From Desulfovibrio ferrophilus (GTDB lineage Bacteria; Desulfobacterota; Desulfovibrionia; Desulfovibrionales; Desulfovibrionaceae): DNA of 64,000 nt. The stretch spans positions 2,748,905 to 2,812,904 of the forward strand of contig NZ_AP017378.1 in the NCBI RefSeq assembly GCF_003966735.1, in the 5' to 3' direction. This document shows positions 1-64,000 of this stretch, one piece after another. Each line of letters begins with the position of its first letter. The first letter of the stretch is position 1. The translations under genes and the position numbers were made by a program. A model generated the notes under the pieces. The model was not told the origin of the DNA and made no database searches. It was given only the letters and a program-made list of their open reading frames with translations.

Positions 1-293
1 ACAGTCATCTTCTCCTTGAGCTCGGGATAGACGTCCTGCTCTTCAATAATGGCCTCCAGGGGCTTGCGGGCCTGAACAATTGCAGCGATGGAGCGGAAGC
101 GTTCCTCAAGAAATCCCCCCGCTGCCGAAGCCGCCATTTCCTTGGTTGTCCCCTGGCGCTCAATGAGGATGGTTGCCGAGGATTGATACAAGGAGTCCAG
201 GGATACAGTGACCCCGATGGTCAGGAACGCGCACACACACAAAGGAATGGCGATGTACATGCGTCTTCTGCAGATGAAGGTCAGTATTTGCAT
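1..293 (-). CDS. Wzz-like polysaccharide chain-length determinant, N-terminal part (runs off window)
   Basis: Reading leftward from an ATG at 293 gives an open frame to the window edge (about 97 residues). A short cytoplasmic N-terminus rich in Arg is followed by one hydrophobic segment (about residues 12-32) and then a periplasmic stretch with 'SATILIERQ', typical of the Wzz/GNVR polysaccharide co-polymerase family, which sets polymer length in Wzy-dependent export. It lies 30 bases downstream of the beta-barrel gene and is co-oriented with the Wza-like gene, forming an export operon. Family assignment rests on a partial protein plus context. Confidence 0.7.
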   Translation of the reverse strand, partial: MQILTFICRRRMYIAIPLCVCAFLTIGVTVSLDSLYQSSATILIERQGTTKEMAASAAGGFLEERFRSIAAIVQARKPLEAIIEEQDVYPELKEKMT

Positions 294-323
294 AATTATT
301 GATCCGGGCTCAATGGCCGCTGA

Positions 324-1793
324 CTATTGTAAAAACGTCCAGGAAAATCCGATAAAAGCCTGGTTCCGCTCATCTTTCTGATCTGTCTCCCTGTCCTTGG
401 TACTGGTGTAGGCATAGCCCAGACTGACATCGACCTGCTCACTGATGCGGTAGCGCAACTCCGTATCGAACTTTGCGGCGCGGTTACGCTTCAGGCTGAC
501 GTATCCCTTGGTCTCGGCACTATTGGCCATGGCCGTGGCTCGAAGCGTCAGGCGGTCCGTCAATTGCCGAGACACACTCACCCGGGCCAGCATTCGGCGC
601 ATATTCTCGCCCTGTGTGCTTCCCACCGGCTCCAGCGCCAAAGAGGCTTTCAGGGTATTGCGTTCCGTCATCCAGGTTGCAGAAGCCGAAGCCACCGCGT
701 CCACGGACCGCTCATCGACTTCTCCGCCAGCGACGTCGAACGAGGAATCGCTCACGGCGCCACCCGCCTGCCCTGAGACTGTCAGCGTATCACTGAGCCT
801 GTATGTGAGCCCAAGCGTTGCCTGATGCACCCGCTGGGTTCCTTCACGATAATCATATTGCTTTGTCCGAATCTCGCTCGCAGTGACGAGACGTCGGCTC
901 AGTCCATGCTCCCAGCGCAACGTCAGCCCCAGTTCCGAACGATCGGATTCGTCATCCTCATGACGAATCGTCTGTGCCTCTCCTTCAAGGACAAGGGCAT
1001 TGCTGTCATCAGGACAGATCCTGAATCCGGCAGAGGCATCCAGCACACGACGGTCCTGCTTGTCCACCACGCTCCCGGACTCTTCAAGGGCGGACTCGAA
1101 GGAGCTGTCGAACATCGCCCCGGTCGAGGCAAACGCCGAAGTTCGGGGAGACAATGCATACGACAGATCAAGGGAATACTGTTGGTTGATATGATCGTAT
1201 TGTGTGTTGCCGGGATAGGAATAACTCTCCAGGTCTGCCCGAAGGGCAAGGGTTGTGCGTTCTGCTTCGTGCACAGCCTCAAGACTCGGTCGAATCAGCC
1301 CCTCCCAACCGGAATCACCCTTGAAAAAAATATTGTCATCCCAACCCAGACGCATCTCCACCGCAGGGGTGAACTCCAGGCCCGGAACATCATCCAGCTT
1401 CCAGGGGCTGACCTTTGGGCGGTCCGCAACCGCCTTGGCGCTCCCACCTGCCGATCCTGGAGCATCTTCAAGCAACGAGGCATACACATATCCCAGCATG
1501 GGAGGGCTACCTTCATTCTGCGCTGGCCGCGAAACCACCAGCCACTGCCCGCCGTGCGATGTCGCCACCACACGGTCTCCGGGATACAGCACCAGTTGCC
1601 GAGGCGTATCGATGGACGGTCCCTTGCGGACATTGGCCGCCTCGCGCACGACCATCAGCCTTCCTGCTTCGGCTTGCGCGACTGCCGGAAGCAGCAGACT
1701 CAAGACAAGCACGACCACAAAATTCCAGCCCAGGAACATCACCGGAGAGACGACGCTCCCCGGCTTGCTGTGGATGTTCCGGGGCAAGCTCAC
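324..1793 (-). CDS. Outer membrane beta-barrel protein with N-terminal SH3-like domain
   Basis: 489 aa. A hydrophobic segment near residues 20-42 ending 'AVAQA' looks like a signal peptide with a longer than usual n-region. Residues about 44-108 resemble a bacterial SH3 domain ('VREAANVRKGPS', 'GDRVVATSHGGQWLVV'). The remainder is a run of alternating polar/hydrophobic strands ending in an aromatic residue ('AFIGFSWTFLQ'), as expected of an outer membrane barrel of the EpsL/BBP2 sort. Its start overlaps the end of the Wza-like gene by 4 bases (ATGA), so the two are translationally coupled. Role inferred from position: an outer membrane component of exopolysaccharide secretion. Confidence 0.75.
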   Translation of the reverse strand: MSLPRNIHSKPGSVVSPVMFLGWNFVVVLVLSLLLPAVAQAEAGRLMVVREAANVRKGPSIDTPRQLVLYPGDRVVATSHGGQWLVVSRPAQNEGSPPMLGYVYASLLEDAPGSAGGSAKAVADRPKVSPWKLDDVPGLEFTPAVEMRLGWDDNIFFKGDSGWEGLIRPSLEAVHEAERTTLALRADLESYSYPGNTQYDHINQQYSLDLSYALSPRTSAFASTGAMFDSSFESALEESGSVVDKQDRRVLDASAGFRICPDDSNALVLEGEAQTIRHEDDESDRSELGLTLRWEHGLSRRLVTASEIRTKQYDYREGTQRVHQATLGLTYRLSDTLTVSGQAGGAVSDSSFDVAGGEVDERSVDAVASASATWMTERNTLKASLALEPVGSTQGENMRRMLARVSVSRQLTDRLTLRATAMANSAETKGYVSLKRNRAAKFDTELRYRISEQVDVSLGYAYTSTKDRETDQKDERNQAFIGFSWTFLQ

Positions 1794-2380
1794 GGAACGA
1801 CGACCGTATCACCCGGTTTGAGTTCCATGTTCTGCCGCAAATTTCTGCCGGCCTCGATCTCCGCATAATCAAAGGGGAAGGCCACCAGCCCTTCAGGCGC
1901 TTCCCGAAGCACGGAGATCCCCTCCCGCTCGGCAAAAGTGGTCAGCCCCCCGGCCATGGCAATGGCCTGAATGACCGTTGTCCGACCATTCATCACGTAT
2001 TCGCCCGGCGAGGCGACCTTGCCCACCACAAAGACCTTGGCGCTGCCAAGGGTAACCAGAATCACGGTAACGGGGGAATTAGGCACGAATTTGGAGATGC
2101 TTTCCTCAAGAACCTTGCGAACTTGAGGAACTGTCTTACCCGCAACAGAAACATCGCCGATAAGTGGAAACGAAATCATCCCATCAGGACGAACCAGCAA
2201 ATTTTTGGAAAGCACGGGATCATTCCATACGGAAACATCAATCTGATCACCGGGCCCCAAAGAGAACTCTGTAATACCTCTCGATTCTCCTGCAAACGAC
2301 TGGGACAAGCCGCAAAAACACAACAAGGCCATAGCAGTTACAATGCATTTTCCAACCAACGACATCAACACCCCCTTCAA
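1790..2380 (-). CDS. Wza/EpsE-like polysaccharide export protein (Poly_export + SLBB)
   Basis: 196 aa with a signal peptide (hydrophobic segment, then 'SQSFAGES'). Residues about 38-115 match the polysaccharide export domain ('LGPGDQIDVSVWNDPVLSK', 'VRPDGMISFPLIGDV'), followed by an SLBB-like domain ('VFVVGKVASPGEYV', 'AIAMAGGLT'). It ends 'LKPGDTVVVP', typical of short Wza relatives that lack the C-terminal outer-membrane helix. No Cys after the signal peptide, so it is not an evident lipoprotein. First gene of the minus-strand export operon. The start at 2380 has a G-rich sequence (gaaggggg) upstream; Met6 is an alternative start. Confidence 0.9.
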   Translation of the reverse strand: MKGVLMSLVGKCIVTAMALLCFCGLSQSFAGESRGITEFSLGPGDQIDVSVWNDPVLSKNLLVRPDGMISFPLIGDVSVAGKTVPQVRKVLEESISKFVPNSPVTVILVTLGSAKVFVVGKVASPGEYVMNGRTTVIQAIAMAGGLTTFAEREGISVLREAPEGLVAFPFDYAEIEAGRNLRQNMELKPGDTVVVP

Positions 2381-2806
2381 TATCGAAAGTAGAATACCCG
2401 CTACTATCCTTTATAGAAAAAGTCTAGCTGGCACTAAATTCAAGGGCTTTGTCGCAACAATTTATTTAAACATACCAGCCCTCTTTATAGGTTTTCATAT
2501 CACCCATCATAGACTTGCATGTTCAAGGCAAGACCCTGCAAAATATCCCTCAAGCTCCTTTGTGTTTGCTCAAATACGACAGCCTGCATTTCGATCAAAA
2601 AACACTGAGATCTTTGCCAAATTCCATAGCCAGAGCCCATGCATCAGCCCTCCGGAACAGGCACGCATGCTCTCTGAAAAAGTGGGATTTCAGCGCGATC
2701 CTCAAGGCTGTGGAGGTGGGATGTACAGGCACAGATCGAGGAACTGCTTAAGTTCCCCGATCTGAACGCTTTAAATGGAATAATTTCTTCCTGAAAGTCT
2801 TGGGCC
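2381..2806. other. Intergenic region, no gene seen
   Basis: AT-rich spacer between the start of the minus-strand export operon and the end of map. It must hold the export operon promoter: a TATAAA-like element lies near 2410-2420 on the minus strand, but no convincing partner -35 box was found. Short open frames here have no recognisable protein character. Confidence 0.4.
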
Positions 2807-3688
2807 TTACAGATAGAACGGCGTCAGGCTTTCAAAGCCATCCTCGGTGATGACGAGGGTCTGTTCGAACTGGGCGGACAGGGAGCCATCCTTGGTCACG
2901 GCAGTCCAGTCGTCATCGAGCACGCGCACATCCTTCTTGCCGAGGTTGATCATCGGCTCGATGGTAAAGGTCATGCCCGGCGCGAGGGGCACGTTGCCCA
3001 AGTTGGAACGGAAGTGGGGAACACAGGGGGCTTCGTGAAAATCGAGGCCAACGCCATGGCCCATATACTCGCGCACCACCGAACAGCCCTGCCCCTCGGC
3101 ATAGGTCTGGATGGCGGCGGAGATGTCATTGATGATGTTGCCCGGCCTGGCCTGTTCGAGGCCGAGGCGTAGGCACTCGCGAGCCACATCGACGATTTTT
3201 CGCGCGTCCGGGGAAGGCTCTCCCACAAAGAACATCTGATTGCAGTCGGCATAATAGCCATCCAGAATGGAGGTGATGTCCACGTTGACGATATCGCCAT
3301 CCTTGAGGGCATATTTTCCGGGAATGCCATGACAGATGACCTCGTTGGGCGAAACGCACACGCTCTTGGGAAAGCCCTGGTAGTTCAGCGGCGCAGGGAT
3401 GGCGCCGTTCTTGATGGTGAACTCGTGCACCGCCCGGTTGATCTCCTCGGTCTGCACCCCGGGTCTGATCAGGTCCCTGACGACCTCGAAGGTCTGCATG
3501 ACCAGTTGGCCACAGCGGCGCATGCCTTCGATCTGCTCTGGCGTCTTCAGGCGGATTTCATATCGTTCAAGGAAGATTTCGGACAAATTCAGCTGCTCCG
3601 CATTTGCCGTGCCCATGCAGCACTTCTTGTATTTCTTGCCACTGCCACAGGGGCAGGGATCGTTACGCCCGATTTTGGTCATCATCAT
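2807..3688 (-). CDS. map: Type I methionine aminopeptidase with N-terminal SEC-C zinc motif
   Basis: 293 aa. Removes the initiator Met from nascent proteins. Residues 5-25 are a SEC-C motif ('[16 protein letters not shown]'), which binds zinc and is found on a subset of bacterial MAPs, probably for ribosome contact. The catalytic domain follows with the metal ligands in their usual settings: Asp pair in '[17 protein letters not shown]', His in '[12 protein letters not shown]', Glu in 'TIEPMI' and Glu in 'FEQTLVIT'. Start chosen at the first of three consecutive ATGs, preceded by GGAGG. It appears monocistronic, with more than 400 bases of gene-free DNA on each side. Confidence 0.96.
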
Positions 3689-4156
3689 TGGCCTCCAGAA
3701 TATATTGCGGCGGGCCTATGCTCGTCGAAGGAGGGGGATGTTTACAAAAAGAGCGGCGAATGAAAAGCCCCGGCATAAATTAAGTGGAAAGAAGGCGTAT
3801 TGCGGCGATATTTGGTTGGCAAGCAGCGGCGCACGGAACGCGCGGAGAGACACCTGTCAGGAAGGGTAGAACTGACAATCTGTGTCGCTGAAATAGACCT
3901 GATCAAAGCCGTGACGCGTACCGAACCACGCATTTCTATAACGAGTGCCCCAACTCGTTATCCAAGGTTCAATCGCTGGCGAAGGTGGGGCCACTGTCCT
4001 TTTTCCATACCGGTATTTCAAGGTCCCAAAACCATCAGGGGGCTCCGTACCAAGAGAAATTGAGACGACCAAAAAGAAGGAAGACCCTCGATTCATTCCA
4101 CCAATTTTGCTACTGACCCATGGAGCCGAGAAAAACATACGCCCATGGAGATCGAA
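3689..4156. other. Intergenic region, no gene seen
   Basis: Spacer between the divergent map and Sel1-lipoprotein genes, so it should hold both promoters. Several short frames are open on either strand, but none has a plausible ribosome site plus a recognisable protein. No hairpin with a T-run was found. Confidence 0.35.
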
Positions 4157-4873
4157 ATGATGAGCCTCAACAGAATCCCCACGTCACTCTACACTTGCTT
4201 TCTCATCCTTTTTTCTCTGGCATTGATATCATGCTCCACCGCGACGGACCCATATCAAGAGGGGATAACCTCCTATAACAAGGGGGAGTATGCCCTCGCT
4301 GCAAATTCTTTTCGCAAGGCTGCTGAACAGGGAGATGCCATGGCCCAGTTTAACCTCGCCGTCATGTACGACGATGGCGAAGGCGTGGAGCAGGATAAAG
4401 CCATGGCGGTGAAGTGGTATCGCATGGCCGCAGAGCAAGGAAACGCCGAGGCCCAATTCAACCTTGCCGTCATGTACGACTACGGAAACGGTGTTGCGCA
4501 GGACAGGACAGAGGCCGTGCGGTGGTATCGCGAGGCCGCGGAGCAAGGCGATGCCGAAGCCCAAATCAACCTTGGGATTTCCTACGATTTGGGTGAAGGG
4601 ATTGCGCAGGACAAAGCGCAGGCTGCGGCATGGTATTGCAGAGCTGCCAGGCAGGGCAACGCTGACGGACAGTACTACCTGGGGTTGGCCTACGCATTAG
4701 CAGAAGGAGTCAACCCCGACCCGGTCATGGCCTACATGTGGATACACTTGGCCAGCGCTCAGGGAGATCAAAGGGCCAGAGACACCCTGGAGAAAATTGA
4801 GTTATTCATGACCCCTGCCCAAATTGCCGAGGCCCAAGAGCTCGCCAGCGAGTGGGAACCGAACCAGCCATAG
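4157..4873 (+). CDS. Sel1-repeat lipoprotein
   Basis: 238 aa from the ATG at 4157, preferred over the one at 4145 because GGAG sits six bases upstream. A lipoprotein signal peptide ends in the lipobox 'LISC' (Cys about residue 26). Four Sel1-type repeats of about 36 residues follow ('AAEQGDAMAQFNLAVMYDDG' and three variants), forming an alpha-solenoid. Sel1 proteins usually act as adaptors in envelope or signalling complexes; no partner is evident here. The gene stands alone. Confidence 0.85.
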   Translation: MMSLNRIPTSLYTCFLILFSLALISCSTATDPYQEGITSYNKGEYALAANSFRKAAEQGDAMAQFNLAVMYDDGEGVEQDKAMAVKWYRMAAEQGNAEAQFNLAVMYDYGNGVAQDRTEAVRWYREAAEQGDAEAQINLGISYDLGEGIAQDKAQAAAWYCRAARQGNADGQYYLGLAYALAEGVNPDPVMAYMWIHLASAQGDQRARDTLEKIELFMTPAQIAEAQELASEWEPNQP

Positions 4874-5146
4874 ACCAAAGAACCTCACTGCTGCCCCCCT
4901 TGTCGCGCGGCCTGCCCTGTGCACATGGGCAAGGGCAAACCAGCGCTGACGCCTTCTCCATTCCGCCCGGTTTGGTGTGCTCTCATGCCTGAATATGACA
5001 AAGGACAGCACCACAGCCTGTGCCCCTGGGCACTCCAGGCACAGCTTCCGTCATTCAGAGAACCGAGCAAGCATCGTCATCTTGAATCTCTTCGAACGAG
5101 TATGTACTCTCAGGGTAACTCCTCTCACCGAAGACCAGGGGCTCAC

Positions 5147-5962
5147 ATGGAAACCTTCGCATTCGATACAACCGCCTACCTCAAACGATTGCATCTCTCC
5201 GAAAACATCTCGCCGACAACGAAAGGACTGCACACTCTTCAGCGGGCACATTTCCAGCATATTCCCTTCGAGAATTTTGACATCCAATTAGGCCGGGGCG
5301 TCAACCTTGAGCCGGCACACCTCTATGATAAACTCGTACGCCGCCCCCGAGGCGGTTACTGCTTTGAGGTCAACGGCTTGTTCCTCATGGCTCTGCATGC
5401 CTTCGGATTCGAAGCCCGTCCGCTTCTGGCGCGAGTTCACTTGTCAGGAGAACCCTCCGGGCGTGGTCATCAACTCGCCCTTGTCGATGTGGACGGTCGC
5501 AGGTGGCTGGCTGATGTGGGGTTTGGCAAGAACAACCCGCGCGGACCATTTCTGCTGGAACGAGATACGGTTCAGGAGATCGGAGGGAAATCAATCCGCC
5601 TGATCGACGGGGGCAAATTCGGGACCATGCTCCAGGCACCCGTCAATGGTCAGTGGCAAAATCTGTACAGCTTTGACATGGAGTATGTCTGCCAGGCCGA
5701 CATCAACTATGGAAATCACTACACATCGACACATCCGAGTACATTCTTCACCTCCGCCCGTGTTGCCATGAAACCCTTCGATGGCGGTATGGCCCTCTTG
5801 TTCAATAACAGGCTCACTTTGGATCGAGACGGACAGGAAGAGCAGATCGAGCTTCCCGAAGGCCAGGGCTATCTGGACGCCTTGGAAACCTACTTCGGCA
5901 TTGAGCTCGACGCGCCCTACGAAGCTCTGAAACCTGTTGGGGAGGGGCGGCAGGAAGGATAA
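5147..5962 (+). CDS. Arylamine N-acetyltransferase
   Basis: 271 aa, the family's usual size. Transfers acetyl from acetyl-CoA to arylamines or hydrazines through a Cys-His-Asp triad. All three are visible: Cys in 'RPRGGYCFEVNGLF', His in 'GRGHQLALVDVDG' and Asp in 'WLADVGFG'. The frame is open further upstream, but the family-like sequence begins at 'METFAFDTTAYL', where AGGGG precedes the ATG by seven bases, so the start was placed at 5147. It stands alone, converging on the GNAT-nitrilase gene. Confidence 0.92.
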   Translation: METFAFDTTAYLKRLHLSENISPTTKGLHTLQRAHFQHIPFENFDIQLGRGVNLEPAHLYDKLVRRPRGGYCFEVNGLFLMALHAFGFEARPLLARVHLSGEPSGRGHQLALVDVDGRRWLADVGFGKNNPRGPFLLERDTVQEIGGKSIRLIDGGKFGTMLQAPVNGQWQNLYSFDMEYVCQADINYGNHYTSTHPSTFFTSARVAMKPFDGGMALLFNNRLTLDRDGQEEQIELPEGQGYLDALETYFGIELDAPYEALKPVGEGRQEG

Positions 5963-6121
5963 TCAATAAGCCCACCCGCACCGGGCAATGACAAAAGCAT
6001 CAAGAGAACAATACCCAAGGCATAAGCCAACAGCCTACCCACGAAGAGCAGACAGAATCATCATCCCCTACCCGGCCTCGCGAAGGCAGCGCGGAACACC
6101 CTTACCAGATGACCACGAGTT

Positions 6122-7660
6122 CTATTTTTTGTCTCCAATCCAACGGAGCTCGTACAGATCAGACCTCCGACTCGTGACGTTGCGCACGCTGCCCTGAGTG
6201 CGCAGCTCCTTGAGCAGGTCAAGGTCGACATCGGTGATCAGGGTTGTCTCGATACCCGGCGTGACCTCTGAGGCAATGGCATCATGGGGGAAGGGAAAAT
6301 CCGACGGCGTGAAGATGGCGGATTGGGAATATTGGATACCCATGGTCTCGACCTTGGGGATATTGCCGACACTGCCGGAGATGGCAACAAAGCATTCGTT
6401 TTCGATGGCCCGGGCCTGGGCGCAACGCCTGACCCGCAGATAACCATTCTTGGTATCGGTCCAAAACGGTACCAGCAGCATCTTCATGCCCTTCAGGGTC
6501 TGCAGTCGCGCCAACTCCGGGAACTCAACATCGTAACAGATGAGTATCCCGATTTTGCCGACGTCGGTGTCAAAAACCTTCAGGTCATGGCCGCCGGTAA
6601 AGCCCCAATGGGCATCTTCTTCCGGAGTGATATGCAGCTTGGTCTGGCTGTCCCAGGTTCCGTCGCGGCGGCACAGAAAGCTGACATTGTGCAGGGTGCC
6701 GTCTTCCTGAAGTTGGGGCACGCTACCGGTGACGATATTGATGTTGTAGCTCAGTGCCATTTCCGTCATGGCCTGGCGCATGCCTGCGGTGTGCTCCGCC
6801 AAATGGCGCATGGCATCGGACGGGCTCATCCCCTCGTACATGCGGATGAGAGGAGCGTTGAACAACTCCGGAAAGAGAATGATGTCCGACTTGTAGGCAC
6901 TGACCGTGTCCACGAAGAATTCCACTTGCTGCATGAAGTCATCGAATGAGTCAAAGCGACGCATCTCCCACTGGACCACGCCGAGACGGGCAATGGATTT
7001 GGTCCGCCCCACCAGCCGCGTCCTCTTCTGATAGTAGATGTTGATCCACTCAAGAAGCACGGCGTTGCCGCGAGACATGTGATCACCGGGCCAGTAGTCG
7101 TCGAGCAGGTTGCGAACGTGGAAATCGTTGGACAGCTGGAAGGTGAGCACAGAATCGTAGATTTCGCGGTTCTTGACCTTCAGGATGTATTCCTGCGGCG
7201 TCATCTCGGTTGAGACCTTGTGATAGCCGGGGATGCGCCCGCCAAGCAGGATGCCCTTGAGATTGAGATTCTCGGCGATTTCCTTACGCGCATCATACAA
7301 GCGACGACCAAGCCGCATCCCCCGGTATTCCGGGTCCACGAAGACCTCAATGCCGTAGAGATAGTCGCCTTCCGGGTCGTGGGACTTGAAGGTTCCGTTG
7401 GCGATAATCTGATTATAGGTGTGCTGATCACCAAAAAGGCTGAAATCGATAATCATGGACAAGGCGATGCCCACAGGCTCTCCATTGTCCTCGATGCACA
7501 CCTGCCCTTCGGGAAAGAGGCTGATCAGCAGAGCGATCTGCTCCCGCGTCCAGGGAGTGTCGAGCCCTTTGTAGACCCGCTTGTAGATACCACGCAGAGC
7601 TTCGTAGTCGTCCATGCGCAGATTGCGGGTTTGCAATTTGTGTTCAGTCTCTTCGATCAT
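6122..7660 (-). CDS. GNAT acetyltransferase fused to carbon-nitrogen hydrolase
   Basis: About 512 aa. The N-terminal ~200 residues are a GNAT domain with the acetyl-CoA loop 'YRGMRLGRRLYDARKEI'. The C-terminal ~290 residues are a nitrilase-superfamily hydrolase with the Glu-Lys-Cys triad in 'LFPELFNAP', 'TKLHITPEED' and 'GILICYDVEFPE'. This two-domain order is a known bacterial family of unknown substrate; acylation coupled to amide hydrolysis is an inference. The frame is open to 7735. The ATG at 7660 has GGAG six bases upstream, while those at 7675 and 7735 lack a ribosome site. Single-gene unit. Confidence 0.9.
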   Translation of the reverse strand: MIEETEHKLQTRNLRMDDYEALRGIYKRVYKGLDTPWTREQIALLISLFPEGQVCIEDNGEPVGIALSMIIDFSLFGDQHTYNQIIANGTFKSHDPEGDYLYGIEVFVDPEYRGMRLGRRLYDARKEIAENLNLKGILLGGRIPGYHKVSTEMTPQEYILKVKNREIYDSVLTFQLSNDFHVRNLLDDYWPGDHMSRGNAVLLEWINIYYQKRTRLVGRTKSIARLGVVQWEMRRFDSFDDFMQQVEFFVDTVSAYKSDIILFPELFNAPLIRMYEGMSPSDAMRHLAEHTAGMRQAMTEMALSYNINIVTGSVPQLQEDGTLHNVSFLCRRDGTWDSQTKLHITPEEDAHWGFTGGHDLKVFDTDVGKIGILICYDVEFPELARLQTLKGMKMLLVPFWTDTKNGYLRVRRCAQARAIENECFVAISGSVGNIPKVETMGIQYSQSAIFTPSDFPFPHDAIASEVTPGIETTLITDVDLDLLKELRTQGSVRNVTSRRSDLYELRWIGDKK

Positions 7661-7735
7661 GATCGGCTCCGTCATTATCCGATTTGTATGTCCGCGAGAA
7701 AGAGCCTGGCACACGTCGTTAGCACTCTCACTCAT

Positions 7736-8195
7736 TCTGCGGGAGGCTATATACGTACGCAGAGAAATGGCAAGGCTAAATCGCGCACGCCCTTAACCGC
7801 CCACAAACAAAGACGTTGAACCGTTCGCACTGTGATGATTACAGCATACAATCAGAGCTCTCACTTTGCCCATCCGCATCACCGGTCGCCGCTCTGTCCT
7901 TTTTCATTATTGTTTTCCACCGGTCATTACCAAACGACAAGCAAAGCAACGCCCACAAACTGCACTGTGAGGACAACAGCAAGCTTGTTAAGCGGAAAGA
8001 ATGGAGGCAGGTTTTTATTTTACCCTTTTCTCTGGAATTTCCTGACGCGCCATAAAACCAAAAGGCATCGGTAGATAATACCGGAGCCTTTTGATTTAAA
8101 ACTTATAATGGACCAGTTCGGTCCGATGGGGGAGAAGGAAGGGAAGCGCTGGGAAGGACTCTGCGTGGCGCTCTAGGCAAGACTTAGCTTGAGAG
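7736..8195. other. Gene-poor AT-rich spacer with a hairpin and a degenerate repeat
   Basis: No convincing gene. It contains a degraded relative (about 7999-8029) of the 31-base repeat found at 8712 and 8905, and the terminator-like hairpin listed at 8060. Base composition is more AT-rich than the flanking genes. Confidence 0.45.
8060..8092. terminator. Bidirectional terminator-like hairpin
   Basis: An AAAAGGC arm pairs with GCCTTTT and the helix continues inward through a second block (about 14 pairs with one mismatch and one G-T pair). U-rich ends lie on both strands. On the minus strand it could end transcription from the immunity-like gene. Confidence 0.6.
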
Positions 8196-8243
8196 CGATA
8201 TCGAACATAGAGTCATGAAATAGGTATGGTGTCCCCCTAATTC
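8196..8243. repeat. 48-base repeat B, copy 1
   Basis: Matches 8293-8340 at a 97-base offset. The last 23 or so bases, through 'ggtatggtgtccccctaatt', are identical; the first 25 are diverged but aligned without gaps. The core recalls sequences seen near REP-associated (IS200-like) transposases in other proteobacteria; this is recollection, not a search. Confidence 0.8.
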
Positions 8244-8292
8244 GCACCGGGAAGAACGATACGACGGATTCTGGGCATGAAAAACTGAAAAC

Positions 8293-8340
8293 CGATATCA
8301 TATCAGAAGTCAAGAAATAGGTATGGTGTCCCCCTAATTC
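8293..8340. repeat. 48-base repeat B, copy 2
   Basis: Second copy of the repeat at 8196. It runs directly into a short tandem array at the 3' end of the immunity-like gene. Confidence 0.8.
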
Positions 8341-8368
8341 TCCTTAATTCTCCTAATTCTCCTAATTC
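8335..8368. repeat. Short tandem array of TAATTCTCC units
   Basis: TAATTC recurs at 8335, 8345, 8354 and 8363, separated by CTCC-type spacers of nine to ten bases. The array ends at the stop codon of the immunity-like gene, suggesting slippage-driven growth from the end of repeat B. Confidence 0.7.
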
Positions 8369-8643
8369 TAAAGCAATTTTTCGAGTTTATGTAGTGTTTC
8401 TGCTGCCTCTTTTAATAATTTTGTTTCATCAGGATCACCTTCATCTCTCATCGATGGGTCGTCGTAGTAATCCTCAACATAATAGTACAGGTTGTTAAGT
8501 GCTTCATATTCTTCGTGTTTCATCTTTCCTGAGCATCTTAAATATATTATAGTGTATACATTCGCAAAATCTTTTGCATTAATTCTGTGCCTAGTAAAGC
8601 ACCTAATTATATCAATATATGTATATATATGCGAGCCTACCAT
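8368..8643 (-). CDS. Orphan colicin-immunity-like small protein
   Basis: 91 aa, acidic C-terminal half. The pattern 'YIDIIRCF...INAKDFANVY' followed by 'MKHEEYEALNNLYYYVEDYY' and 'DPSMRDEGDPDETKLLKEA' resembles the colicin-immunity-type family (small acidic helical proteins). AGGAAGG lies just upstream of the ATG at 8643. No toxin or bacteriocin gene is adjacent, so it may be a stray immunity gene from a lost polymorphic-toxin or bacteriocin cassette. It is flanked on both sides by short repeats and is AT-rich, consistent with acquisition by transfer. Family call is by eye. Confidence 0.65.
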   Translation of the reverse strand: MVGSHIYTYIDIIRCFTRHRINAKDFANVYTIIYLRCSGKMKHEEYEALNNLYYYVEDYYDDPSMRDEGDPDETKLLKEAAETLHKLEKLL

Positions 8644-8711
8644 TACATCCTTCCTCTAGTTATGAGATTCTTTACTTGATCCATATTTAGCTCCCAAACG
8701 CTTAAATGAAG

Positions 8712-8742
8712 AATGGGGTCAGGTCTTTTATTTTAGCGTTTT
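8712..8742. repeat. 31-base repeat A, copy 1
   Basis: Identical over 31 bases to 8905-8935, beginning 'aatggggtcaggtctttta'. Motifs of this kind occur next to REP-associated tyrosine transposases in other genomes (recollection). No transposase is present here. Confidence 0.85.
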
Positions 8743-8904
8743 AGCCACAAAAACATCCATTCGCTTCGAAATCCACTCAATGCTCCACAAGCCAAAACGA
8801 CCAAAAACATGCTTTCATTTCAGCACAATATACGCATTCCAGTATCAAATCGCAAAACAATTCCCCGACACGAGACGGCCAGGGGGCTATTCTTGAAGTG
8901 TGAC

Positions 8905-8935
8905 AATGGGGTCAGGTCTTTTATTTTAGCGTTTT
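8905..8935. repeat. 31-base repeat A, copy 2
   Basis: Exact second copy, 193 bases after the first, about 100 bases before tRNA-Glu. The sequence between the copies has no gene. Confidence 0.85.
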
Positions 8936-9030
8936 GAACTGATGAGACTATTCATCACAGGAAGGTACACAGCGTCGACACGCAACGAAAAAAACGGTCA
9001 CAGCGTTAGCTGTAACCGTTTGAATTTCTT

Positions 9031-9106
9031 TGGCGTCCCCAAGGGGGTTTGAACCCCTGTTGCCGGCGTGAGAGGCCGGAGTCCTAGGCCACTAGACGAT
9101 GGGGAC
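9031..9106 (-). tRNA. tRNA-Glu (anticodon CUC)
   Basis: 76 nt on the minus strand with encoded CCA. The acceptor stem pairs GTCCCCA with TGGGGAC. The D-loop is of the tRNA-Glu kind, the anticodon loop reads CUCUCAC (anticodon CUC), and the T-arm is GGGGTTCAAACCCCC. Discriminator base G, as in other tRNA-Glu. Confidence 0.96.
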
Positions 9107-9405
9107 GCCCTGACGCACGTAGTTCGCACCACGTCGCGGACCGTCTTTTTGCTGAATCGCGCCCTTATTGTCAACATCTTTTTATCATGAACCGCTTGAT
9201 TTTCCCAGTCACTACCTGTCCCGTCAACAGCAGCACCGGGTGCGGCAGCGGTTCGTTCACGTCCCCATCACTTCAAGAGGGGCATTTTTCATCCTCATTC
9301 CCCATCCCGTAATCATCCCCATGCCACAAATCATCCAATGGTTTTCCAAACGCCCAAGAACTGCTAAAGTATATAACTAATAATCCCAAATTGCTGTGAG
9401 GATAT

Positions 9406-12021
9406 ATGCCCGCCATCCGCAAAATCGAAGTCATCCCAGGGGTTCACTGGGTGGAGATTCGCGAAGCCGATCTCTATATCCTCTGCGGTTGTCCGGCCGA
9501 CAGTGTGAAGCATCTCATGAAACGGGGTCTGATCATCCCCGAAATCAAAGACGGAAAACAAACCGAAACCGGCCCCAACGTCATTCTGCTCTCGGACACC
9601 CTGATCCAGAATGGAGCCTTCTCCAATCTTGCGGAATTTCCCGTGTTGCAGATGCTCTACCGCCAGGGGATCATCCTGCCCGGACATCCTAACAATACAG
9701 GGCAAAAGCCCCTGCTCATGGGCTCTGAATCGCAGGTCCAATCGCAACTGCGCTATATCCACCGAGGCAATTACGGCCTGTTCAACGAACAGGAGCTGAT
9801 CGCCACGGGCCTGAGCCCCGACCGGGTCAATGCCGAAATGCGCATCAAGCTACGCTTCGCTTTCGATGACATTAAAAAACCCGAGGAATTTCTGGACACC
9901 CTGTCCATCGGCGAGACCTGCGTTGAAGTCCGCAACGGGGTCGGCATCTGTCGCAAGGGACACAACCTGTACGAATTCTCCTACGGCGATGAAACCGTGG
10001 AAGTGGATCTCCACCTGCCCCAGGGCACACAGTATCCTTCACCCTACCCCCTGTGCTTCCAGGATGTCGGGCGCGGCTATTTCGACATCATCCATTCCGG
10101 TGACGGAGACGGCTGGGACGTCAACCGACCGGCCATGTCCAGCGTGATCATGTATCAGGGCGAGGTCTACCTGATCGACGCTGGCCCCAACATCCAGCAC
10201 ACCCTTTCCGCACTGGGCATCGGGGTCAACGAAATCCGGGGCATCTTCCACACCCATGCCCACGATGACCATTTCTGTGGCCTGACCACACTCATGCAGG
10301 CCGACCACCGCATCCTGCATTTCGCAACCCCACACGTGCGCGCTTCCGTGGCCAAGAAATGGGCGGCCCTGCTGGCCCGACCCGAGAGCGAGTTCGCCTC
10401 CTACTTCAAACTGCACGACCTGATCGAGGACCAGTGGAACGATGTCCTGGGGCTGGAAGTCAAACCGGTTTTCTCGCCACACCCCGTGGAAACCACCATC
10501 ATGTTCTTCCGCGCCCGGTCCGAAAGCGGCTACCGCACCTACGCCCACCTGGCGGACATCTCCAGCCGCCGGGTGCTGGACAACTTCCTGACCGACGACG
10601 ATAACGCCTCCGGCCTTTCCAGGTCGCTCTACGACAAGGTCTGGAAAGATTACCTGACCTGCGTAGACGTCAAGAAGCTCGATATCGGTGGGGGGCTCAT
10701 CCACGGCGAAGCCCAAGACTTCAGCCAGGACAACTCGGGCAAAATCATCCTCTCGCATACAGCCCGCCCGCTGAATGATACGGAGCGTGAAATCGGCTCC
10801 GGGGCGTCCTTCGGCATGGTCGACAGGCTCATCGAGGGCGACCAGGATTTCCTGCGTGCCAGCGCCTACCGACAGCTGCGCCGCAATCTGCCCGTGGTCA
10901 AAGACCATGAATTGCGGATGCTCATGAACAGCGAAATGATCAGCCTGAACCCGGGATCCATCCTGCTGCGCCGGGGTCAGACACACACGGATGTCTACCT
11001 CATGGTCACAGGGGTGACAGAGCGCATCGACAGCGAAAAGGGCCTGTCCAACCAATGTTCCGCCGGATCACTGCTGGCCGAACTGTCCGGCCTGGCGGGC
11101 CAGCCCTGCGCCGCCACTTACCGGGCCTTGACCCATGTCCGCGCCCTGCGCCTGCCTGCTGTTTTGTTCAAACAGGTCATTGCGGACAACAAGCTCGAAG
11201 CCTACTTCGACAACCTGCGCACCTGGCGCGACTTCCTGCGCCAGACCTGGCTGTTTGGCGGGGCCACCTCCTCGACAGTGCAGGATAAAATCGCAGGCAG
11301 CATGCTCTCCCTCAAATTCAAACCGGGGCAGGCCCTGGGGCACGGCACTGCCCCCGCCATCTACATCATCCACAAGGGGCAGGCCGAAGTCCGCTACGAG
11401 GATCGAGTGGTGGAGACCATCGGCCCCGGCGAATTCATCGGCGAGGGGTTCGTGCTGTTCAAAACCCCCTGCATCACAACAGGTATCGCCGTGACCGAAC
11501 TAGACGTACTGCACATTCACGCCGGCATCCTGCGCGATGTTCCTGTGGTGCGCTGGAAACTGTTCGAGACCTTCCGCCGACGCATGCGATCCATCGTGGA
11601 AGCCACGGAAACCGGGCAAAGCATCTTTACCTGGCGCGAGGAATACAGCACGGGCGTGCCCAAGCAGAATGACGACCACAGGGAGCTGCTTGAAAAAGCC
11701 GAAGAGGTCCATAAATGCATCACCGAAAACAAGGGGCAGGGGGCCATCGGCGAGGCTCTGGATGAACTGATTCACTACACCACGGAGCACTTCAGCCGTG
11801 AGCTTGGCTGGTACAAGGACGAGGATTTCCCGGAACTGGAACACCACGCTCTGCTGCACGGCCAACTGTTGAATGAAATCCGCACCAAGGCCATGCGCAT
11901 CAAGGCGGGTATCCCCAACCCGGATGTGGAATTCGTGACCTTCTTCAAGAACTGGCTCATCGACCACATCATGACCGAAGACCGCAAATTCGGCAGGCTA
12001 ATGGAATTCAAGCAGGGCTAG
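9406..12021 (+). CDS. Multidomain MBL-fold / double cNMP-binding / hemerythrin protein
   Basis: 871 aa, no signal peptide, so cytoplasmic. Residues 1 to about 220 are an unassigned N-terminal region. A metallo-beta-lactamase-fold domain follows with the metal motif HTHAHDDH at residues 282-289. Two cyclic-nucleotide-binding-like domains lie at about 510-600 and 634-730 ('GEFIGEGFVLF' is the phosphate-cassette-like part of the second). A C-terminal hemerythrin domain starts near residue 750, with ligand-type residues in 'QNDDHRELL', 'HYTTEHFSRE', 'ELEHHALLH' and 'WLIDHIMTEDRKF'. The combination suggests sensing of O2 or NO at a di-iron centre, controlled by a nucleotide, with a hydrolase or oxidoreductase output (inference). 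GAGGA precedes the ATG. Single gene. Confidence 0.9.
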   Translation: MPAIRKIEVIPGVHWVEIREADLYILCGCPADSVKHLMKRGLIIPEIKDGKQTETGPNVILLSDTLIQNGAFSNLAEFPVLQMLYRQGIILPGHPNNTGQKPLLMGSESQVQSQLRYIHRGNYGLFNEQELIATGLSPDRVNAEMRIKLRFAFDDIKKPEEFLDTLSIGETCVEVRNGVGICRKGHNLYEFSYGDETVEVDLHLPQGTQYPSPYPLCFQDVGRGYFDIIHSGDGDGWDVNRPAMSSVIMYQGEVYLIDAGPNIQHTLSALGIGVNEIRGIFHTHAHDDHFCGLTTLMQADHRILHFATPHVRASVAKKWAALLARPESEFASYFKLHDLIEDQWNDVLGLEVKPVFSPHPVETTIMFFRARSESGYRTYAHLADISSRRVLDNFLTDDDNASGLSRSLYDKVWKDYLTCVDVKKLDIGGGLIHGEAQDFSQDNSGKIILSHTARPLNDTEREIGSGASFGMVDRLIEGDQDFLRASAYRQLRRNLPVVKDHELRMLMNSEMISLNPGSILLRRGQTHTDVYLMVTGVTERIDSEKGLSNQCSAGSLLAELSGLAGQPCAATYRALTHVRALRLPAVLFKQVIADNKLEAYFDNLRTWRDFLRQTWLFGGATSSTVQDKIAGSMLSLKFKPGQALGHGTAPAIYIIHKGQAEVRYEDRVVETIGPGEFIGEGFVLFKTPCITTGIAVTELDVLHIHAGILRDVPVVRWKLFETFRRRMRSIVEATETGQSIFTWREEYSTGVPKQNDDHRELLEKAEEVHKCITENKGQGAIGEALDELIHYTTEHFSRELGWYKDEDFPELEHHALLHGQLLNEIRTKAMRIKAGIPNPDVEFVTFFKNWLIDHIMTEDRKFGRLMEFKQG

Positions 12022-12186
12022 AGCCAGAGGAACAACTCACTCCAAAAGCGGCTGTAGAGCCCCCGACCGCTTATGGCGTCGAGGGGACTTGTTCTTTCCG
12101 TTGTACCAAACGAATAGTTTCAGACAGATCACGCCCCGCATTGCTTCATGGCTTTTCAAACTTGCCAGTCGGCCTTCAAGAACAGA

Positions 12187-12678
12187 TCAGTTCACCTTTT
12201 CGCAACGCCTGTTCAACGGACAAACGGCGTTGTGGCAATGCTTGCAAAAATGCAGCACCAGCCCCACCAGACATCCCCCGGCAAAGAGAATGTATCCCCA
12301 GAACAGCAGCGGACTCGACAAAAGGATGACCGGGGTCAGGAATGTGCCAACAAACGCAGCGTAAAGGATGATTTTCTCTCCCAAGCCCAAGGGGCCGGAC
12401 CTGTCTGTAGCGATGATCTTTCTCGCCAGTGACGCAGGCAGGAAAAGACAGTCTCCGGCCTGGAGAAGGTGTGGACATCGCGCACAAATGGTATAGCGCA
12501 TAAGCAGCGTGAAACTGCCTAATGCGTAGACCAGATACCCTAGGGCAAGGATCGGACTCAATACCCACATCCCATAGGCACCAATAATCACCGCAAGATT
12601 AAACGTCCCCTGCGCAAAGAGTTTCTCTTTCAAGCTGAAGCCGCCAACCTTGGCACATTGACCGTGTTCACTTCTCAT
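12187..12678 (-). CDS. Cys-rich four-helix membrane protein, function unknown
   Basis: 163 aa with about four hydrophobic segments. Two cysteine clusters lie outside them: 'CARCPHLLQAGDC' in the middle and 'CKHCHNAVCPLNRRC' at the C-terminus. These could bind metal or an Fe-S cluster, though no named motif fits. It overlaps the UbiB-like gene by 11 bases and has GGAGG upstream of its ATG, so it is the last gene of a TetR-UbiB-membrane protein operon. No family recognised. Confidence 0.8.
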   Translation of the reverse strand: MRSEHGQCAKVGGFSLKEKLFAQGTFNLAVIIGAYGMWVLSPILALGYLVYALGSFTLLMRYTICARCPHLLQAGDCLFLPASLARKIIATDRSGPLGLGEKIILYAAFVGTFLTPVILLSSPLLFWGYILFAGGCLVGLVLHFCKHCHNAVCPLNRRCEKVN

Positions 12679-14020
12679 TGCCCTGACCTCCCCCTGTCAT
12701 CAGACCCTTTGCAGACGGCTGCTCATCCCCACACTCGTAGGGATTACGTAGCCGGACGGAACATTTGAATTGCTCAAAAATACGCAACAAACCGTAGCGG
12801 GTGCGGTCCAGAAAAACAAAATCCGGATTCGGCGTGAAAGACCTGCGGTACTTGAGCAGGGTACGTGACCATTCCCGGCCTTCTGCGATATAACCCGGAA
12901 CCGCTCCGAAATCGAACCGTTCGGACTCATACAGCCTGCCCAGCCAGCCTCCAAAGCCATAGGCACATTGAAAGATGGCCTCCTCCGTGTCCTCGTCGAG
13001 TTCTTCCTGGATGAATTTCATCCTTCGCAACAGACTGAAGTATTTGTCCCGTTGCCCCGTGGACACGATCCTGATCAGCTGCCGGTAGTTTTCCACGAAC
13101 TCCACAGAGAATGTCTTGACGCATCCGAAATCCACAAGACCGACGCTCAAGTCCGGCCCAACGATGTAGTTGCCAGGATTCGGATCGGCATGAATGCAGC
13201 GCAACTCGTAAAAGCTCTTAATGAAAATATCGTTAAGCCGCTCAGCAACCACCTCCCGTTCATGAACATCCGGGTTCGTCTCCAACCACTGGTTCAGGGG
13301 GAGTCCATCAAGCTTCGTGGCACTCAGAATGGTCCCGGAGCAACCGGGCAACCAGGGTTCGGGGACCAAGACTCCAGTCAGATCCAAGCGCTCCTGAAAA
13401 AACGTCATGTTTCGTGCCTCGGCTTCGTAGTCGATCTCCTCCATGAGCCGGGCCTCGATCTCGTTCAGCACCGGCCCTATCAGCACAAAATCAGGCAATG
13501 GCCGCAGGAGCCTTTTGATCAGCTGCATGTCGTCTTCAATGGTCCGATTGATCCCCGGATACTGCAGCTTCACGGCCAGCGCCCTATCGTTGGATCCTTG
13601 CGCAGCGTGGACCTGACCAAGGCTGGCAGCGGCAAAAGCCTCTGTTTCGAAGGCTTCAAACACCTGCCCCGGAGCCTTGCCCAAGGCATTGGTCGCTGCC
13701 TTGCTGGCCAGAGCCCGGTTCATGGGCGGCACCTGATTGTATGATTTCTGCAATTCCCGGCATACGGCCTCGGGAAACAACTCCAATTCCATGCTCAACA
13801 TCTGGGCGACCTTGAGGGCCGTTCCCTTGAGCAGGCTGAGACACGCAAACACGGCTTGTGCACTGGATTCATCAAGCCTTTGACGTGCAGCCTGCTTGGC
13901 GTGCTTCGATAGAAATGGCTTCTTTGCCATGTAGCCAAGGACCTGACCGCCAACCCTCACGGCGGTTTTCCCACCAATGACGCTGCGCCTGAGCTTACCC
14001 TTGGGTATCTGGTCTTTCAT
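12668..14020 (-). CDS. ABC1/UbiB (AarF)-family atypical kinase
   Basis: 450 aa. UbiB-family protein-kinase-like ATPases support quinone or lipid metabolism. Visible features: a 'KVAQ' form of the family KxGQ motif near residue 70 (Ala replaces Gly), the Ala-rich nucleotide loop 'AAASLGQVHAA', the Lys in 'AVKLQYPGI', the catalytic-loop 'HADPNPGNYI' and the metal motif 'LVDFGCVK'. No obvious C-terminal membrane helices, unlike E. coli UbiB. It overlaps the upstream TetR gene by 26 bases and the downstream membrane gene by 11, so the three are tightly coupled. Confidence 0.92.
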   Translation of the reverse strand: MKDQIPKGKLRRSVIGGKTAVRVGGQVLGYMAKKPFLSKHAKQAARQRLDESSAQAVFACLSLLKGTALKVAQMLSMELELFPEAVCRELQKSYNQVPPMNRALASKAATNALGKAPGQVFEAFETEAFAAASLGQVHAAQGSNDRALAVKLQYPGINRTIEDDMQLIKRLLRPLPDFVLIGPVLNEIEARLMEEIDYEAEARNMTFFQERLDLTGVLVPEPWLPGCSGTILSATKLDGLPLNQWLETNPDVHEREVVAERLNDIFIKSFYELRCIHADPNPGNYIVGPDLSVGLVDFGCVKTFSVEFVENYRQLIRIVSTGQRDKYFSLLRRMKFIQEELDEDTEEAIFQCAYGFGGWLGRLYESERFDFGAVPGYIAEGREWSRTLLKYRRSFTPNPDFVFLDRTRYGLLRIFEQFKCSVRLRNPYECGDEQPSAKGLMTGGGQGNEK

Positions 14021-14750
14021 TGAACTCTTCCTTTAAGACCTTGGTGATGTTCTCCAAAGCGTCAATCCCATATTTGCAAGTCTCAAGATGAGCGAGAACA
14101 TGGTTTCTGAATAGGAACGTGCAAATGTCGTAGACCTTGCTCACAACTCCAGCCTTGATCATGGCGCAGGCCAGCCCCATGGTCTTATCAATGAGCGAAC
14201 TTGTGGCCGCAAATTGTTCCGAATCATCCCGGAGCCAATAGGCGACGATCCCCAAAAAATAATCCCAGAAAAACCGAGCCAGCAAATCCCCGAACATCTG
14301 TTCCTCAAGCTCTCCGTTGCCTTGAGCCGCTTCAAAAGCCTGATTCACGATCCCGAAAAAACACTCCCGAACCGGCCGAAGCGCCTTGGGATTTGGTGGC
14401 ATGGAAAAGAAGATGTCTTTGAATGTTGCCTGAAGAAATTCCCGGTCAGCCAGACAGCCATCCAGAAACACCTCGAAGAAGGCCTGCAAGCGCTCCTGAA
14501 GCGTGTACTCCGCCAGACCGTCGATGCCTTCATAATCCGACACCGCAGCAGTGAACCGGTCCTCGTAGTAGGCATACAGGATGGCTTCCTTCGTGGGAAA
14601 GTAGTTGTAGATTGTGGCATCCCCACACCCCGCTCCGCGGGCGATACCGCGCATGGTCGCCGCCTTAAGCCCCTTCTCAATGACAAGCTCCACAGCAGAC
14701 TGGATAATCGCCTGTCGATTTTCGATCTTTTTTTCCTGACTGATCTTCAT
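13995..14750 (-). CDS. TetR/AcrR-family transcriptional regulator
   Basis: 251 aa. The N-terminal helix-turn-helix ('AATMRGIARGAGCGDATIYN' then 'YFPTKEAIL') is typical of the family; the rest is a helical ligand-binding domain. The frame is open to 14804, but AAGGAG lies seven bases before the ATG at 14750 and the protein then begins 'MKISQEKK', as expected. It heads an operon with the UbiB-like kinase and a Cys-rich membrane protein and probably regulates that operon; the ligand is unknown. Confidence 0.93.
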   Translation of the reverse strand: MKISQEKKIENRQAIIQSAVELVIEKGLKAATMRGIARGAGCGDATIYNYFPTKEAILYAYYEDRFTAAVSDYEGIDGLAEYTLQERLQAFFEVFLDGCLADREFLQATFKDIFFSMPPNPKALRPVRECFFGIVNQAFEAAQGNGELEEQMFGDLLARFFWDYFLGIVAYWLRDDSEQFAATSSLIDKTMGLACAMIKAGVVSKVYDICTFLFRNHVLAHLETCKYGIDALENITKVLKEEFNERPDTQG

Positions 14751-15156
14751 GTTCCGCTCCTTGCTGCACGCACTCACCTTCAATAAAAGAGTATATCTAC
14801 TCATTAAAGGCGATTTATTTGTTTTTAATGTATACCAGTTTCACATTAGGTCAAGCCATTTTTATCCCACTCAGATTCACCCCAACCATCCACCGCCAAT
14901 CCAGTTCCAGAGCAGCTCGTTCCTCAGACACGCAACGACATACGCACGGCCCAAAACAAACGCCCTCGGTCATCTTTCGATGACCAAGGGCGTTTCTCCA
15001 CGGTAGATTCAAATAATCATGCAAAAAATTCCGGCCTCGCTCCTTTACCAACAAATCCAGGAGAGCTGCATAGTGACCAGATTTTCACCTCTTTGCTCAG
15101 CGGCATATTAGCAGCACTGCCCAGCACTTTTGACTCGGCACGCTTTTGCCTCAGGC
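14751..15156. other. Intergenic region with terminator
   Basis: Holds the promoter area of the TetR operon and, at 14958-14995, a strong hairpin that would end minus-strand transcription from the histidine-kinase remnant. No gene seen. Confidence 0.5.
14958..14995. terminator. Bidirectional intrinsic terminator
   Basis: AAACGCCCT..GGTCATC pairs with GATGACC..AGGGCGTTT (16 pairs, one mismatch) around a TTTC loop. T-rich tails lie on both strands. Confidence 0.85.
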
Positions 15157-15519
15157 TTACGATTTTTGTGGCAGCCGGATGGTGAACGTCGTCCCTTGAT
15201 CGAGGGTGGACTCCACATTGAACTCGCCACCATGATTCTGGGTGATGATAAAATAGGACACTGAAAGCCCAAGCCCGGTGCCCTTGCCCGGAGGCTTCGT
15301 CGTAAAAAACGGCTCGAAGACCCGCTTGCGAATGTCCTCATCCATCCCGGGCCCATTGTCTTCGATTTCGACAACCGTAGACTCGTTTTCGTTGCGGGTC
15401 CAAACGATGATGCGGGGCGGCCCAGTGGGACTATCACGGTCAATCATGGCATGGGCTGCGTTACGCAGCAGATTCAACAGAACCTGCTCGATCTCCGTAG
15501 CGGTGCAGGGGATGGGTAT
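15157..15519 (-). pseudogene. Histidine kinase remnant (C-terminal ATPase domain only)
   Basis: Only the HATPase_c domain remains: N-box '[12 protein letters not shown]', G1 'DNGPGM', F-box 'FEPFFTTK' and G2 'GKGTGLGLS', ending 'FTIRLPQKS'. The frame continues upstream of the first candidate start (a TTG at 15477) through 'TEIEQVLL', which is normal kinase sequence, but hits a stop at 15520-15522. There is no dimerisation/phosphoacceptor or sensor domain and no ribosome site. The rest of the kinase was evidently lost, perhaps when the sulfotransferase gene region was inserted. Confidence 0.85.
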
Positions 15520-15567
15520 TCAGCAACATTAATCAACAGAGGGGAACTCCCGGAAACCGGAGAATAT

Positions 15568-16761
15568 CTATGAACCTGTGGCGGTTAGATGACTCACAGT
15601 TCTACGAGGTGGCTGCATGCCCGAGCCCAAGGCCCGAGTAAACAACTTCGTAAGCTCATTGAGCTGGCTGGTCTGCCTCTGCAGACCAGCCACAAGCAGA
15701 TCGCTATCTGCACGGAGCTTTCGAATTTCGAGCTTAAGTTGCGCATTTTCCTTACATAACATGCTCATGGAGGACACAACGAATCGCTGCTGCTGTTCCT
15801 GATCCAAACCACTACTGATCTTCTCATACTTTTCCTGCACCGCTAGGCGGTCATCATACAGCGAGAGATATTCGGGACAATAGCGTTCGGCAATTTCGGT
15901 GATATGAGGCCAGAGGGTGGTCAGCATTTCCTCGACATCGATTTTACCCTGATTGGCGTCTGCATCCATCTGGGCCATATTCCGCAGAACATCATTAACG
16001 TTCTCGTGATAATACCGTCCCGTATCACACGATTGCCAACCCACATTGAGATGCTGGCGCAGGGAAATGTATTCAGGAGCAAGACTGGAATTCAGGCTCT
16101 GCTCGCGCCCGCTGAATTCACCCGCGTCCACACCGAACAGGGACATAAAATCAGCCACGACATCGCCATCCTTCAGATGATCACGGTCATAAAGACGAAC
16201 GATAATGTTTTCCTGCTCATACTGCCCGGCAAAGAGATTCAGAATGCGACCGTGATAAAGATGATGGTCCCGCCTACCAAGCAACAAATCAATATATCTA
16301 TTCAGAGAGATGGTACAATTCCCCATCTTGATTATCTGATTGTACCAGGAGAGAATATAGTCATCAATTCTACGTAGATATGATATTATTTTAACATTAT
16401 ATCCCTCGAGCAACGACCCCAACTCTGCAAGAAGAGGCTCAACACTATAATTATGACAGAAACTGCAGAAATGCTCATTGCTCAGCACGATATCCTGACA
16501 ATCCGAGGAGTCAATTTCTGCTCGCAGGGCACTCCAAATGGCTTCGGGCTTGAATGTCTCGTTAAGCCAAACCGGTATCTTGTGCCCATGCTTTTGGAAA
16601 ATCGAAGAGACCAGGTGAACATGCCCATTCTGCTCCAGACATCCTGTCTCGGGATACAATACGCCCTGCTCAGCCAGGGCATCGCGGTTGTGCCACAGAA
16701 AATGCTGCAGCGCAGTGGTTCCGGTCTTGAAATATCCGATATGTAAATACACGGTTTTCAT
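15568..16761 (-). CDS. Sulfotransferase-family protein with C-terminal coiled coil
   Basis: 397 aa. The PAPS-binding loop is 'GYFKTGTTALQHFL' near the N-terminus and the 3'-phosphate motif resembles 'YLRRIDDYILSWYNQ'. The C-terminal ~80 residues ('MLCKENAQLKLEIRKL') are predicted coiled coil. Start set at 16761, where AAAGG lies eight bases before the ATG; the frame is open to 16821. Likely sulfates a surface carbohydrate. It lies apart from the large glycan locus and next to a kinase remnant. Confidence 0.8.
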   Translation of the reverse strand: MKTVYLHIGYFKTGTTALQHFLWHNRDALAEQGVLYPETGCLEQNGHVHLVSSIFQKHGHKIPVWLNETFKPEAIWSALRAEIDSSDCQDIVLSNEHFCSFCHNYSVEPLLAELGSLLEGYNVKIISYLRRIDDYILSWYNQIIKMGNCTISLNRYIDLLLGRRDHHLYHGRILNLFAGQYEQENIIVRLYDRDHLKDGDVVADFMSLFGVDAGEFSGREQSLNSSLAPEYISLRQHLNVGWQSCDTGRYYHENVNDVLRNMAQMDADANQGKIDVEEMLTTLWPHITEIAERYCPEYLSLYDDRLAVQEKYEKISSGLDQEQQQRFVVSSMSMLCKENAQLKLEIRKLRADSDLLVAGLQRQTSQLNELTKLFTRALGSGMQPPRRTVSHLTATGS

Positions 16762-17226
16762 ACCACCCATCCTTTCATTGTCCCAGCCAGACAGACGAAG
16801 CCCAGCAAATCTGCCGGTCATTGTATGCCCATCCCAGGGTCAGAGAATATGGAGGAGGATGCCAGTCTCGGCGGCGTTGGCGAAAATTAATGAAACTCAA
16901 AAAGCGATGACAAGGCCAATCCCTTGTTCTGGCTACCCTGCAATTAATGCAGAACGTTGCCCCCTCACCGCAGTATAGCAAAATCAATGCCGTTCACCTT
17001 ACATCAAGACCGCCTTGCACGGTTTCCTTCTGCTTCGGCCCTCCATAAACCGCCACTTCGGGAGCAGTAAAAATCACACCAGCGATTCTTGCACTGCATC
17101 GCCTTGTGTGAAAGGCATAAAAAAAAGCAGCGTGTCGGATTCATGACACCTCTAAAGATCATACAAAATACAAAAACCATATGCAGTCTCAGGCCTGTTC
17201 GGTTTTAATCGCCCAACAATGGAAAA

Positions 17227-17249
17227 GCCCCGACATCTAAACACGGGGC
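17227..17249 (-). terminator. Terminator-like hairpin
   Basis: GCCCCG pairs with CGGGGC around an 11-base loop. On the minus strand it is followed by TTTT. Confidence 0.5.
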
Positions 17250-17329
17250 ATCTTCTCCTGGAACCGGAATGATCTGACCACGACACAGAGCAGAAAATCA
17301 CACCTCCTCCTTCCTGACACAAACAAAAA

Positions 17330-17357
17330 CCCCCGACCGCCTTGCGACGATCGGGGG
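17330..17357 (-). terminator. Intrinsic terminator of tRNA-Lys
   Basis: CCCCCGA pairs with TCGGGGG just 11 bases after the tRNA 3' end; the minus strand then reads TTTTTG. Confidence 0.8.
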
Positions 17358-17368
17358 ATTATTCTCTG

Positions 17369-17444
17369 TGGTGGGCCGTGTTGGGCTCGAACCAACGACT
17401 CTCTGCTTAAAAGGCAGATACTCTGCCAACTGAGTTAACGGCCC
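17369..17444 (-). tRNA. tRNA-Lys (anticodon UUU)
   Basis: 76 nt on the minus strand with encoded CCA. The acceptor stem pairs GGGCCGT with ACGGCCC, the anticodon loop is CUUUUAA, and the T-arm contains GTTCGAG. A terminator follows directly. Confidence 0.97.
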
Positions 17445-17672
17445 ACGCGGGGAAGCAGTTGATATCTAGGGTGCCTCCGTCTGTCAAGGGAAATATACCC
17501 TTGACCGAAGAACATCTGCAACCAGAACCTGTTTTTTCTGCCCAAGCAGGCGATATCACACCAGTCAGGGCCGGGCTCCCTTTCTCAGAACTCATTCAAA
17601 AAAATCAATTCCGACCTCACATACTCTTCAAAAACATCGAGATCGAGGAGCAGATGTGAAGGACCCCTGTAG

Positions 17673-18950
17673 CTATTCTGATTTCAAAACCTCAAGTCCG
17701 CCCATGTAGGGCCGCAGAACCTCGGGAATGACGATACTGCCATCGGCCTGCTGATAGTTCTCCAGCACGGCAACCAGAGTCCGGCCCACGGCCAGCCCGG
17801 AGCCGTTCAGGGTATGCACCAGCTCGGCCTTTTTGGCGCCCTTGCGCTTGAAACGAATACCACCTCGCCTGGCCTGGAAATCCATGCAGTTGGAGCAGGA
17901 CGAAATCTCACGGAACTTGTCCTGACCGGGCAGCCAGACTTCCAGATCGTAGGTCTTGGTGGCAGAGAAACCCAGATCGCCGGTGCACAGGGTCACGACC
18001 CGGTAATGCAGGCCCAGCTTCTTCAGAATATTCTCGGCGTGTTCACGCATCTCTTCCAGCGCGGCAAAAGAATCCTCGGGCTTTTCGAAGCGCACCATCT
18101 CCACCTTCTGGAACTGATGCATACGAATCAGGCCCTTGGTGTCCTTGCCATAGGAGCCGGCCTCGGAGCGGAAGCACGGAGTCCAGGCCGTGTACTTCAG
18201 CGGCAGCTCATCCTCGGCAATGGTCTCCTCACGGTGCAGGTTGGTCACCGGCACCTCGGCGGTGGGGATCAGGTAATAATCTGTGCCCTCGAGCTTGAAC
18301 AGGTCTTCGGCAAACTTGGGCAACTGGCCCGTGGCGGTCATGGTCTCGGTATTGACGATGACCGGGGGCATGATCTCCTTGTAGCCGTGCTCAAGGGTCT
18401 GCACATCCAGCATGAAGGATGCCAGGGCGCGCTCCAGACGAGCGGCCCAGCCGCGATAGACCACAAACCGGCTCCCTGCCAATTTGGCTCCGCGTTCGAA
18501 GTCCAGCCCGTCCAGATTGGCGCCCAGTTCGTAATGCTCCTTGGGCGTGAAATCGAATTCGGGCTTCGCGCCCCAGCGGAAGACCTCGGGATTATCAGCG
18601 TCGTCATTGCCATCCACCACACTCTCGTGCGGAATATTGGGCACGGACTCCAACCAGTCGCGGACCTCGGCGTCCACCTGACGCAGCTCCTCATCCAGAG
18701 ACTTGATACGGTCGCCCACCTCGCCCATGCGGGACACCAGATCGGCCGCGTCCTCGCCGGCTTTCTTGCGCTTGCCGATGTCCTTGGACACGGTATTACG
18801 CTCGGCCTTCAGGACCTCGGCTTCGGCAATGAGCGCACGGCGGCGTTCGTCCAGACCGGTAAAGGCATCCACGTCCACCTTGGCGCGGCGGCGGGCCACG
18901 GATTCACGGACCACATCCAGATTCTTTCTGATAAACTTGAGATCGAGCAT
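17673..18950 (-). CDS. serS: Seryl-tRNA synthetase
   Basis: 425 aa, full length. Charges tRNA-Ser with serine. Begins '[14 protein letters not shown]', followed by the long antiparallel coiled-coil arm (about residues 30-110) and the class II catalytic core: motif 2 '[20 protein letters not shown]' and motif 3 '[19 protein letters not shown]'. GGAGG lies just upstream of the ATG. Divergent from glf with about 195 bases between. Confidence 0.98.
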
Positions 18951-19144
18951 CTATCCTCCAACCGCCGGAGACTCCGGCCGGGTTCTTGCTGAAAAACTCC
19001 GGGAATTCATCGCCCCGGCGCAACCGAAACTTATAGAGGTTCCGCCACCGCCTTGCAAGTCGTGCGGCGGTATGAGGTTTGCAACAATTTCGACTGCGAC
19101 TTATGACGGCTCAAAGCCGTATTCACCCAACAAGGATGTTGAGC

Positions 19145-20281
19145 ATGGATCTTTCGGGTTTCAAGTATATTGTTGTGGGCGCAGGCCTGTTCGGAACCAC
19201 CGTGGCAGAGCGTATTGCCAGCGACATGGGGCTTCCCGTCGCCATCGTGGATCGCCGGGATCATATCGGGGGCAACTGCCATTCCGTCACGGATGCGGAC
19301 ACGGGCATCGAGTGTCATGTTTACGGCACCCATATCTTTCATACCAAGCGCCGCCGGGTCTGGGACTGGATCACGCAGTTTACGCAGTTCAACAGCTACC
19401 GACACAAGGTGCTGACCCGCTATGACGGACGCGTCTTCCCCATGCCCATCAACCTGACCACCATCAACAGCTTCTATGGCATTGATCTGGCTCCATCCGA
19501 GGTCGAGGCCTTCGTCCTTGCCGAAGCAGCCCGCGACCGGGTGGAGGAACCCGCCAACCTCGAGGAAAAGGCCATCTCGCTGGTGGGACGCCCGCTCTAC
19601 GAGGCCTTCATCCGCGGCTACACCCTGAAGCAGTGGGAGACCGACCCGAAGAATCTACCCGCCGAGGTCATCACCCGCCTGCCCTTCAGACACAGCCGCG
19701 AGGTGGACTACTTCACCGACCCCTGGCAGGGCATCCCCCTGGGCGGTTACGCTGAGATGTTCAAGGCCATTCACGCCCACGAGAACATCCATGTCTTCCT
19801 GAACACGGACTACTTCGCCGTGCGCGACATGATTCCGGCAGACGCCACAGTCATTTATACGGGCCCGGTCGATCGTTACTTCGAGAACCGCTTTGGCGAG
19901 TTGGCCTGGCGTACTATCGACTTCGAGCGCGAGGTGCACCCGGTATCCGACTATCAGGGCACCTCGGTCATGAACTACGCCGATCCGGATACACCATGGA
20001 CGCGTATCCACGAATACCGGCACCTGCACCCGGAGCGTGACTACAAGGCCGGGGGCACCGTGACCTTCAAGGAATTTTCACGCCACGCCGCAGGGCAGGA
20101 CGACCCGTACTACCCGGTCAACACCCCTGCCGACATCGAACGCCTGGAGCAATACCGACAGCTCTCCGAAACAGAGACAAACGTCCTGTTCGGCGGACGA
20201 CTGGGTGGCTACAAATACCTGGACATGGACACCACCATCCTGGCGGCCTTGGAGATGTTTGATGAAAAAATCAAGCGCTGA
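19145..20281 (+). CDS. glf: UDP-galactopyranose mutase
   Basis: 378 aa flavoenzyme that interconverts UDP-galactopyranose and UDP-galactofuranose for surface glycans. N-terminal FAD site 'VVGAGLFGTTVAERIA' with 'DRRDHIGGNC', then the family motifs 'YGTHIFHT', 'FPMPINLTTIN' and the C-terminal 'LFGGRLGGYKYLDMD'. The start at 19145 has AAGGA about eight bases upstream; the frame is open further back but without family sequence. Single gene ended by the hairpin at 20334, well away from the main glycan locus. Confidence 0.96.
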   Translation: MDLSGFKYIVVGAGLFGTTVAERIASDMGLPVAIVDRRDHIGGNCHSVTDADTGIECHVYGTHIFHTKRRRVWDWITQFTQFNSYRHKVLTRYDGRVFPMPINLTTINSFYGIDLAPSEVEAFVLAEAARDRVEEPANLEEKAISLVGRPLYEAFIRGYTLKQWETDPKNLPAEVITRLPFRHSREVDYFTDPWQGIPLGGYAEMFKAIHAHENIHVFLNTDYFAVRDMIPADATVIYTGPVDRYFENRFGELAWRTIDFEREVHPVSDYQGTSVMNYADPDTPWTRIHEYRHLHPERDYKAGGTVTFKEFSRHAAGQDDPYYPVNTPADIERLEQYRQLSETETNVLFGGRLGGYKYLDMDTTILAALEMFDEKIKR

Positions 20282-20333
20282 CCATGGAAGGCTGTGCTCG
20301 AGACAGCCTCCAACCGCCTTATCAGCAAGTTAG

Positions 20334-20358
20334 AACGCCGCCGCAAGGTGGCGTTTTT
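20334..20358 (+). terminator. Intrinsic terminator of glf
   Basis: AACGCCGCC pairs with GGTGGCGTT (nine pairs, one G-T) around a GCAA tetraloop and runs into TTTTT. Confidence 0.88.
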
Positions 20359-20406
20359 CATTGGCGAACAACATTTATTGCCGCCATGAAAGTTTCGTTT
20401 GACCTC

Positions 20407-20444
20407 TTGATAGGAATCAGTTCTATTAATAGCAATTCTATAAA
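20407..20444 (+). promoter_or_regulatory. Candidate promoter/operator of the Sec-peroxiredoxin
   Basis: An AT-rich block contains the palindrome CTATTAATAG (20423-20432) with a TTCTAT direct repeat on either side, about 40 bases before the ribosome site. A TTGATA and a TATAAA are present but not at canonical spacing. A peroxide-responsive operator is plausible but unproven. Confidence 0.3.
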
Positions 20445-20477
20445 ACTATAGCCTAAAGCTATCAGGAGGACACTCTG

Positions 20478-21209
20478 ATGCCTGCCAAGAAAAAAGAAGA
20501 AGCCGTGGGTTGCGCCCGCCCAACCGGCGGCCCGGTCGGCGAAGCACCCAGCGAGGAAGCAGCCGCCGCTGCGGCACCTGCCGCCACGTCGCCGTCCATG
20601 ACCATGAAACTGGGGCACAAGGCCCCGGACTTTGCAGCCCCGGCCTATCACAAGGGCAAGTTCACCAGCGTCAAACTGTCCGACTATCTGGGCAAGTGGG
20701 TGGTGTTGTGCTTCTATCCGGGTGACTTCACCTTTGTTTGAGCCACTGAAATCTCGGCGGTCGCCGAGAAGTATCCCGAATTCCAGAAGCTGGGCGTGGA
20801 AGTCCTCTCCGTCAGCGTGGACTCGGTCTTTGTGCACAAGATGTGGGACGACCACGAGTTGTCCAAGATGGTCAAGGGTGGCGTGCCCTTCCCCATGGTC
20901 TCCGACGGTGGTGGCAAGGTCGGCTCCGTTTACGGCTGCTACGCCCCTGAAGCGGGCGTGGAGAACCGTGGCCGCTATCTGATCGACCCCGATGGTGTGG
21001 TCCAGGGCTACGAAGTCCTGACCCCGCCGGTGGGCCGCAACGTGAGCGAGACCTTCCGCCAGATTCAAGCCTTCCAGCTGGTGCGCAAGGGCAAAGGCAA
21101 ACACGCGACGCCTTCGGGCTGGTTCCCGGGCAAGGACACCCTGAAACCCGGGCCGGACCTTGTGGGTAATGTCTGGAAGGTCTGGAAGACCAAGCAGGCT
21201 TTTGAATAG
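20478..21209 (+). CDS. Selenocysteine-containing peroxiredoxin (in-frame TGA read as Sec)
   Basis: 243 aa if the TGA at 20739-20741 is read as selenocysteine (residue 88). The peroxidatic motif normally 'DFTFVCPTE' appears as 'DFTFV-U-ATEIS', so Sec replaces the catalytic Cys; the reading frame then continues without a break through the conserved 'VLSVSVDS', 'FPMVSDG' and '[10 protein letters not shown]'. The usual resolving Cys in the C-terminal 'VCPAGW' is absent ('ATPSGW'); Cys154 ('YGCYAPE') is the nearest alternative. The N-terminal ~40 residues are a Lys/Ala-rich extension. AGGAGG lies upstream of the ATG. It reduces peroxides; the reductant is unknown. Ordinary gene calling would split it into an 87-aa and a 138-aa piece. 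Confidence 0.93.
20752..20769 (+). promoter_or_regulatory. Bacterial SECIS-like hairpin
   Basis: Ten bases after the TGA, TCTCGGC pairs perfectly with GCCGAGA around a GGTC loop. Position and a G-U-containing apical loop fit the SelB-binding elements known from fdhF-type selenoprotein genes. Confidence 0.75.
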
Positions 21210-21248
21210 ATCGCAAACCTCAACCCAAGAGGAATCGACACGAAGAGA

Positions 21249-21280
21249 ACGGGCGCTCCCCTGGGGGAGCGCCCGTTTTA
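21249..21280 (+). terminator. Strong intrinsic terminator
   Basis: A 13-pair perfect stem (ACGGGCGCTCCCC with its complement) followed by TTTTATTAT, 40 bases after the peroxiredoxin stop. Confidence 0.92.
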
Positions 21281-21353
21281 TTATCCATTCTCATCTGCGA
21301 GGATTTGCCCTCCGCAATGGAACGCAGCCAGCAGGAGAATTCGGGCCGCTTGA

Positions 21354-21941
21354 CTACGGTTTGATGATGGAACCCAGCACCTCCAGAAACTTACGCATCC
21401 ATTCAGGATGAGCAGGCCAGGCCGGACCGGTCACGAGATTGCCGTCCACCACCGCATTGCTGAAGGTTTCGTTGTGATCGATCCAGCAGCCACCTGCGCG
21501 CTCGATATCAGGGCGCACGGCGGGATAGGCAGTGCAACTTCTGCCATCCACGATTCCGGCGGCCACCAACACCTGCTGGCCATGGCACACGGCAGCAATG
21601 GGCTTGTCCGCCTCGTCAAAGGCCTTGACGATCTCGATCACCCTTGCGTTCAGACGGATATATTCCGGGGCACGACCACCGGGGACCACAAGAGCATCGT
21701 AGTTCGCCGGGTCAACGGCGCCGAAGTCCGCATTGAGAGTAAAATTATGACCGGGTTTTTCAGTGTAGGTCTGGTGGCCTTCGAAATCATGGATAGCGGT
21801 GGCCACCTGATCCCCGGCCTTTTTGTCCGGACACACGGCATGCACCTCATGACCGACCATGGTCAGCATCTGGAATGGAACCATGACCTCGTAGTCTTCC
21901 ACAAAATCGCCAACCAGCATCAGAATCTTTTTGACTGCCAT
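21354..21941 (-). CDS. DJ-1/PfpI-family protein
   Basis: 195 aa. The nucleophile elbow '[10 protein letters not shown]' carries Cys followed by His, and Glu in '[12 protein letters not shown]' is the usual third residue. Members are glyoxalases, deglycase-like enzymes or stress proteins; the sequence does not tell which. GGGAG precedes the ATG. Convergent with the Sec-peroxiredoxin, so both oxidative-stress-type genes share a terminator region. Confidence 0.92.
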
Positions 21942-22047
21942 TTCTGTATTCTCCCTGTTGCGAGGTTATCGTAACTCTTTTTCATCTTGGTACCCTATAT
22001 ACCAAAGGTGACAGAATCATTGCACGTCTTTTCCTGCACCTTTGCAT

Positions 22048-22081
22048 AAAAAAATCCTCCGGCAGCAGGGCTACCGGAGGA
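22048..22081 (-). terminator. Intrinsic terminator of the minus-strand glycosyltransferase operon
   Basis: TCCTCCGG pairs with CCGGAGGA with an extra inner AGC/GCT helix. On the minus strand seven T follow. Confidence 0.88.
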
Positions 22082-22151
22082 GGATGTCTTTTGCGCAAGA
22101 CGAATCGCAGATCATTCAATTTGCATGAATCGAACGATTGGAGATGCGAAC

Positions 22152-23792
22152 CTACTGATCGGCGATGACCGCGAGCTTACGCCGCAGGTCCGAGAGCACC
22201 GTGGCATAGGATCGGGTACGAATCTCGCGTACCGCATCCCCCGAATATTTCTTGTTCAGCTTGTAGTAGTTGCCGTCGATGCCATAGGGCTTGTCGCGAT
22301 CGTTCCACTGGGCACCGGTGTTGCGCTCGTGCAGGATGCGCAGATGCCCCTGATAGACGGGGGTGCGCCCCTTGGAAACAAGCATCAGATCGTGCTCGGC
22401 ATCGTCGAATTGCGAGGGCGAGAACTGCAGGTCGAACCCGCCCAGTTCATGCAGCTCGGCCGTGCGGAACATGTGCAGGCAGCCCGTGACCGAGGTACAG
22501 GGCCGCATGTAGGAGAACTGCCCGTAATCCAGCACATCCAGACACTGACAGCAGAATCCCACACTGATGTTGTCTTCCTCGCGCGGGGCACCAAGAAATT
22601 CGTCGGCATGCTGAACGATGTGCGGACGGGTGCTGTCCACCACGCGGCAGCCCCAGACCGCGGCCTCGGGGTAGGCCCGCTGGGCCGCGCCCATGGAGCC
22701 CAGCCAATCCGTGGGCAGGTAGATATCATCGTCCATGTAGATCACATTGTCGCCCTGGCGCACGTCGGGCAGATGCATCAGCCAGTTGCGGGCCGCAGGT
22801 GCACCCACATTGACCAGGGTCGACAGAGCCTCGAAACGGTCGGCTCCGAAACGCTCGGCCCAGACCCGTACCACATCGGGGGTGGAATCCGTACTGCCGT
22901 TGTCCAGTACCTTGATGCGCGCGTCGCTCAGGTCGGACTCGGCCAGGGATGCCAAAGTATTGTTCAGGCTCTCGCCCTTGTTCCAGGAATAGAGCAACAG
23001 GAAGGTCTGCCCATCGGGTGCCGGCCCAGGAGCATCAGCCCCGGTCAACACGTCGTGCAGATGCAGCACAAGGTTGGTCTGCCAGGGTTTGGTCAGCACG
23101 GAATCCCGCCACAGGGCAATGGCCCCGGCACGATCGCCGCTGCGCAGCAGACACTCACCCACGCGCAGGTCCAAACCGGGCCATTCCATGGCCCCGGTCA
23201 GTTGGCGATAGCCTTCAAAGGCCTCGGCATAGCGACCAAGGTGGAACAGGGCATCGGCCCTGGCCCGTTGGGCATACACGGAGCACAAGCCAGCCGGAAG
23301 CGTGCTTGCCATGTCCAGCAGCCACTCCCATTGATTGTGTTCACTGGCGCATTCCGAGGCCTGCCACCACCAGTGCAGATTGCCGGGCTCGGCCCGCAGT
23401 TCAGGCTCCACGGCATCGCGCATGGCGTCCCCGCCTTGGGCCAACAGTTCGCCGCGCCTGTCGCGCCAGCTCACCGGACCTCGGAAGGTGTTACCCATGC
23501 TGATAATGGCCTCGCGCTTTGCAGGCGACAGGATGCCCCCCAGAGTCTGATCCAGATTGATCAGTTGATGGGCCAGGGTCGGATCTCCAGGATCGGTGTC
23601 CCAGGCCTGATGCAGTTGGTCGAAGCCGATAGCCAACAACTGCTCGCGCCCTCTGGATTCCGGGGCAGCGCCCCGCTCCACGAACTGGTTCCCCGCATGG
23701 ATGCTGAAGAACTTCCCCGAGGTGCAGGTGGTCAGGTACATGCCCAGATCCGAGGGCAGCATGGGCCAGCGGGGTGGTTGATGCGTCGGCAC
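22152..23792 (-). CDS. GT2 glycosyltransferase with N-terminal helical region
   Basis: About 546 aa from a GTG at 23792, which has GAGGAGA upstream; the ATG at 23828 lies inside the preceding gene and lacks a ribosome site. The N-terminal ~250 residues are helical and TPR-like ('HLGRYAEAFEGYRQL'). The GT-A domain follows: 'FLLLYSWNKGESLNNTLASL', nucleotide-side 'VLDNGSTDSTPD', 'NVGAPAARNWLM' and the metal motif 'YMDDDIYLP'. Last gene of the minus arm of the glycan locus. It shares its architecture, including a late 'FSPSQFDDAEHDLML', with the genes at 24522 and 26253. Confidence 0.9.
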   Translation of the reverse strand: MPTHQPPRWPMLPSDLGMYLTTCTSGKFFSIHAGNQFVERGAAPESRGREQLLAIGFDQLHQAWDTDPGDPTLAHQLINLDQTLGGILSPAKREAIISMGNTFRGPVSWRDRRGELLAQGGDAMRDAVEPELRAEPGNLHWWWQASECASEHNQWEWLLDMASTLPAGLCSVYAQRARADALFHLGRYAEAFEGYRQLTGAMEWPGLDLRVGECLLRSGDRAGAIALWRDSVLTKPWQTNLVLHLHDVLTGADAPGPAPDGQTFLLLYSWNKGESLNNTLASLAESDLSDARIKVLDNGSTDSTPDVVRVWAERFGADRFEALSTLVNVGAPAARNWLMHLPDVRQGDNVIYMDDDIYLPTDWLGSMGAAQRAYPEAAVWGCRVVDSTRPHIVQHADEFLGAPREEDNISVGFCCQCLDVLDYGQFSYMRPCTSVTGCLHMFRTAELHELGGFDLQFSPSQFDDAEHDLMLVSKGRTPVYQGHLRILHERNTGAQWNDRDKPYGIDGNYYKLNKKYSGDAVREIRTRSYATVLSDLRRKLAVIADQ

Positions 23793-23803
23793 AATGATTC
23801 TCC

Positions 23804-24525
23804 TCAACCCTGCTTGACGCAGTACCACATGGTTTTGCCGCCCTGCGCCATCTGCTCAGGCTTGTCGGCCAAAAATTCATTCACGGCCACGGTCACACCC
23901 TCGGCGTAGGTTCCATTGTAATCATCCACGAAGATCATTCCACCCTCGGGAATCCGGTCGTAAAAAAATTCCAAACCAAACTTGGTGCCCGAATACTGGT
24001 CGCTGTCCAGAATGACCATGGAGAATTGCTTACTTGCAGGAAAAGCGGGAGGCAGCACATCCTCAAAAAAACCTTTTATTAGACGCACCCGTTGGTTTTT
24101 CCCCCAAATTTCGAGCAGATATTGCAACTGCGCGTAGGACGTCTCCTTGAACATGCCTTCGACGTAGTGCGTCTTGCCTCCCATTCTCGGGATGGAATCT
24201 TCCTGACGCGGAGCAGGCAGCCCTTCAAAGGAATCCACGGCAAAGATCTTGCGCGAAGAATCCAAAATATCTAATATATCTGCCAGTATAAACGTCCCCC
24301 CCCCTGAAAGACACCCAGTTCGGCAACATCTCCATCAAGATGCTCGGTACGCAGGAGTCCTTCAAGAACGGCCTGACGCTTTTCCTTTTCCCACAGGGAG
24401 TTGGGCTTGGTCTCAAACGCCCCCAACGTTCTGGATAAGGTATAAAAATTCTGCAGGAACAAGCCATGGTCCTTTTCCGCACACTCACCGAGGGTATGCA
24501 GAACCTGTTTCAATTCAGTAATCAT
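23804..24525 (-). pseudogene. TylF-family O-methyltransferase, frameshifted at a G9 tract
   Basis: The first 77 or so codons from ATG 24525 read through 'LDGDVAELGVFQGG', the SAM-binding start of TylF/MycF-type sugar methyltransferases. The matching continuation 'TFILADILD...IFAVDSFEGLPAP' with 'VILDSDQY' and 'MIFVDDYNG' lies in another frame down to 23804. The switch coincides with nine consecutive C on the plus strand (24296-24304); seven or ten would restore one frame of about 240 codons. It is either a phase-off gene, a decayed gene or a sequencing error. It overlaps the preceding GT2 gene by 4 bases. Confidence 0.85.
24296..24304. repeat. Nine-base C/G homopolymer at frame break
   Basis: Longest single-base G/C tract noticed in the window, exactly where the methyltransferase frame breaks; a candidate slipped-strand (phase variation) site. 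Confidence 0.7.
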
Positions 24526-26180
24526 GATGCTCTCGCTGCTCCTACCTGAAGTCCTTCAAGCGGGCCAACAAGACTCAGACTGTCCATTTTGGCCAATTTC
24601 CCCAGATTCTCAAAATGCTTGAAGCAGAGTTTCAAATCATTGCCGATGGCGTTGCCCATCTTCTTCATCGTCAGGGAAGAGGCATTCTGCCCCACCCCGG
24701 AGGATTGATGATGAATGCAACTCACGTGTCCGGTGTACATGATTTTGAAACCCTTGAGACAAAGCATCAGGTCATGCTCGATGTCATCCACCTGGGAAGG
24801 ACTGAACTGGATATCGAACTGAGGAACCTGCTTCAAGGCATCCACCCGGAACATATGCTGACATCCCATGACGCTTCGGGCTTCACGCACGATGTTGTAG
24901 AGACCAGTGTCATATTCTCCGATAGGTGATTCAAGACTCATCTTGAGCATAGTCTCGGTCGCCACATCCACATGCCTGAAAAGATATTGGAGTTTAACCG
25001 GACTCCCCGGCGCTACAATCTTGGCGCCAACCACACCTATCCCACTGTCGGACTCCATCACTGTCAAAAAATGATCCAGCCAATCCTCCTGGATTGTCAC
25101 ATCGTCATCCAGGAAGGCCACGTAGTCGGATTCCCAGGTATCACCGTGATTGATGAGCCAGTTGCGGGCCGCAGGCGCACCGATATTGATAGGGGTCTCG
25201 ATGATCTCGAAATCGTTGTTCGGGAACTTTTCCCGGGCAGCCTTGGCGACCTCCAGGCTTCTGTCAGTACATCCGTTGATCAGCACCTTGATCTTGGCGT
25301 TGCCCAGGCGGGTTTTGCTCAGGCTATCCAAGGTCTGCTCAAAGATGGTGGCCTTGTTCCATGTGTAGAGATAAATGCAAACCTTACGCTTCTCGATCAG
25401 TTCATGATCAGGGACAAAGGGATTTCTGAGTTCCTTCACCCGCAGACGTACAGGCGTCTGCAACGGATCAAGGGCCAGCGAGCGTTCATAAAACGCAATA
25501 CCTCGGCCGAGCTGCCCGGCGCGGATGAACAACTCGGCCGCGAGATTGAGTTCGGTCTCGTTCAACGACCCCGTACTCAACTCACCCCAGAGCTTCATGG
25601 CGATGTCATCCCGCCCGATTTGCGCGTAGTGCTGAAACAGCGCCGACTTCCACTCGGCCAATACTTCCTCTGGTGGCCGAAAGGCCGTCAGGTATCGTTT
25701 GGGATCCAAAGCATCACGCCGGCAATATTCAAGCAGCATTGAGGCCACGCCCAAGCTGGACGGGTTGTTCTTGAGCATCATGGCCAACTCACGCCGCGAC
25801 TGCTCGCGCTCATCAAAATCGGCGTCAGCCTCGCTAAAGCTCTGCCATTCGGCTTGAGAGATATCGGTTCGCTCCACCATGGCTTTGAGCTGTGGCACCT
25901 TGCCCTCGGGAAAAAACAACACCCCGATTTCCAGGGCTTTGCGTTCAAAAGGCCTGCGCTGCAGAAACTTGCCCAGGATATATTTTGCCCAATACGCGGC
26001 ATCCTGATCAAAGGCCTTTTCGTTCATCAACAAACGATTGATATAGCAAGAAATTACTATCGGTTCTAAGGCAAAGCTGCAGATGTAATTCTGGAGTCGT
26101 TGATAGACCTCGGCATTGGTCTGGCGTTCAAGCTGGCCAGCCAAGCCTCCGGTCATCACCTTCATATAATCAAGAAACAT
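24522..26180 (-). CDS. GT2 glycosyltransferase with N-terminal helical region
   Basis: About 552 aa from ATG 26180, preceded by AGGAGG; the frame is open to 26222. N-terminal ~250 residues are helical with a TPR-like part ('AGQLGRGIAFYERSLALDPL'). The GT-A domain has 'CIYLYTWNKATIFEQTLDSL', 'VLINGCTDRSLEVA', 'NIGAPAARNWLI' and metal motif 'FLDDDVTIQ'. The region 'FDIQFSPSQVDDIEHDLMLC' matches its paralogues on either side. Middle gene of the minus arm, coupled to the methyltransferase by ATGA overlap. Confidence 0.9.
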   Translation of the reverse strand: MFLDYMKVMTGGLAGQLERQTNAEVYQRLQNYICSFALEPIVISCYINRLLMNEKAFDQDAAYWAKYILGKFLQRRPFERKALEIGVLFFPEGKVPQLKAMVERTDISQAEWQSFSEADADFDEREQSRRELAMMLKNNPSSLGVASMLLEYCRRDALDPKRYLTAFRPPEEVLAEWKSALFQHYAQIGRDDIAMKLWGELSTGSLNETELNLAAELFIRAGQLGRGIAFYERSLALDPLQTPVRLRVKELRNPFVPDHELIEKRKVCIYLYTWNKATIFEQTLDSLSKTRLGNAKIKVLINGCTDRSLEVAKAAREKFPNNDFEIIETPINIGAPAARNWLINHGDTWESDYVAFLDDDVTIQEDWLDHFLTVMESDSGIGVVGAKIVAPGSPVKLQYLFRHVDVATETMLKMSLESPIGEYDTGLYNIVREARSVMGCQHMFRVDALKQVPQFDIQFSPSQVDDIEHDLMLCLKGFKIMYTGHVSCIHHQSSGVGQNASSLTMKKMGNAIGNDLKLCFKHFENLGKLAKMDSLSLVGPLEGLQVGAARAS

Positions 26181-26252
26181 AAGCCCTCCTGGCCAATCGT
26201 TTCCAGCGTCCTGCTGGCGCATCGTCTCGCAACACTCGCTTTGGGGTACCCA

Positions 26253-27506
26253 TCACACCAACGAGGGGCTGTCGAGCCAGGCATCATAGCGTCTGGCTTC
26301 CTCGCGCAGCATGGCAATCACTTCCTGCTGGTCGTACTTGTACAGAATTTTGATTCGGTTGCCATGACTGTTGCCGCCCAGCGCCCTGTCGGCAGCGGCC
26401 TGCTTGCCCATGCCCCGCAAATGACGGAATTCGATAAACCCGTTGTAGATCACCTCGTAGCCCTTCATCCGCAGACGCAGATGATGCTCAATGTCCACAT
26501 ACTGGCACGGCGAAAACCGGATATCGAAAAGACCGATGTCCTCAAGCAACGCATCCCGCCGATAGATGTGCAAACAACCGATGACGTGATCCACACGGTC
26601 CACGAAGTCGAACTGTCCATAATCGACGACCTCATCGTTGTTGGTCAGCTCGATCTCAGTGGGGCCAAAGCTCGTAAATCTTCGGACTCCGCCGTGGATC
26701 ACCTTGGGCACACCAGGATTCAGCGCTTTGCCACCAATGGCTGCGGCTTTGGGAAAGACGCGGGAGGTTTTGATCATGTCTTTCAGCCAGGAAGGTGGAA
26801 TCTCCAGCAGGTCGTCATCACCGATGGCGATGAACTCGGCCGCCGAATGATCGTGCTTCTCCAGCAGCCAGTTATGCCCCGCCGGACGCCCGATATTGGT
26901 GGGAAAACGCTCAATGGAGACTTCGACGCCCTCGGGGAATATATCACGGGCCTTTTGCAGGATATCCCAACTTCCGTCCTGTGAGTTGTTATCTGCAATG
27001 TACACCGCGTAATTGGAATAATCAGTGGCTGCCAACTGGCGCAGTGCGTTTTCAAGACAATCTGCCCGGTTGTAGGACAAGAGCAACAGATGGACCCGAG
27101 GCTCGGGGCTCAAATCCACATTCCGCATTTCTTCCAGCAGCTCCAGCGCCTTGTGCTTGAGTTTGACTTCCTGAGTCTCCGGCAGTTTTGACAGATACTC
27201 TAGAGCTCGCTCATTCTCCCCCGAGCGAATCAAAGCCGTGCTGACCGCGCTGGCAATGCCCTGTCTGATGTCATTGCCAAACCGCTTGATCAAGGCGTCA
27301 TGAACCCCCATGGAGACCATGGTCACGACTTCCATCAGTTCCGCCTCCGAAGGAGAGTCCTCTGTGCGGGCCTGCCCGACAGGAACTGCGGGGTCTCCCT
27401 GCAAATCGCGGCATTTCGCCTCGTATTTCTCAGCTTTTTCAATCTCGCCCTTGGCCCTGTAATGGTGAGCCAAATTGGCAAATGACTGCGCTCTTGATTC
27501 TGCCAC
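26253..27506 (-). CDS. GT2 glycosyltransferase
   Basis: About 417 aa from GTG 27506, which has GGAGGA five bases upstream; the frame is open to a TTG at 27614. A short N-terminal helical part ('FANLAHHYRAKGEIEKAEKY', TPR-like) precedes a GT-A domain: 'VHLLLLSYNRADCLENALRQ', 'IADNNSQDGSWDIL', 'NIGRPAGHNWLL' and 'IGDDDLLEIP'. The C-terminal 'DIRFSPCQYVDIEHHLRLRM' is shared with its two downstream relatives. First gene of the minus arm, divergent from the plus arm with about 150 bases between. Confidence 0.9.
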   Translation of the reverse strand: MAESRAQSFANLAHHYRAKGEIEKAEKYEAKCRDLQGDPAVPVGQARTEDSPSEAELMEVVTMVSMGVHDALIKRFGNDIRQGIASAVSTALIRSGENERALEYLSKLPETQEVKLKHKALELLEEMRNVDLSPEPRVHLLLLSYNRADCLENALRQLAATDYSNYAVYIADNNSQDGSWDILQKARDIFPEGVEVSIERFPTNIGRPAGHNWLLEKHDHSAAEFIAIGDDDLLEIPPSWLKDMIKTSRVFPKAAAIGGKALNPGVPKVIHGGVRRFTSFGPTEIELTNNDEVVDYGQFDFVDRVDHVIGCLHIYRRDALLEDIGLFDIRFSPCQYVDIEHHLRLRMKGYEVIYNGFIEFRHLRGMGKQAAADRALGGNSHGNRIKILYKYDQQEVIAMLREEARRYDAWLDSPSLV

Positions 27507-27657
27507 TGGTTCCTCCAATCCCCCTGTAAGAGAAGGGGGCTGACACCTGCCGTCAAACAATCGACGGCCAATCCACATCCTATGGACTGGATCATTCTTT
27601 TCCGATAGTTTCAACCAACCGGATTAACCGGATAATCCCGTAAGCCAAGGCATCGTC

Positions 27658-28590
27658 ATGAAAAGCGCCCTGCACCCAACGGGACTCGTCGTCCTAGTCC
27701 CATGCCATAACTGTGCCGAATTCATCAGCGAATGCCTTGATTCCATCCTGAAACAGGATTTCGGTAACTGGCGACTGCTGGTGGCCGATGACGCCTCCAC
27801 GGACAACACCTGCGGCATTGCTGAACGGTATGCCGACCCCAGGATTACAGTACGCCGCGGAATGCCGCGCGCCCATCTGATGGGCAACTTGCTGGCGGGC
27901 CTGCGCGAACTTGCCCCCGCCCCGGCGGAGGTCGTGGCCGTGGTGGACGGTGACGACCACTTGCTACCAGATGCATTTTCTCATGTCATGGAAGCTCACG
28001 CCAAGGGCTATGACCTCGTCTACACCGACATGCGCATCGACGGGTCCAAAGACTCTCTGGGCGCACAGATGATGGACGGGGTGCCACCACGCAAGCAGCT
28101 GTGGTGCATCTCGCACCTGCGAACCTTCAAGGGCTATCTGCTGGGCAGCCTGACGGACGACATGTTCCGGGACGAGGATGGTCATTTTTTCCGGGCAGCG
28201 GGGGATCTGTCCCTGTATCTGCCCATGGCCGAGGCCGCCGGTCCGGACAAAACCCTGTTCCTGCCCGAGAAGCTCTATCGCTACCGGGTTCACGAGCACT
28301 GCAACTTCAAGCACCGCCGGACCGAACAGCTGGACAACAACGCGCTGATCCGATCGCGACCACCTCTGGCCCCACAGACCACCCACTTCGACTTCAACGA
28401 GACCATCAAGAACCCGGACAAACTGGAATTGCGCGCCTTGGGCGAGGAGGTCCGCTCCCGCTATCCGCATCCCTACACAGTACGCCTGGATCACGTTGTG
28501 GATCCGCAGCAAGCCGAATCATGGCGAGCCTACCACAACCTCTGGATTGCCGAGGGTGTGTATCTGAACTGCATTGTGGAGGGAACGTGA
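27658..28590 (+). CDS. GT2 glycosyltransferase
   Basis: 310 aa. GT-A domain at the N-terminus: 'VVLVPCHNCAEFISECLDSI', 'VADDASTDNTCGIAERY' and the metal motif 'VVDGDDHLLPDAF'. A Trp/His-containing acceptor region follows ('YRYRVHEHCNFKH'). AAGG precedes the ATG. First gene of the long plus arm; its stop overlaps the GTG of the CMP-sugar synthetase gene. Confidence 0.92.
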   Translation: MKSALHPTGLVVLVPCHNCAEFISECLDSILKQDFGNWRLLVADDASTDNTCGIAERYADPRITVRRGMPRAHLMGNLLAGLRELAPAPAEVVAVVDGDDHLLPDAFSHVMEAHAKGYDLVYTDMRIDGSKDSLGAQMMDGVPPRKQLWCISHLRTFKGYLLGSLTDDMFRDEDGHFFRAAGDLSLYLPMAEAAGPDKTLFLPEKLYRYRVHEHCNFKHRRTEQLDNNALIRSRPPLAPQTTHFDFNETIKNPDKLELRALGEEVRSRYPHPYTVRLDHVVDPQQAESWRAYHNLWIAEGVYLNCIVEGT

Positions 28591-29282
28591 ACAAACAGGG
28601 CAGTCGCCCCGAAGTACTGGCCATCATCCCTGCCCGAGGCGGCTCCAAGGGCCTGCCCCGCAAAAACATCCTGCCGCTGGGGGGGATGCCCCTTGTGGCC
28701 TGGAGCATTCGTGCGGCCCTGGAGGCCAAGCGGATAACACGTGTGGTTGTTTCCACGGATGATGAAGAGATTGCTGCAGTCGCCCGCAACTGGGGTGCCG
28801 AGGTTCCCTTTCTGCGGCCTGCAGAGTTGGCAGGTGACCGCAGCAATGTCATTGAGGGCATCAAGCATGTACTGGCTGAGTTGCAACACAGGGAAGGCTA
28901 TTCGCCCGACGCCTACTGCGCGCTCTATCCCACGCATCCTTTCCGTCTCCCGGGCCTGATCGACCAATTGACTGCCCTGCTTGTCGACACCCGAAGCAAA
29001 GTCGTAACGGCCCGGCAACTCGACACAGCACCCTGCACATGGTCCGTCCCCACAGGCACAGGATATCGATTCATAACTCCGGACCAATCCCAATCACTCC
29101 GGCCAGCCTACCGGCCCTATGGGCTGTACGAAGGAAAAACCGTCAAAAAGCCAACGCAACATTTCTGTCTGCATGTCGTGGACGACCCCGTACAACTCAT
29201 TGACATCGACACGGAGCAAGACCTGCGACTGGCCAATGCCGTGGTCGAGGCCGGGCTGTTCCCCAACGGAGCCCGGCAATGA
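28587..29282 (+). CDS. NeuA-type CMP-sugar (acylneuraminate) cytidylyltransferase, copy 1
   Basis: 231 aa from GTG 28587 (GTGA overlap with the preceding stop, GGAGG upstream). Activates a nonulosonic acid with CTP. Signature 'IIPARGGSKGLPRKNILPLG', then 'VVVSTDDEEIAAVA' and 'LYPTHPFR'; the C-terminal 'LIDIDTEQDLRLA' is the usual metal-binding end. The third family block ('QPTSPLR' in copies 2 and 3) is altered to 'YPTHPFR', so the substrate may differ. First of three such genes in the window. Confidence 0.88.
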   Translation: MNKQGSRPEVLAIIPARGGSKGLPRKNILPLGGMPLVAWSIRAALEAKRITRVVVSTDDEEIAAVARNWGAEVPFLRPAELAGDRSNVIEGIKHVLAELQHREGYSPDAYCALYPTHPFRLPGLIDQLTALLVDTRSKVVTARQLDTAPCTWSVPTGTGYRFITPDQSQSLRPAYRPYGLYEGKTVKKPTQHFCLHVVDDPVQLIDIDTEQDLRLANAVVEAGLFPNGARQ

Positions 29283-30316
29283 GAATCATCATCCCGGCAA
29301 TCATCGACCCCGAGGAATACCTCTCCGGCCTTCCGGACCTGTTCCATCAATTGACGGTGCAGGCCGCCCGAACTGCGATCAAAGCAACATCGTTATCCGA
29401 ATCCACGTTGATCAGCGTTGTCTACTCCGAACTTCCGGCACAGATCATCAGTGAGTTCAAGGCTACGGGAGTCGAGTTCGTGAAGGCGGGTGAATACGAT
29501 TCTGTACCTGCACTTTTCCATTTCCTGCCACACGGGTCACAACTCGCTTTGGACCTCATTGGTGCCCACCCATCAGCAACAGCACCCGCGGCAATCCTCA
29601 ACCCGCGGAATCCAACTCTGACCTGTCAGGACTTGACCTCGGCCCTTGATCAGTTCAGTCGCACCGAAGCCATGTACCTGCTGAGTGCCCGCCCTCCAGA
29701 AGACCACCCATGCCAGGGCAAAACCCTTTACGCCCTGCATGCTCCATTTCGCCCGCTCCATGACGGCGCCACCCTTGGCGGCGATTCCACAGGGCGGCAA
29801 GTCGTCCATATCAAGAGCAGACTTCCGGCACAGACCCTGCTGGTCCTGATGTGGAGGGGCGGAAAAATCATTCTTTCGCAGGACACGACAGGCCCAGACT
29901 CCCGGGCCTGTTTCACTCTCCCCTCCGATTTCGCTCTCCCCGACTCCACACGCTGGGGCTTGATCACTCCCACAGATGCTCCCGGACCTGCACGATTCCT
30001 GCTACCATACGTTCCCATAGGAGCAACTTGGGATTGGGACCGAAGCTCGACGCGAGTCACGGACCTGAGGGGCCAAGACATCACCGGCAGGCAAGACTTT
30101 CCGCCCCTTGCCCAGCCCGACGGTAGCCTAAGTCTGTTCAGGGCTCCCCTTCCTCAAAGCCCGGATCAGGACCTCGCCCATGACCTTTGGAGACTCCCGG
30201 CAGAACATGCCCTGCTCATCAAGGACGGACTCTCTCTTCTGCGATGGCAACTCCTGGCCAGAAACGAACAACAAGCTCCAGACCCCAAAACCACAGGACG
30301 GGCGCCCTCTCCCTAA
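29279..30316 (+). CDS. Conserved-looking protein of unknown function
   Basis: 345 aa, no family recognised. Starts by 4-base overlap with the CMP-sugar synthetase gene, so clearly part of the operon. The protein begins 'MRIIIPAIIDPEEYLSGLPD', has no signal peptide or membrane segment and no visible glycosyltransferase motif. The second half is Pro- and Asp-rich ('WDWDRSSTRVTDLRGQDITG'). Position next to a cytidylyltransferase suggests a role with the activated sugar, but nothing in the sequence proves it. Confidence 0.75.
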   Translation: MRIIIPAIIDPEEYLSGLPDLFHQLTVQAARTAIKATSLSESTLISVVYSELPAQIISEFKATGVEFVKAGEYDSVPALFHFLPHGSQLALDLIGAHPSATAPAAILNPRNPTLTCQDLTSALDQFSRTEAMYLLSARPPEDHPCQGKTLYALHAPFRPLHDGATLGGDSTGRQVVHIKSRLPAQTLLVLMWRGGKIILSQDTTGPDSRACFTLPSDFALPDSTRWGLITPTDAPGPARFLLPYVPIGATWDWDRSSTRVTDLRGQDITGRQDFPPLAQPDGSLSLFRAPLPQSPDQDLAHDLWRLPAEHALLIKDGLSLLRWQLLARNEQQAPDPKTTGRAPSP

Positions 30317-30396
30317 GTCACGGATGACACCCCACTGGCGTGGTTCTTGCTTTAATTATTTCCTCTTTTATTCACTCAACCAAGGTGTTGCCGAAG

Positions 30397-31167
30397 ATGT
30401 CCCACCCAAACAGCCTCTGCAAAGATGTCGTCCGCGCCAATGTGCATGGCCTGTCAGCCAAATGGTATCCCCCCCTCCTGGCCGGGGCAGAGACCCTTTC
30501 ACAGATTCTTTTCGACACCGCCACACACCGGGGTGTGGGAGCCATTCTCGACAAGCTGACACCCGACGAATACGCCGTTTTCATTTCCCAATTCATCGCC
30601 AAAGGCATCGAGACCCACGGCAGCCAATGGCGCTATGCAGACATTTGCACAGCCCTCTTTGCCTTAAGCAACAGCCTCAAAGTGGATAACTACCTTGAAA
30701 TCGGCGTGCGACGCGGTAGAAGTATGTCCATGGTAGCAGGCTGTTGCCCGCAAGCAAGCATTGTGGGGTTCGACCTCTGGATGGATAACTATGCTGGTCT
30801 GGAAAATCCCGGGCCTGAATTCGTCCGCCAAGAAATGAGCAATCTTGGATTCCAGGGCTCTCTGGACTTCGTCTCCGGCAACTCCCATGACACCGTCCCC
30901 GCCTACTTCGAACAGAACCCCGATGCGACGTTCGATCTGATCACCGTTGATGGCGACCACAGCCCCGAAGGGGCCATGGCAGACCTGCTCACTGTCATCC
31001 CAAGGTTACGCATCGGAGGAGCGATCGTCTTTGACGACATCGTTCATCCCCAGCATACTTATCTGATGGACATCTGGAACCGAGCCGTGGCTTCGCGCCC
31101 ATTTTTCTCTTCATTCAAATTCACCGACCTTGGATATGGTGTCGCCTTTGCGATCAGAAGGAGCTGA
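30397..31167 (+). CDS. Class I SAM-dependent methyltransferase (cephalosporin-hydroxylase/MT24-like)
   Basis: 256 aa from the ATG at 30397; the frame is open to 30340. The SAM-binding block is 'NYLEIGVRRGRSMSMVAGCC' followed by acidic 'IVGFDLW', and a later 'FDLITVDGDHSPEGAMADL' with 'GGAIVFDDIVHP' matches the methyltransferase_24 type. Probably O-methylates a sugar in this locus. It lies 80 bases after the unknown gene and directly abuts the epimerase gene. Confidence 0.85.
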   Translation: MSHPNSLCKDVVRANVHGLSAKWYPPLLAGAETLSQILFDTATHRGVGAILDKLTPDEYAVFISQFIAKGIETHGSQWRYADICTALFALSNSLKVDNYLEIGVRRGRSMSMVAGCCPQASIVGFDLWMDNYAGLENPGPEFVRQEMSNLGFQGSLDFVSGNSHDTVPAYFEQNPDATFDLITVDGDHSPEGAMADLLTVIPRLRIGGAIVFDDIVHPQHTYLMDIWNRAVASRPFFSSFKFTDLGYGVAFAIRRS

Positions 31168-31168
31168 G

Positions 31169-32089
31169 ATGAGCGATCAGTCTATTCTCATCACCGGCGT
31201 CAACGGATTCATTGGCAGCCACATTGCGCGCCTGCTCAAAAAACGCTGGCGCGTGGTGGGAATTGACACGAATTCCATCGATCTCCATGGGACAACCGAC
31301 AGATATTGCCAACTCATGCTGCCCGATACAGATATCGAAGGCATTCTGCGCAGAGAACAACCCTCAGCCTGCCTCCATTTCGCTGGCTCGGCCTCGGTGG
31401 GACACTCTCTGGAATACCCCTCCCATGATTTTCAGGCAGGCCCAGTTACCCTCTTCCATTTGCTCGACGCCATACGCAAGACCACCCCGGACTGTTCCGT
31501 CTTCTTCCCCTCGAGCGCTGCAGTATACGGAAACCCCAAAGCTCTACCCATTTCCGAAGACAGCCCGACCGCGCCCATCTCTCCATATGGCTATCACAAG
31601 CTTATGTCCGAACAAGTACTTCAAGAATTCAGTTCCATATACGGCCTGAACTGCGTGACCCTACGCATCTTTTCCTGCTACGGCCCGGGCTTGAAAAAGC
31701 AGCTGCTGTGGGACGTCTGCAGCAAGATTCGCCAGAGACACCTGCATCTGTTCGGGACCGGGGACGAAACCAGGGACTTCATCCATGTCGATGATGTAGC
31801 GCGCTCCGTGGAGCACTTGCTGAATCAGCAAATCAACAACGGCCTCTTCAATCTGGCAAGCGGAAAACAGACTTCCGTCAAACGCATCGCACAACTGCTC
31901 TGTGAAGCTTGGCCCCAGTCTGACATCGCCCCTGTTTTCAATGGAAATTCGCGCCCCGGTGACCCCTTGTACTGGCAGGCCGACGTCTCACGACTGGCGC
32001 AATCTGGATTCGAACCTCGCACTCCCCTGGAACAGGGTATCGCCGAGTACGCCGCTTGGTATCAAAGGCAGGACCATGACGCCGAATAG
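31169..32089 (+). CDS. NAD-dependent sugar epimerase/dehydratase (extended SDR)
   Basis: 306 aa from ATG 31169, with AAGGAG upstream. N-terminal NAD site 'ILITGVNGFIGSHIARLL', catalytic Ser in 'FFPSSAAVYGNP' and the Tyr-Lys pair in 'SPYGYHKLMSEQ'. Acts on a nucleotide sugar: UDP-glucose 4-epimerase-like, or possibly a reductase on the Gmd product made downstream; the sequence does not decide. Its 3' end overlaps the next glycosyltransferase by 14 bases. Confidence 0.9.
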   Translation: MSDQSILITGVNGFIGSHIARLLKKRWRVVGIDTNSIDLHGTTDRYCQLMLPDTDIEGILRREQPSACLHFAGSASVGHSLEYPSHDFQAGPVTLFHLLDAIRKTTPDCSVFFPSSAAVYGNPKALPISEDSPTAPISPYGYHKLMSEQVLQEFSSIYGLNCVTLRIFSCYGPGLKKQLLWDVCSKIRQRHLHLFGTGDETRDFIHVDDVARSVEHLLNQQINNGLFNLASGKQTSVKRIAQLLCEAWPQSDIAPVFNGNSRPGDPLYWQADVSRLAQSGFEPRTPLEQGIAEYAAWYQRQDHDAE

Positions 32090-33899
32090 CTCTCCAAGAA
32101 TTGGTATCCCCGTCATCGCGGACACATGGCTGGGGGGGGTCAACTATGTCATCCATCTCTTTCTGGCTGGATGTTCCCTTCCCGAGGACCTGCGTCCCCG
32201 ACTTATCCTGGTGATTCCCGAAAAATTCCTCAGGGAACAAGCCATCACCGAACATCGACGCATCCTGCCGTTGGCGGACACCATTATTGCGCGCACAGCC
32301 GACCGGCAGCTTGCCGAACAGCTTCTCGGGCCGTCGGTCATCACCTGCAGCACCGAAGCAGAACTTTACCAGCACATCGACTTCCTGTTCCCGGTACACA
32401 GCAATGTCCTCGAGGGCTGGCCCGCAGCCTCCTGGATTCCTGACTTCCAACACCGGCGCTTACCTCAATTCTGCCCCAAGGCAGAGCTGGAAAAACGGGA
32501 TATTGTGGACCGCATGGTTGCGGAACGAGCCCGGTATATTGTCTTCAGCAGCGAGGCGGCCCAAAATGACTTCCGCTGTTTTTTCCCGGATTCGCAAGCT
32601 TCGGGCGCCATCCTGCATTTCACCACCATCGCCGAAGAGAGCTGGTTCCAGGGCAACCCGGACGATGTCCGCAAGCACTTCGGCCTCCCGGAACACTTTC
32701 TGATCTGCTGCAACCAGTTCTGGATGCACAAGGACCACAAGACGCTCTTCAGTGCCATTTCCGTGCTCAAGCGAATGGGCAAGCCCATCCACCTGGTCTG
32801 CACGGGCCCCACACAGGATTACCGCAACAAAGGATACTTCAACGAGCTTCTGGGTCTGCTCAAGGCCCTCGGGATCGAAGAGCTTGTGCATATCCTCGGC
32901 CGTATCGACAGAAATGACCAGATCCAGCTGCTACGCGGCAGCCTGGGAGTGATTCAACCATCGCTGTTTGAAGGCTGGAGCACGGTGGTGGAGGACAGTC
33001 GCGTTCTGGGCAAGACCATTTTTCTTTCAGATATCGATGTGCATCAGGAACAAGCGCCCGAGCACGGCATCTATTTCAAGGCTGGCGACCCCGCCGACCT
33101 GACCCAGAAGCTCCTGACAAATTCGCAGGCCCTTATCCCCACCCACGGGACGGAGCAGGAGGAACAGGCAAGACGTGATGCAGACCAACGCATTCGCCTG
33201 TTCGGCCTGCAGTTGCTCCGCATCGCCAAGGAAGGCGTCAGACTGTTTTCCGCAGCCCCGAAAACCATTTCCGCTCCGAAACATACACGGTCCAGTGGCA
33301 ACGCGCTGACGATCACGACCAGCATCGCCCCAAAGGGTATCCCCAAACAGCGTCGCGCCGTCCTGAGTTGGCTCGAGTTGGGTTTGAAGTCGAATCCCTC
33401 AACCCACCCGAAGAAATTCCTCTGGTCCAACCCCATTTCCCGGAGGTCCGGTTCATCCCCGTGGCCCGAAGCGCCAAAGAAACGCTGGGTAAGCCACTGG
33501 TCTACCTTGATGATCTCTTTGCCCATTTTTCATCTTCAGGCCGCCAGATCTGTGGCACCGTCAACTCGGACATCATCCTGCGCGGTGCCCCCGACCTTGT
33601 GCAACGGATTGAATCGGAAGCTGAAGGATCATTCGTGTTCGGCTCTCGTCTTGATGTGCCCGACGAGCATGCCACGCATGGCGACATGTACAGCCAGGGC
33701 TTCGACTTCTTTTTCTTCGATCGAAAGCTGCTGCCCCTGTACAAAAAAACGGAATTCTGCATCGGTGCTCCCTGGTGGGACTATTGGATCGCCCTCATCC
33801 CCATTCTCGGAGGATTTCCAGCCAAACAGGTTCGCACTCCCATGGCCTACCATCCCATGCATGAACTGGCATGGTCGTGGGACTGGTATGTTCGCCTGA
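32076..33899 (+). CDS. GT4-type glycosyltransferase, 5' frame of a larger broken gene
   Basis: Starts at ATG 32076. Residues 1 to about 400 are a GT4/GT-B protein: 'TWLGGVNYVIHLFL' at the N-terminus, 'NQFWMHKDHKTLFSAI', 'HILGRIDRNDQIQLLRG' and the donor-site 'IQPSLFEGWSTVVEDSRVL'. A second domain begins 'LTITTSIAPKGIPKQRRAVL', but from about 33380 this frame stops resembling protein, while the frame one base back carries the natural continuation. This frame runs on by chance to 33899 (607 aa in all). The true product is probably joined to the next entry, about 1311 aa. A G8 tract (32132-32139) lies in frame near the start. Confidence 0.8.
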   Translation: MTPNSSPRIGIPVIADTWLGGVNYVIHLFLAGCSLPEDLRPRLILVIPEKFLREQAITEHRRILPLADTIIARTADRQLAEQLLGPSVITCSTEAELYQHIDFLFPVHSNVLEGWPAASWIPDFQHRRLPQFCPKAELEKRDIVDRMVAERARYIVFSSEAAQNDFRCFFPDSQASGAILHFTTIAEESWFQGNPDDVRKHFGLPEHFLICCNQFWMHKDHKTLFSAISVLKRMGKPIHLVCTGPTQDYRNKGYFNELLGLLKALGIEELVHILGRIDRNDQIQLLRGSLGVIQPSLFEGWSTVVEDSRVLGKTIFLSDIDVHQEQAPEHGIYFKAGDPADLTQKLLTNSQALIPTHGTEQEEQARRDADQRIRLFGLQLLRIAKEGVRLFSAAPKTISAPKHTRSSGNALTITTSIAPKGIPKQRRAVLSWLELGLKSNPSTHPKKFLWSNPISRRSGSSPWPEAPKKRWVSHWSTLMISLPIFHLQAARSVAPSTRTSSCAVPPTLCNGLNRKLKDHSCSALVLMCPTSMPRMATCTARASTSFSSIESCCPCTKKRNSASVLPGGTIGSPSSPFSEDFQPNRFALPWPTIPCMNWHGRGTGMFA

Positions 33900-36010
33900 C
33901 ACGGGAGGCCGTGCGAGGCCTCGGTATTCCAGGTCTTTCACCAGAGATGATCCCCCTTCAAGGCTGGAACGATGAAACCCTTCAGCTGTGCAGGGACATC
34001 GCCAACTCCGTATTGCACCAGATTCAGACTCGTTCCATTCCCATTGACCTCGCTACTCCTCCCGGAGCCAATCCGCAGGCTACTGCCTCCCACTGGCCCC
34101 GAATTACCATCGTTACACCGTCCTTCAATCAAGGGCAGTACATCGAGAAAACAATCCGTTCGATCCTGGATCAAGGCTATCCCAACCTGGAATACATCAT
34201 CATGGATGGCGGCAGTACGGACCAGACAGTCGAAGTCATTCGCAAGTACGACGCACACATCGACCACTGGGTCAGTGCCCCTGACGACGGTCAATCCGAT
34301 GCCATCAACAAGGGCCTGAACCTCGCCACCGGTGAAATTTTCAATTGGATCAACTCGGACGACTGGCTGGAGCCCGGGGCCCTGTTCCGCGTGGCGCAAA
34401 CCTGGCGGGAAAACCGCGGTGCCGCGGGCTGGGTCGGGGCCTGCCAGAGAGTAGATCCCGAAGGTTACCAGCTCAACGTCGTCTATCCCAACAGCCTAGG
34501 GCGTTCCAACCTTGGCCAGAATTGGAATGGCCGTCAGATTTATCAGCCTGCGTGTTTCATCGACACCGCCCTGGCCAAGCGCTTTGGCGTGGATGTCGGG
34601 TTGCACTACTGCATGGACCAGGACCTGTATTTCCAGATGCTAGAGCATGCGCCTTTTGTTTCCGGTCAAGGTATCTGGGCCAGTGCCCTCATCCATCCGG
34701 ACGCCAAGACCACAGCCGACCGCGACAAACTGCACCGCGAAGTCATCAAGCTGCAGCACAAGCGCGGATTTAACGAAGGGGCCGAGGTCCGCGAAAGCTT
34801 CTGTTTCCAGGGAGGCCCTCCCGGATTCGTCATTCCGGACGACATTAAGAACCGCCTCAAGGGCCAACTGGACCCCGGGCTTATGGAAGACATGCACGTC
34901 AAAGGATTGCGCATCGCCGTGATCAGCAACTTCCTGCCGCGCCACGACGTCTCCGCTGCAAACCACCGCCTCCTGAGTATCCTGCACCTGCTGCAACAGG
35001 GTGGCGCAGAAATCGAATACTACTATTTCTTCGCCACTGAGCAGGATAAGCGCTATGCGCGGGACCTCGGGCTTCCTTGCCACAAGCTCCCCGCTTCCGG
35101 CGAGGCTGCGGCCCGGATCATCGGAGGCACCCGCCCCGATGTCCTCTGGCAGAGCAATCTCTGGACAACACAGTTCCTGGGACTTCAGCTCCAAACCCTG
35201 CTTGAGGTACGCAAAACCGCCCCTCAAACAAGCATCATTGTGGACACCATGGATTTTCATAGCCGCAAGTTCATGCGCCGCCATCTGCTCTCCAAGCAGG
35301 CGGAAGACCTGCAAACGGCTCGTGAATTTCTGGCCCTGGAGCGAAAGACCTATCCCCTGGCAGATAGAATTCTGACCGTTTCAGAGCAGGAACGGGAAGC
35401 CATTCTGACTGAAATCCCCGACTCGGCCCCTGTCTCGGTGGTGCCCAATATCCATTCTCCTGTCATAAATATCACGCCGATGCATGACCGAAGAAACATT
35501 GTTTTCCTGGGCAACTACAGCGTGAACCATAACGCCGATGCGGCGCGCCATTTCGTCAGCAAGATCCTGCCCCACATCGTAAGACGCAGAAGCGACATCC
35601 GCCTGCATCTGGTCGGGCAGGATGCCCAGACAGCTTTGCAGGACCTGCGTGCCCCTGCCGTGAAACTCGTCGGCTATGTCCCCGATCTGGCCGCGACCAT
35701 GTCGCGCTACAGAGCCTTTGTCTGTCCCATGACCTATGGCTCGGGCCTCAAGGGGAAAATCGGAATGGCCGCTTCTCTGGGCATTCCCATCATCACGACA
35801 TCCATCGGGGCGGAAGGCTTTGGGTTCACTGACGGGGTAGAATGCTTCATCACCGACGACCACGAAGAATTCGCCCTGAAGACCCTGCAGGTCTATGATG
35901 ATCGCATTACCTGGTACAACTTCAGCCTTCAGGGTGTGCTTGCCGTGGCCGAAAGGTTCAGTCCCCGGGCTATTTCATCAACCCTTAAGACCCTTTTCGA
36001 AAACCGGTAG
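33368..36010 (+). CDS. Multidomain glycosyltransferase (GT-A-like + GT2 + GT4), 3' frame
   Basis: 880 aa in this frame, with no ATG and no ribosome site near its start, so it is probably the continuation of the preceding frame. Residues 1-190 complete the second domain ('VYLDDLFAHF', 'CGTVNSDIILRGAPDL'). A GT2 domain follows ('ITIVTPSFNQGQYIEKTIRS', 'MDGGSTDQTVEVI', 'WINSDDWLEPGALF'). The last ~370 residues are a GT4 domain ('VFLGNYSVNHNADAARHFVS', 'VCPMTYGSGLKGKIGMAASL', 'TSIGAEGFGF') closely related to the separate gene at 38189. The full protein would carry four transferase-like domains and could add several sugars in series. Confidence 0.85.
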   Translation: MARVGFEVESLNPPEEIPLVQPHFPEVRFIPVARSAKETLGKPLVYLDDLFAHFSSSGRQICGTVNSDIILRGAPDLVQRIESEAEGSFVFGSRLDVPDEHATHGDMYSQGFDFFFFDRKLLPLYKKTEFCIGAPWWDYWIALIPILGGFPAKQVRTPMAYHPMHELAWSWDWYVRLTREAVRGLGIPGLSPEMIPLQGWNDETLQLCRDIANSVLHQIQTRSIPIDLATPPGANPQATASHWPRITIVTPSFNQGQYIEKTIRSILDQGYPNLEYIIMDGGSTDQTVEVIRKYDAHIDHWVSAPDDGQSDAINKGLNLATGEIFNWINSDDWLEPGALFRVAQTWRENRGAAGWVGACQRVDPEGYQLNVVYPNSLGRSNLGQNWNGRQIYQPACFIDTALAKRFGVDVGLHYCMDQDLYFQMLEHAPFVSGQGIWASALIHPDAKTTADRDKLHREVIKLQHKRGFNEGAEVRESFCFQGGPPGFVIPDDIKNRLKGQLDPGLMEDMHVKGLRIAVISNFLPRHDVSAANHRLLSILHLLQQGGAEIEYYYFFATEQDKRYARDLGLPCHKLPASGEAAARIIGGTRPDVLWQSNLWTTQFLGLQLQTLLEVRKTAPQTSIIVDTMDFHSRKFMRRHLLSKQAEDLQTAREFLALERKTYPLADRILTVSEQEREAILTEIPDSAPVSVVPNIHSPVINITPMHDRRNIVFLGNYSVNHNADAARHFVSKILPHIVRRRSDIRLHLVGQDAQTALQDLRAPAVKLVGYVPDLAATMSRYRAFVCPMTYGSGLKGKIGMAASLGIPIITTSIGAEGFGFTDGVECFITDDHEEFALKTLQVYDDRITWYNFSLQGVLAVAERFSPRAISSTLKTLFENR

Positions 36011-36016
36011 CCGAAC

Positions 36017-37279
36017 ATGCTGTGCACGCAAAACGATCAATGTCCGGTGATGCAAAACCCTGAGGCACCCCTGTTTCTGGTGATGGGCGTCCCCCGTTCC
36101 GGCACCACGGCCCTGGCCGATGCCCTGAACAGGCATCCGGCTATTTTCTGCGGCATCGAGCGCTTCGACTGGCCCCTGGAAAAGGCAGTCTATCCTTTTT
36201 GCATTGATGATTTTTTCGATCCCCAGGTCCCGGATGCAAAATTCCATGAGCGTAATCTAGCCATTGTCCAACCCAAAACCGAGCTTGTGGCCCTGGGCAA
36301 CAAAAAACCCAGATACTACATCTCGTTGCCTTCCCTGTTGCAACGACAACCCGCCAGGCTGATCTGGACCTATCGCAATCCGGCACACACGGCCTTTTCG
36401 TGGAATGCCCGAGCGCTCAACACAGAGGACGCGGGCTGGCATCGTGGCATGACCGGGCTCTATGCCCTCGTGGAATTCACCCAGATGCTCCTAACCTTCC
36501 GCAACCTGCCCGAAGGGACAGAGGCCTTGATGGTCGATTACAATGGTTTGTTCCTGGGCAAAGGCATCAGGACCACGCTCAGCTCCCTGTTTGATTTTCT
36601 GCAAGCCGGGTCTGATGAAAAGGCCTTGTCGGAGTTCGAGCAACGCCAGGAACGCTTTGCCGATTATCTCACCAACAAACAGCGCGAACTCTACGACTTT
36701 GAGCAGTCCTTTTATGATCGCCACGGCTTAGGAGAACTCGACTCCATCATGACCGAGCTGAAAACAGCAACGCCCCAGCAGCTTCGCCCGCAGATCGATT
36801 CCTTTCTGCTGCGGCTGGCTCAATCGAAATTCCTTAATGATTTCTTTCTGAATATCAGCCGGTATCCCGACTCCCCGGCAGCCGAATTCCTGCCAAACTA
36901 TCTCTCCGGACTCTTCGCCAATGCCGACAATGCGACAGTCTTCACCGTTCTGGGGCAATCCCTAAACAAACAGCACCGGCAGTTGGTCAACGCCATCCAC
37001 GAACATTCACGAATCCAGTGTGCGAACGGAGACGTTGCCAAGGCAGTACTCAGACACGCCCACCAGGCCGTCACCCGGCACCCCGACAATCCCTCGCTTC
37101 ACAAATCTCTGGGAGATCAACTGACCCGCATGCACCGGTTTCAAGAGGCTGCCGAGGCCTTTAAACGGGCCTCAAAACTGGCCCCTTATGACATGGCGGC
37201 ACGCACCGGGATGGTTCAGGCTCTGACCCTGCTCCAGGCCAATACAAAACATCGGCAGGACCACCATGAGCCCAGATAA
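36017..37279 (+). CDS. Sulfotransferase-family protein with C-terminal TPR
   Basis: 420 aa. The N-terminal PAPS loop is 'LVMGVPRSGTTALADAL'; 'LIWTYRNPAHTAFSWNARAL' corresponds to the 3'-phosphate-binding region. The C-terminal ~100 residues contain TPR-like helices ('NPSLHKSLGDQLTRMHRFQE'). Starts six bases after the preceding stop and overlaps the next gene by 14 bases. Probably sulfates the glycan made by this locus. Confidence 0.85.
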   Translation: MLCTQNDQCPVMQNPEAPLFLVMGVPRSGTTALADALNRHPAIFCGIERFDWPLEKAVYPFCIDDFFDPQVPDAKFHERNLAIVQPKTELVALGNKKPRYYISLPSLLQRQPARLIWTYRNPAHTAFSWNARALNTEDAGWHRGMTGLYALVEFTQMLLTFRNLPEGTEALMVDYNGLFLGKGIRTTLSSLFDFLQAGSDEKALSEFEQRQERFADYLTNKQRELYDFEQSFYDRHGLGELDSIMTELKTATPQQLRPQIDSFLLRLAQSKFLNDFFLNISRYPDSPAAEFLPNYLSGLFANADNATVFTVLGQSLNKQHRQLVNAIHEHSRIQCANGDVAKAVLRHAHQAVTRHPDNPSLHKSLGDQLTRMHRFQEAAEAFKRASKLAPYDMAARTGMVQALTLLQANTKHRQDHHEPR

Positions 37280-38192
37280 GGCCGGGACACCTGATCAGAG
37301 TACGACAATACTCTCCCAAATGATCCATGCCACAGGCTGGAGAGACCGGCAATCCAGTTATGTCCAGGCACTGGACTCCCTGATCTGCATGTCAGCGATT
37401 CGGAAGCCGGCCATCTCCGTGGTCATCATCTCCTGGCAACCGGACGAGCGAGCTCTACAAACCCTTCTTTCCCTTGAAGCCCAACGCCGGACCTTGAGCG
37501 ATACGGGGCAACAAATCGAAGTCATCCTCGTGGACAATGGCTCCAGCAATGGCTTTGCTCCTGAGCTGTACCCCCATGCAGACACCGTGCTGCGGCTCAA
37601 AACCAATACCGGCGCCTATTTCGCCCGCAATATTGGCTCCATTTTCGCTCATGCTCCCATCCTGCTCTTTCTGGAAGACGACGGCCTCCCCGAACCCGAT
37701 CTCGTTGCAGCCCATTTACAGGACCACGCCAGATTCGACATTCTCATGGCCCGTGGCGTCTACCGCCCCCGCACTGATTCACCGTTGAATCGCTTTGCCG
37801 GGCACTATTATCTGGGAGACAACCCTTTCCCCCGGTACTGCGACCTTGAAGGCAACGTCAGCATCCTGACAGCTGCCTTTCGCGAAGTTGGAGGATGGGA
37901 TGAAGCCATTTTCTTCGGACACGGGGGGGTCGAACTCTCCTGCCGCCTGCTGGACCGTTACGGCCAACCCGAGCGCATGATCTATACCCCTGGCCCGGTT
38001 CTGCACCACGATTACAGTTCCAGTGAACAGCATCTGACCATGAAGCGGGAACGTCAGGCCAAGTCCAGGGCGTACGTTGAATCCAAACACCCGGAACTCG
38101 ACAGGATTCTGGACACTTGGAACCGGGAGTACAAACAGCTTCAGATCCCGCTTCGCACCCCTGCCACATCGCCTGCGGGAGTCTCCCGATGA
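37266..38192 (+). CDS. GT2 glycosyltransferase
   Basis: 308 aa. 'ISVVIISWQPDERALQTLLS', 'VILVDNGSSNGFAPEL' and 'LLFLEDDGLPEPDLV' mark a GT-A fold; 'GWDEAIFFGHGGVELSCRLL' is the late acceptor-side motif of the GT2 family, with the usual acidic residue. Overlaps the sulfotransferase gene (14 bases) and the GT4 gene (ATGA, 4 bases), so all three are coupled. Confidence 0.92.
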   Translation: MSPDKAGTPDQSTTILSQMIHATGWRDRQSSYVQALDSLICMSAIRKPAISVVIISWQPDERALQTLLSLEAQRRTLSDTGQQIEVILVDNGSSNGFAPELYPHADTVLRLKTNTGAYFARNIGSIFAHAPILLFLEDDGLPEPDLVAAHLQDHARFDILMARGVYRPRTDSPLNRFAGHYYLGDNPFPRYCDLEGNVSILTAAFREVGGWDEAIFFGHGGVELSCRLLDRYGQPERMIYTPGPVLHHDYSSSEQHLTMKRERQAKSRAYVESKHPELDRILDTWNREYKQLQIPLRTPATSPAGVSR

Positions 38193-39352
38193 ATCCGATT
38201 CTGTCCAATACCATCACCACGTTTCCATGCCACGGTCTGCACATGGTCATGGTCAGCGATTTCATGCCCCGCCATGATGCCAGTTCATCCAATTTCCGCA
38301 TCTTCAATCTGCTGAAAATGCTTGAGGCCAACGGCTGCAAAGTCACCTATCTGTATTGTGCGAGTGACCCCCGCGACAACGAATACGCAGCCATGTTCGG
38401 CCCGAACTTCGATTTCAGGTTCGTTCCCCTGAACCCGGCCCGGATTCTGCGGCATATCCAGAGGCTCAAACCCCAGGCCGTGTGGCTCACCAACCTCTGG
38501 AACATTCATTACGTCAATGCCATGACCCTGCTTTGCGCCTCCTTGCGCGAGGAACTGGACACCCCCTGTCTGATCCTCGACACCATGGACTTTCATGCCA
38601 AGAAACACTTACGCAAATTCCAGATGTCCCAAGACCAGAACGATCTGCAAACCGCAGAGCAATTCCTGGGACTGGAGCAGATTCTGTATTCCTTGGGTGA
38701 TCATGTCATCACGGTCTCCGAAGAGGAAAAGAACGATATCGAACAAAACATCCCCGGCAGCGCTCCTGTGACAGTCATCCCCAATGTGCATCCTGTCAGA
38801 GCAACCGAGGCCTCTCCTACTGACCGATCCGGGCTGGCCTTTCTGGGTAACTACGCCGTCCAGCACAACGTGGATGCCGTGGAACACTTCGTCCACGCCA
38901 TCTTCCCGGCCATTTTGGAAAAGAAACCCGAAGTACAATTGCACCTGCTGGGTCACAATGCACGAGAAGGCCTTGGACATCTGGAAGGACAAAACGTCAT
39001 CCCCGTGGGCTTCGTGCCCGATGTGGATGAGGCCCTGTCCCGATTCCGCGTTTTCATCTGCCCCATGCCTTATGGAGCAGGCATGAAAGGGAAAGTCGGC
39101 AGTGCCGCGGCATGTGGACTGCCCATCGTAACCACCAGCATCGGAGCCGAGGGATTTCCCTTTCAGGACGGCACCCACTGCTTCATTGCTGATGCACCTG
39201 CTGAATTTGCCCTCAAGACACTGCTCCTGCTGCAAAATGACGACCTTTGGTCCCGGCTTGCCAGCAACGCCAAATCATCTTTGGCCAAGCACTTTGGAAT
39301 CAACGCCGTGTCCATACGACTCGGACAATTGATCTCCACTGTTTGCAACTGA
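38189..39352 (+). CDS. GT4 glycosyltransferase, paralogue of the 36010-end domain
   Basis: 387 aa from ATG 38189 (ATGA overlap). Parallels the C-terminal domain of the multidomain transferase throughout: 'SDFMPRHDASSSNFRIFNLL' against 'SNFLPRHDVSAANHRLLSIL', and 'LDTMDFHAKKHLRKF' against 'VDTMDFHSRKFMRRH'. Donor-site motifs 'FLGNYAVQHNVDAVEHFV', 'CPMPYGAGMKGKVG' and 'TSIGAEGFPF' are present. The two probably arose by duplication. A 175-base gap without features separates it from manC. Confidence 0.92.
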   Translation: MNPILSNTITTFPCHGLHMVMVSDFMPRHDASSSNFRIFNLLKMLEANGCKVTYLYCASDPRDNEYAAMFGPNFDFRFVPLNPARILRHIQRLKPQAVWLTNLWNIHYVNAMTLLCASLREELDTPCLILDTMDFHAKKHLRKFQMSQDQNDLQTAEQFLGLEQILYSLGDHVITVSEEEKNDIEQNIPGSAPVTVIPNVHPVRATEASPTDRSGLAFLGNYAVQHNVDAVEHFVHAIFPAILEKKPEVQLHLLGHNAREGLGHLEGQNVIPVGFVPDVDEALSRFRVFICPMPYGAGMKGKVGSAAACGLPIVTTSIGAEGFPFQDGTHCFIADAPAEFALKTLLLLQNDDLWSRLASNAKSSLAKHFGINAVSIRLGQLISTVCN

Positions 39353-39527
39353 CCCGCGCATCCCAAAAAGAAGACTCAGACAGGACTCTTGATCGGAACA
39401 TATATTGCATCTTCGACAAGGTGGATATCGATCCCCAAGCGATCAGCGCCTGGCGGAACCCGATCTCCATGCAAAGCCGGTGGCACTGCAACCGCTGGTG
39501 ACGACCTGCAATAGAACGAGGATTGAG

Positions 39528-40934
39528 ATGCTTTGTCCTGTCATTCTCTGCGGCGGAAAAGGCTCGCGGCTTTGGCCCATGTCCCGGGAACTGTATCCAA
39601 AACAGTTCATGGAGTTTCTTCCGGGCGCGACCCTTTTCGAGGCCACACTCGATCGGATGACGGCCCTTGACCCGGGGTGTCAGCCAATTGTCATCTGCAA
39701 CGAAGCCCACCGTTTCCTTGCCGCCGAGCAGTTGCGCAGCAAGAACATCACTGGGCGCATCGTGCTGGAGCCCACAGGGCGCAACACAGCTCCTGCGGCA
39801 GCCCTCGCGGCGCTGATGACACAAGAAGATGACCCGATCCTCGTTGTAATGCCCGCCGATCATCGCATTCCCGACACGCAAGCCTTTGCACAAGCCATCG
39901 CCCAGGCAGCAAGCGCTGCCCGTCAAGGCGATCTTGTCTGTCTAGGCATTGCAGCCCGCAGCCCCGAAACCGGGTATGGCTATCTCCTCAAGGGAGAATC
40001 TCAGGGGAATGACGTCTTCAACGTCAAGGCCTTCGTGGAAAAACCAGACAGCAATACCGCCCGGGACTACGTGGAAAGTGGACAGTACCTGTGGAACAGC
40101 GGAATCTTCCTGTTCACTGCTTCGCGCTATCTCAAGGCTCTTGAGACCCACTGTCCGGACATTCTCAAGGCCTGCAGGGACGCAATGGAATCCTCCGCTC
40201 CGGATATGGATTTCATCCGGCCCGAACGTGAAGCCTTCATGAATTGCCCATCCAACTCCATCGACTATGCCGTCCTGGAGAAAGAAAAGAATTTAAAAGT
40301 CGTGGAACTGGACACCGCCTGGAGCGATCTCGGCGCCTGGGAAGCCGTCCATGAGAATGGCGAGCAGGATGCCAACGGCAACGTGACCGTGGGCGATGTG
40401 GTGGCGCAGGACAGCAATGGCTGCTATCTTCATTCCACAGGCCGTCTGGTGGCCACCGTGGGCCTGGAAAAGGCCGTGGTGGTAGAAACACCTGACGCGG
40501 TCCTCGTGACCACGATGAACGCGGCTCAAAACGTCAAGGGCATGATCGATGAACTTGTCAGGCGCCATCGCCCTGAGGCACTCGGTCATACGACGGATTA
40601 TCGCCCCTGGGGGAATTTTACCAACATCATTAAGGGCGACCAATTCAAGGTCAAACGCATCGTGGTCAAACCCGGAGCGTCCCTGTCACGGCAAATGCAC
40701 TACCACCGTGCCGAGCACTGGGTGGTGGTCAGAGGAAGCGCACAGGTCACCAACGGTGATACTGAGCTGTTGTTGGCCGAAAGCCAATCCACGTACATCC
40801 CCCTGGGGACGGTGCACCGCCTGACCAATCCGGGCAAGATCGATCTTGAACTCATCGAGATTCAAACCGGTCCGTATCTGGAGGAAGACGACATCGTCCG
40901 TTTCGAAGATATCTACGGCAGACTCGACACCTGA
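39528..40934 (+). CDS. manC: Mannose-1-phosphate guanylyltransferase / mannose-6-phosphate isomerase
   Basis: 468 aa, the standard bifunctional length. Makes GDP-mannose. Nucleotidyltransferase site '[20 protein letters not shown]', sugar-binding '[10 protein letters not shown]' and '[10 protein letters not shown]'; the C-terminal cupin isomerase domain has '[20 protein letters not shown]' with metal His residues. Start at ATG 39528 with GAGGA upstream; earlier in-frame codons lack family sequence. Immediately followed by gmd, giving a GDP-mannose to GDP-4-keto-6-deoxymannose module. Confidence 0.96.
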
Positions 40935-40951
40935 GAGCAAAGGAAGGCTCC

Positions 40952-42097
40952 ATGAAAAAAGCATTGATCACGGGAGTGACGGGCCAGGACGGCGCGTACC
41001 TCGCTGAATTTCTCCTGAACAAGGGCTACGAGGTCCATGGCATCATTCGCCGCGCCTCGTCATTCAATACCGGCCGCATCGACCACCTGTATCAGGATCC
41101 ACATGTCGACAATCGACGGTTCATCCTGCATCACGGAGACCTGACCGACTCGACCAACGTCATCAGGATCATGCAGGCGGTCCAGCCCGATGAAGTCTAC
41201 AACCTTGGTGCCCAGAGCCATGTCAAAGTCTCCTTTGAGACCCCCGAATACACTGCGGACACCGTGGGGTTGGGCTCGCTCAGAATCCTGGAGGCCATCC
41301 GCATTCTGGGCCTGGAAAAAAAGACCAAGTTCTACCAGGCTTCCACCTCGGAGCTTTATGGTCTCGTCCAGGAAACGCCACAGACGGAGCGGACTCCGTT
41401 CTATCCTCGCTCTCCATATGCTGTGGCCAAACTCTATGCCTACTGGATCACGATCAACTACCGCGAAGCTTATGGCATCTATGGTTGCAACGGCATCCTG
41501 TTCAACCACGAATCCCCGGTACGCGGCGAAACCTTTGTCAGCCGCAAGATCACCCGCGCCCTGACCCGAATCATGCTCGGCTTACAACCCAAGCTGTTCC
41601 TGGGGAATATGGATGCCAAGCGCGATTGGGGTCATGCCAAAGACTACGTGGAGATGCAGTGGCTGATGCTGCAGCAGGACACACCCAAGGACTATGTCAT
41701 TGCAACTGGCCGCCAGTATTCAGTCCGCCACCTGGTGGAAACCGCATCCGCGGCCATGGGCTTGTCCATCGCCTGGCAGGGTAAAGGCGAGGCTGAAGTC
41801 GGTGTCATCGACAGGATCGACCAGGAACGATTCCAGAATCTGGTCAGAGCCACCATCCAGGCCCAGGCACCCGAGCCCGGAACACCAATCATTGAAGTGG
41901 ATCCACGCTACTATCGCCCCACAGAGGTTGAAACCCTGCTGGGTGACCCGGGCAAAGCCCGTCGGGAACTTGGCTGGGAACCTCGTATCAGCTTCGAGGA
42001 AATGGTTCGTGAGATGGTTGTTTCCGATCTGATGCTCGCAGCCAAGGACAGGCTTTGCCTGGACAACGGCTTTGGCACGTTCGAGCACCACGAATAA
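40952..42097 (+). CDS. gmd: GDP-mannose 4,6-dehydratase
   Basis: 381 aa. Converts GDP-mannose to GDP-4-keto-6-deoxymannose, precursor of fucose, rhamnose or perosamine. NADP site '[19 protein letters not shown]', family signature '[14 protein letters not shown]', catalytic '[10 protein letters not shown]' and Tyr-Lys in '[20 protein letters not shown]'. AAGGAAGG upstream. No GMER (fcl) or perosamine aminotransferase lies next to it; the SDR at 31169 is the only candidate partner in the window. Confidence 0.97.
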
Positions 42098-42126
42098 CAG
42101 ACTCCTGATCAGGCACTGGATATACA

Positions 42127-42873
42127 ATGAAAAAAGTTCTTGTCTACACGATTCACAAAGCTGCATCCATGTTTATCCACAAGATAAACGACGAAATCGC
42201 AAGATTCCTCGGTGTAATACCGTGTTCAATCAATGGTGATGATTTCAAGACTGAAATCAGGGAGAAAAGCTGGAAGACCATCATCGAAACACGAAACGAA
42301 TGCGCAGTCTTCGGGCCCATTCGCATCGGTGAGGCACTCCCGAATATTCCCGACATCCCCGAAGATCACTCCATCATCTTCCATGCCAGAGACCCAAGGG
42401 ACGTCCTGACTTCTCTCTTCTTTTCAGCAGCATACAGCCACCCCATCAAGAAAAATGTCTTCGAGCCCAGTGAACAAACGAGACTGCAGTGGATCAACGA
42501 GGGGATCGACAGCTTTGTCCTTGGCTACACAAAAGCCTGGACCAAAAGATATGAGACCATCATCGAGCTCCATCAAAATCTCAAACACTGCAATCTGGTC
42601 AAATACGAAGACATGGTCCTGAACTACGACCGCTGGCTTATGCAATACCTCATGAGCTTCAAGCACCTCGCTCCCGGCGAAGACATCCGCCCTCTTTTCA
42701 CGCACTGCCTGGTGGCCTTCAAGGATGAGTTCAAGATTGTGCCCGAGGACGTGCACCGGCATAAGCGCAAAATGGTTCCCGGAGACTACAAGGAAAAACT
42801 GGCTCCGGAAACCATCGCCACATTGAACACTGTATTTGCCCCCGCTCTCGAATACTTTCAGTATTCGCAGTAG
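42127..42873 (+). CDS. Sulfotransferase-like protein
   Basis: 248 aa. The N-terminal 'VLVYTIHKAASMFIHKIND' is a divergent form of the PAPS loop (Lys-Ala-Ala-Ser rather than Arg-Ser-Gly-Thr), and 'IIFHARDPRDVLTSLFFS' corresponds to the RDPRD-type 3'-phosphate motif. This variant resembles sulfotransferase-domain proteins seen in surface-glycan loci. 30 bases after gmd. Confidence 0.8.
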   Translation: MKKVLVYTIHKAASMFIHKINDEIARFLGVIPCSINGDDFKTEIREKSWKTIIETRNECAVFGPIRIGEALPNIPDIPEDHSIIFHARDPRDVLTSLFFSAAYSHPIKKNVFEPSEQTRLQWINEGIDSFVLGYTKAWTKRYETIIELHQNLKHCNLVKYEDMVLNYDRWLMQYLMSFKHLAPGEDIRPLFTHCLVAFKDEFKIVPEDVHRHKRKMVPGDYKEKLAPETIATLNTVFAPALEYFQYSQ

Positions 42874-42918
42874 AGTAGACAGACATTTTCAGCTTCTTAC
42901 AGGAAAGACGGACAGACA

Positions 42919-43599
42919 ATGAGCTCGACCACACACAGCCCAACGCCGCTGGAAGCAAAATTCCCCGATGTCAGCTTCGGAAACAACGTCCAGATTCTTG
43001 GCCTCGCCAATACCAGAATCGGCTCCGGGAGTGTCATCGCTGACAACTGCTGGCTGAACGTCTGTGACAGAGACGACCAAACCCGCATGGTCATAGGCCA
43101 AAACGTCCTGATCGGCCGTCAGTCGTTCATTTCCTCCGGGGGGCAACTTGAAATCGGCGACCATTGCCTGTTTGGTCCTCAGGTTTTTGTCTCCGACGCA
43201 GATCATGTGGTGGACAATATCACCCGTCCCTACAGCGAGCAGGGCTTCACTGCCGGACGGGTTGTGGTCGAAGAGAATTGCTGGCTGGGCATCCACGCCG
43301 TGGTCACCGGTAGCATCGTCATCGGCCGAGGAAGCGTTATAGCAGCCAACGCTGTCATTAATCGTGATGTCCCCCCATTTTCAATTGTCGTCGGCATCCC
43401 CGCCAGGATCATCAAGATGTTCAATCCCGAATCCAACACCTGGGAAGCGGCGGTGACCGAGCAGCAGCAGCAGGCCATCATGGAGGCCCGCACAAGAACG
43501 CCCCTGCCTTCTCGGGAAGAATATCGGTACATTCTCTCTCACACTTCAAAGCAATCGAAACTCCCCCCCTTACTCGCGGGGCGGGGGGAATGCATCTAG
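42919..43599 (+). CDS. Left-handed beta-helix (hexapeptide) acyltransferase
   Basis: 226 aa. Repeated hexapeptide turns ('CWLNVCDRDD', 'IGRQSFISSGGQLEIGDHCL') end with the family signature 'CWLGIHAVVTGSIVIGRGSV' and 'VVGIPARIIKMF', as in WbbJ/NodL-type O-acetyltransferases. The catalytic His is probably that in 'DADHVVD'. The last 16 residues are encoded by a C7/G6 hairpin at 43562-43588 and do not look like family sequence. Probably acetylates a sugar in the locus. Confidence 0.9.
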   Translation: MSSTTHSPTPLEAKFPDVSFGNNVQILGLANTRIGSGSVIADNCWLNVCDRDDQTRMVIGQNVLIGRQSFISSGGQLEIGDHCLFGPQVFVSDADHVVDNITRPYSEQGFTAGRVVVEENCWLGIHAVVTGSIVIGRGSVIAANAVINRDVPPFSIVVGIPARIIKMFNPESNTWEAAVTEQQQQAIMEARTRTPLPSREEYRYILSHTSKQSKLPPLLAGRGECI

Positions 43600-43683
43600 A
43601 AATGGAAACTCATATCTGCTTTGAAACCCCCATCCAGTATCGAGCCGTTGAAACGGTTCGAGGCATTGAAGAGTAGGTCGTTC

Positions 43684-45216
43684 ATGAAAAAAATCGATGA
43701 AAAAAACGTCGAATGGATCATCACAGGATTCCGACATGCCGACCGTCTCGGTCGTGTTTTCCGGTATCAGGGCGATATCTATCGGGCCATCTTCCCTGAA
43801 GCCGAACAGTATGTCCTGCAACACTTTGAGAGCGGTTTGATCCCCAAACTCATCAAAAACAATCTGCTGATCGACACGCGGATCACCGATCTTCACATGG
43901 AGTCCTCCCCCCTCATCCTCAGGCATGAAACCATCCCATTTGTCACCAGACCGGCAACGTGGTCATTCACGGCATTAAAACGGGCGGCCCAGCTATATCT
44001 GGACCTCAACCGTTTCCTGCTGGACTATGGCTTGGGCACCATTGATGGGCATCAAGAAAACATCCAGTTCATCCATAACCACAAGCCTGTCTGGATTGAC
44101 CTGGGCTCCATCCTGCCACTGACCAGTATCAACAATGGGGAGTCCTCCCTGAAGCAGTTCGTGATCTGCTTCCTGAATGTGCTCATGGTGCAGATGGAAA
44201 AACCCAATCTCCACAATGCTCTGCGCCACATCCTTTTCAAAGTCGGTTCTATACGCAACTACGAGCTCAAAGAAATCCTTGGGCGCGAGTATGACTTCCC
44301 TTATTTTTCACGGTCAAAGTGCCTGGATATCTTCCAAAATATCATCAATGAAATCACCGTCGACCAACAAGAGACCAAGTGGGCAAAATACCACAAAGAT
44401 GCCGATTTCCTGAATTTGGAGTTTGAACAATCTCCTGACACCCGATCACACCTCATCCACGAAATCATCAAGGACTTAAAACCTAAAAAGGCCATTGATA
44501 TCGCATGCAACGCGGGCCGCTTCTCTCTCATGATGGCCCACGAAGGGGTCCAGACATACGGCTTTGACATTGATGAGACAGCCATCATGCGTTTCGAGAA
44601 CCACGTGGAGCAGCTTTCGCCCCGCTATCACATTTCCATAGGCGTTGAAGGCCTATTCGGGACGTTAACTGCCAATCGTTACGACTTCAGGCAGGCAATC
44701 AATCCCGACATCCAAGGGGACATGGCATGTGCCTTTGCTCTGACTCATCACCTTGCCGTAACCCGAAAGCTGCCCTTCCCGACCATTGTCGAAAAAATTT
44801 CTTCCCTCACAACGCACAGACTGCTTGTGGAATTCATGCCCAACGGGGTGGGTAAAAGACAGCCCGAGGGATATACACTCCACAACTTCATCCAGTCATT
44901 CCAAGGGTACTTCCGCAATGTGACCATCCTCTATTACCCCGTGCCAGAAGCCTGGTCCTTCCGGGTTCTACTCCTATTCGAAAATCGACTGCCCGAGGGT
45001 GATCTCAGCCCCCTTGATATCGCCACATCCTATTTTGCCCTGGATCGGCTCGATTCCGGATTCACCTACACGAAGAAGTACGACAAATGGGGCGACATGG
45101 TGCTGCGCATCGTCTGCCCCGGCTGTGAAGAGCAACTGCGCTTTGACAAGGCCAAGAATCTCATTTGTCCCGACTGCGCAACCCCGTTGAAGGGAGACAT
45201 CTGGAAATCCAATTGA
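43684..45216 (+). CDS. NoeA-like kinase-fold / SAM-methyltransferase / zinc-ribbon fusion
   Basis: 510 aa from ATG 43684. Residues about 1-200 form a domain seen in front of SAM methyltransferases such as nodulation protein NoeA, with the kinase-like 'YGLGTIDGHQENIQF' and 'PVWIDLGSI'. A methyltransferase domain follows ('KKAIDIACNAGRFSLMMAHE', then acidic 'GFDIDE'). The C-terminus is a zinc ribbon ('CPGCEEQL' and 'CPDCATPL'). Substrate unknown; context suggests a glycan. The frame is open to a TTG at 43621. A 494-base gap follows. Confidence 0.8.
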   Translation: MKKIDEKNVEWIITGFRHADRLGRVFRYQGDIYRAIFPEAEQYVLQHFESGLIPKLIKNNLLIDTRITDLHMESSPLILRHETIPFVTRPATWSFTALKRAAQLYLDLNRFLLDYGLGTIDGHQENIQFIHNHKPVWIDLGSILPLTSINNGESSLKQFVICFLNVLMVQMEKPNLHNALRHILFKVGSIRNYELKEILGREYDFPYFSRSKCLDIFQNIINEITVDQQETKWAKYHKDADFLNLEFEQSPDTRSHLIHEIIKDLKPKKAIDIACNAGRFSLMMAHEGVQTYGFDIDETAIMRFENHVEQLSPRYHISIGVEGLFGTLTANRYDFRQAINPDIQGDMACAFALTHHLAVTRKLPFPTIVEKISSLTTHRLLVEFMPNGVGKRQPEGYTLHNFIQSFQGYFRNVTILYYPVPEAWSFRVLLLFENRLPEGDLSPLDIATSYFALDRLDSGFTYTKKYDKWGDMVLRIVCPGCEEQLRFDKAKNLICPDCATPLKGDIWKSN

Positions 45217-45709
45217 AAGGTATGCTCCCTCGGGCCGCAGTCTTTGTAGGCTAGGACAACCACTTGAGCTCCTACCCTTTGGCGGAGTATAGAAGAGCCC
45301 GTGACGATGACCGATTCAACCAATTCCCAAATTGGAAAGCACCGGCAGGGTCTCCGCTCCCCTCTTGGAAATCGAAAACCGGTCAACTTGCCCCGCGTTG
45401 CCCTTGGAAAGAAATCCACCACTCCGGGCGGAAGAATCTTCCCGCCGGACGTTTCTGATAAGAACAAAAAATCATCGGCCCGGAGACAACATCGCACCAC
45501 CTCCATTCGAACAATCTGGCTGGCAACAGAAAGGAGTCATGCCCGGACTATGCTCCCCACCCGCATCGCCAGTTCTGAGTCATACCTCCACGACCGTTTC
45601 GCCCAGGCCAAGGGGACTCGGTATTCTGCTGGCAGCTTGGTGCACTTGTTGCATTACCTCCTCCACGGTTCTCCTCAACGAATTAACTCCCAGACACGGG
45701 AGGCAGAAC
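45217..45709. other. Largest gap in the plus arm, no confident gene
   Basis: 493 bases with no convincing gene. Two short frames are open, but their products are Arg/Ser/Pro-rich and match nothing recognisable. An imperfect hairpin (about 45428-45453, GGCGGAA with TTCCCGCC) may be a terminator or leader structure. A separate promoter for the nonulosonic-acid half of the arm may lie here. Confidence 0.4.
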
Positions 45710-46798
45710 ATGTGTGATTGGAAAGACACGATCATCAGTGAAGACTCGACCATCAAGACCGCCATGCAGGTCATCGACAGCAACAACTATCTCATTGCTC
45801 TTGTCGTTGATTCTCAGAACCGGCTTCTGGGCACCGTCACTGACGGCGATATCCGACGGGGCCTGTTGCGCAACGTGGACCTTGATAAATCGGTAATGAA
45901 CATCGCCAACACCACGCCAATTACCGCCTCAACCTCCGACAACATGGATGCCATTCGCAGGCAAATGAAAGAGAACTATGTCAGACAGTTACCTATCCTT
46001 GACAAGGACGGAAAAATCGTACGCCTGGAGCTTCTCAGAAAATTACTGCAGGTGGAAAGCATCAGTGCCCCCGTGGTTATCATGGCTGGTGGTCTGGGCA
46101 CTCGCCTGCGCCCACTGACCAACTCCTGCCCCAAGCCGTTGCTGCCGGTGGGTGGAAAGCCTGTTCTGGAAATCACACTGGAAAACCTGCTGCAACAGCA
46201 TTTCAAGAATTTCTTCTTCTCGGTCAACTACAAGGCTCAGATGATCGAACGTCATTTTGGTGACGGAAGCCGGTGGGGCGCTGACATCTCCTACCTACGG
46301 GAGTCAAAACGCCTTGGCACTGGCGGAGCCCTCAGCCTGCTCCCCCCCATGGATGAACCCATCATCGTCATGAACGGAGATCTGCTGACCCAGATTAACT
46401 TCAAGCACCTGCTGGATTTCCATAGAGAGAACAATGCCACAGCCACCATTGGTGTCTGCGAGAGCGCCATCCAGATTCCGTATGGAGTCGTGGATGTTGA
46501 TAATTACGAACTACGCAGCATCAGGGAAAAACCTCTGGAAAAATTCTTCGTCAATGCGGGAATCTATGTTCTCTCGCCGGAGGCCGTGCGCATGATTCCC
46601 AAGGACACCTACTACGATATGACCACTCTGTTCGAGACCCTGCTCAAGCAGGGTCGCGGTGCCACAGTCTTCCCGATCCGGGAATTCTGGCTCGATATCG
46701 GACAGATGGATGACTATGAAAAAGCAAATGGCGAATATGCGGAATTGGCCGACTGCCAGGGCAGCAACGACCCCTTCGCCTACGCAGGGACACAATAA
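45710..46798 (+). CDS. CBS-domain nucleotidyltransferase (PtmE-type)
   Basis: 362 aa from ATG 45710 with GGGAGG upstream. Residues 1 to about 120 are a CBS pair ('ALVVDSQNRLLGTVTDGDIR', 'VRQLPILDKDGKIV'). A sugar-phosphate nucleotidyltransferase begins near residue 123 with 'IMAGGLGTRLRPLTNSCPKP' and the metal 'VMNGDLLTQ'. This layout matches PtmE of the Campylobacter legionaminic acid pathway, which makes GDP-glucosamine (GTP + GlcN-1-P). Assignment to that step is inferred from architecture and the NeuB/NeuC/NeuA genes downstream. Confidence 0.85.
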   Translation: MCDWKDTIISEDSTIKTAMQVIDSNNYLIALVVDSQNRLLGTVTDGDIRRGLLRNVDLDKSVMNIANTTPITASTSDNMDAIRRQMKENYVRQLPILDKDGKIVRLELLRKLLQVESISAPVVIMAGGLGTRLRPLTNSCPKPLLPVGGKPVLEITLENLLQQHFKNFFFSVNYKAQMIERHFGDGSRWGADISYLRESKRLGTGGALSLLPPMDEPIIVMNGDLLTQINFKHLLDFHRENNATATIGVCESAIQIPYGVVDVDNYELRSIREKPLEKFFVNAGIYVLSPEAVRMIPKDTYYDMTTLFETLLKQGRGATVFPIREFWLDIGQMDDYEKANGEYAELADCQGSNDPFAYAGTQ

Positions 46799-46830
46799 CT
46801 CCCCCCCGACACAACAACGGAGACACTCCC

Positions 46831-47559
46831 ATGGCAGATGCCTTTGAGCAGAAGGCCACATACGACAAGCGAACCGCGGTCTATCACAAGGGCAACCATG
46901 ACAATCCCAAGCATATTTTCAAAATGCTTGGAGAAATGATTGCGCAACGCCAAGCCGAAGACTCCTCTTTTGCGCTGATTGACATCGGTGGAGCCAATGG
47001 AGAATTTGTCCATTATCTGCTAACCCGCTTCAATGGTCTGGAAGCCTTTTGCCTGGATTATTCCGAAGACCTGTTGAACATCGGACGCAGCAAGGTGCCC
47101 CAGGCGCATTTCGTCTGCGGTGATGCCAGGCAACTCTCAATGTTTGAGGATGGCCGTTTCAACTACGCCACCATGCTCGGCGTCATCTCCATCTTTGACG
47201 ACTTCACCGAGCCTCTGGACGAATTGATCAGAGTCACCGCCAAAGGCGGCGCGGCTTATATCTTCAGCTCGTTCAACGACTATCCCATTGATACCCTTTT
47301 ACGATGGCGCTACAGCGGAGACAACGGGGAATACAACCTGGGCTGGAACCACTTCTCGAAAGCCTCCATCTCTGCACATCTGGATGCCGACCCAAGAGTA
47401 TCATCTCACACCTACGTGGACTTTGAACTCCCATTCGACCTGCCCTATCGTGCGGATGATCCCATCCGGAGCTGGACCGAGACCACTGCCGAGGGCAATC
47501 GAATTTTGAAGAATGGACTCAAAAACCTGGAACTCCAGATATTATGCATCAATACCTGA
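46831..47559 (+). CDS. SAM-dependent methyltransferase
   Basis: 242 aa. SAM block 'FALIDIGGANGEFVHYLLTR' with acidic 'FCLDYSE', then 'GDARQLSM' and 'FNYATMLGVISIFDD', typical of class I (type 11/25) methyltransferases. Lies 32 bases after the nucleotidyltransferase; a C7 tract (46801-46807) falls between. Target presumed to be a sugar of the locus. Confidence 0.88.
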   Translation: MADAFEQKATYDKRTAVYHKGNHDNPKHIFKMLGEMIAQRQAEDSSFALIDIGGANGEFVHYLLTRFNGLEAFCLDYSEDLLNIGRSKVPQAHFVCGDARQLSMFEDGRFNYATMLGVISIFDDFTEPLDELIRVTAKGGAAYIFSSFNDYPIDTLLRWRYSGDNGEYNLGWNHFSKASISAHLDADPRVSSHTYVDFELPFDLPYRADDPIRSWTETTAEGNRILKNGLKNLELQILCINT

Positions 47560-47617
47560 TCGCCGGAGGGTATTGGCCGCCGTGCATCGACGGGATAATG
47601 GTTGAGGAGCAAAAACG

Positions 47618-48511
47618 GTGAATATTCGAATCATACCGAGACTGGACATCAAGGGTGCCAACCTTGTCAAAGGCGTCCAGCTTGAGGGTCTGCGAGTACT
47701 CGGTAAGCCTGAAGACTTCGCCCGCCATTATTATGAAAACGGTGCGGACGAGTTGCTTTTCCAGGACATCGTGGCCAGCCTATACCAGCGCAACAGTCTG
47801 CTGCACATCGTGGAACGCACCGCCCGTGAAATCAGTATCCCACTGACTGTGGGGGGCGGTTTGCGCAGCCTGAACGACATCCAGAGCGCACTGCGCTCCG
47901 GGGCGGACAAAGTGGCGCTGAACACCGCCGCCATTAAACGTCCCGAGCTGATTCGCGAGGCATCATTGCGTTTCGGGTCGTCTTCCATCGTCGTCTCCAT
48001 CGAAGCGATCCTTCGCCCCAACGGAAACTGGGAATGCTTTACCGACAATGGTCGGACTCCCACAGGCGTTGATGCCTGCCAATGGGCAGAGCAGGCCGCG
48101 GAACTCGGCGCAGGAGAAATCATCCTAACGTCCGTAAACAATGAAGGGACCGGCAAAGGATTCGATCTCGCGCTAACCAGAAAGATTTCCGAAAACGTCT
48201 CTATCCCAGTTATTGCCTGCGGAGGTGCCGGGAGCCCTCAGCACATCTGGCAAGTCATCGAGGAAGGATTGGCCGACGCCGTCAGCGTCGCCTCCATCCT
48301 GCACTACCCTATCGCCAAGGCACTCCAGCAGGATCTGGAATCGTTCACCGAGGGCAATGTCGATTTCCTGCGGAATCTGACCCTGCCTCGGCATATGGCC
48401 TACACGTCGCTGCCCGAGCTCAAGCACTTCTTGTCCGAACACGGCTATGAAGGACGTGACGTTCTGGCCCCCGCATCACAGGAGACAGACTGTGTCTGCA
48501 AAGCGAGTTAG
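47618..48511 (+). CDS. HisF-like subunit of a sugar amidotransferase system
   Basis: 297 aa from GTG 47618 (GAGGAG upstream). TIM barrel of the HisF family: 'RIIPRLDIKGANLVKGVQLE' keeps the first catalytic Asp (Asp10), but the second, normally Asp in 'VVAIDA', is Glu129 ('VVSIEA'). The protein is about 40 residues longer than biosynthetic HisF at the C-terminus. Together with the HisH-like and PseA/WbpG-like genes that follow, it forms the ammonia-supplying partner of a sugar amidotransferase, as described for WbpG-HisH2-HisF2 of Pseudomonas; histidine synthesis is unlikely here. Confidence 0.9.
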   Translation: MNIRIIPRLDIKGANLVKGVQLEGLRVLGKPEDFARHYYENGADELLFQDIVASLYQRNSLLHIVERTAREISIPLTVGGGLRSLNDIQSALRSGADKVALNTAAIKRPELIREASLRFGSSSIVVSIEAILRPNGNWECFTDNGRTPTGVDACQWAEQAAELGAGEIILTSVNNEGTGKGFDLALTRKISENVSIPVIACGGAGSPQHIWQVIEEGLADAVSVASILHYPIAKALQQDLESFTEGNVDFLRNLTLPRHMAYTSLPELKHFLSEHGYEGRDVLAPASQETDCVCKAS

Positions 48512-49157
48512 CATCATCGACTACGGGATGGGCAACCTGTACAGCGTGAAATGCGCCTGCGACAAGGTCGGCCTGGACAGCCGCATCACGGACTCCCCAC
48601 AGGAAGTGGAGCGAAGTTGTGCCGTGATTCTGCCCGGCGTCGGCGCCTACGGTCAGGCCATGGAAGCCCTCAGACAGCGCGGACTGATCACTACTCTGCG
48701 AAAAACAGTGGAGCAGGGCAAACCATTTATGGGAATCTGCCTTGGGATGCAGCTGATGATGAGCGTCAGCCATGAATTCGGCACCCACGAGGGGCTCGGG
48801 ATCTTTGCAGGATCCGTCAACAAACTGCAAACGTCGGCTCAAGGTGAAAGGACACTGAAAGTCCCACACATCGGCTGGAACCAGGTCTCGCCGCCTCGGG
48901 GATCATCGACTGACAATCCCTGGAAAAACACGCCGCTGAAACAGGTTCCCCTTGGCTCTAAGATGTATTTCGTTCATTCTTACTATGTCGCTCCCGAGGA
49001 TCAGAGTATTGCCCTGACCTCTACGGAATACGCAGGGACGACTTTTTGCTCCGGCCTCGGCAAGGACAATATCTGGGGATTCCAGTTTCACCCCGAACGC
49101 AGTGGCCCGGAAGGGATGAGCGTGTACCGGGCCTTTGCCTGCCGAGCCATTCACTAA
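48492..49157 (+). CDS. HisH-like glutamine amidotransferase
   Basis: 221 aa from GTG 48492 (GGAG upstream), overlapping the HisF-like gene by 20 bases. Class I glutaminase with nucleophile Cys in 'FMGICLGMQLMM' and the His-Glu pair in 'FQFHPERSG'; 'LPGVGAYGQAM' is the oxyanion region. Releases ammonia from glutamine for the adjacent HisF-like/PseA-like pair. The product is slightly longer than typical biosynthetic HisH. Confidence 0.92.
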   Translation: MSAKRVSIIDYGMGNLYSVKCACDKVGLDSRITDSPQEVERSCAVILPGVGAYGQAMEALRQRGLITTLRKTVEQGKPFMGICLGMQLMMSVSHEFGTHEGLGIFAGSVNKLQTSAQGERTLKVPHIGWNQVSPPRGSSTDNPWKNTPLKQVPLGSKMYFVHSYYVAPEDQSIALTSTEYAGTTFCSGLGKDNIWGFQFHPERSGPEGMSVYRAFACRAIH

Positions 49158-49170
49158 AGAAGGAGACACC

Positions 49171-50403
49171 ATGTCGAAACAGGAAGTTACGACAGTCGGA
49201 AATCTGGGCTTTTCAAAAAATGGTCTGCCGTTAGAGGTTAAATACTGCACCAAGTGCGTGGAATCCAACCAGCGGTTCATCGGTTCCGCCCCACATAGCG
49301 ACCAGAAAAGCTCCCAAAAGGACCACATCATCTTCGATGATGAAGGGGTCTGCTCGGCGTGTCGTTACTTCGAGTATAAGAGAACCATCAACTGGCAAGA
49401 GCGCGAAGAAGAGCTTCTGGAGCTTCTGGCCAGGCATCGCCGCACAGACGGCTCCTACGACGTGCTGGTCCCCGGCAGCGGGGGCAAGGACAGCCGCTAC
49501 ACTGCGCATATCCTGAAGCACAAATACAACATGAATCCGCTGACCGTGACCTGGGCACCCCATATTTACACCGACATCGGCTGGCGCAATCTCATCTCCT
49601 GGATTCACAGCGGCCTGGATAACATCCTCTATACCCCCAACGGCCAAGTGCATTCTACCCTCACCCGCCTCGCCTTCGAGAATCTACTGCATCCCTTCCA
49701 GCCCTTTGTGCTGGGCCAATACAATGTGGCCCCCCGGGTGGCCATGGAAAAGGATATCAAGCTCATTTTCTATGGTGATTTCTACCCCGAGAAAGGCATC
49801 GGCTCGGATGTGGATTTCACCCAGAAGAGCTTCGATACACGGCTCTTCACCCGCACCGAAAAGCAGGACCTGTATCTGAGCGGCGTGCATATCAACGATT
49901 TGCCTCGCCATGGCATTACCACCAGGGACCTGCATCCCTATCTGCCGCTTGAGGTCAACAGGTTGTCCGAGTCAGGAATCGAGATGCATTTCCTGCCGTA
50001 CTATCTGAATTACGATCCTCAACGGGCCTACTACTATTCCACCGAACACACGGGGTTCGAAGTCAATCCCGATGGCCGGACTGAAGGAACCTATACAAAG
50101 TACTGCAGTCTCGATGACAAGGTCGACGGCTTCCATTTCTTCACATGGTTCATCAAGACGGGCCGCGGCCGAGCCACCGAGGATGCCGCACTGGAGATTC
50201 GAAACGGGCACCTCACTCGCGAAGAAGGAGTCGCCCTCGTTCAACGCTACGATGGCGAATTCCCGCAGAAATACTTCCAGGATTTCCTGAAGTACGTCAG
50301 CCTCGATGAATCCCGGTTCTGGGAAATCATCGACTCCTTCCGTCCGGAGCACATCTGGAAGCGGGAAGGAAACGAGTGGAAGCTCAGGCAACAGGTATCC
50401 TAA
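49171..50403 (+). CDS. N-acetyl sugar amidotransferase (PseA/WbpG family)
   Basis: 410 aa from ATG 49171 with AGGAG upstream. An N-terminal zinc motif ('YCTKCVESNQ' and 'CSACRYFEY') precedes a PP-loop ATPase site 'VPGSGGKDSRYTAHIL'. The family adenylates an N-acetyl sugar and uses ammonia to make an acetamidino group, as in acetamidino-pseudaminic/legionaminic acids. Directly preceded by its HisF- and HisH-like partners, completing a three-gene module. Confidence 0.93.
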   Translation: MSKQEVTTVGNLGFSKNGLPLEVKYCTKCVESNQRFIGSAPHSDQKSSQKDHIIFDDEGVCSACRYFEYKRTINWQEREEELLELLARHRRTDGSYDVLVPGSGGKDSRYTAHILKHKYNMNPLTVTWAPHIYTDIGWRNLISWIHSGLDNILYTPNGQVHSTLTRLAFENLLHPFQPFVLGQYNVAPRVAMEKDIKLIFYGDFYPEKGIGSDVDFTQKSFDTRLFTRTEKQDLYLSGVHINDLPRHGITTRDLHPYLPLEVNRLSESGIEMHFLPYYLNYDPQRAYYYSTEHTGFEVNPDGRTEGTYTKYCSLDDKVDGFHFFTWFIKTGRGRATEDAALEIRNGHLTREEGVALVQRYDGEFPQKYFQDFLKYVSLDESRFWEIIDSFRPEHIWKREGNEWKLRQQVS

Positions 50404-50436
50404 TAATCACCACGATTTTCTCCAACAGAGACATCC

Positions 50437-50640
50437 ATGACCAAGACTATCTGCGTTGTCACAGGAGGTCGGGGGGATTACTGGCTACAAAGGCCACTTC
50501 TCTCTGAAATTGAGTCCGACATCATTACCGGGCCGCACCATACAGGTTTCGGCTCTTGTCGCTTGCCCAACAGCGACCTGGGTAATGATATCAACTCTGA
50601 TCGGTGGTGCTTTCCTGAAACGACGTGGAGCAAGCCATGA
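50437..50640 (+). pseudogene. Probable remnant of a NeuC/LegG-type 2-epimerase gene
   Basis: 67 codons. 'TICVVTGGRGDYWLQRPLLSE' is the N-terminal signature of hydrolysing UDP/GDP-HexNAc 2-epimerases ('VVTGTRADYGLLRPLL'). About 30 residues in, the similarity jumps to a short 'IITG' block and then decays before the stop at 50640, so most of the gene is gone. The stop overlaps the next ATG. An intact relative lies at 61782. Confidence 0.55.
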
Positions 50641-51563
50641 ACGGTCCCCTCGGCATCATGTTCCACCACTTTCACGGGCAAGGACACCTTCCCGGACAAG
50701 GTTCCATCAGCCAGCATGACTTCAAGCAGATACTTGAGTATCTAAAACTGACCTATGATCTACTTCCAGCCAAAGAGTACCTCAACCGGGCTCAAGACGA
50801 CTCCCTCGGGTCCTCTCATGCCTGTCTGACCTTCGACGATTCTCTTCGCTGCCAGTACGATCTGGCCATGCCGGTCCTCAGCGATCTGGGGTTAACGGCA
50901 TTCTGGTTTGTGTACACCTCGCCAATGGCTGGACACGTTGAGCGTCTTGAGGTCTATCGCCATTTCCGCAACAGTTGCTACGAGGACATCGAAGACTTCT
51001 ACAGCACTTTTTTCCGTGCCGCAGAGACCACTTTCGGGACAAAGGTCATCGCCCCCCTAGCGGCTTTTTCCCCACAGGATTATCTCTCGGACTATCCCTT
51101 CTATTCAACCAGCGACCGGATCTTTCGCTACCTCCGCGATCAGGTCCTCAGTGCCTGGGAATATGACAGGCTCATGGATGATCTCATCGCAGCATCAGGG
51201 CAGGATCTGTCCGCCATCTCAGAAGCCTTGTGGATGAAGGTTGAGCATCTCCAGAAGCTTCATCAACAGGGGCATGTCATCGGTCTGCACTCACATTCCC
51301 ACCCGATGAACATGGAGCGCCTGACAGAAGACGAGCAACATCAAGAGTATGCCACCAACCACCGCATACTGACTGAGATTTTAGGGGAACCGCCCACGAC
51401 CATGTCCCATCCCTGCAACCGCTACACAGGCCACACCCTGAGCATCCTGACGAAGTTGGGAATAACGCTGGGATTCCGAGCAGACACGGCCCCTTCCGGG
51501 GGATCACACCTAGAACACCCCCGGGAAGACCATTCCAATATCGCCAGGAGCCTCGCTCAATGA
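50637..51563 (+). CDS. Polysaccharide deacetylase-family protein
   Basis: 308 aa from ATG 50637 (GGAG upstream, overlapping the remnant's stop). Motif 'CLTFDDSLRCQYDLAMP' carries the catalytic Asp pair and 'GLHSHSHPMNME' the zinc His pair of the carbohydrate esterase 4 fold; a later 'MSHPCNRY' takes the usual third motif place. Probably removes an acetyl group from an amino sugar, freeing an amine for the formyltransferase encoded next (ATGA overlap). Confidence 0.88.
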   Translation: MNGPLGIMFHHFHGQGHLPGQGSISQHDFKQILEYLKLTYDLLPAKEYLNRAQDDSLGSSHACLTFDDSLRCQYDLAMPVLSDLGLTAFWFVYTSPMAGHVERLEVYRHFRNSCYEDIEDFYSTFFRAAETTFGTKVIAPLAAFSPQDYLSDYPFYSTSDRIFRYLRDQVLSAWEYDRLMDDLIAASGQDLSAISEALWMKVEHLQKLHQQGHVIGLHSHSHPMNMERLTEDEQHQEYATNHRILTEILGEPPTTMSHPCNRYTGHTLSILTKLGITLGFRADTAPSGGSHLEHPREDHSNIARSLAQ

Positions 51564-52354
51564 ACATCACCGTCTTCACATCAAATCAGCCCCGGCATAT
51601 GGCCCTTATCGAGTCCCTGGCTGAAATTGCCGACACGGTCTACGCCATTCAGGAATGCAACACGCTTTTCCCTGGCAGAGTTAAAGGCTTCTTCAAACGC
51701 AGCCAAACCATGCAACAGTATTTCACCCGTGTTCTTGAGGCCGAACACAAAATCTTCGGAACACACCGCTTCGGGCCTGCCAATGTGCACCAAATGCCCA
51801 TGAGTGCCGGAGATTTGAACATGATCAACATGGAGGCTTTGAGCCCGGCTCTTGCTGCCGATCAATTCATCATCTTCGGCTCCAGCTGGATCAAGGCCCC
51901 TCTCATCGACAAACTCATTGCAAAACAAGCCCTGAACATCCATATGGGAATATCCCCATACTATCGGGGCAGCTCGTGCAATTTCTGGGCTCCCTTCGAT
52001 GGTCACCCGGAATATGTAGGAGCAACCATCCACTACATTTCCAAGGGTCTGGACTCGGGCGATATGCTTTACCACGCTCTGCCACCAGCCGAAGACACCG
52101 ATCCTTTCGAGCTGGGAATGCTCGCGGTCAGAAGTGCTCACAACAGCCTTGTCCAGCACCTCAAGGCAGGTACCATGAACACCATTAAACCCGTCATGCA
52201 GAATCGTCGCCGGGAAATCCGCTATACCCGAAATGCGGATTTCACCGATGAGGTGGCTCGGAAATATCTGGATGAGCTGCCCTCACCCCGGGAAATCGGA
52301 CAATCCCTGCGTGACAGACAACTGAACAACTTTGTCAGGCCATTCATTGGATAA
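51560..52354 (+). CDS. Sugar N-formyltransferase-like protein
   Basis: 264 aa. Formyltransferase fold related to Fmt and sugar N-formyltransferases: catalytic Asn-His in 'ALNIHMGISPYYRGSSCNF' (HxSLLP variant) and Asp in 'KGLDSGDMLYH'. The N-terminal part is shorter than in Fmt and there is no tRNA-binding extension. Would transfer formyl from 10-formyl-THF to an amino sugar. Overlaps the deacetylase gene by 4 bases, suggesting a deacetylate-then-formylate step. Confidence 0.88.
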   Translation: MNITVFTSNQPRHMALIESLAEIADTVYAIQECNTLFPGRVKGFFKRSQTMQQYFTRVLEAEHKIFGTHRFGPANVHQMPMSAGDLNMINMEALSPALAADQFIIFGSSWIKAPLIDKLIAKQALNIHMGISPYYRGSSCNFWAPFDGHPEYVGATIHYISKGLDSGDMLYHALPPAEDTDPFELGMLAVRSAHNSLVQHLKAGTMNTIKPVMQNRRREIRYTRNADFTDEVARKYLDELPSPREIGQSLRDRQLNNFVRPFIG

Positions 52355-52408
52355 TCCTGGCGCAATGCACGATTCTAGCGGCTCCGGCAGCAGGAGAGGC
52401 AGGCACAA

Positions 52409-53464
52409 ATGAAAAACGAATACCAGGAAGTTACCATCGGGAATATCCCGGTCGGAGATCGGCATCCCGTCATTTTCATGGCCGAAATCGGCACGTTCTT
52501 CAACCAGGATATCGACCTAGCCTTGGATTACTTGCACCGGATCAAGGACAGTGGCGCCGACATCCTGAAAACGGAAATCCTGCATACTCCAGAAATCTGC
52601 CTGAAAAACACCGGGCTCGTTTGCACCTACAATCACAACAGCGGCAAAACACAAGAGGATTATCGAGCTCTTGTAGAGCGCAAGGTGGTCCCTCTCAAGG
52701 ACTATGCTCGCTTGTTTTCCTCCTGCCATCAACTCGGACTTCCCATAGTCTGCAGCGTGTACGACAAGGATGGCATCGATTTCGTCATGGCTCAGAAGGG
52801 GCACGGGCTCAAAATATCACGGGACAACATCTCCAATCTCGGGTTGATCGCCTATGCTGCCGGCACTGATCTCCCCATTTTGTTTGACGCTGGGGATGTT
52901 CACCTGCACGAGTTGGCCCTGGCGGTCCAAACTGCTCGAGACGCAGGCCAGGGCGGGGTCATCATCAACCACCATCCCGCAGCCAACCCAGCCCCCCCCG
53001 AGGCACACGATCTGCACTCCCTCGCCACCTACAAGCGCATCTTCAAAGCACCCGTTGGTCTGGCCTGCCACTATCAGGGGAATGAGATCATGTTTGCCGC
53101 CGTTGGGGCGGGGGTCAATATCATTGAGAAAGGTGTTGATGAGGACCCCGACCGCCCGGAACAGGATCTCGTATCCGCAACCCGGCTGGCCGAACTAGCA
53201 ACAACCGTCCGCCAAGTAAAAAACTGTGCGGCCGCGATGGGGCAGGATCTACCAGAGGTCTCTTCACCCCGGGATGAAAGCTGCTGGAAATGCCTGATTG
53301 CCTGGACGAATATCCAGGAAGGCGACACGCTGGGAATTCATAATGTCGGATTTGCCATCCCTCCAGTAGGCATGCCCGCTTCGCAGTGGCCTCAAGTCGA
53401 GGGAACAAAGGCACTCCGCGACATCCCACAATACTCGATCCTCAACCCCGAAGACTTCCGCTAA
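52409..53464 (+). CDS. Divergent NeuB-family (nonulosonic acid synthase-like) protein
   Basis: 351 aa. TIM barrel plus C-terminal SAF-like domain ('IAWTNIQEGDTLGIHNVGFA'). It aligns by eye to NeuB: 'FMAEIGTFFNQDIDLALDYL', 'PIVCSVYDKDGIDFV', 'GLKISRDNISNLGLIAYAA'. However, the strictly conserved 'EKHFT' strand is replaced by 'IIEKGVDEDPDRPEQD', and 'KFQ' by 'KTE'. The condensing reaction (PEP + hexose or hexosamine) may therefore use a different substrate, or differ altogether. An in-frame C8 tract lies at 52992-52999. Distinct from the canonical synthase at 62948. Confidence 0.8.
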   Translation: MKNEYQEVTIGNIPVGDRHPVIFMAEIGTFFNQDIDLALDYLHRIKDSGADILKTEILHTPEICLKNTGLVCTYNHNSGKTQEDYRALVERKVVPLKDYARLFSSCHQLGLPIVCSVYDKDGIDFVMAQKGHGLKISRDNISNLGLIAYAAGTDLPILFDAGDVHLHELALAVQTARDAGQGGVIINHHPAANPAPPEAHDLHSLATYKRIFKAPVGLACHYQGNEIMFAAVGAGVNIIEKGVDEDPDRPEQDLVSATRLAELATTVRQVKNCAAAMGQDLPEVSSPRDESCWKCLIAWTNIQEGDTLGIHNVGFAIPPVGMPASQWPQVEGTKALRDIPQYSILNPEDFR

Positions 53465-53479
53465 ACACGAGGTATTGTC

Positions 53480-54535
53480 ATGCTTCCCCCACAATCGGAC
53501 CAAAATCTCCCACCCAAGGCCGCCGAGATGGCCTGGCCGGGGGGTGATGCGCCCGAGGAGTTGGAGTTCACGGCCACAGTGAATGAGCAAAAGGCAAAAG
53601 GCATCCAGCAAGTCTTGGCTGCGCTGGGTGTGGAAGCTGGCGGTGATGCAGAGCTTCATGCCCTCAGGCAAACAGATTCCCTTGCGGGCCGTTATCGAGT
53701 TCTCACGAAAAACCAGGACCTGTTCTTGCGCATCAGCACCCGGCCTGGACAGCCCGAGACGGAGAAGGAACTTCTTTCATATCTTGCCAAAGGCGGAGCC
53801 CACGTCAATCCCATCCTTGCTACGGGATGGATTGACTGGCGTGCAGAGCGTTTCCGGGCAGACATTCGGCCATTCCTCGCGGGCCGGCATTTCACGGGAA
53901 CCAGCGCCGAGATCCGGAGTATTGCGGACTCACTGGGAAAAACACATCGCCTCTTGAAGAGCTACCCTGGCAGTGCACAAATCAAGGCCATCGCCACAGC
54001 CCGTTATTCCCATTTCGAAATCATGAAAAATCGCATCGCGACCGATCTTGCCTCTGAGCGCACGGAGATCTTCAAGGAGCACGAATTCTGGGCTATTGAG
54101 CATATCGATATCCTCAAAGAAATGATCCAGGGCTTCCGCCCCCGGTTTGAGGCACTTGAGAACGCGCAATGCGTGCATGGTGAGATACACCCGGCAAACG
54201 TCATCCATCACAACGACAGGGCCGTCTTCGTCGATTTTGAAGAAGCGCCCCACACTTTTGCCCCCCCCGGTTACGACTTGGCGTTCTTTGTCCAACGCTT
54301 CCTGATGCGAGACCAGCCTGCCCCTCGTCTCCTGGATGAACGTCTCAGAATCTCCGAACAGTCATATGGAGCAACATTCCCGCCTCTTGCTGAGATGATG
54401 ACTCAAATCTGTAGACTATCCATGATCCATATCATCCATGCCAGGGCGTATGAGAATCTCATGACTCCCTTTTCGGAATATGAGAAATTCATCGCTCTTG
54501 AACGTCAGGCCAGAGCACTTGGGGCGAACTCATGA
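53480..54535 (+). CDS. Aminoglycoside-phosphotransferase-fold kinase
   Basis: 351 aa. Kinase catalytic loop 'CVHGEIHPANVIHHNDRAVF' and metal motif 'VDFEEAPHTF' identify the APH/choline-kinase fold; the N-terminal ATP-lobe Lys is not clearly placed. Could phosphorylate a free sugar or amino alcohol used by the neighbouring synthase or transferase genes. An in-frame C8 tract lies at 54261-54268. Overlaps the next gene by 4 bases. Confidence 0.8.
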   Translation: MLPPQSDQNLPPKAAEMAWPGGDAPEELEFTATVNEQKAKGIQQVLAALGVEAGGDAELHALRQTDSLAGRYRVLTKNQDLFLRISTRPGQPETEKELLSYLAKGGAHVNPILATGWIDWRAERFRADIRPFLAGRHFTGTSAEIRSIADSLGKTHRLLKSYPGSAQIKAIATARYSHFEIMKNRIATDLASERTEIFKEHEFWAIEHIDILKEMIQGFRPRFEALENAQCVHGEIHPANVIHHNDRAVFVDFEEAPHTFAPPGYDLAFFVQRFLMRDQPAPRLLDERLRISEQSYGATFPPLAEMMTQICRLSMIHIIHARAYENLMTPFSEYEKFIALERQARALGANS

Positions 54536-55647
54536 GCCGTCGACTTCTTATCACCGCCCGGGATCCCGGCGCAGTTGGGCATATCGAAGCCATCGTCCTC
54601 AGACTTCGCAAGGAATCCGACCTCGAAATCTATCTTGCAACCAGCGGCCCCGCACATACAAGACTCCGGCAGTCACTTGGTGATCACCCGGAATTCATCC
54701 TGCCGAATGGCAGCAGTCACATTGATCCAAACACATCTCCGGAGGCACTTCTTGATGCCACAGCTCGTCTTTTGGAACGCATCAGACCCAATGCTGTACT
54801 GACTTCGATTTCCTCGTATGGCGCAGGTATCGACGAGGCCGTTGCCGCTCTGTTCAACGGTCCCAGCTTCACCTTTCAGGATTTCTGGGGCGACGCCAAT
54901 CCGCGGCTGGGGCATTTTGCAGACACCTACTTCGTGCTTGACGACTTCGCAGCAAAGCTGACCCAAAAACGTTGGGGAATCGAGGATTGTGTCGTAACGG
55001 GCCCCGTGAAATACTCCCTCTATGAACAGCTTGATCCTTCGGTCATGCGTCAAGCCGCCCGCGAGAAAATCGGTGTCGATCACAACGCATCCCTTGTAGG
55101 ATGGTTCGGCCAATCCCCCTCCATACCGGGCCATAGACAACTCCTTCATACACTCGTCAATGTTCTGACCGAGCAGAACCCTTCTCCAACACTACTCTTA
55201 CGCCAGCACCCTAAGTTCCAACAAGATAAGCAGCAAACCATCGACTATGCCGGCCAGGCGGGCCTGACAGTTTTTGATACCACCAGTTCCCTTGAAACCG
55301 AGCTATGGTTGTCCGCCTGCGATCTCGTCGTCACCCCTTTCTCGTTATGCGGGCTCGACCACAGCCACCTGTCCAGGCACAGCACTCGCCCGTTGGGCAG
55401 CCTGATTTACCTCATGACCGAACCCAGCACACTGAAATTCATGCAGAAAGTTACCGGGTTGGATGCGCTGCCACCGGCAAAGCAGGGCATCGGGCACTGG
55501 CTTCTTGATAAAGCTCAATTGCCAGGCCTGTTGTCTGACTCATTGTCGGAAAAGACCGCACGCAACTATTACGAACAAACGAAACAGCTGGTCAGCCCTA
55601 ATCTTGAGATTATTGCCACCCGAATCTGTTCCTCATTGTCCAGCTGA
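54532..55647 (+). CDS. Protein of unknown function, GT-B-like
   Basis: 371 aa, no family named. The N-terminal 'LLITARDPGAVGHIEAIVLR' is Rossmann-like and resembles the acceptor half of GT-B enzymes (2-epimerase/capsule transferase type); 'LVGWFGQSPSIPGHRQLLHT' followed by 'TLLLRQHPKFQQD' resembles the linker and donor half, and 'SACDLVVTPFSLCGLD' the donor-site helix. A transferase or epimerase is likely but unproven. Coupled to the kinase gene by ATGA overlap. Confidence 0.75.
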   Translation: MSRRLLITARDPGAVGHIEAIVLRLRKESDLEIYLATSGPAHTRLRQSLGDHPEFILPNGSSHIDPNTSPEALLDATARLLERIRPNAVLTSISSYGAGIDEAVAALFNGPSFTFQDFWGDANPRLGHFADTYFVLDDFAAKLTQKRWGIEDCVVTGPVKYSLYEQLDPSVMRQAAREKIGVDHNASLVGWFGQSPSIPGHRQLLHTLVNVLTEQNPSPTLLLRQHPKFQQDKQQTIDYAGQAGLTVFDTTSSLETELWLSACDLVVTPFSLCGLDHSHLSRHSTRPLGSLIYLMTEPSTLKFMQKVTGLDALPPAKQGIGHWLLDKAQLPGLLSDSLSEKTARNYYEQTKQLVSPNLEIIATRICSSLSS

Positions 55648-55691
55648 ATTTTCCCAAGGATAGTGTGCGAAGGGTACACATTTTGCTTAAC

Positions 55692-55707
55692 CCCTTGCGT
55701 ACAAGGG
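55692..55707 (+). terminator. Small hairpin, possible terminator or attenuator
   Basis: CCCTTG pairs with CAAGGG around CGTA, with only a weak T-run after it, in the 110-base gap before the second cytidylyltransferase. Confidence 0.35.
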
Positions 55708-55757
55708 TAATGGCCTTTTGAGCCAATTCATGAGTTATCGACAAGGATAGTCAGGTC

Positions 55758-56486
55758 ATGTTCCAAAACAGGAAGATACTCGCCGTCATCCCGGCCAGAG
55801 GCGGCTCTAAAGGGGTCCCCCGCAAGAATATTCGACCAGTGGCGGACAAGCCTCTGCTGGCCTGGACCGCCGAGGAAGCGCGCAAATCACGCTTTATCGA
55901 CCGATTAATTCTCTCTTCCGACGACCTCCAGATCATAGATGCCGGGAAATCGATGGGACTTGATGCACCTTTTGTCAGACCGCGCAGATTGGGTTTGGAC
56001 CATATTACCAGTGAACAAGTCGTGCATGACATTCTGCAACGGATGTCCGGATACGATTACGTGCTGGTCCTTCAACCCACGACCCCTCTGCGATCGGTAG
56101 AGGACATCGACGGCTGCATCCGCCTGTGTATCGAACGTTCCAGCAAGACCTGTGTTACCGTGACCCAATGCGAGCATACGCCTTACTGGATGTACAATCT
56201 TGACGAAAGCGACACCATCTCTCCCCTGATTCAATCAGAGTATTTAACTAAACGGCGGCAGGAAATTCCCCCTGTGTATATGCCAAACGGGGCTGTCTTC
56301 ATGGCTGAAACATCCCATTTCCTGAAAACACAAAGCTTTCACACCAAGCAGACGCTGGCCTACGTGATGCCTCGCAGCCGCTCCCTTGACATCGACACCG
56401 AAGATGACCTGATCATGGCAGATCTGCTACTGCGGCGACGAGCCGAATACAGACCAGAAGCTACTCCGAAGGCGGTAACCACATGA
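55758..56486 (+). CDS. NeuA-type CMP-sugar cytidylyltransferase, copy 2
   Basis: 242 aa. Signature 'AVIPARGGSKGVPRKNIRPV', 'LILSSDDLQIIDAG', 'LVLQPTTPLRSVEDIDGCI' and C-terminal 'SLDIDTEDDLIMADLLL' are all present, so this is a canonical acylneuraminate cytidylyltransferase of the sialic/legionaminic type. Overlaps the next gene by 4 bases. Which synthase it serves, 52409 or 62948, is open. Confidence 0.92.
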   Translation: MFQNRKILAVIPARGGSKGVPRKNIRPVADKPLLAWTAEEARKSRFIDRLILSSDDLQIIDAGKSMGLDAPFVRPRRLGLDHITSEQVVHDILQRMSGYDYVLVLQPTTPLRSVEDIDGCIRLCIERSSKTCVTVTQCEHTPYWMYNLDESDTISPLIQSEYLTKRRQEIPPVYMPNGAVFMAETSHFLKTQSFHTKQTLAYVMPRSRSLDIDTEDDLIMADLLLRRRAEYRPEATPKAVTT

Positions 56487-57943
56487 TACCTTTCCACAGG
56501 CAAGCGGAGCTTTTTGCGAGCTTCGTCAACCGGAGCCTGCCCTCCATCCTTGCCCAGCATCCTCAGGGAGAAAAAATCGGCGTGGTCATTACCCGCTGGA
56601 GTTGCAATACCGTTCCCTGGTTCAATCTCGCCCTGGCCCTGATGCTACGCGCCGCCGGGACCGATGTCGTTCTGATCTATGACGACATGACAGAAAACAT
56701 TATCCCGGGCGATCACCATCACGAAAGCGCCCTGCTCAACGCCATCCTCACCCAACTGTCATTCATGCCTCTGGTCCACCTGTCCGAGATGTCCAATGTT
56801 GAGGCAAGCCAGAGCGACCTGGATTTTTTGCAGGACAACGCCAAACTCAATGCCTTCTACATCAACCGCACAACGGTCCCCACGGCAAAAGTTCTGGAGA
56901 CTCAGGCTCGTATTTTCCAAGATTTTCTCGAGGTCATGCCCAAAATCAAAGGTGTCTTCAATACCGTTCCCATGCAGGCAGTAGTCATTCCCGGTGGCCT
57001 GGCAGGTCACTCCGGCCTCTTTATCAGGGCAGGCAAATCCTGTGGAGTCCGCACCAGCACCTACGATTCAGGGCCAAACGAATTCCTCATGGGCGCAAAT
57101 GATGTTGCCGGATATCTCAGGGATATTCCGAGTTTGGTCAAAGCTGTTGACGATTTCCCACGATTTGAAAAGGCCTTGAAACTGTCCGAGCAGGAATTCA
57201 GCAACAGACTCGCCCGCAAGGATGACCGCCAGTTCCAACCCGTAACATTCGATGAGGATTCGACGGACAGACAATTCGATGCCCTCATACCGCTTAACGT
57301 GGAATGCGACACCGCCTCGCTTTTGCCCCGCTCGGACTTTTCCGGACTCTGGGATTGGCTAAACAATACCATCGAATTCATTCTCAAAGAAGGCGGCAAG
57401 GTCGCCGTACGTGAGCACCCGAGCATCTACAACCACAGCGGCCTTCTGAGTGAAAAACTCGTTGAGCAATTCTCCGGAAATCCGCGTTTCCATTTCTTCA
57501 GGCGAACCGATCCGGTCAATACCTACCGTCTGGTGGCCGACTCAAAATTCGTGCTGCCATACGCCTCTACAGTGGGCGTCGAAACAGCAATGATGGGCAA
57601 GACCACACTGGTCGAAAGCCCCGTCTACTACTCGGAGTTGGCCTTTGTTACCAAAGCCCGGTCTGCTGATGACTATTTCCGGCTGATCAGAGAATTCCGA
57701 CAATCCGCACCTCCCACCAACGCGGACCAGCAACGAGAGGCCAAGATTTGCTTCTACTACCTGTACTACTGCAATTATCTAAGAACTAAATTCACCCCTA
57801 TACCCGAGAATTTCGAGGAGTGGATCAACTCCTCCATCGACGCGCTTGCCTCGCAGGATGAGCTGCAGATGATCATCAAGGCATATCGGGAAGGGATTCC
57901 CCTGGCCAAGCTGAACTCCAAACGACAATTCAATCTGGACTAA
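56483..57943 (+). CDS. Capsule-synthesis-like protein, possible transferase
   Basis: 486 aa, no confident family. A GT-B-like layout: N-terminal 'IGVVITRWSCNTVPWFNLAL' and later 'VAVREHPSIYNHSGLLSEKL', 'FFRRTDPVNTYRLVADSKFV' and 'YASTVGVETAMMGKTTLVES', which recall the donor half of KpsC/KpsS-type capsule transferases (Arg-Glu-His-Pro and the Ser/Thr-Val-Gly-Glu helix). No signal peptide. Coupled to the preceding cytidylyltransferase by 4-base overlap, so it may transfer the CMP-activated sugar. Confidence 0.75.
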   Translation: MIPFHRQAELFASFVNRSLPSILAQHPQGEKIGVVITRWSCNTVPWFNLALALMLRAAGTDVVLIYDDMTENIIPGDHHHESALLNAILTQLSFMPLVHLSEMSNVEASQSDLDFLQDNAKLNAFYINRTTVPTAKVLETQARIFQDFLEVMPKIKGVFNTVPMQAVVIPGGLAGHSGLFIRAGKSCGVRTSTYDSGPNEFLMGANDVAGYLRDIPSLVKAVDDFPRFEKALKLSEQEFSNRLARKDDRQFQPVTFDEDSTDRQFDALIPLNVECDTASLLPRSDFSGLWDWLNNTIEFILKEGGKVAVREHPSIYNHSGLLSEKLVEQFSGNPRFHFFRRTDPVNTYRLVADSKFVLPYASTVGVETAMMGKTTLVESPVYYSELAFVTKARSADDYFRLIREFRQSAPPTNADQQREAKICFYYLYYCNYLRTKFTPIPENFEEWINSSIDALASQDELQMIIKAYREGIPLAKLNSKRQFNLD

Positions 57944-57945
57944 CC

Positions 57946-58971
57946 ATGAGATCCGATATGCCATCAAAATCCACGGGCGGAGCACCAAAGCCGGCAGACG
58001 GGCTACTCCCTCATTTTTTTCTGACCGGTCCACGACATAGCGGCACTACATTGGTCTCGTCGATCCTGTGTGAGGATCCAAAGCTGTTCACCATCGTGGA
58101 CAGCCTCGTTCATCCGCTGTTTCTCCGCCTCAATGAAAAAATGCGCAGGCTCAAGGACAATCGGTTTGCAGAAATCCACACCGTTTCCTCCTTCACCGAG
58201 CCCGTCAGCCTGGATCAGGCCAAATGGTACCTTTCCATCCTCACCGATGCTTATTTTTCGGTGGGTACCAATGAAACCCTCATCAAAAATATGAGCCGCT
58301 ATTCCATTTATGGAAATATGCTCGATTTTGAAGCCATTCTTCAGGCTGCCCGTCAAGGTACGAATTGGAAGGAATTTTTTGGCATCATTCTGAACCAGTT
58401 GATTCCAGAGGAAAAAAACAGAAACAAGCTTGAAATGGTTGGGGAAAAAATGCCAGCCAACATCAAACACCTCAATCTGCTCAGCCGCGAGTATCCAGAC
58501 AGAAAATTCATCGTTCTCGTCCGTCATCCCCTGGATAATGTCGCCTCGATCTATGCCAGACTCCTGCACGCTCAAAAAACCCTTCCCAAAGAGCGCGAAA
58601 ACAACCGAATTTCTGCCGTCCTGATTGAGAGCCTTGAAACCTATCTTGAATATGCCAACAAGCTTCTTGATCCGTTGCTCAAATCTGACCAATTCCTGAT
58701 TCTTCGATTCGAGGATTTTCTGGATGCCCCGGACCAGTACATCCAATGCATCCATCACTTCCTCGGGCTTTCCTCTCCGCAAAGGTTCAAGGGCCAATTC
58801 AATCCCTTTCTAATGGAGGAATTCGTCGGGCACAGCATTGATAAGGACAGGAGCACCAGCAAACGGAAATTCTTCACAGAGGCGGAGACACAAATTGTCG
58901 TCCCCAACATCAAACACATTGCCAGATTCTATTCGAGAATATCAACTCGGCCAGCAATGAAGACGGCATAA
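57946..58971 (+). CDS. Sulfotransferase
   Basis: 341 aa. PAPS loop 'FLTGPRHSGTTLVSSIL' and 3'-phosphate motif 'FIVLVRHPLDNVASIYARLL' are both clear and canonical. Two candidate starts (57946 and 57958). Begins two bases after the preceding stop. Third sulfotransferase-like gene in the plus arm. Confidence 0.9.
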   Translation: MRSDMPSKSTGGAPKPADGLLPHFFLTGPRHSGTTLVSSILCEDPKLFTIVDSLVHPLFLRLNEKMRRLKDNRFAEIHTVSSFTEPVSLDQAKWYLSILTDAYFSVGTNETLIKNMSRYSIYGNMLDFEAILQAARQGTNWKEFFGIILNQLIPEEKNRNKLEMVGEKMPANIKHLNLLSREYPDRKFIVLVRHPLDNVASIYARLLHAQKTLPKERENNRISAVLIESLETYLEYANKLLDPLLKSDQFLILRFEDFLDAPDQYIQCIHHFLGLSSPQRFKGQFNPFLMEEFVGHSIDKDRSTSKRKFFTEAETQIVVPNIKHIARFYSRISTRPAMKTA

Positions 58972-58987
58972 GGAAGGGGGATCAGAA

Positions 58988-59668
58988 ATGTGGGATGCTG
59001 GTTGGGAAAAATTATTCCAATCTCGAGACTGGGGCAAATACCCGGACATTGAGGTCGTAAGATTCGTCGCCAGAAACTATTTCTCGGCTGACTGCAGATC
59101 TGCAGTCAATATTCTCGAGATAGGGTGTGGGACAGGCGCCAACCTCTGGTTTATCGCCCGCGAGGGATTCACAACCCATGGCCGAGACGGAAGCTCATCG
59201 GCCATCAACAAGTTACGCCATCGCCTGGAGGGGCAAAGCCTTGATGCCAAACTGACTGTGGGCGATGTGAACTCACTGCCCTATCCTGATGCCTCAATGG
59301 ACGCCGTTATCGACTGTGAATGCCTTTATGCGAATAGCATGGAGGACTCCAAGGCCATTGTCGCTGAAATCACTCGCGTTCTGAAACCTAGCGGAAAGCT
59401 ATTTTCCATGACTTTCGGCACCGATACGCACGGCAACGGCATGGGAGAATCCATCCCGGGCGAACCCAACACCTACTCCAGCCTCAGCGCAGGAGCCATT
59501 CGCAATGACTGCGGCGTTGTGCGCTTTTCTTCCAGGGGAGACCTTGATAGCCTTTATGGTTCCCAGCTCACCATACAAAGCGTCGATTATGTCATACGCA
59601 GCGTCAATGGTGGGCCGGAAGTCATCCAGGAATGGGTTGTCGTCGCCCAGAAACCCTTTGGAGCCTGA
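58988..59668 (+). CDS. SAM-dependent methyltransferase
   Basis: 226 aa. SAM block 'VNILEIGCGTGANLWFIARE', followed by 'VGDVNSLPYPDASMDAVIDC' and 'EITRVLKPSGKLFSMTF' (type 11 methyltransferase). GGAAGGGGG lies upstream of the ATG. Sits between a sulfotransferase and the third cytidylyltransferase gene. Confidence 0.92.
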   Translation: MWDAGWEKLFQSRDWGKYPDIEVVRFVARNYFSADCRSAVNILEIGCGTGANLWFIAREGFTTHGRDGSSSAINKLRHRLEGQSLDAKLTVGDVNSLPYPDASMDAVIDCECLYANSMEDSKAIVAEITRVLKPSGKLFSMTFGTDTHGNGMGESIPGEPNTYSSLSAGAIRNDCGVVRFSSRGDLDSLYGSQLTIQSVDYVIRSVNGGPEVIQEWVVVAQKPFGA

Positions 59669-59671
59669 TCC

Positions 59672-60379
59672 ATGTCCCACTCCGCCCAACGGAAAATTCT
59701 TGCCATTATCCCCGCGAGGAAGGGTTCCAAAGGACTGCCTGGAAAAAACATCATAAATTTCGAGGGTAAACCCCTCATTGCCTGGGCCATAGAGTCGGCT
59801 CTGGAGTCCGGCGTAGTGGATAAAATCATCTGCTCCACCGACGGAAACGACATCCGTGACATCGCTCTCCAGCACGGGGCCGAGGTGCCATTCCTGCGCC
59901 CTGACAATCTGGCCACCTGCGAGGCCAACGTTCTCGGCGCCGTCCAGTACACCTTGGCGGAGCTAGACAAATCGGGATACAGGCCGGATATCACCGTTCT
60001 TCTCCAGCCCACATCGCCATTGAGAACGGGCACCCACGTTCGAGAAGCCCTGAACCTACTGCACGATGAAGAATGCGACTCCGTGATTTCGCTCTGTGAA
60101 TCTTCCGACCCCCCATACTGGATGAGAACCATCGAAAACGACCGGGTGAAACCATTCATCGACCATGAAGGACAATACTACCAGCGCCAGAAACTACCGA
60201 AAACATACACGGTCAACGGTGCCATTTATGCCTCGTTTACATCTGTCATCACGCAGGGCGCCCTGATTGGCGAAAACACGCGCCCCTACCTGATGACACA
60301 GGAAGACTCCATTGATATTGACACGGAGTTGGATTTGCGTCTTGCCCGGTGCATTGCCCAAGCAAAGAAGGGTAAATAG
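59672..60379 (+). CDS. NeuA-type CMP-sugar cytidylyltransferase, copy 3
   Basis: 235 aa. 'AIIPARKGSKGLPGKNIINF' (Lys in place of the first Gly of GGS), 'IICSTDGNDIRDIA', 'VLLQPTSPLRTGTHVREAL' and 'SIDIDTELDLRLARCI' place it in the acylneuraminate cytidylyltransferase family. GGAG eight bases before the ATG. Grouped with the NeuC- and NeuB-type genes two and three positions downstream, so it is the best candidate for the final step of that nonulosonic acid. Confidence 0.92.
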   Translation: MSHSAQRKILAIIPARKGSKGLPGKNIINFEGKPLIAWAIESALESGVVDKIICSTDGNDIRDIALQHGAEVPFLRPDNLATCEANVLGAVQYTLAELDKSGYRPDITVLLQPTSPLRTGTHVREALNLLHDEECDSVISLCESSDPPYWMRTIENDRVKPFIDHEGQYYQRQKLPKTYTVNGAIYASFTSVITQGALIGENTRPYLMTQEDSIDIDTELDLRLARCIAQAKKGK

Positions 60380-60383
60380 AGCC

Positions 60384-61781
60384 ATGTCGCACAACGAACA
60401 TCTACCCACCACAGAAGCGCCAAACCCATTGAACACGCCACTCTTTACGGAGCGTGTTGAATTTCTCAAATCTTCTCAATGGTGGAACAAGGAACAACTT
60501 GATCAGTTCCAGTTGAAACAGCTTCAGCACCAGCTGTGGTTCGTTAGCAGTCATGTCCCTCACTACCGGGAGCTATTCCGATCGCTGGGCTTCTCCTGGC
60601 AGGACGCGGATAGCCTTTCCGTCCTCAAGCAACTGCCGTTGCTCACCAAACAGGAAATGCAGGAGAACCCCAAGCGCTTCATCCCTGACTACATGAAGGC
60701 GGACCGCCTCTATCATCGATCCACTGGCGGCAGCACCGGCATGCCTTTGACCATTTTCATGGACCTTGACCACCTGTCACGGGACAAGGCCAATACACAG
60801 TACTACATGAGCACAATGGATCTGGATATTTTCCACTTCAGATCCATCCGCCTCTATGGCGACCGTGTGCCAGAAGAGCAATTGAGCAAGGGACACTTTT
60901 GGCATCAGGCCAATGATCGAATGCTTACCATGTCCTGCTATCACTTCTCCAAGGAGACAAGCCCGCTTTTTGTCGATAAGATCAATGCCTACAGCCCAGA
61001 TTACATTCACACCCGCCCATCGGCAATCCTGCCTCTTGCATCCTACATCCTTGAGCTTGGCCTGACTGTTTCCGCCAAGCTGGTCAGCATTTTTGCCGAC
61101 GGTGAGTACCTGACCCTAGGCCAGCGCAAAGTGATCGAATCGGCATTCAAGACCAGACTCTATAACGTCTATGGTCATACAGAGGGATGCGTCTTTGGCC
61201 ATGCCTGCAAGGACTCGGACAACCTCCACTTCCCTCCACAAGTTGGCATTCTCGAGCTGATTGACGATGAGGGACACACGGTTTCGCGAGAAGGCGGACG
61301 CGGAGAGATGGTCACCACGGGCTTCAACAACAAAATGTTCCCCATGGTCAGGTACCGCACAGGTGATATCGGTGTGCTCACGAACAAGCAATGCACCTGC
61401 GGGCGCCACTACCCCATGTTGAAAGCCGTGGAGGGACGTTTTCAGGATTATGTCGTGGACAAACACGAGCGTCTTGTCCCTTTGGCTCCAGCAGTTTTCA
61501 ACTATAACGACTTCGATTGGCGGGGCATCGCCGAATTTCAAGTCCACCAGACCAGGGCGGGACATCTGGTGTTCAAGGTTCACCGGGATCAAGACTGTGC
61601 CGAAAGCGTCGAAGCCATGACTCAACGCCTCAAAACCGACCTTTTTCCTATTTTTGGAAAAACTTTCGAGATGGACGTCACCTATGTGGACGGCATCTCC
61701 CGCTCAGCCATTGGCAAACTTCGTTATCTGGAGCAGAATTTGGATATCCAAAAATTTTCTCGCACTTTCAGCGGAGTATAA
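60384..61781 (+). CDS. PaaK/CapK-like AMP-forming ligase-family protein
   Basis: 465 aa. 'YHRSTGGSTGMPLTIF' is the nucleotide-binding loop of the phenylacetate-CoA ligase/CapK group; 'LYNVYGHTEG' follows as the adenylation Glu region and 'CTCGRHYPML' as a zinc-type knuckle. CapK-like members occur in capsule loci with unproven roles, perhaps activating an acyl group for sugar N-acylation. Embedded between NeuA- and NeuC-type genes. Confidence 0.87.
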   Translation: MSHNEHLPTTEAPNPLNTPLFTERVEFLKSSQWWNKEQLDQFQLKQLQHQLWFVSSHVPHYRELFRSLGFSWQDADSLSVLKQLPLLTKQEMQENPKRFIPDYMKADRLYHRSTGGSTGMPLTIFMDLDHLSRDKANTQYYMSTMDLDIFHFRSIRLYGDRVPEEQLSKGHFWHQANDRMLTMSCYHFSKETSPLFVDKINAYSPDYIHTRPSAILPLASYILELGLTVSAKLVSIFADGEYLTLGQRKVIESAFKTRLYNVYGHTEGCVFGHACKDSDNLHFPPQVGILELIDDEGHTVSREGGRGEMVTTGFNNKMFPMVRYRTGDIGVLTNKQCTCGRHYPMLKAVEGRFQDYVVDKHERLVPLAPAVFNYNDFDWRGIAEFQVHQTRAGHLVFKVHRDQDCAESVEAMTQRLKTDLFPIFGKTFEMDVTYVDGISRSAIGKLRYLEQNLDIQKFSRTFSGV

Positions 61782-62948
61782 ATGGCCAGCAAAGTATGCG
61801 TCTTTACCGGTTCAAGGTCAGACTTCGACCGCCTGTACTGGATTTGTCTGGAAATCCAGAAGACAGAAGGCCTTGAGCTACAGCTCATTGCGGGAAACAT
61901 GCACCTCTCGCCCGAATATGGCCTGACCATCAATGCCATTCGTGAGACTGGCCTCCATGTTGATGCCGAAGTGGACATGCTTGTGTCCTCCGCCACATCG
62001 GTGGGGACGGCCAAAACTGTCGGGTTGGGAACCCTGTCCCTCGCAGAGACATTCAACCGGCTTCAGCCGGATATCATTCTTGTACTGGGCGACCGTTTCG
62101 AGCTGCTTTCCGTGGCTTCGGCCTGTACCTGCATGACGATTCCCATGGCTCATATCGGCGGTGGTCAGACAACCGAAGGCGCCATGGATGAACAAATCCG
62201 ACACATGGTCACCAAAGCCTCGCATCTGCATTTTGTCGCCAACGAAATGTTTGGGCAACGCCTGAAAAACATGGGAGAAGAGGTTTGGAGAGTCTTCATC
62301 ACGGGCAGCCCATCCATTGACAGCCTCATGCGCACACCAAAGATAACGACAGAGGATCTGAGCAAAGAACTGGGGTTGGATCTTGCGCGTCCCACGGCGC
62401 TCGTAGCCTATCATCCCGCCACGCTCGACCCACTCAATCTAGAGGCGCATACGAACCAATTTATCGAAGCCCTCAGCCAATTCGAGGGGCAACTCGTCCT
62501 GACCTATCCCAACGGCGACCCGGGGAGCGAATACATCATCAAATCTTTCCAGAAACTGGACGCAGCCCATGGAGACAGAAGTGTTCTCATCCCCACACTG
62601 GGCATAACCCGCTTCGTCAGTGCCCTGCTCCATGTAGACTTCATGATCGGCAATTCCTCAAGCGCCCTGATTGAGGCGCCAACGTTCAATCTGCCCGCAG
62701 TCAATGTCGGAGACCGACAAAAAGGCAGACTGGCCTCTTCCAATGTCATTTCTTGCGCACAGGACAGCGCCTCAATCCTCCGGGCCATGCAAGAAGCCAT
62801 GGCTCTCGGAAAATCACCCTGCGGCAAACCCTATGGAGACGGCAAAGCATCCCCGTCAATTGTCTCCGCGCTGAAATCGACACTTGAGAAACGAACAAGA
62901 CAACAGTTATTGACCAAAAAGTTCTCAATTCCCGGAGAAGATAAATAA
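61782..62948 (+). CDS. Hydrolysing nucleotide-HexNAc 2-epimerase (NeuC/LegG type)
   Basis: 388 aa. N-terminal 'VCVFTGSRSDFDRLYWICLE', then 'MHLSPEYGLTINAI', 'DIILVLGDRFELLSVA', 'MAHIGGGQTTEGAMDEQIRH' and C-terminal 'MIGNSSSALIEAPTFNLPAV' are family hallmarks. Cleaves the nucleotide and inverts C2 to give a free ManNAc-type sugar for the synthase. Directly abuts the PaaK-like stop and its own stop overlaps the NeuB-type ATG by one base. Confidence 0.95.
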   Translation: MASKVCVFTGSRSDFDRLYWICLEIQKTEGLELQLIAGNMHLSPEYGLTINAIRETGLHVDAEVDMLVSSATSVGTAKTVGLGTLSLAETFNRLQPDIILVLGDRFELLSVASACTCMTIPMAHIGGGQTTEGAMDEQIRHMVTKASHLHFVANEMFGQRLKNMGEEVWRVFITGSPSIDSLMRTPKITTEDLSKELGLDLARPTALVAYHPATLDPLNLEAHTNQFIEALSQFEGQLVLTYPNGDPGSEYIIKSFQKLDAAHGDRSVLIPTLGITRFVSALLHVDFMIGNSSSALIEAPTFNLPAVNVGDRQKGRLASSNVISCAQDSASILRAMQEAMALGKSPCGKPYGDGKASPSIVSALKSTLEKRTRQQLLTKKFSIPGEDK

Positions 62949-63973
62949 TGTTCGATTCAGATAAAGTTTTTGTCATAGCTGAAGCCGGCGTCAACCATGA
63001 TGGAGACCTCTCCAAAGCTCTTCAGCTTGTTGATGTCGCAGCAGATTCCGGGGCCGACGCCGTTAAATTCCAGACCTTCCTGCCTGGAGAATGCACTGGC
63101 AGGCACGCCTTCAAGACTGACTACATGAAGGCAGGCTGCCCTGAAGACGAATCCCGATACGAACTTTCCTGCCGCCTTGCCCTGCCCTTTGAGTCCTTCG
63201 TCACCCTGAAACAACGGTGCGAGGAGAAAGGCCTGCTCTTTCTCTCCACTCCAGACGGCAACAAAAGTCTTAATTTCCTGGTCGACAAACTCCACGTTCC
63301 AGCCATAAAAATCGCTTCCACGGAAGTCACGAATATCCCCTTCCTGCAGAGCATCGCGTCCCAAAAACTACCTATCATTTTCTCCACGGGGCTAAGCACC
63401 CTTGGCGAGGTGGAAGCCGGGCTCAGTGCCATGAGAGGAATGACCAAGGCCCCCATCGTGGTGCTTCACTGCACCACCGAGTACCCGGCCCCATTCGACG
63501 AAATAAATCTGCGAGCCATGCAGACCATGGCCAGAGCCTTCCAAGTCCCCGTCGGATTTTCGGATCATTCCATTGGCAGCGCTGCAGCCATTGCCGCCGT
63601 TGCCCTGGGAGCCAAGGTCATTGAGAAACATTTTACACTGAGTCGCGCAGGTGGCGGTCCGGATCATCAGGCTTCGATGGAGCCAGATGAGCTCAAAACC
63701 TACATCTCTTCCATCCGCTGCACCGAGCTCCTTCTTGGGAACGGCATCAAACAGCCTACAGCAGCCGAGGAACGCAACAGGCAAAGTGTCAGACGCAGTG
63801 TCGTGGCGGCCCATACAATCCCAAAAGGCCATTCCCTGACCAGAGAAATGCTGACCTGCAAGCGACCAGGCACAGGTATTTCCCCAGCCCACATCGATAC
63901 ACTTGTTGGATTCACTCTCAATCGCGAGCTGCAACCCGACGAAGTTCTCACTTGGGAGGATATTCGCAAGTGA
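62948..63973 (+). CDS. Nonulosonic acid synthase (NeuB/LegI type)
   Basis: 341 aa. Condenses the free hexosamine with phosphoenolpyruvate. All family landmarks are present: 'IAEAGVNHDGD', 'AVKFQTFLPGE', 'LSTPDGNKSLNFL', 'IFSTGLSTLGEV', 'LHCTTEYPAPF', 'GFSDHSIGS' and 'VIEKHFTLSRAGGGPDHQAS'. A C-terminal SAF (antifreeze-like) domain follows from about residue 285. The legionaminic type is inferred from the PtmE-like and PseA-like genes; sialic acid cannot be excluded. Confidence 0.95.
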   Translation: MFDSDKVFVIAEAGVNHDGDLSKALQLVDVAADSGADAVKFQTFLPGECTGRHAFKTDYMKAGCPEDESRYELSCRLALPFESFVTLKQRCEEKGLLFLSTPDGNKSLNFLVDKLHVPAIKIASTEVTNIPFLQSIASQKLPIIFSTGLSTLGEVEAGLSAMRGMTKAPIVVLHCTTEYPAPFDEINLRAMQTMARAFQVPVGFSDHSIGSAAAIAAVALGAKVIEKHFTLSRAGGGPDHQASMEPDELKTYISSIRCTELLLGNGIKQPTAAEERNRQSVRRSVVAAHTIPKGHSLTREMLTCKRPGTGISPAHIDTLVGFTLNRELQPDEVLTWEDIRK

Positions 63974-64000
63974 GTGAAGCGGGAGTCCTGGTACCCACAC
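63970..64000 (+). CDS. Possible start of the next gene (cut by window)
   Basis: A GTG at 63970 overlaps the synthase stop (GTGA) and opens 'SEAGVLVPT' to the edge. Too short to identify; proposed only because this coupling style is used throughout the operon. Confidence 0.35.
   Translation, partial: MSEAGVLVPT

Follow-up and report, generated by a model that had tools for sequence, protein, structure and literature searches.

What does a protein sense, and on what does it act, when it joins a metallo-β-lactamase (MBL) fold to two cyclic-nucleotide-binding (CNB) domains and a hemerythrin (Hr)? The question is raised by an intact open reading frame of 871 amino acids in the 64,000-nucleotide stretch of Desulfovibrio ferrophilus DNA analysed here (the window), which belongs to a genome of 3.7 Mb that is 99.98% complete. 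The reading that we tentatively favour, and to which we give slightly less than an even chance, is that of a one-component signalling enzyme, an Hr-gated MBL phosphodiesterase whose substrate would be a signalling nucleotide, most probably a 3',5'-cyclic mononucleotide (cNMP).

Layout, genomic setting and relatives

Comparison of the translation with Pfam and NCBIfam models confirmed the original prediction that an MBL domain, two cNMP domains and a hemerythrin are united in one protein, with each model above its cut-off: Lactamase_B (36.5 bits against 22.7), Lactamase_B_2 (32.6 against 27), cNMP_binding in two stretches (71.8 against 27.5) and Hemerythrin (31.7 against 25.3) in Pfam, and bacteriohemerythrin NF033749 (94.9 against 84) in NCBIfam. 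The full-length AlphaFold2 model, built on 53 sequences, reached a mean pLDDT of 89.6 and a pTM of 0.88. The layout runs from a predicted degenerate MBL through a putatively active MBL, CNB-A and CNB-B to the hemerythrin, with the following features.

9398..9401 (+): GAGG run, Shine-Dalgarno-like, 4 bases before the ATG (read from the sequence)
9406..12021 (+): intact 871-aa ORF with ATG start (ORF reading, Pfam, full-length relatives)
9406..10065 (+): aa 1-220, N-terminal domain with the predicted fold of an MBL without metals (AlphaFold2 models, Foldseek, VIA-align)
10066..10845 (+): putative catalytic MBL domain, aa 221-480 (Pfam Lactamase_B above cut-off; Apyc1 fold match)
10255..10272 (+): HxHxDH metal motif, H284-A-H286-D-D288-H289 (invariant, 88/88)
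10480..10482 (+): metal ligand H359, in SPHPVET (88/88)
10555..10557 (+): bridging metal ligand D384, in AHLADIS (88/88)
10702..10704 (+): invariant H433, in GGGxIHG, between motifs IV and V (88/88)
10756..10758 (+): metal ligand H451, in LSHTARP (88/88)
10942..11190 (+): CNB-A, aa 513-595, with ribose Glu E559 and with C568 at the position of the phosphate Arg (Pfam, alignment)
11242..11595 (+): CNB-B, aa 613-730, with ribose Glu E680 and with C689 at the position of the phosphate Arg (second Pfam stretch, alignment)
11542..11613 (+): connecting helix from CNB-B to Hr, aa 713-736 (AlphaFold2 model)
11614..12003 (+): bacteriohemerythrin domain, aa 737-866 (NCBIfam 94.9 bits, DcrH-Hr fold, ligands)

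The gene is not part of an operon, as both flanking genes lie on the opposite strand, and a scan for promoters and terminators around it gave a signal at chance level. Elsewhere in the window, a small ORF at 8371-8643 (-) matches Colicin_immun PF09204 (45.9 bits against a cut-off of 22), and a protein encoded at 6122-7735 (-) combines a GNAT acetyltransferase stretch with a CN_hydrolase domain. Positions 19000-64000 hold a long series of glycosyltransferase-, sugar-nucleotide- and sulfotransferase-like ORFs, a run that, with the translations judged by eye, resembles a surface-glycan or flagellin-glycosylation cluster. Several further hemerythrins are encoded in the genome.

A search of genome contigs with an alignment query recovered at least 550 relatives, of which the best 80 were kept, and a single-sequence query of the same contigs found none; conservation counts were taken over 88 aligned sequences. 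A layout of roughly 870 aa is common to most of the best 80 of the at least 550 loci, which come from Desulfobacterota, Magnetospirillum and allies, Magnetococcales, Gallionella/Nitrosomonadales and Campylobacterota, with further members in Nitrospirota, Nitrospinota and Planctomycetota. Among 297 genomes drawn from the class, 16 contain the core (aa 1-730), mostly at full length with Hr. On the tree, the window protein stands beside a sequence labelled Desulfovibrionaceae, within a clade that also holds Humidesulfovibrio. The MBL-CNB-CNB-Hr architecture is genuine and not due to chance, since a single ORF of that layout recurs across genomes, and it defines a large conserved family, mostly of low-oxygen and magnetic bacteria. 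In a plasmid search, matches covered the Hr end of the protein only.

The tandem MBL half and its probable activity

The second MBL domain has both the fold of the MBL superfamily and its ligand set (HxHxDH ... H ... D ... H). The HTHAHDDH site of the original prediction corresponds to H282-H289, and alignment left no metal ligand missing in either of the two metal-binding domains on which that prediction was built (MBL 7/7, Hr 7/7 in the window protein). The seven MBL ligands H284, H286, D288, H289, H359, D384 and H451 are invariant in all 88 aligned relatives, as are D258 and H433. When the model of aa 225-477 was compared with known structures, the best match was Apyc1 (7u2r; Z 24.9, rmsd 2.5, 220 residues), the Apyc1 matches scoring Z 24.9, 24.8 and 23.9, followed by Brucella MBL proteins with GMP/AMP bound (23.4 and 23.1), the PhnP-family diphosphatase 6b9v (23.1) and YhfI (about 23), with PqqB and RNase Z next. 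RNase Z, PhnP and PqqB lie only 2-3 Z units below Apyc1. The Apyc1 sequence family PF23023 was missed in Pfam (16.3-18.4 bits against a cut-off of 50), so the likeness is one of fold and site and not of Apyc1 membership.

Apyc1 and YhfI are class II cNMP phosphodiesterases that bind two Zn at HxHxDH, form homodimers and cleave cyclic mononucleotides (PMC9117128). By predicted model and alignment, the window protein shares with them the MBL fold (Z 23-25, rmsd 2.5), the HxHxDH two-metal site and the remaining ligands. They are homodimers of about 245 aa without sensory domains, whereas in the window protein the partner MBL would be fused and metal-less, with CNB and Hr domains following. A PADLOC search gave only CNB cross-matches to Pycsar TIR effectors, and on that test the protein does not count as a defence protein.

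The N-terminal 220 residues, unassigned in the original prediction, are now read from predicted structure as a degenerate MBL domain. They match no Pfam or PHROG family, their translation does not contain HxHxDH, and profile-profile comparison gave no similarity between them and the active MBL half, so that the relation between the two halves is one of predicted structure alone. Modelled separately with AlphaFold2 (pLDDT 85), the domain had Apyc1 as its top Foldseek match (3.4e-4); in VIA-align, RNase Z (Z 11.5), Apyc1 (11.4) and ELAC2 (10.2) were matched, and all 50 VIA matches listed are MBL-fold proteins. Human ELAC2 aligned over 1..475 of the full model (374 residues, rmsd 4.0, Z 20.7). 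Conservation over aa 1-120 equals that of the MBL core (mean majority fraction in the alignment 0.71-0.80, against 0.80 for aa 221-300), and H94, N97 and N122 are invariant. On the models, the domain is best taken for an MBL copy that has no metals and stands in tandem with the active one. Long-form tRNase Z (human ELAC2, yeast Trz1) is arranged in this way, with an inactive N-terminal copy before an active C-terminal copy; in the window protein the tandem is seen in predicted models only.

The same likeness suggests an O2/redox-gated ribonuclease, in which the tandem MBL would cut RNA in the manner of RNase J or of long tRNase Z (ELAC2). The known fold whose match spans the two MBL domains is ELAC2 (Z about 20, 374-381 residues). 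RNase Z heads the VIA matches of the N-terminal domain taken singly (Z 11.5), and among NCBIfam MBL models it scores highest (46 bits). That score nevertheless lies far under the RNase Z equivalog cut-off of 293, the RNase Z motif PxKxRN is absent and the HEAT position reads LDIG. The active MBL is nearer to Apyc1 (24.9) than to RNase Z (21.9), and fusion to CNB, Hr and REC domains suits signalling better than tRNA processing. We consider a ribonuclease quite unlikely.

A further reading dispenses with catalysis and has the MBL site bind iron and sense O2/NO beside Hr, in the manner of ODP or a flavodiiron protein. MBL-fold di-iron sensors such as ODP do exist, and the Hr gives this protein a di-iron domain in any case. 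The motif, however, is HxHxDH and not HxExDH, and no flavodoxin, ODP or FDP model matched in Pfam, which speaks equally against the flavodiiron-like character entertained in the original prediction; the conservation of H433 and D258 in 88/88 sequences also fits catalysis. A non-enzymatic sensor is, in our judgement, very improbable.

An MBL fold alone does not fix the substrate, and the gene neighbourhoods of the relatives bear on its identity. Motif and Pfam scans of neighbouring genes found no constant partner among the relatives' loci. In one Magnetococcales locus (L118), the MBL-CNB-Hr gene ends 4 bases before an ORF (L118:8623-10416) in whose product a 2Fe-2S Fer2 domain is joined to an adenylate/guanylate cyclase domain. 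Class III cyclase domains were matched 8 times in the window's genome, and across genomes class III cyclases occur in 16/16 with the core against 152/281 without it (p = 1e-4), although counted by genus the figures are 6/6 against 34/47 (p = 0.32). This cyclase context weakly supports cNMP as the putative substrate. An Hr-gated hydrolase of another phosphoester (c-di-GMP/pGpG, a PhnP-type cyclic phosphate diester or another MBL substrate) is the competing reading. Enzymes of c-di-GMP often adjoin relatives (REC-GGDEF beside L006, REC-HD beside L110, GGDEF-EAL beside L157), which leaves the substrate less settled; 46 GGDEF matches were counted in the genome of the window, and the PhnP-family protein 6b9v is itself among the close fold neighbours. 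Yet the lack of a constant partner tells against this alternative, adjacency is weak evidence in genomes so rich in c-di-GMP enzymes, and we know of no MBL enzyme for c-di-GMP. On balance we regard another phosphoester as unlikely.

Hemerythrin, the altered CNB pair and exchangeable inputs

The hemerythrin domain of the predicted model matches the fold of DcrH-Hr (3waq; Z 19.2, rmsd 1.8), and its ligands H758, H795, E799, H814, H818, H854 and D859 (5 His and 2 carboxylates) are all present in the window protein. Among the 82 Hr-bearing relatives, the set is complete in 67 and six ligands remain in 13, so that roughly one Hr domain in five is without one or more of the seven. A short hinge (aa 734-737; pLDDT < 50) lies by the connecting helix that leads from CNB-B. 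The idea of an O2-responsive enzyme is thereby supported in the form of a probable O2/redox-responsive enzyme, given the intact ligand sets of MBL and Hr. Hemerythrin control of second-messenger enzymes is known from Vibrio cholerae Bhr-DGC and Ferrovum Bhr-HD-GYP (PMC8846402). The window protein resembles these in the fusion of a bacteriohemerythrin to what is probably a second-messenger enzyme. In contrast to them, it has an MBL output and not GGDEF or HD-GYP, its Hr is C-terminal, and two CNB domains stand between.

The two CNB domains are homologous to each other (hhalign 95.9%) and have the CNB fold, by the Pfam score of 71.8 bits and by Foldseek matches to PKA-R folds. The PBC Arg of a CNB pocket grips the cyclic phosphate. 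That residue is C568 in CNB-A and C689 in CNB-B, and among the 88 sequences an Arg is found in none for CNB-A and in 2 for CNB-B. Canonical cNMP control through CNB-A and CNB-B is unlikely on these grounds, and the proposal of a second-messenger-responsive protein found no support in that form. Joint gating of the MBL output by Hr and by cAMP/cGMP bound to the CNB domains, as first proposed, is consistent with the clear CNB fold, with a ribose Glu retained in most relatives (E559 in 81/88, E680 in 84/88) and with a distant relative (L065) that keeps the canonical Arg in both CNBs. Since neither domain has the phosphate Arg, a loss shared by nearly all relatives, and the second Glu of the nucleoside-binding trypanosome PKA is also absent, we hold this joint gating to be highly unlikely.

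Some ligand other than cNMP may still be bound. Trypanosomatid PKA binds nucleosides, with a second Glu as its signature (PMC10959531). Its regulatory subunit, among the top Foldseek matches, is a tandem CNB likewise without the phosphate Arg, but the window protein has S561 and F682 in place of the second ribose-binding Glu that defines nucleoside specificity, and a nucleoside ligand was rejected.

The input end varies within the family. Hr is absent from L006, L060, L147, L148 and L166, and its presence or absence requires four changes on the tree; several magnetospirillum-type genomes hold one Hr-bearing and one Hr-less copy. In L061:1030-3684, an N-terminal REC (response-regulator receiver) precedes the same core, with no C-terminal Hr. 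Just downstream of the Hr-less copy in L168, a separate ORF ends, by eye, in hemerythrin-like sequence. The distant relatives L062, L063 and L065, alignable at 19-20% identity, share the N-terminal domain-MBL-CNB-CNB layout but have no Hr, and the phosphate Arg is kept in the second CNB of L062/L063 as well as in both of L065. As Hr is absent or REC substituted in these relatives, the simplest reading is that aa 1-730 would form an output module carrying attached sensors. As a separate observation, the Hr-less magnetospirilla paralogue adjoins, by eye, a large TPR protein that is CHAT-type protease-like and a trypsin-like Sel1-repeat protein, in an arrangement kept in two genomes (L167 and L168).

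Proposed mechanism and its significance

In the favoured mechanism of an Hr-gated phosphodiesterase, the output would be aa 1-477, a tandem MBL whose N-terminal copy is without metals and whose second copy has an intact phosphodiesterase site with two metals at HxHxDH. The active site of that second copy is probably completed by the first, in the role that the partner subunit plays in RNase Z and in homodimeric class II phosphodiesterases. As input, the C-terminal di-iron bacteriohemerythrin would report O2 or the iron redox state, and the CNB pair would join input to output, probably relaying a conformational change, whether or not a further small ligand takes part. The substrate would be a nucleotide phosphodiester signal, with 3',5'-cAMP/cGMP placed first on account of the fold neighbours and, weakly, of the cyclase context. 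Catalysis, substrate, the direction of O2 control and transmission through the CNBs are what we infer from sequence and models. Each kind of domain is already known; their union in a protein whose MBL has a degenerate partner and whose CNBs are arginine-less would be new. No description of an MBL-CNB-Hr combination, and no experiment on any relative, was found in the literature searched, which included few subscription papers.

A broader reading, possible although we think it doubtful, is that these proteins are widespread O2/redox-gated cyclic-nucleotide phosphodiesterases of microaerophilic, sulfate-reducing and magnetotactic bacteria, with an ELAC2-like MBL tandem as their basis, in which an ancestral CNB input for cNMP feedback was disabled and Hr took its place. 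A direct link from O2 to cNMP would follow from that reading, and we treat it with the same reserve. The arginine-less CNB pair shows that care is needed before such domains are annotated as responding to cNMP, and the tandem provides a predicted bacterial case of the ELAC2-like pairing of active and inactive MBL copies. The O2-guided behaviour of magnetospirilla and Magnetococcales involves many hemerythrins. If the proposed function is correct, a hemerythrin-controlled MBL phosphodiesterase would join Hr-DGC and Hr-HD-GYP in bacterial O2 sensing, and a candidate O2-signal enzyme would be named for these organisms.
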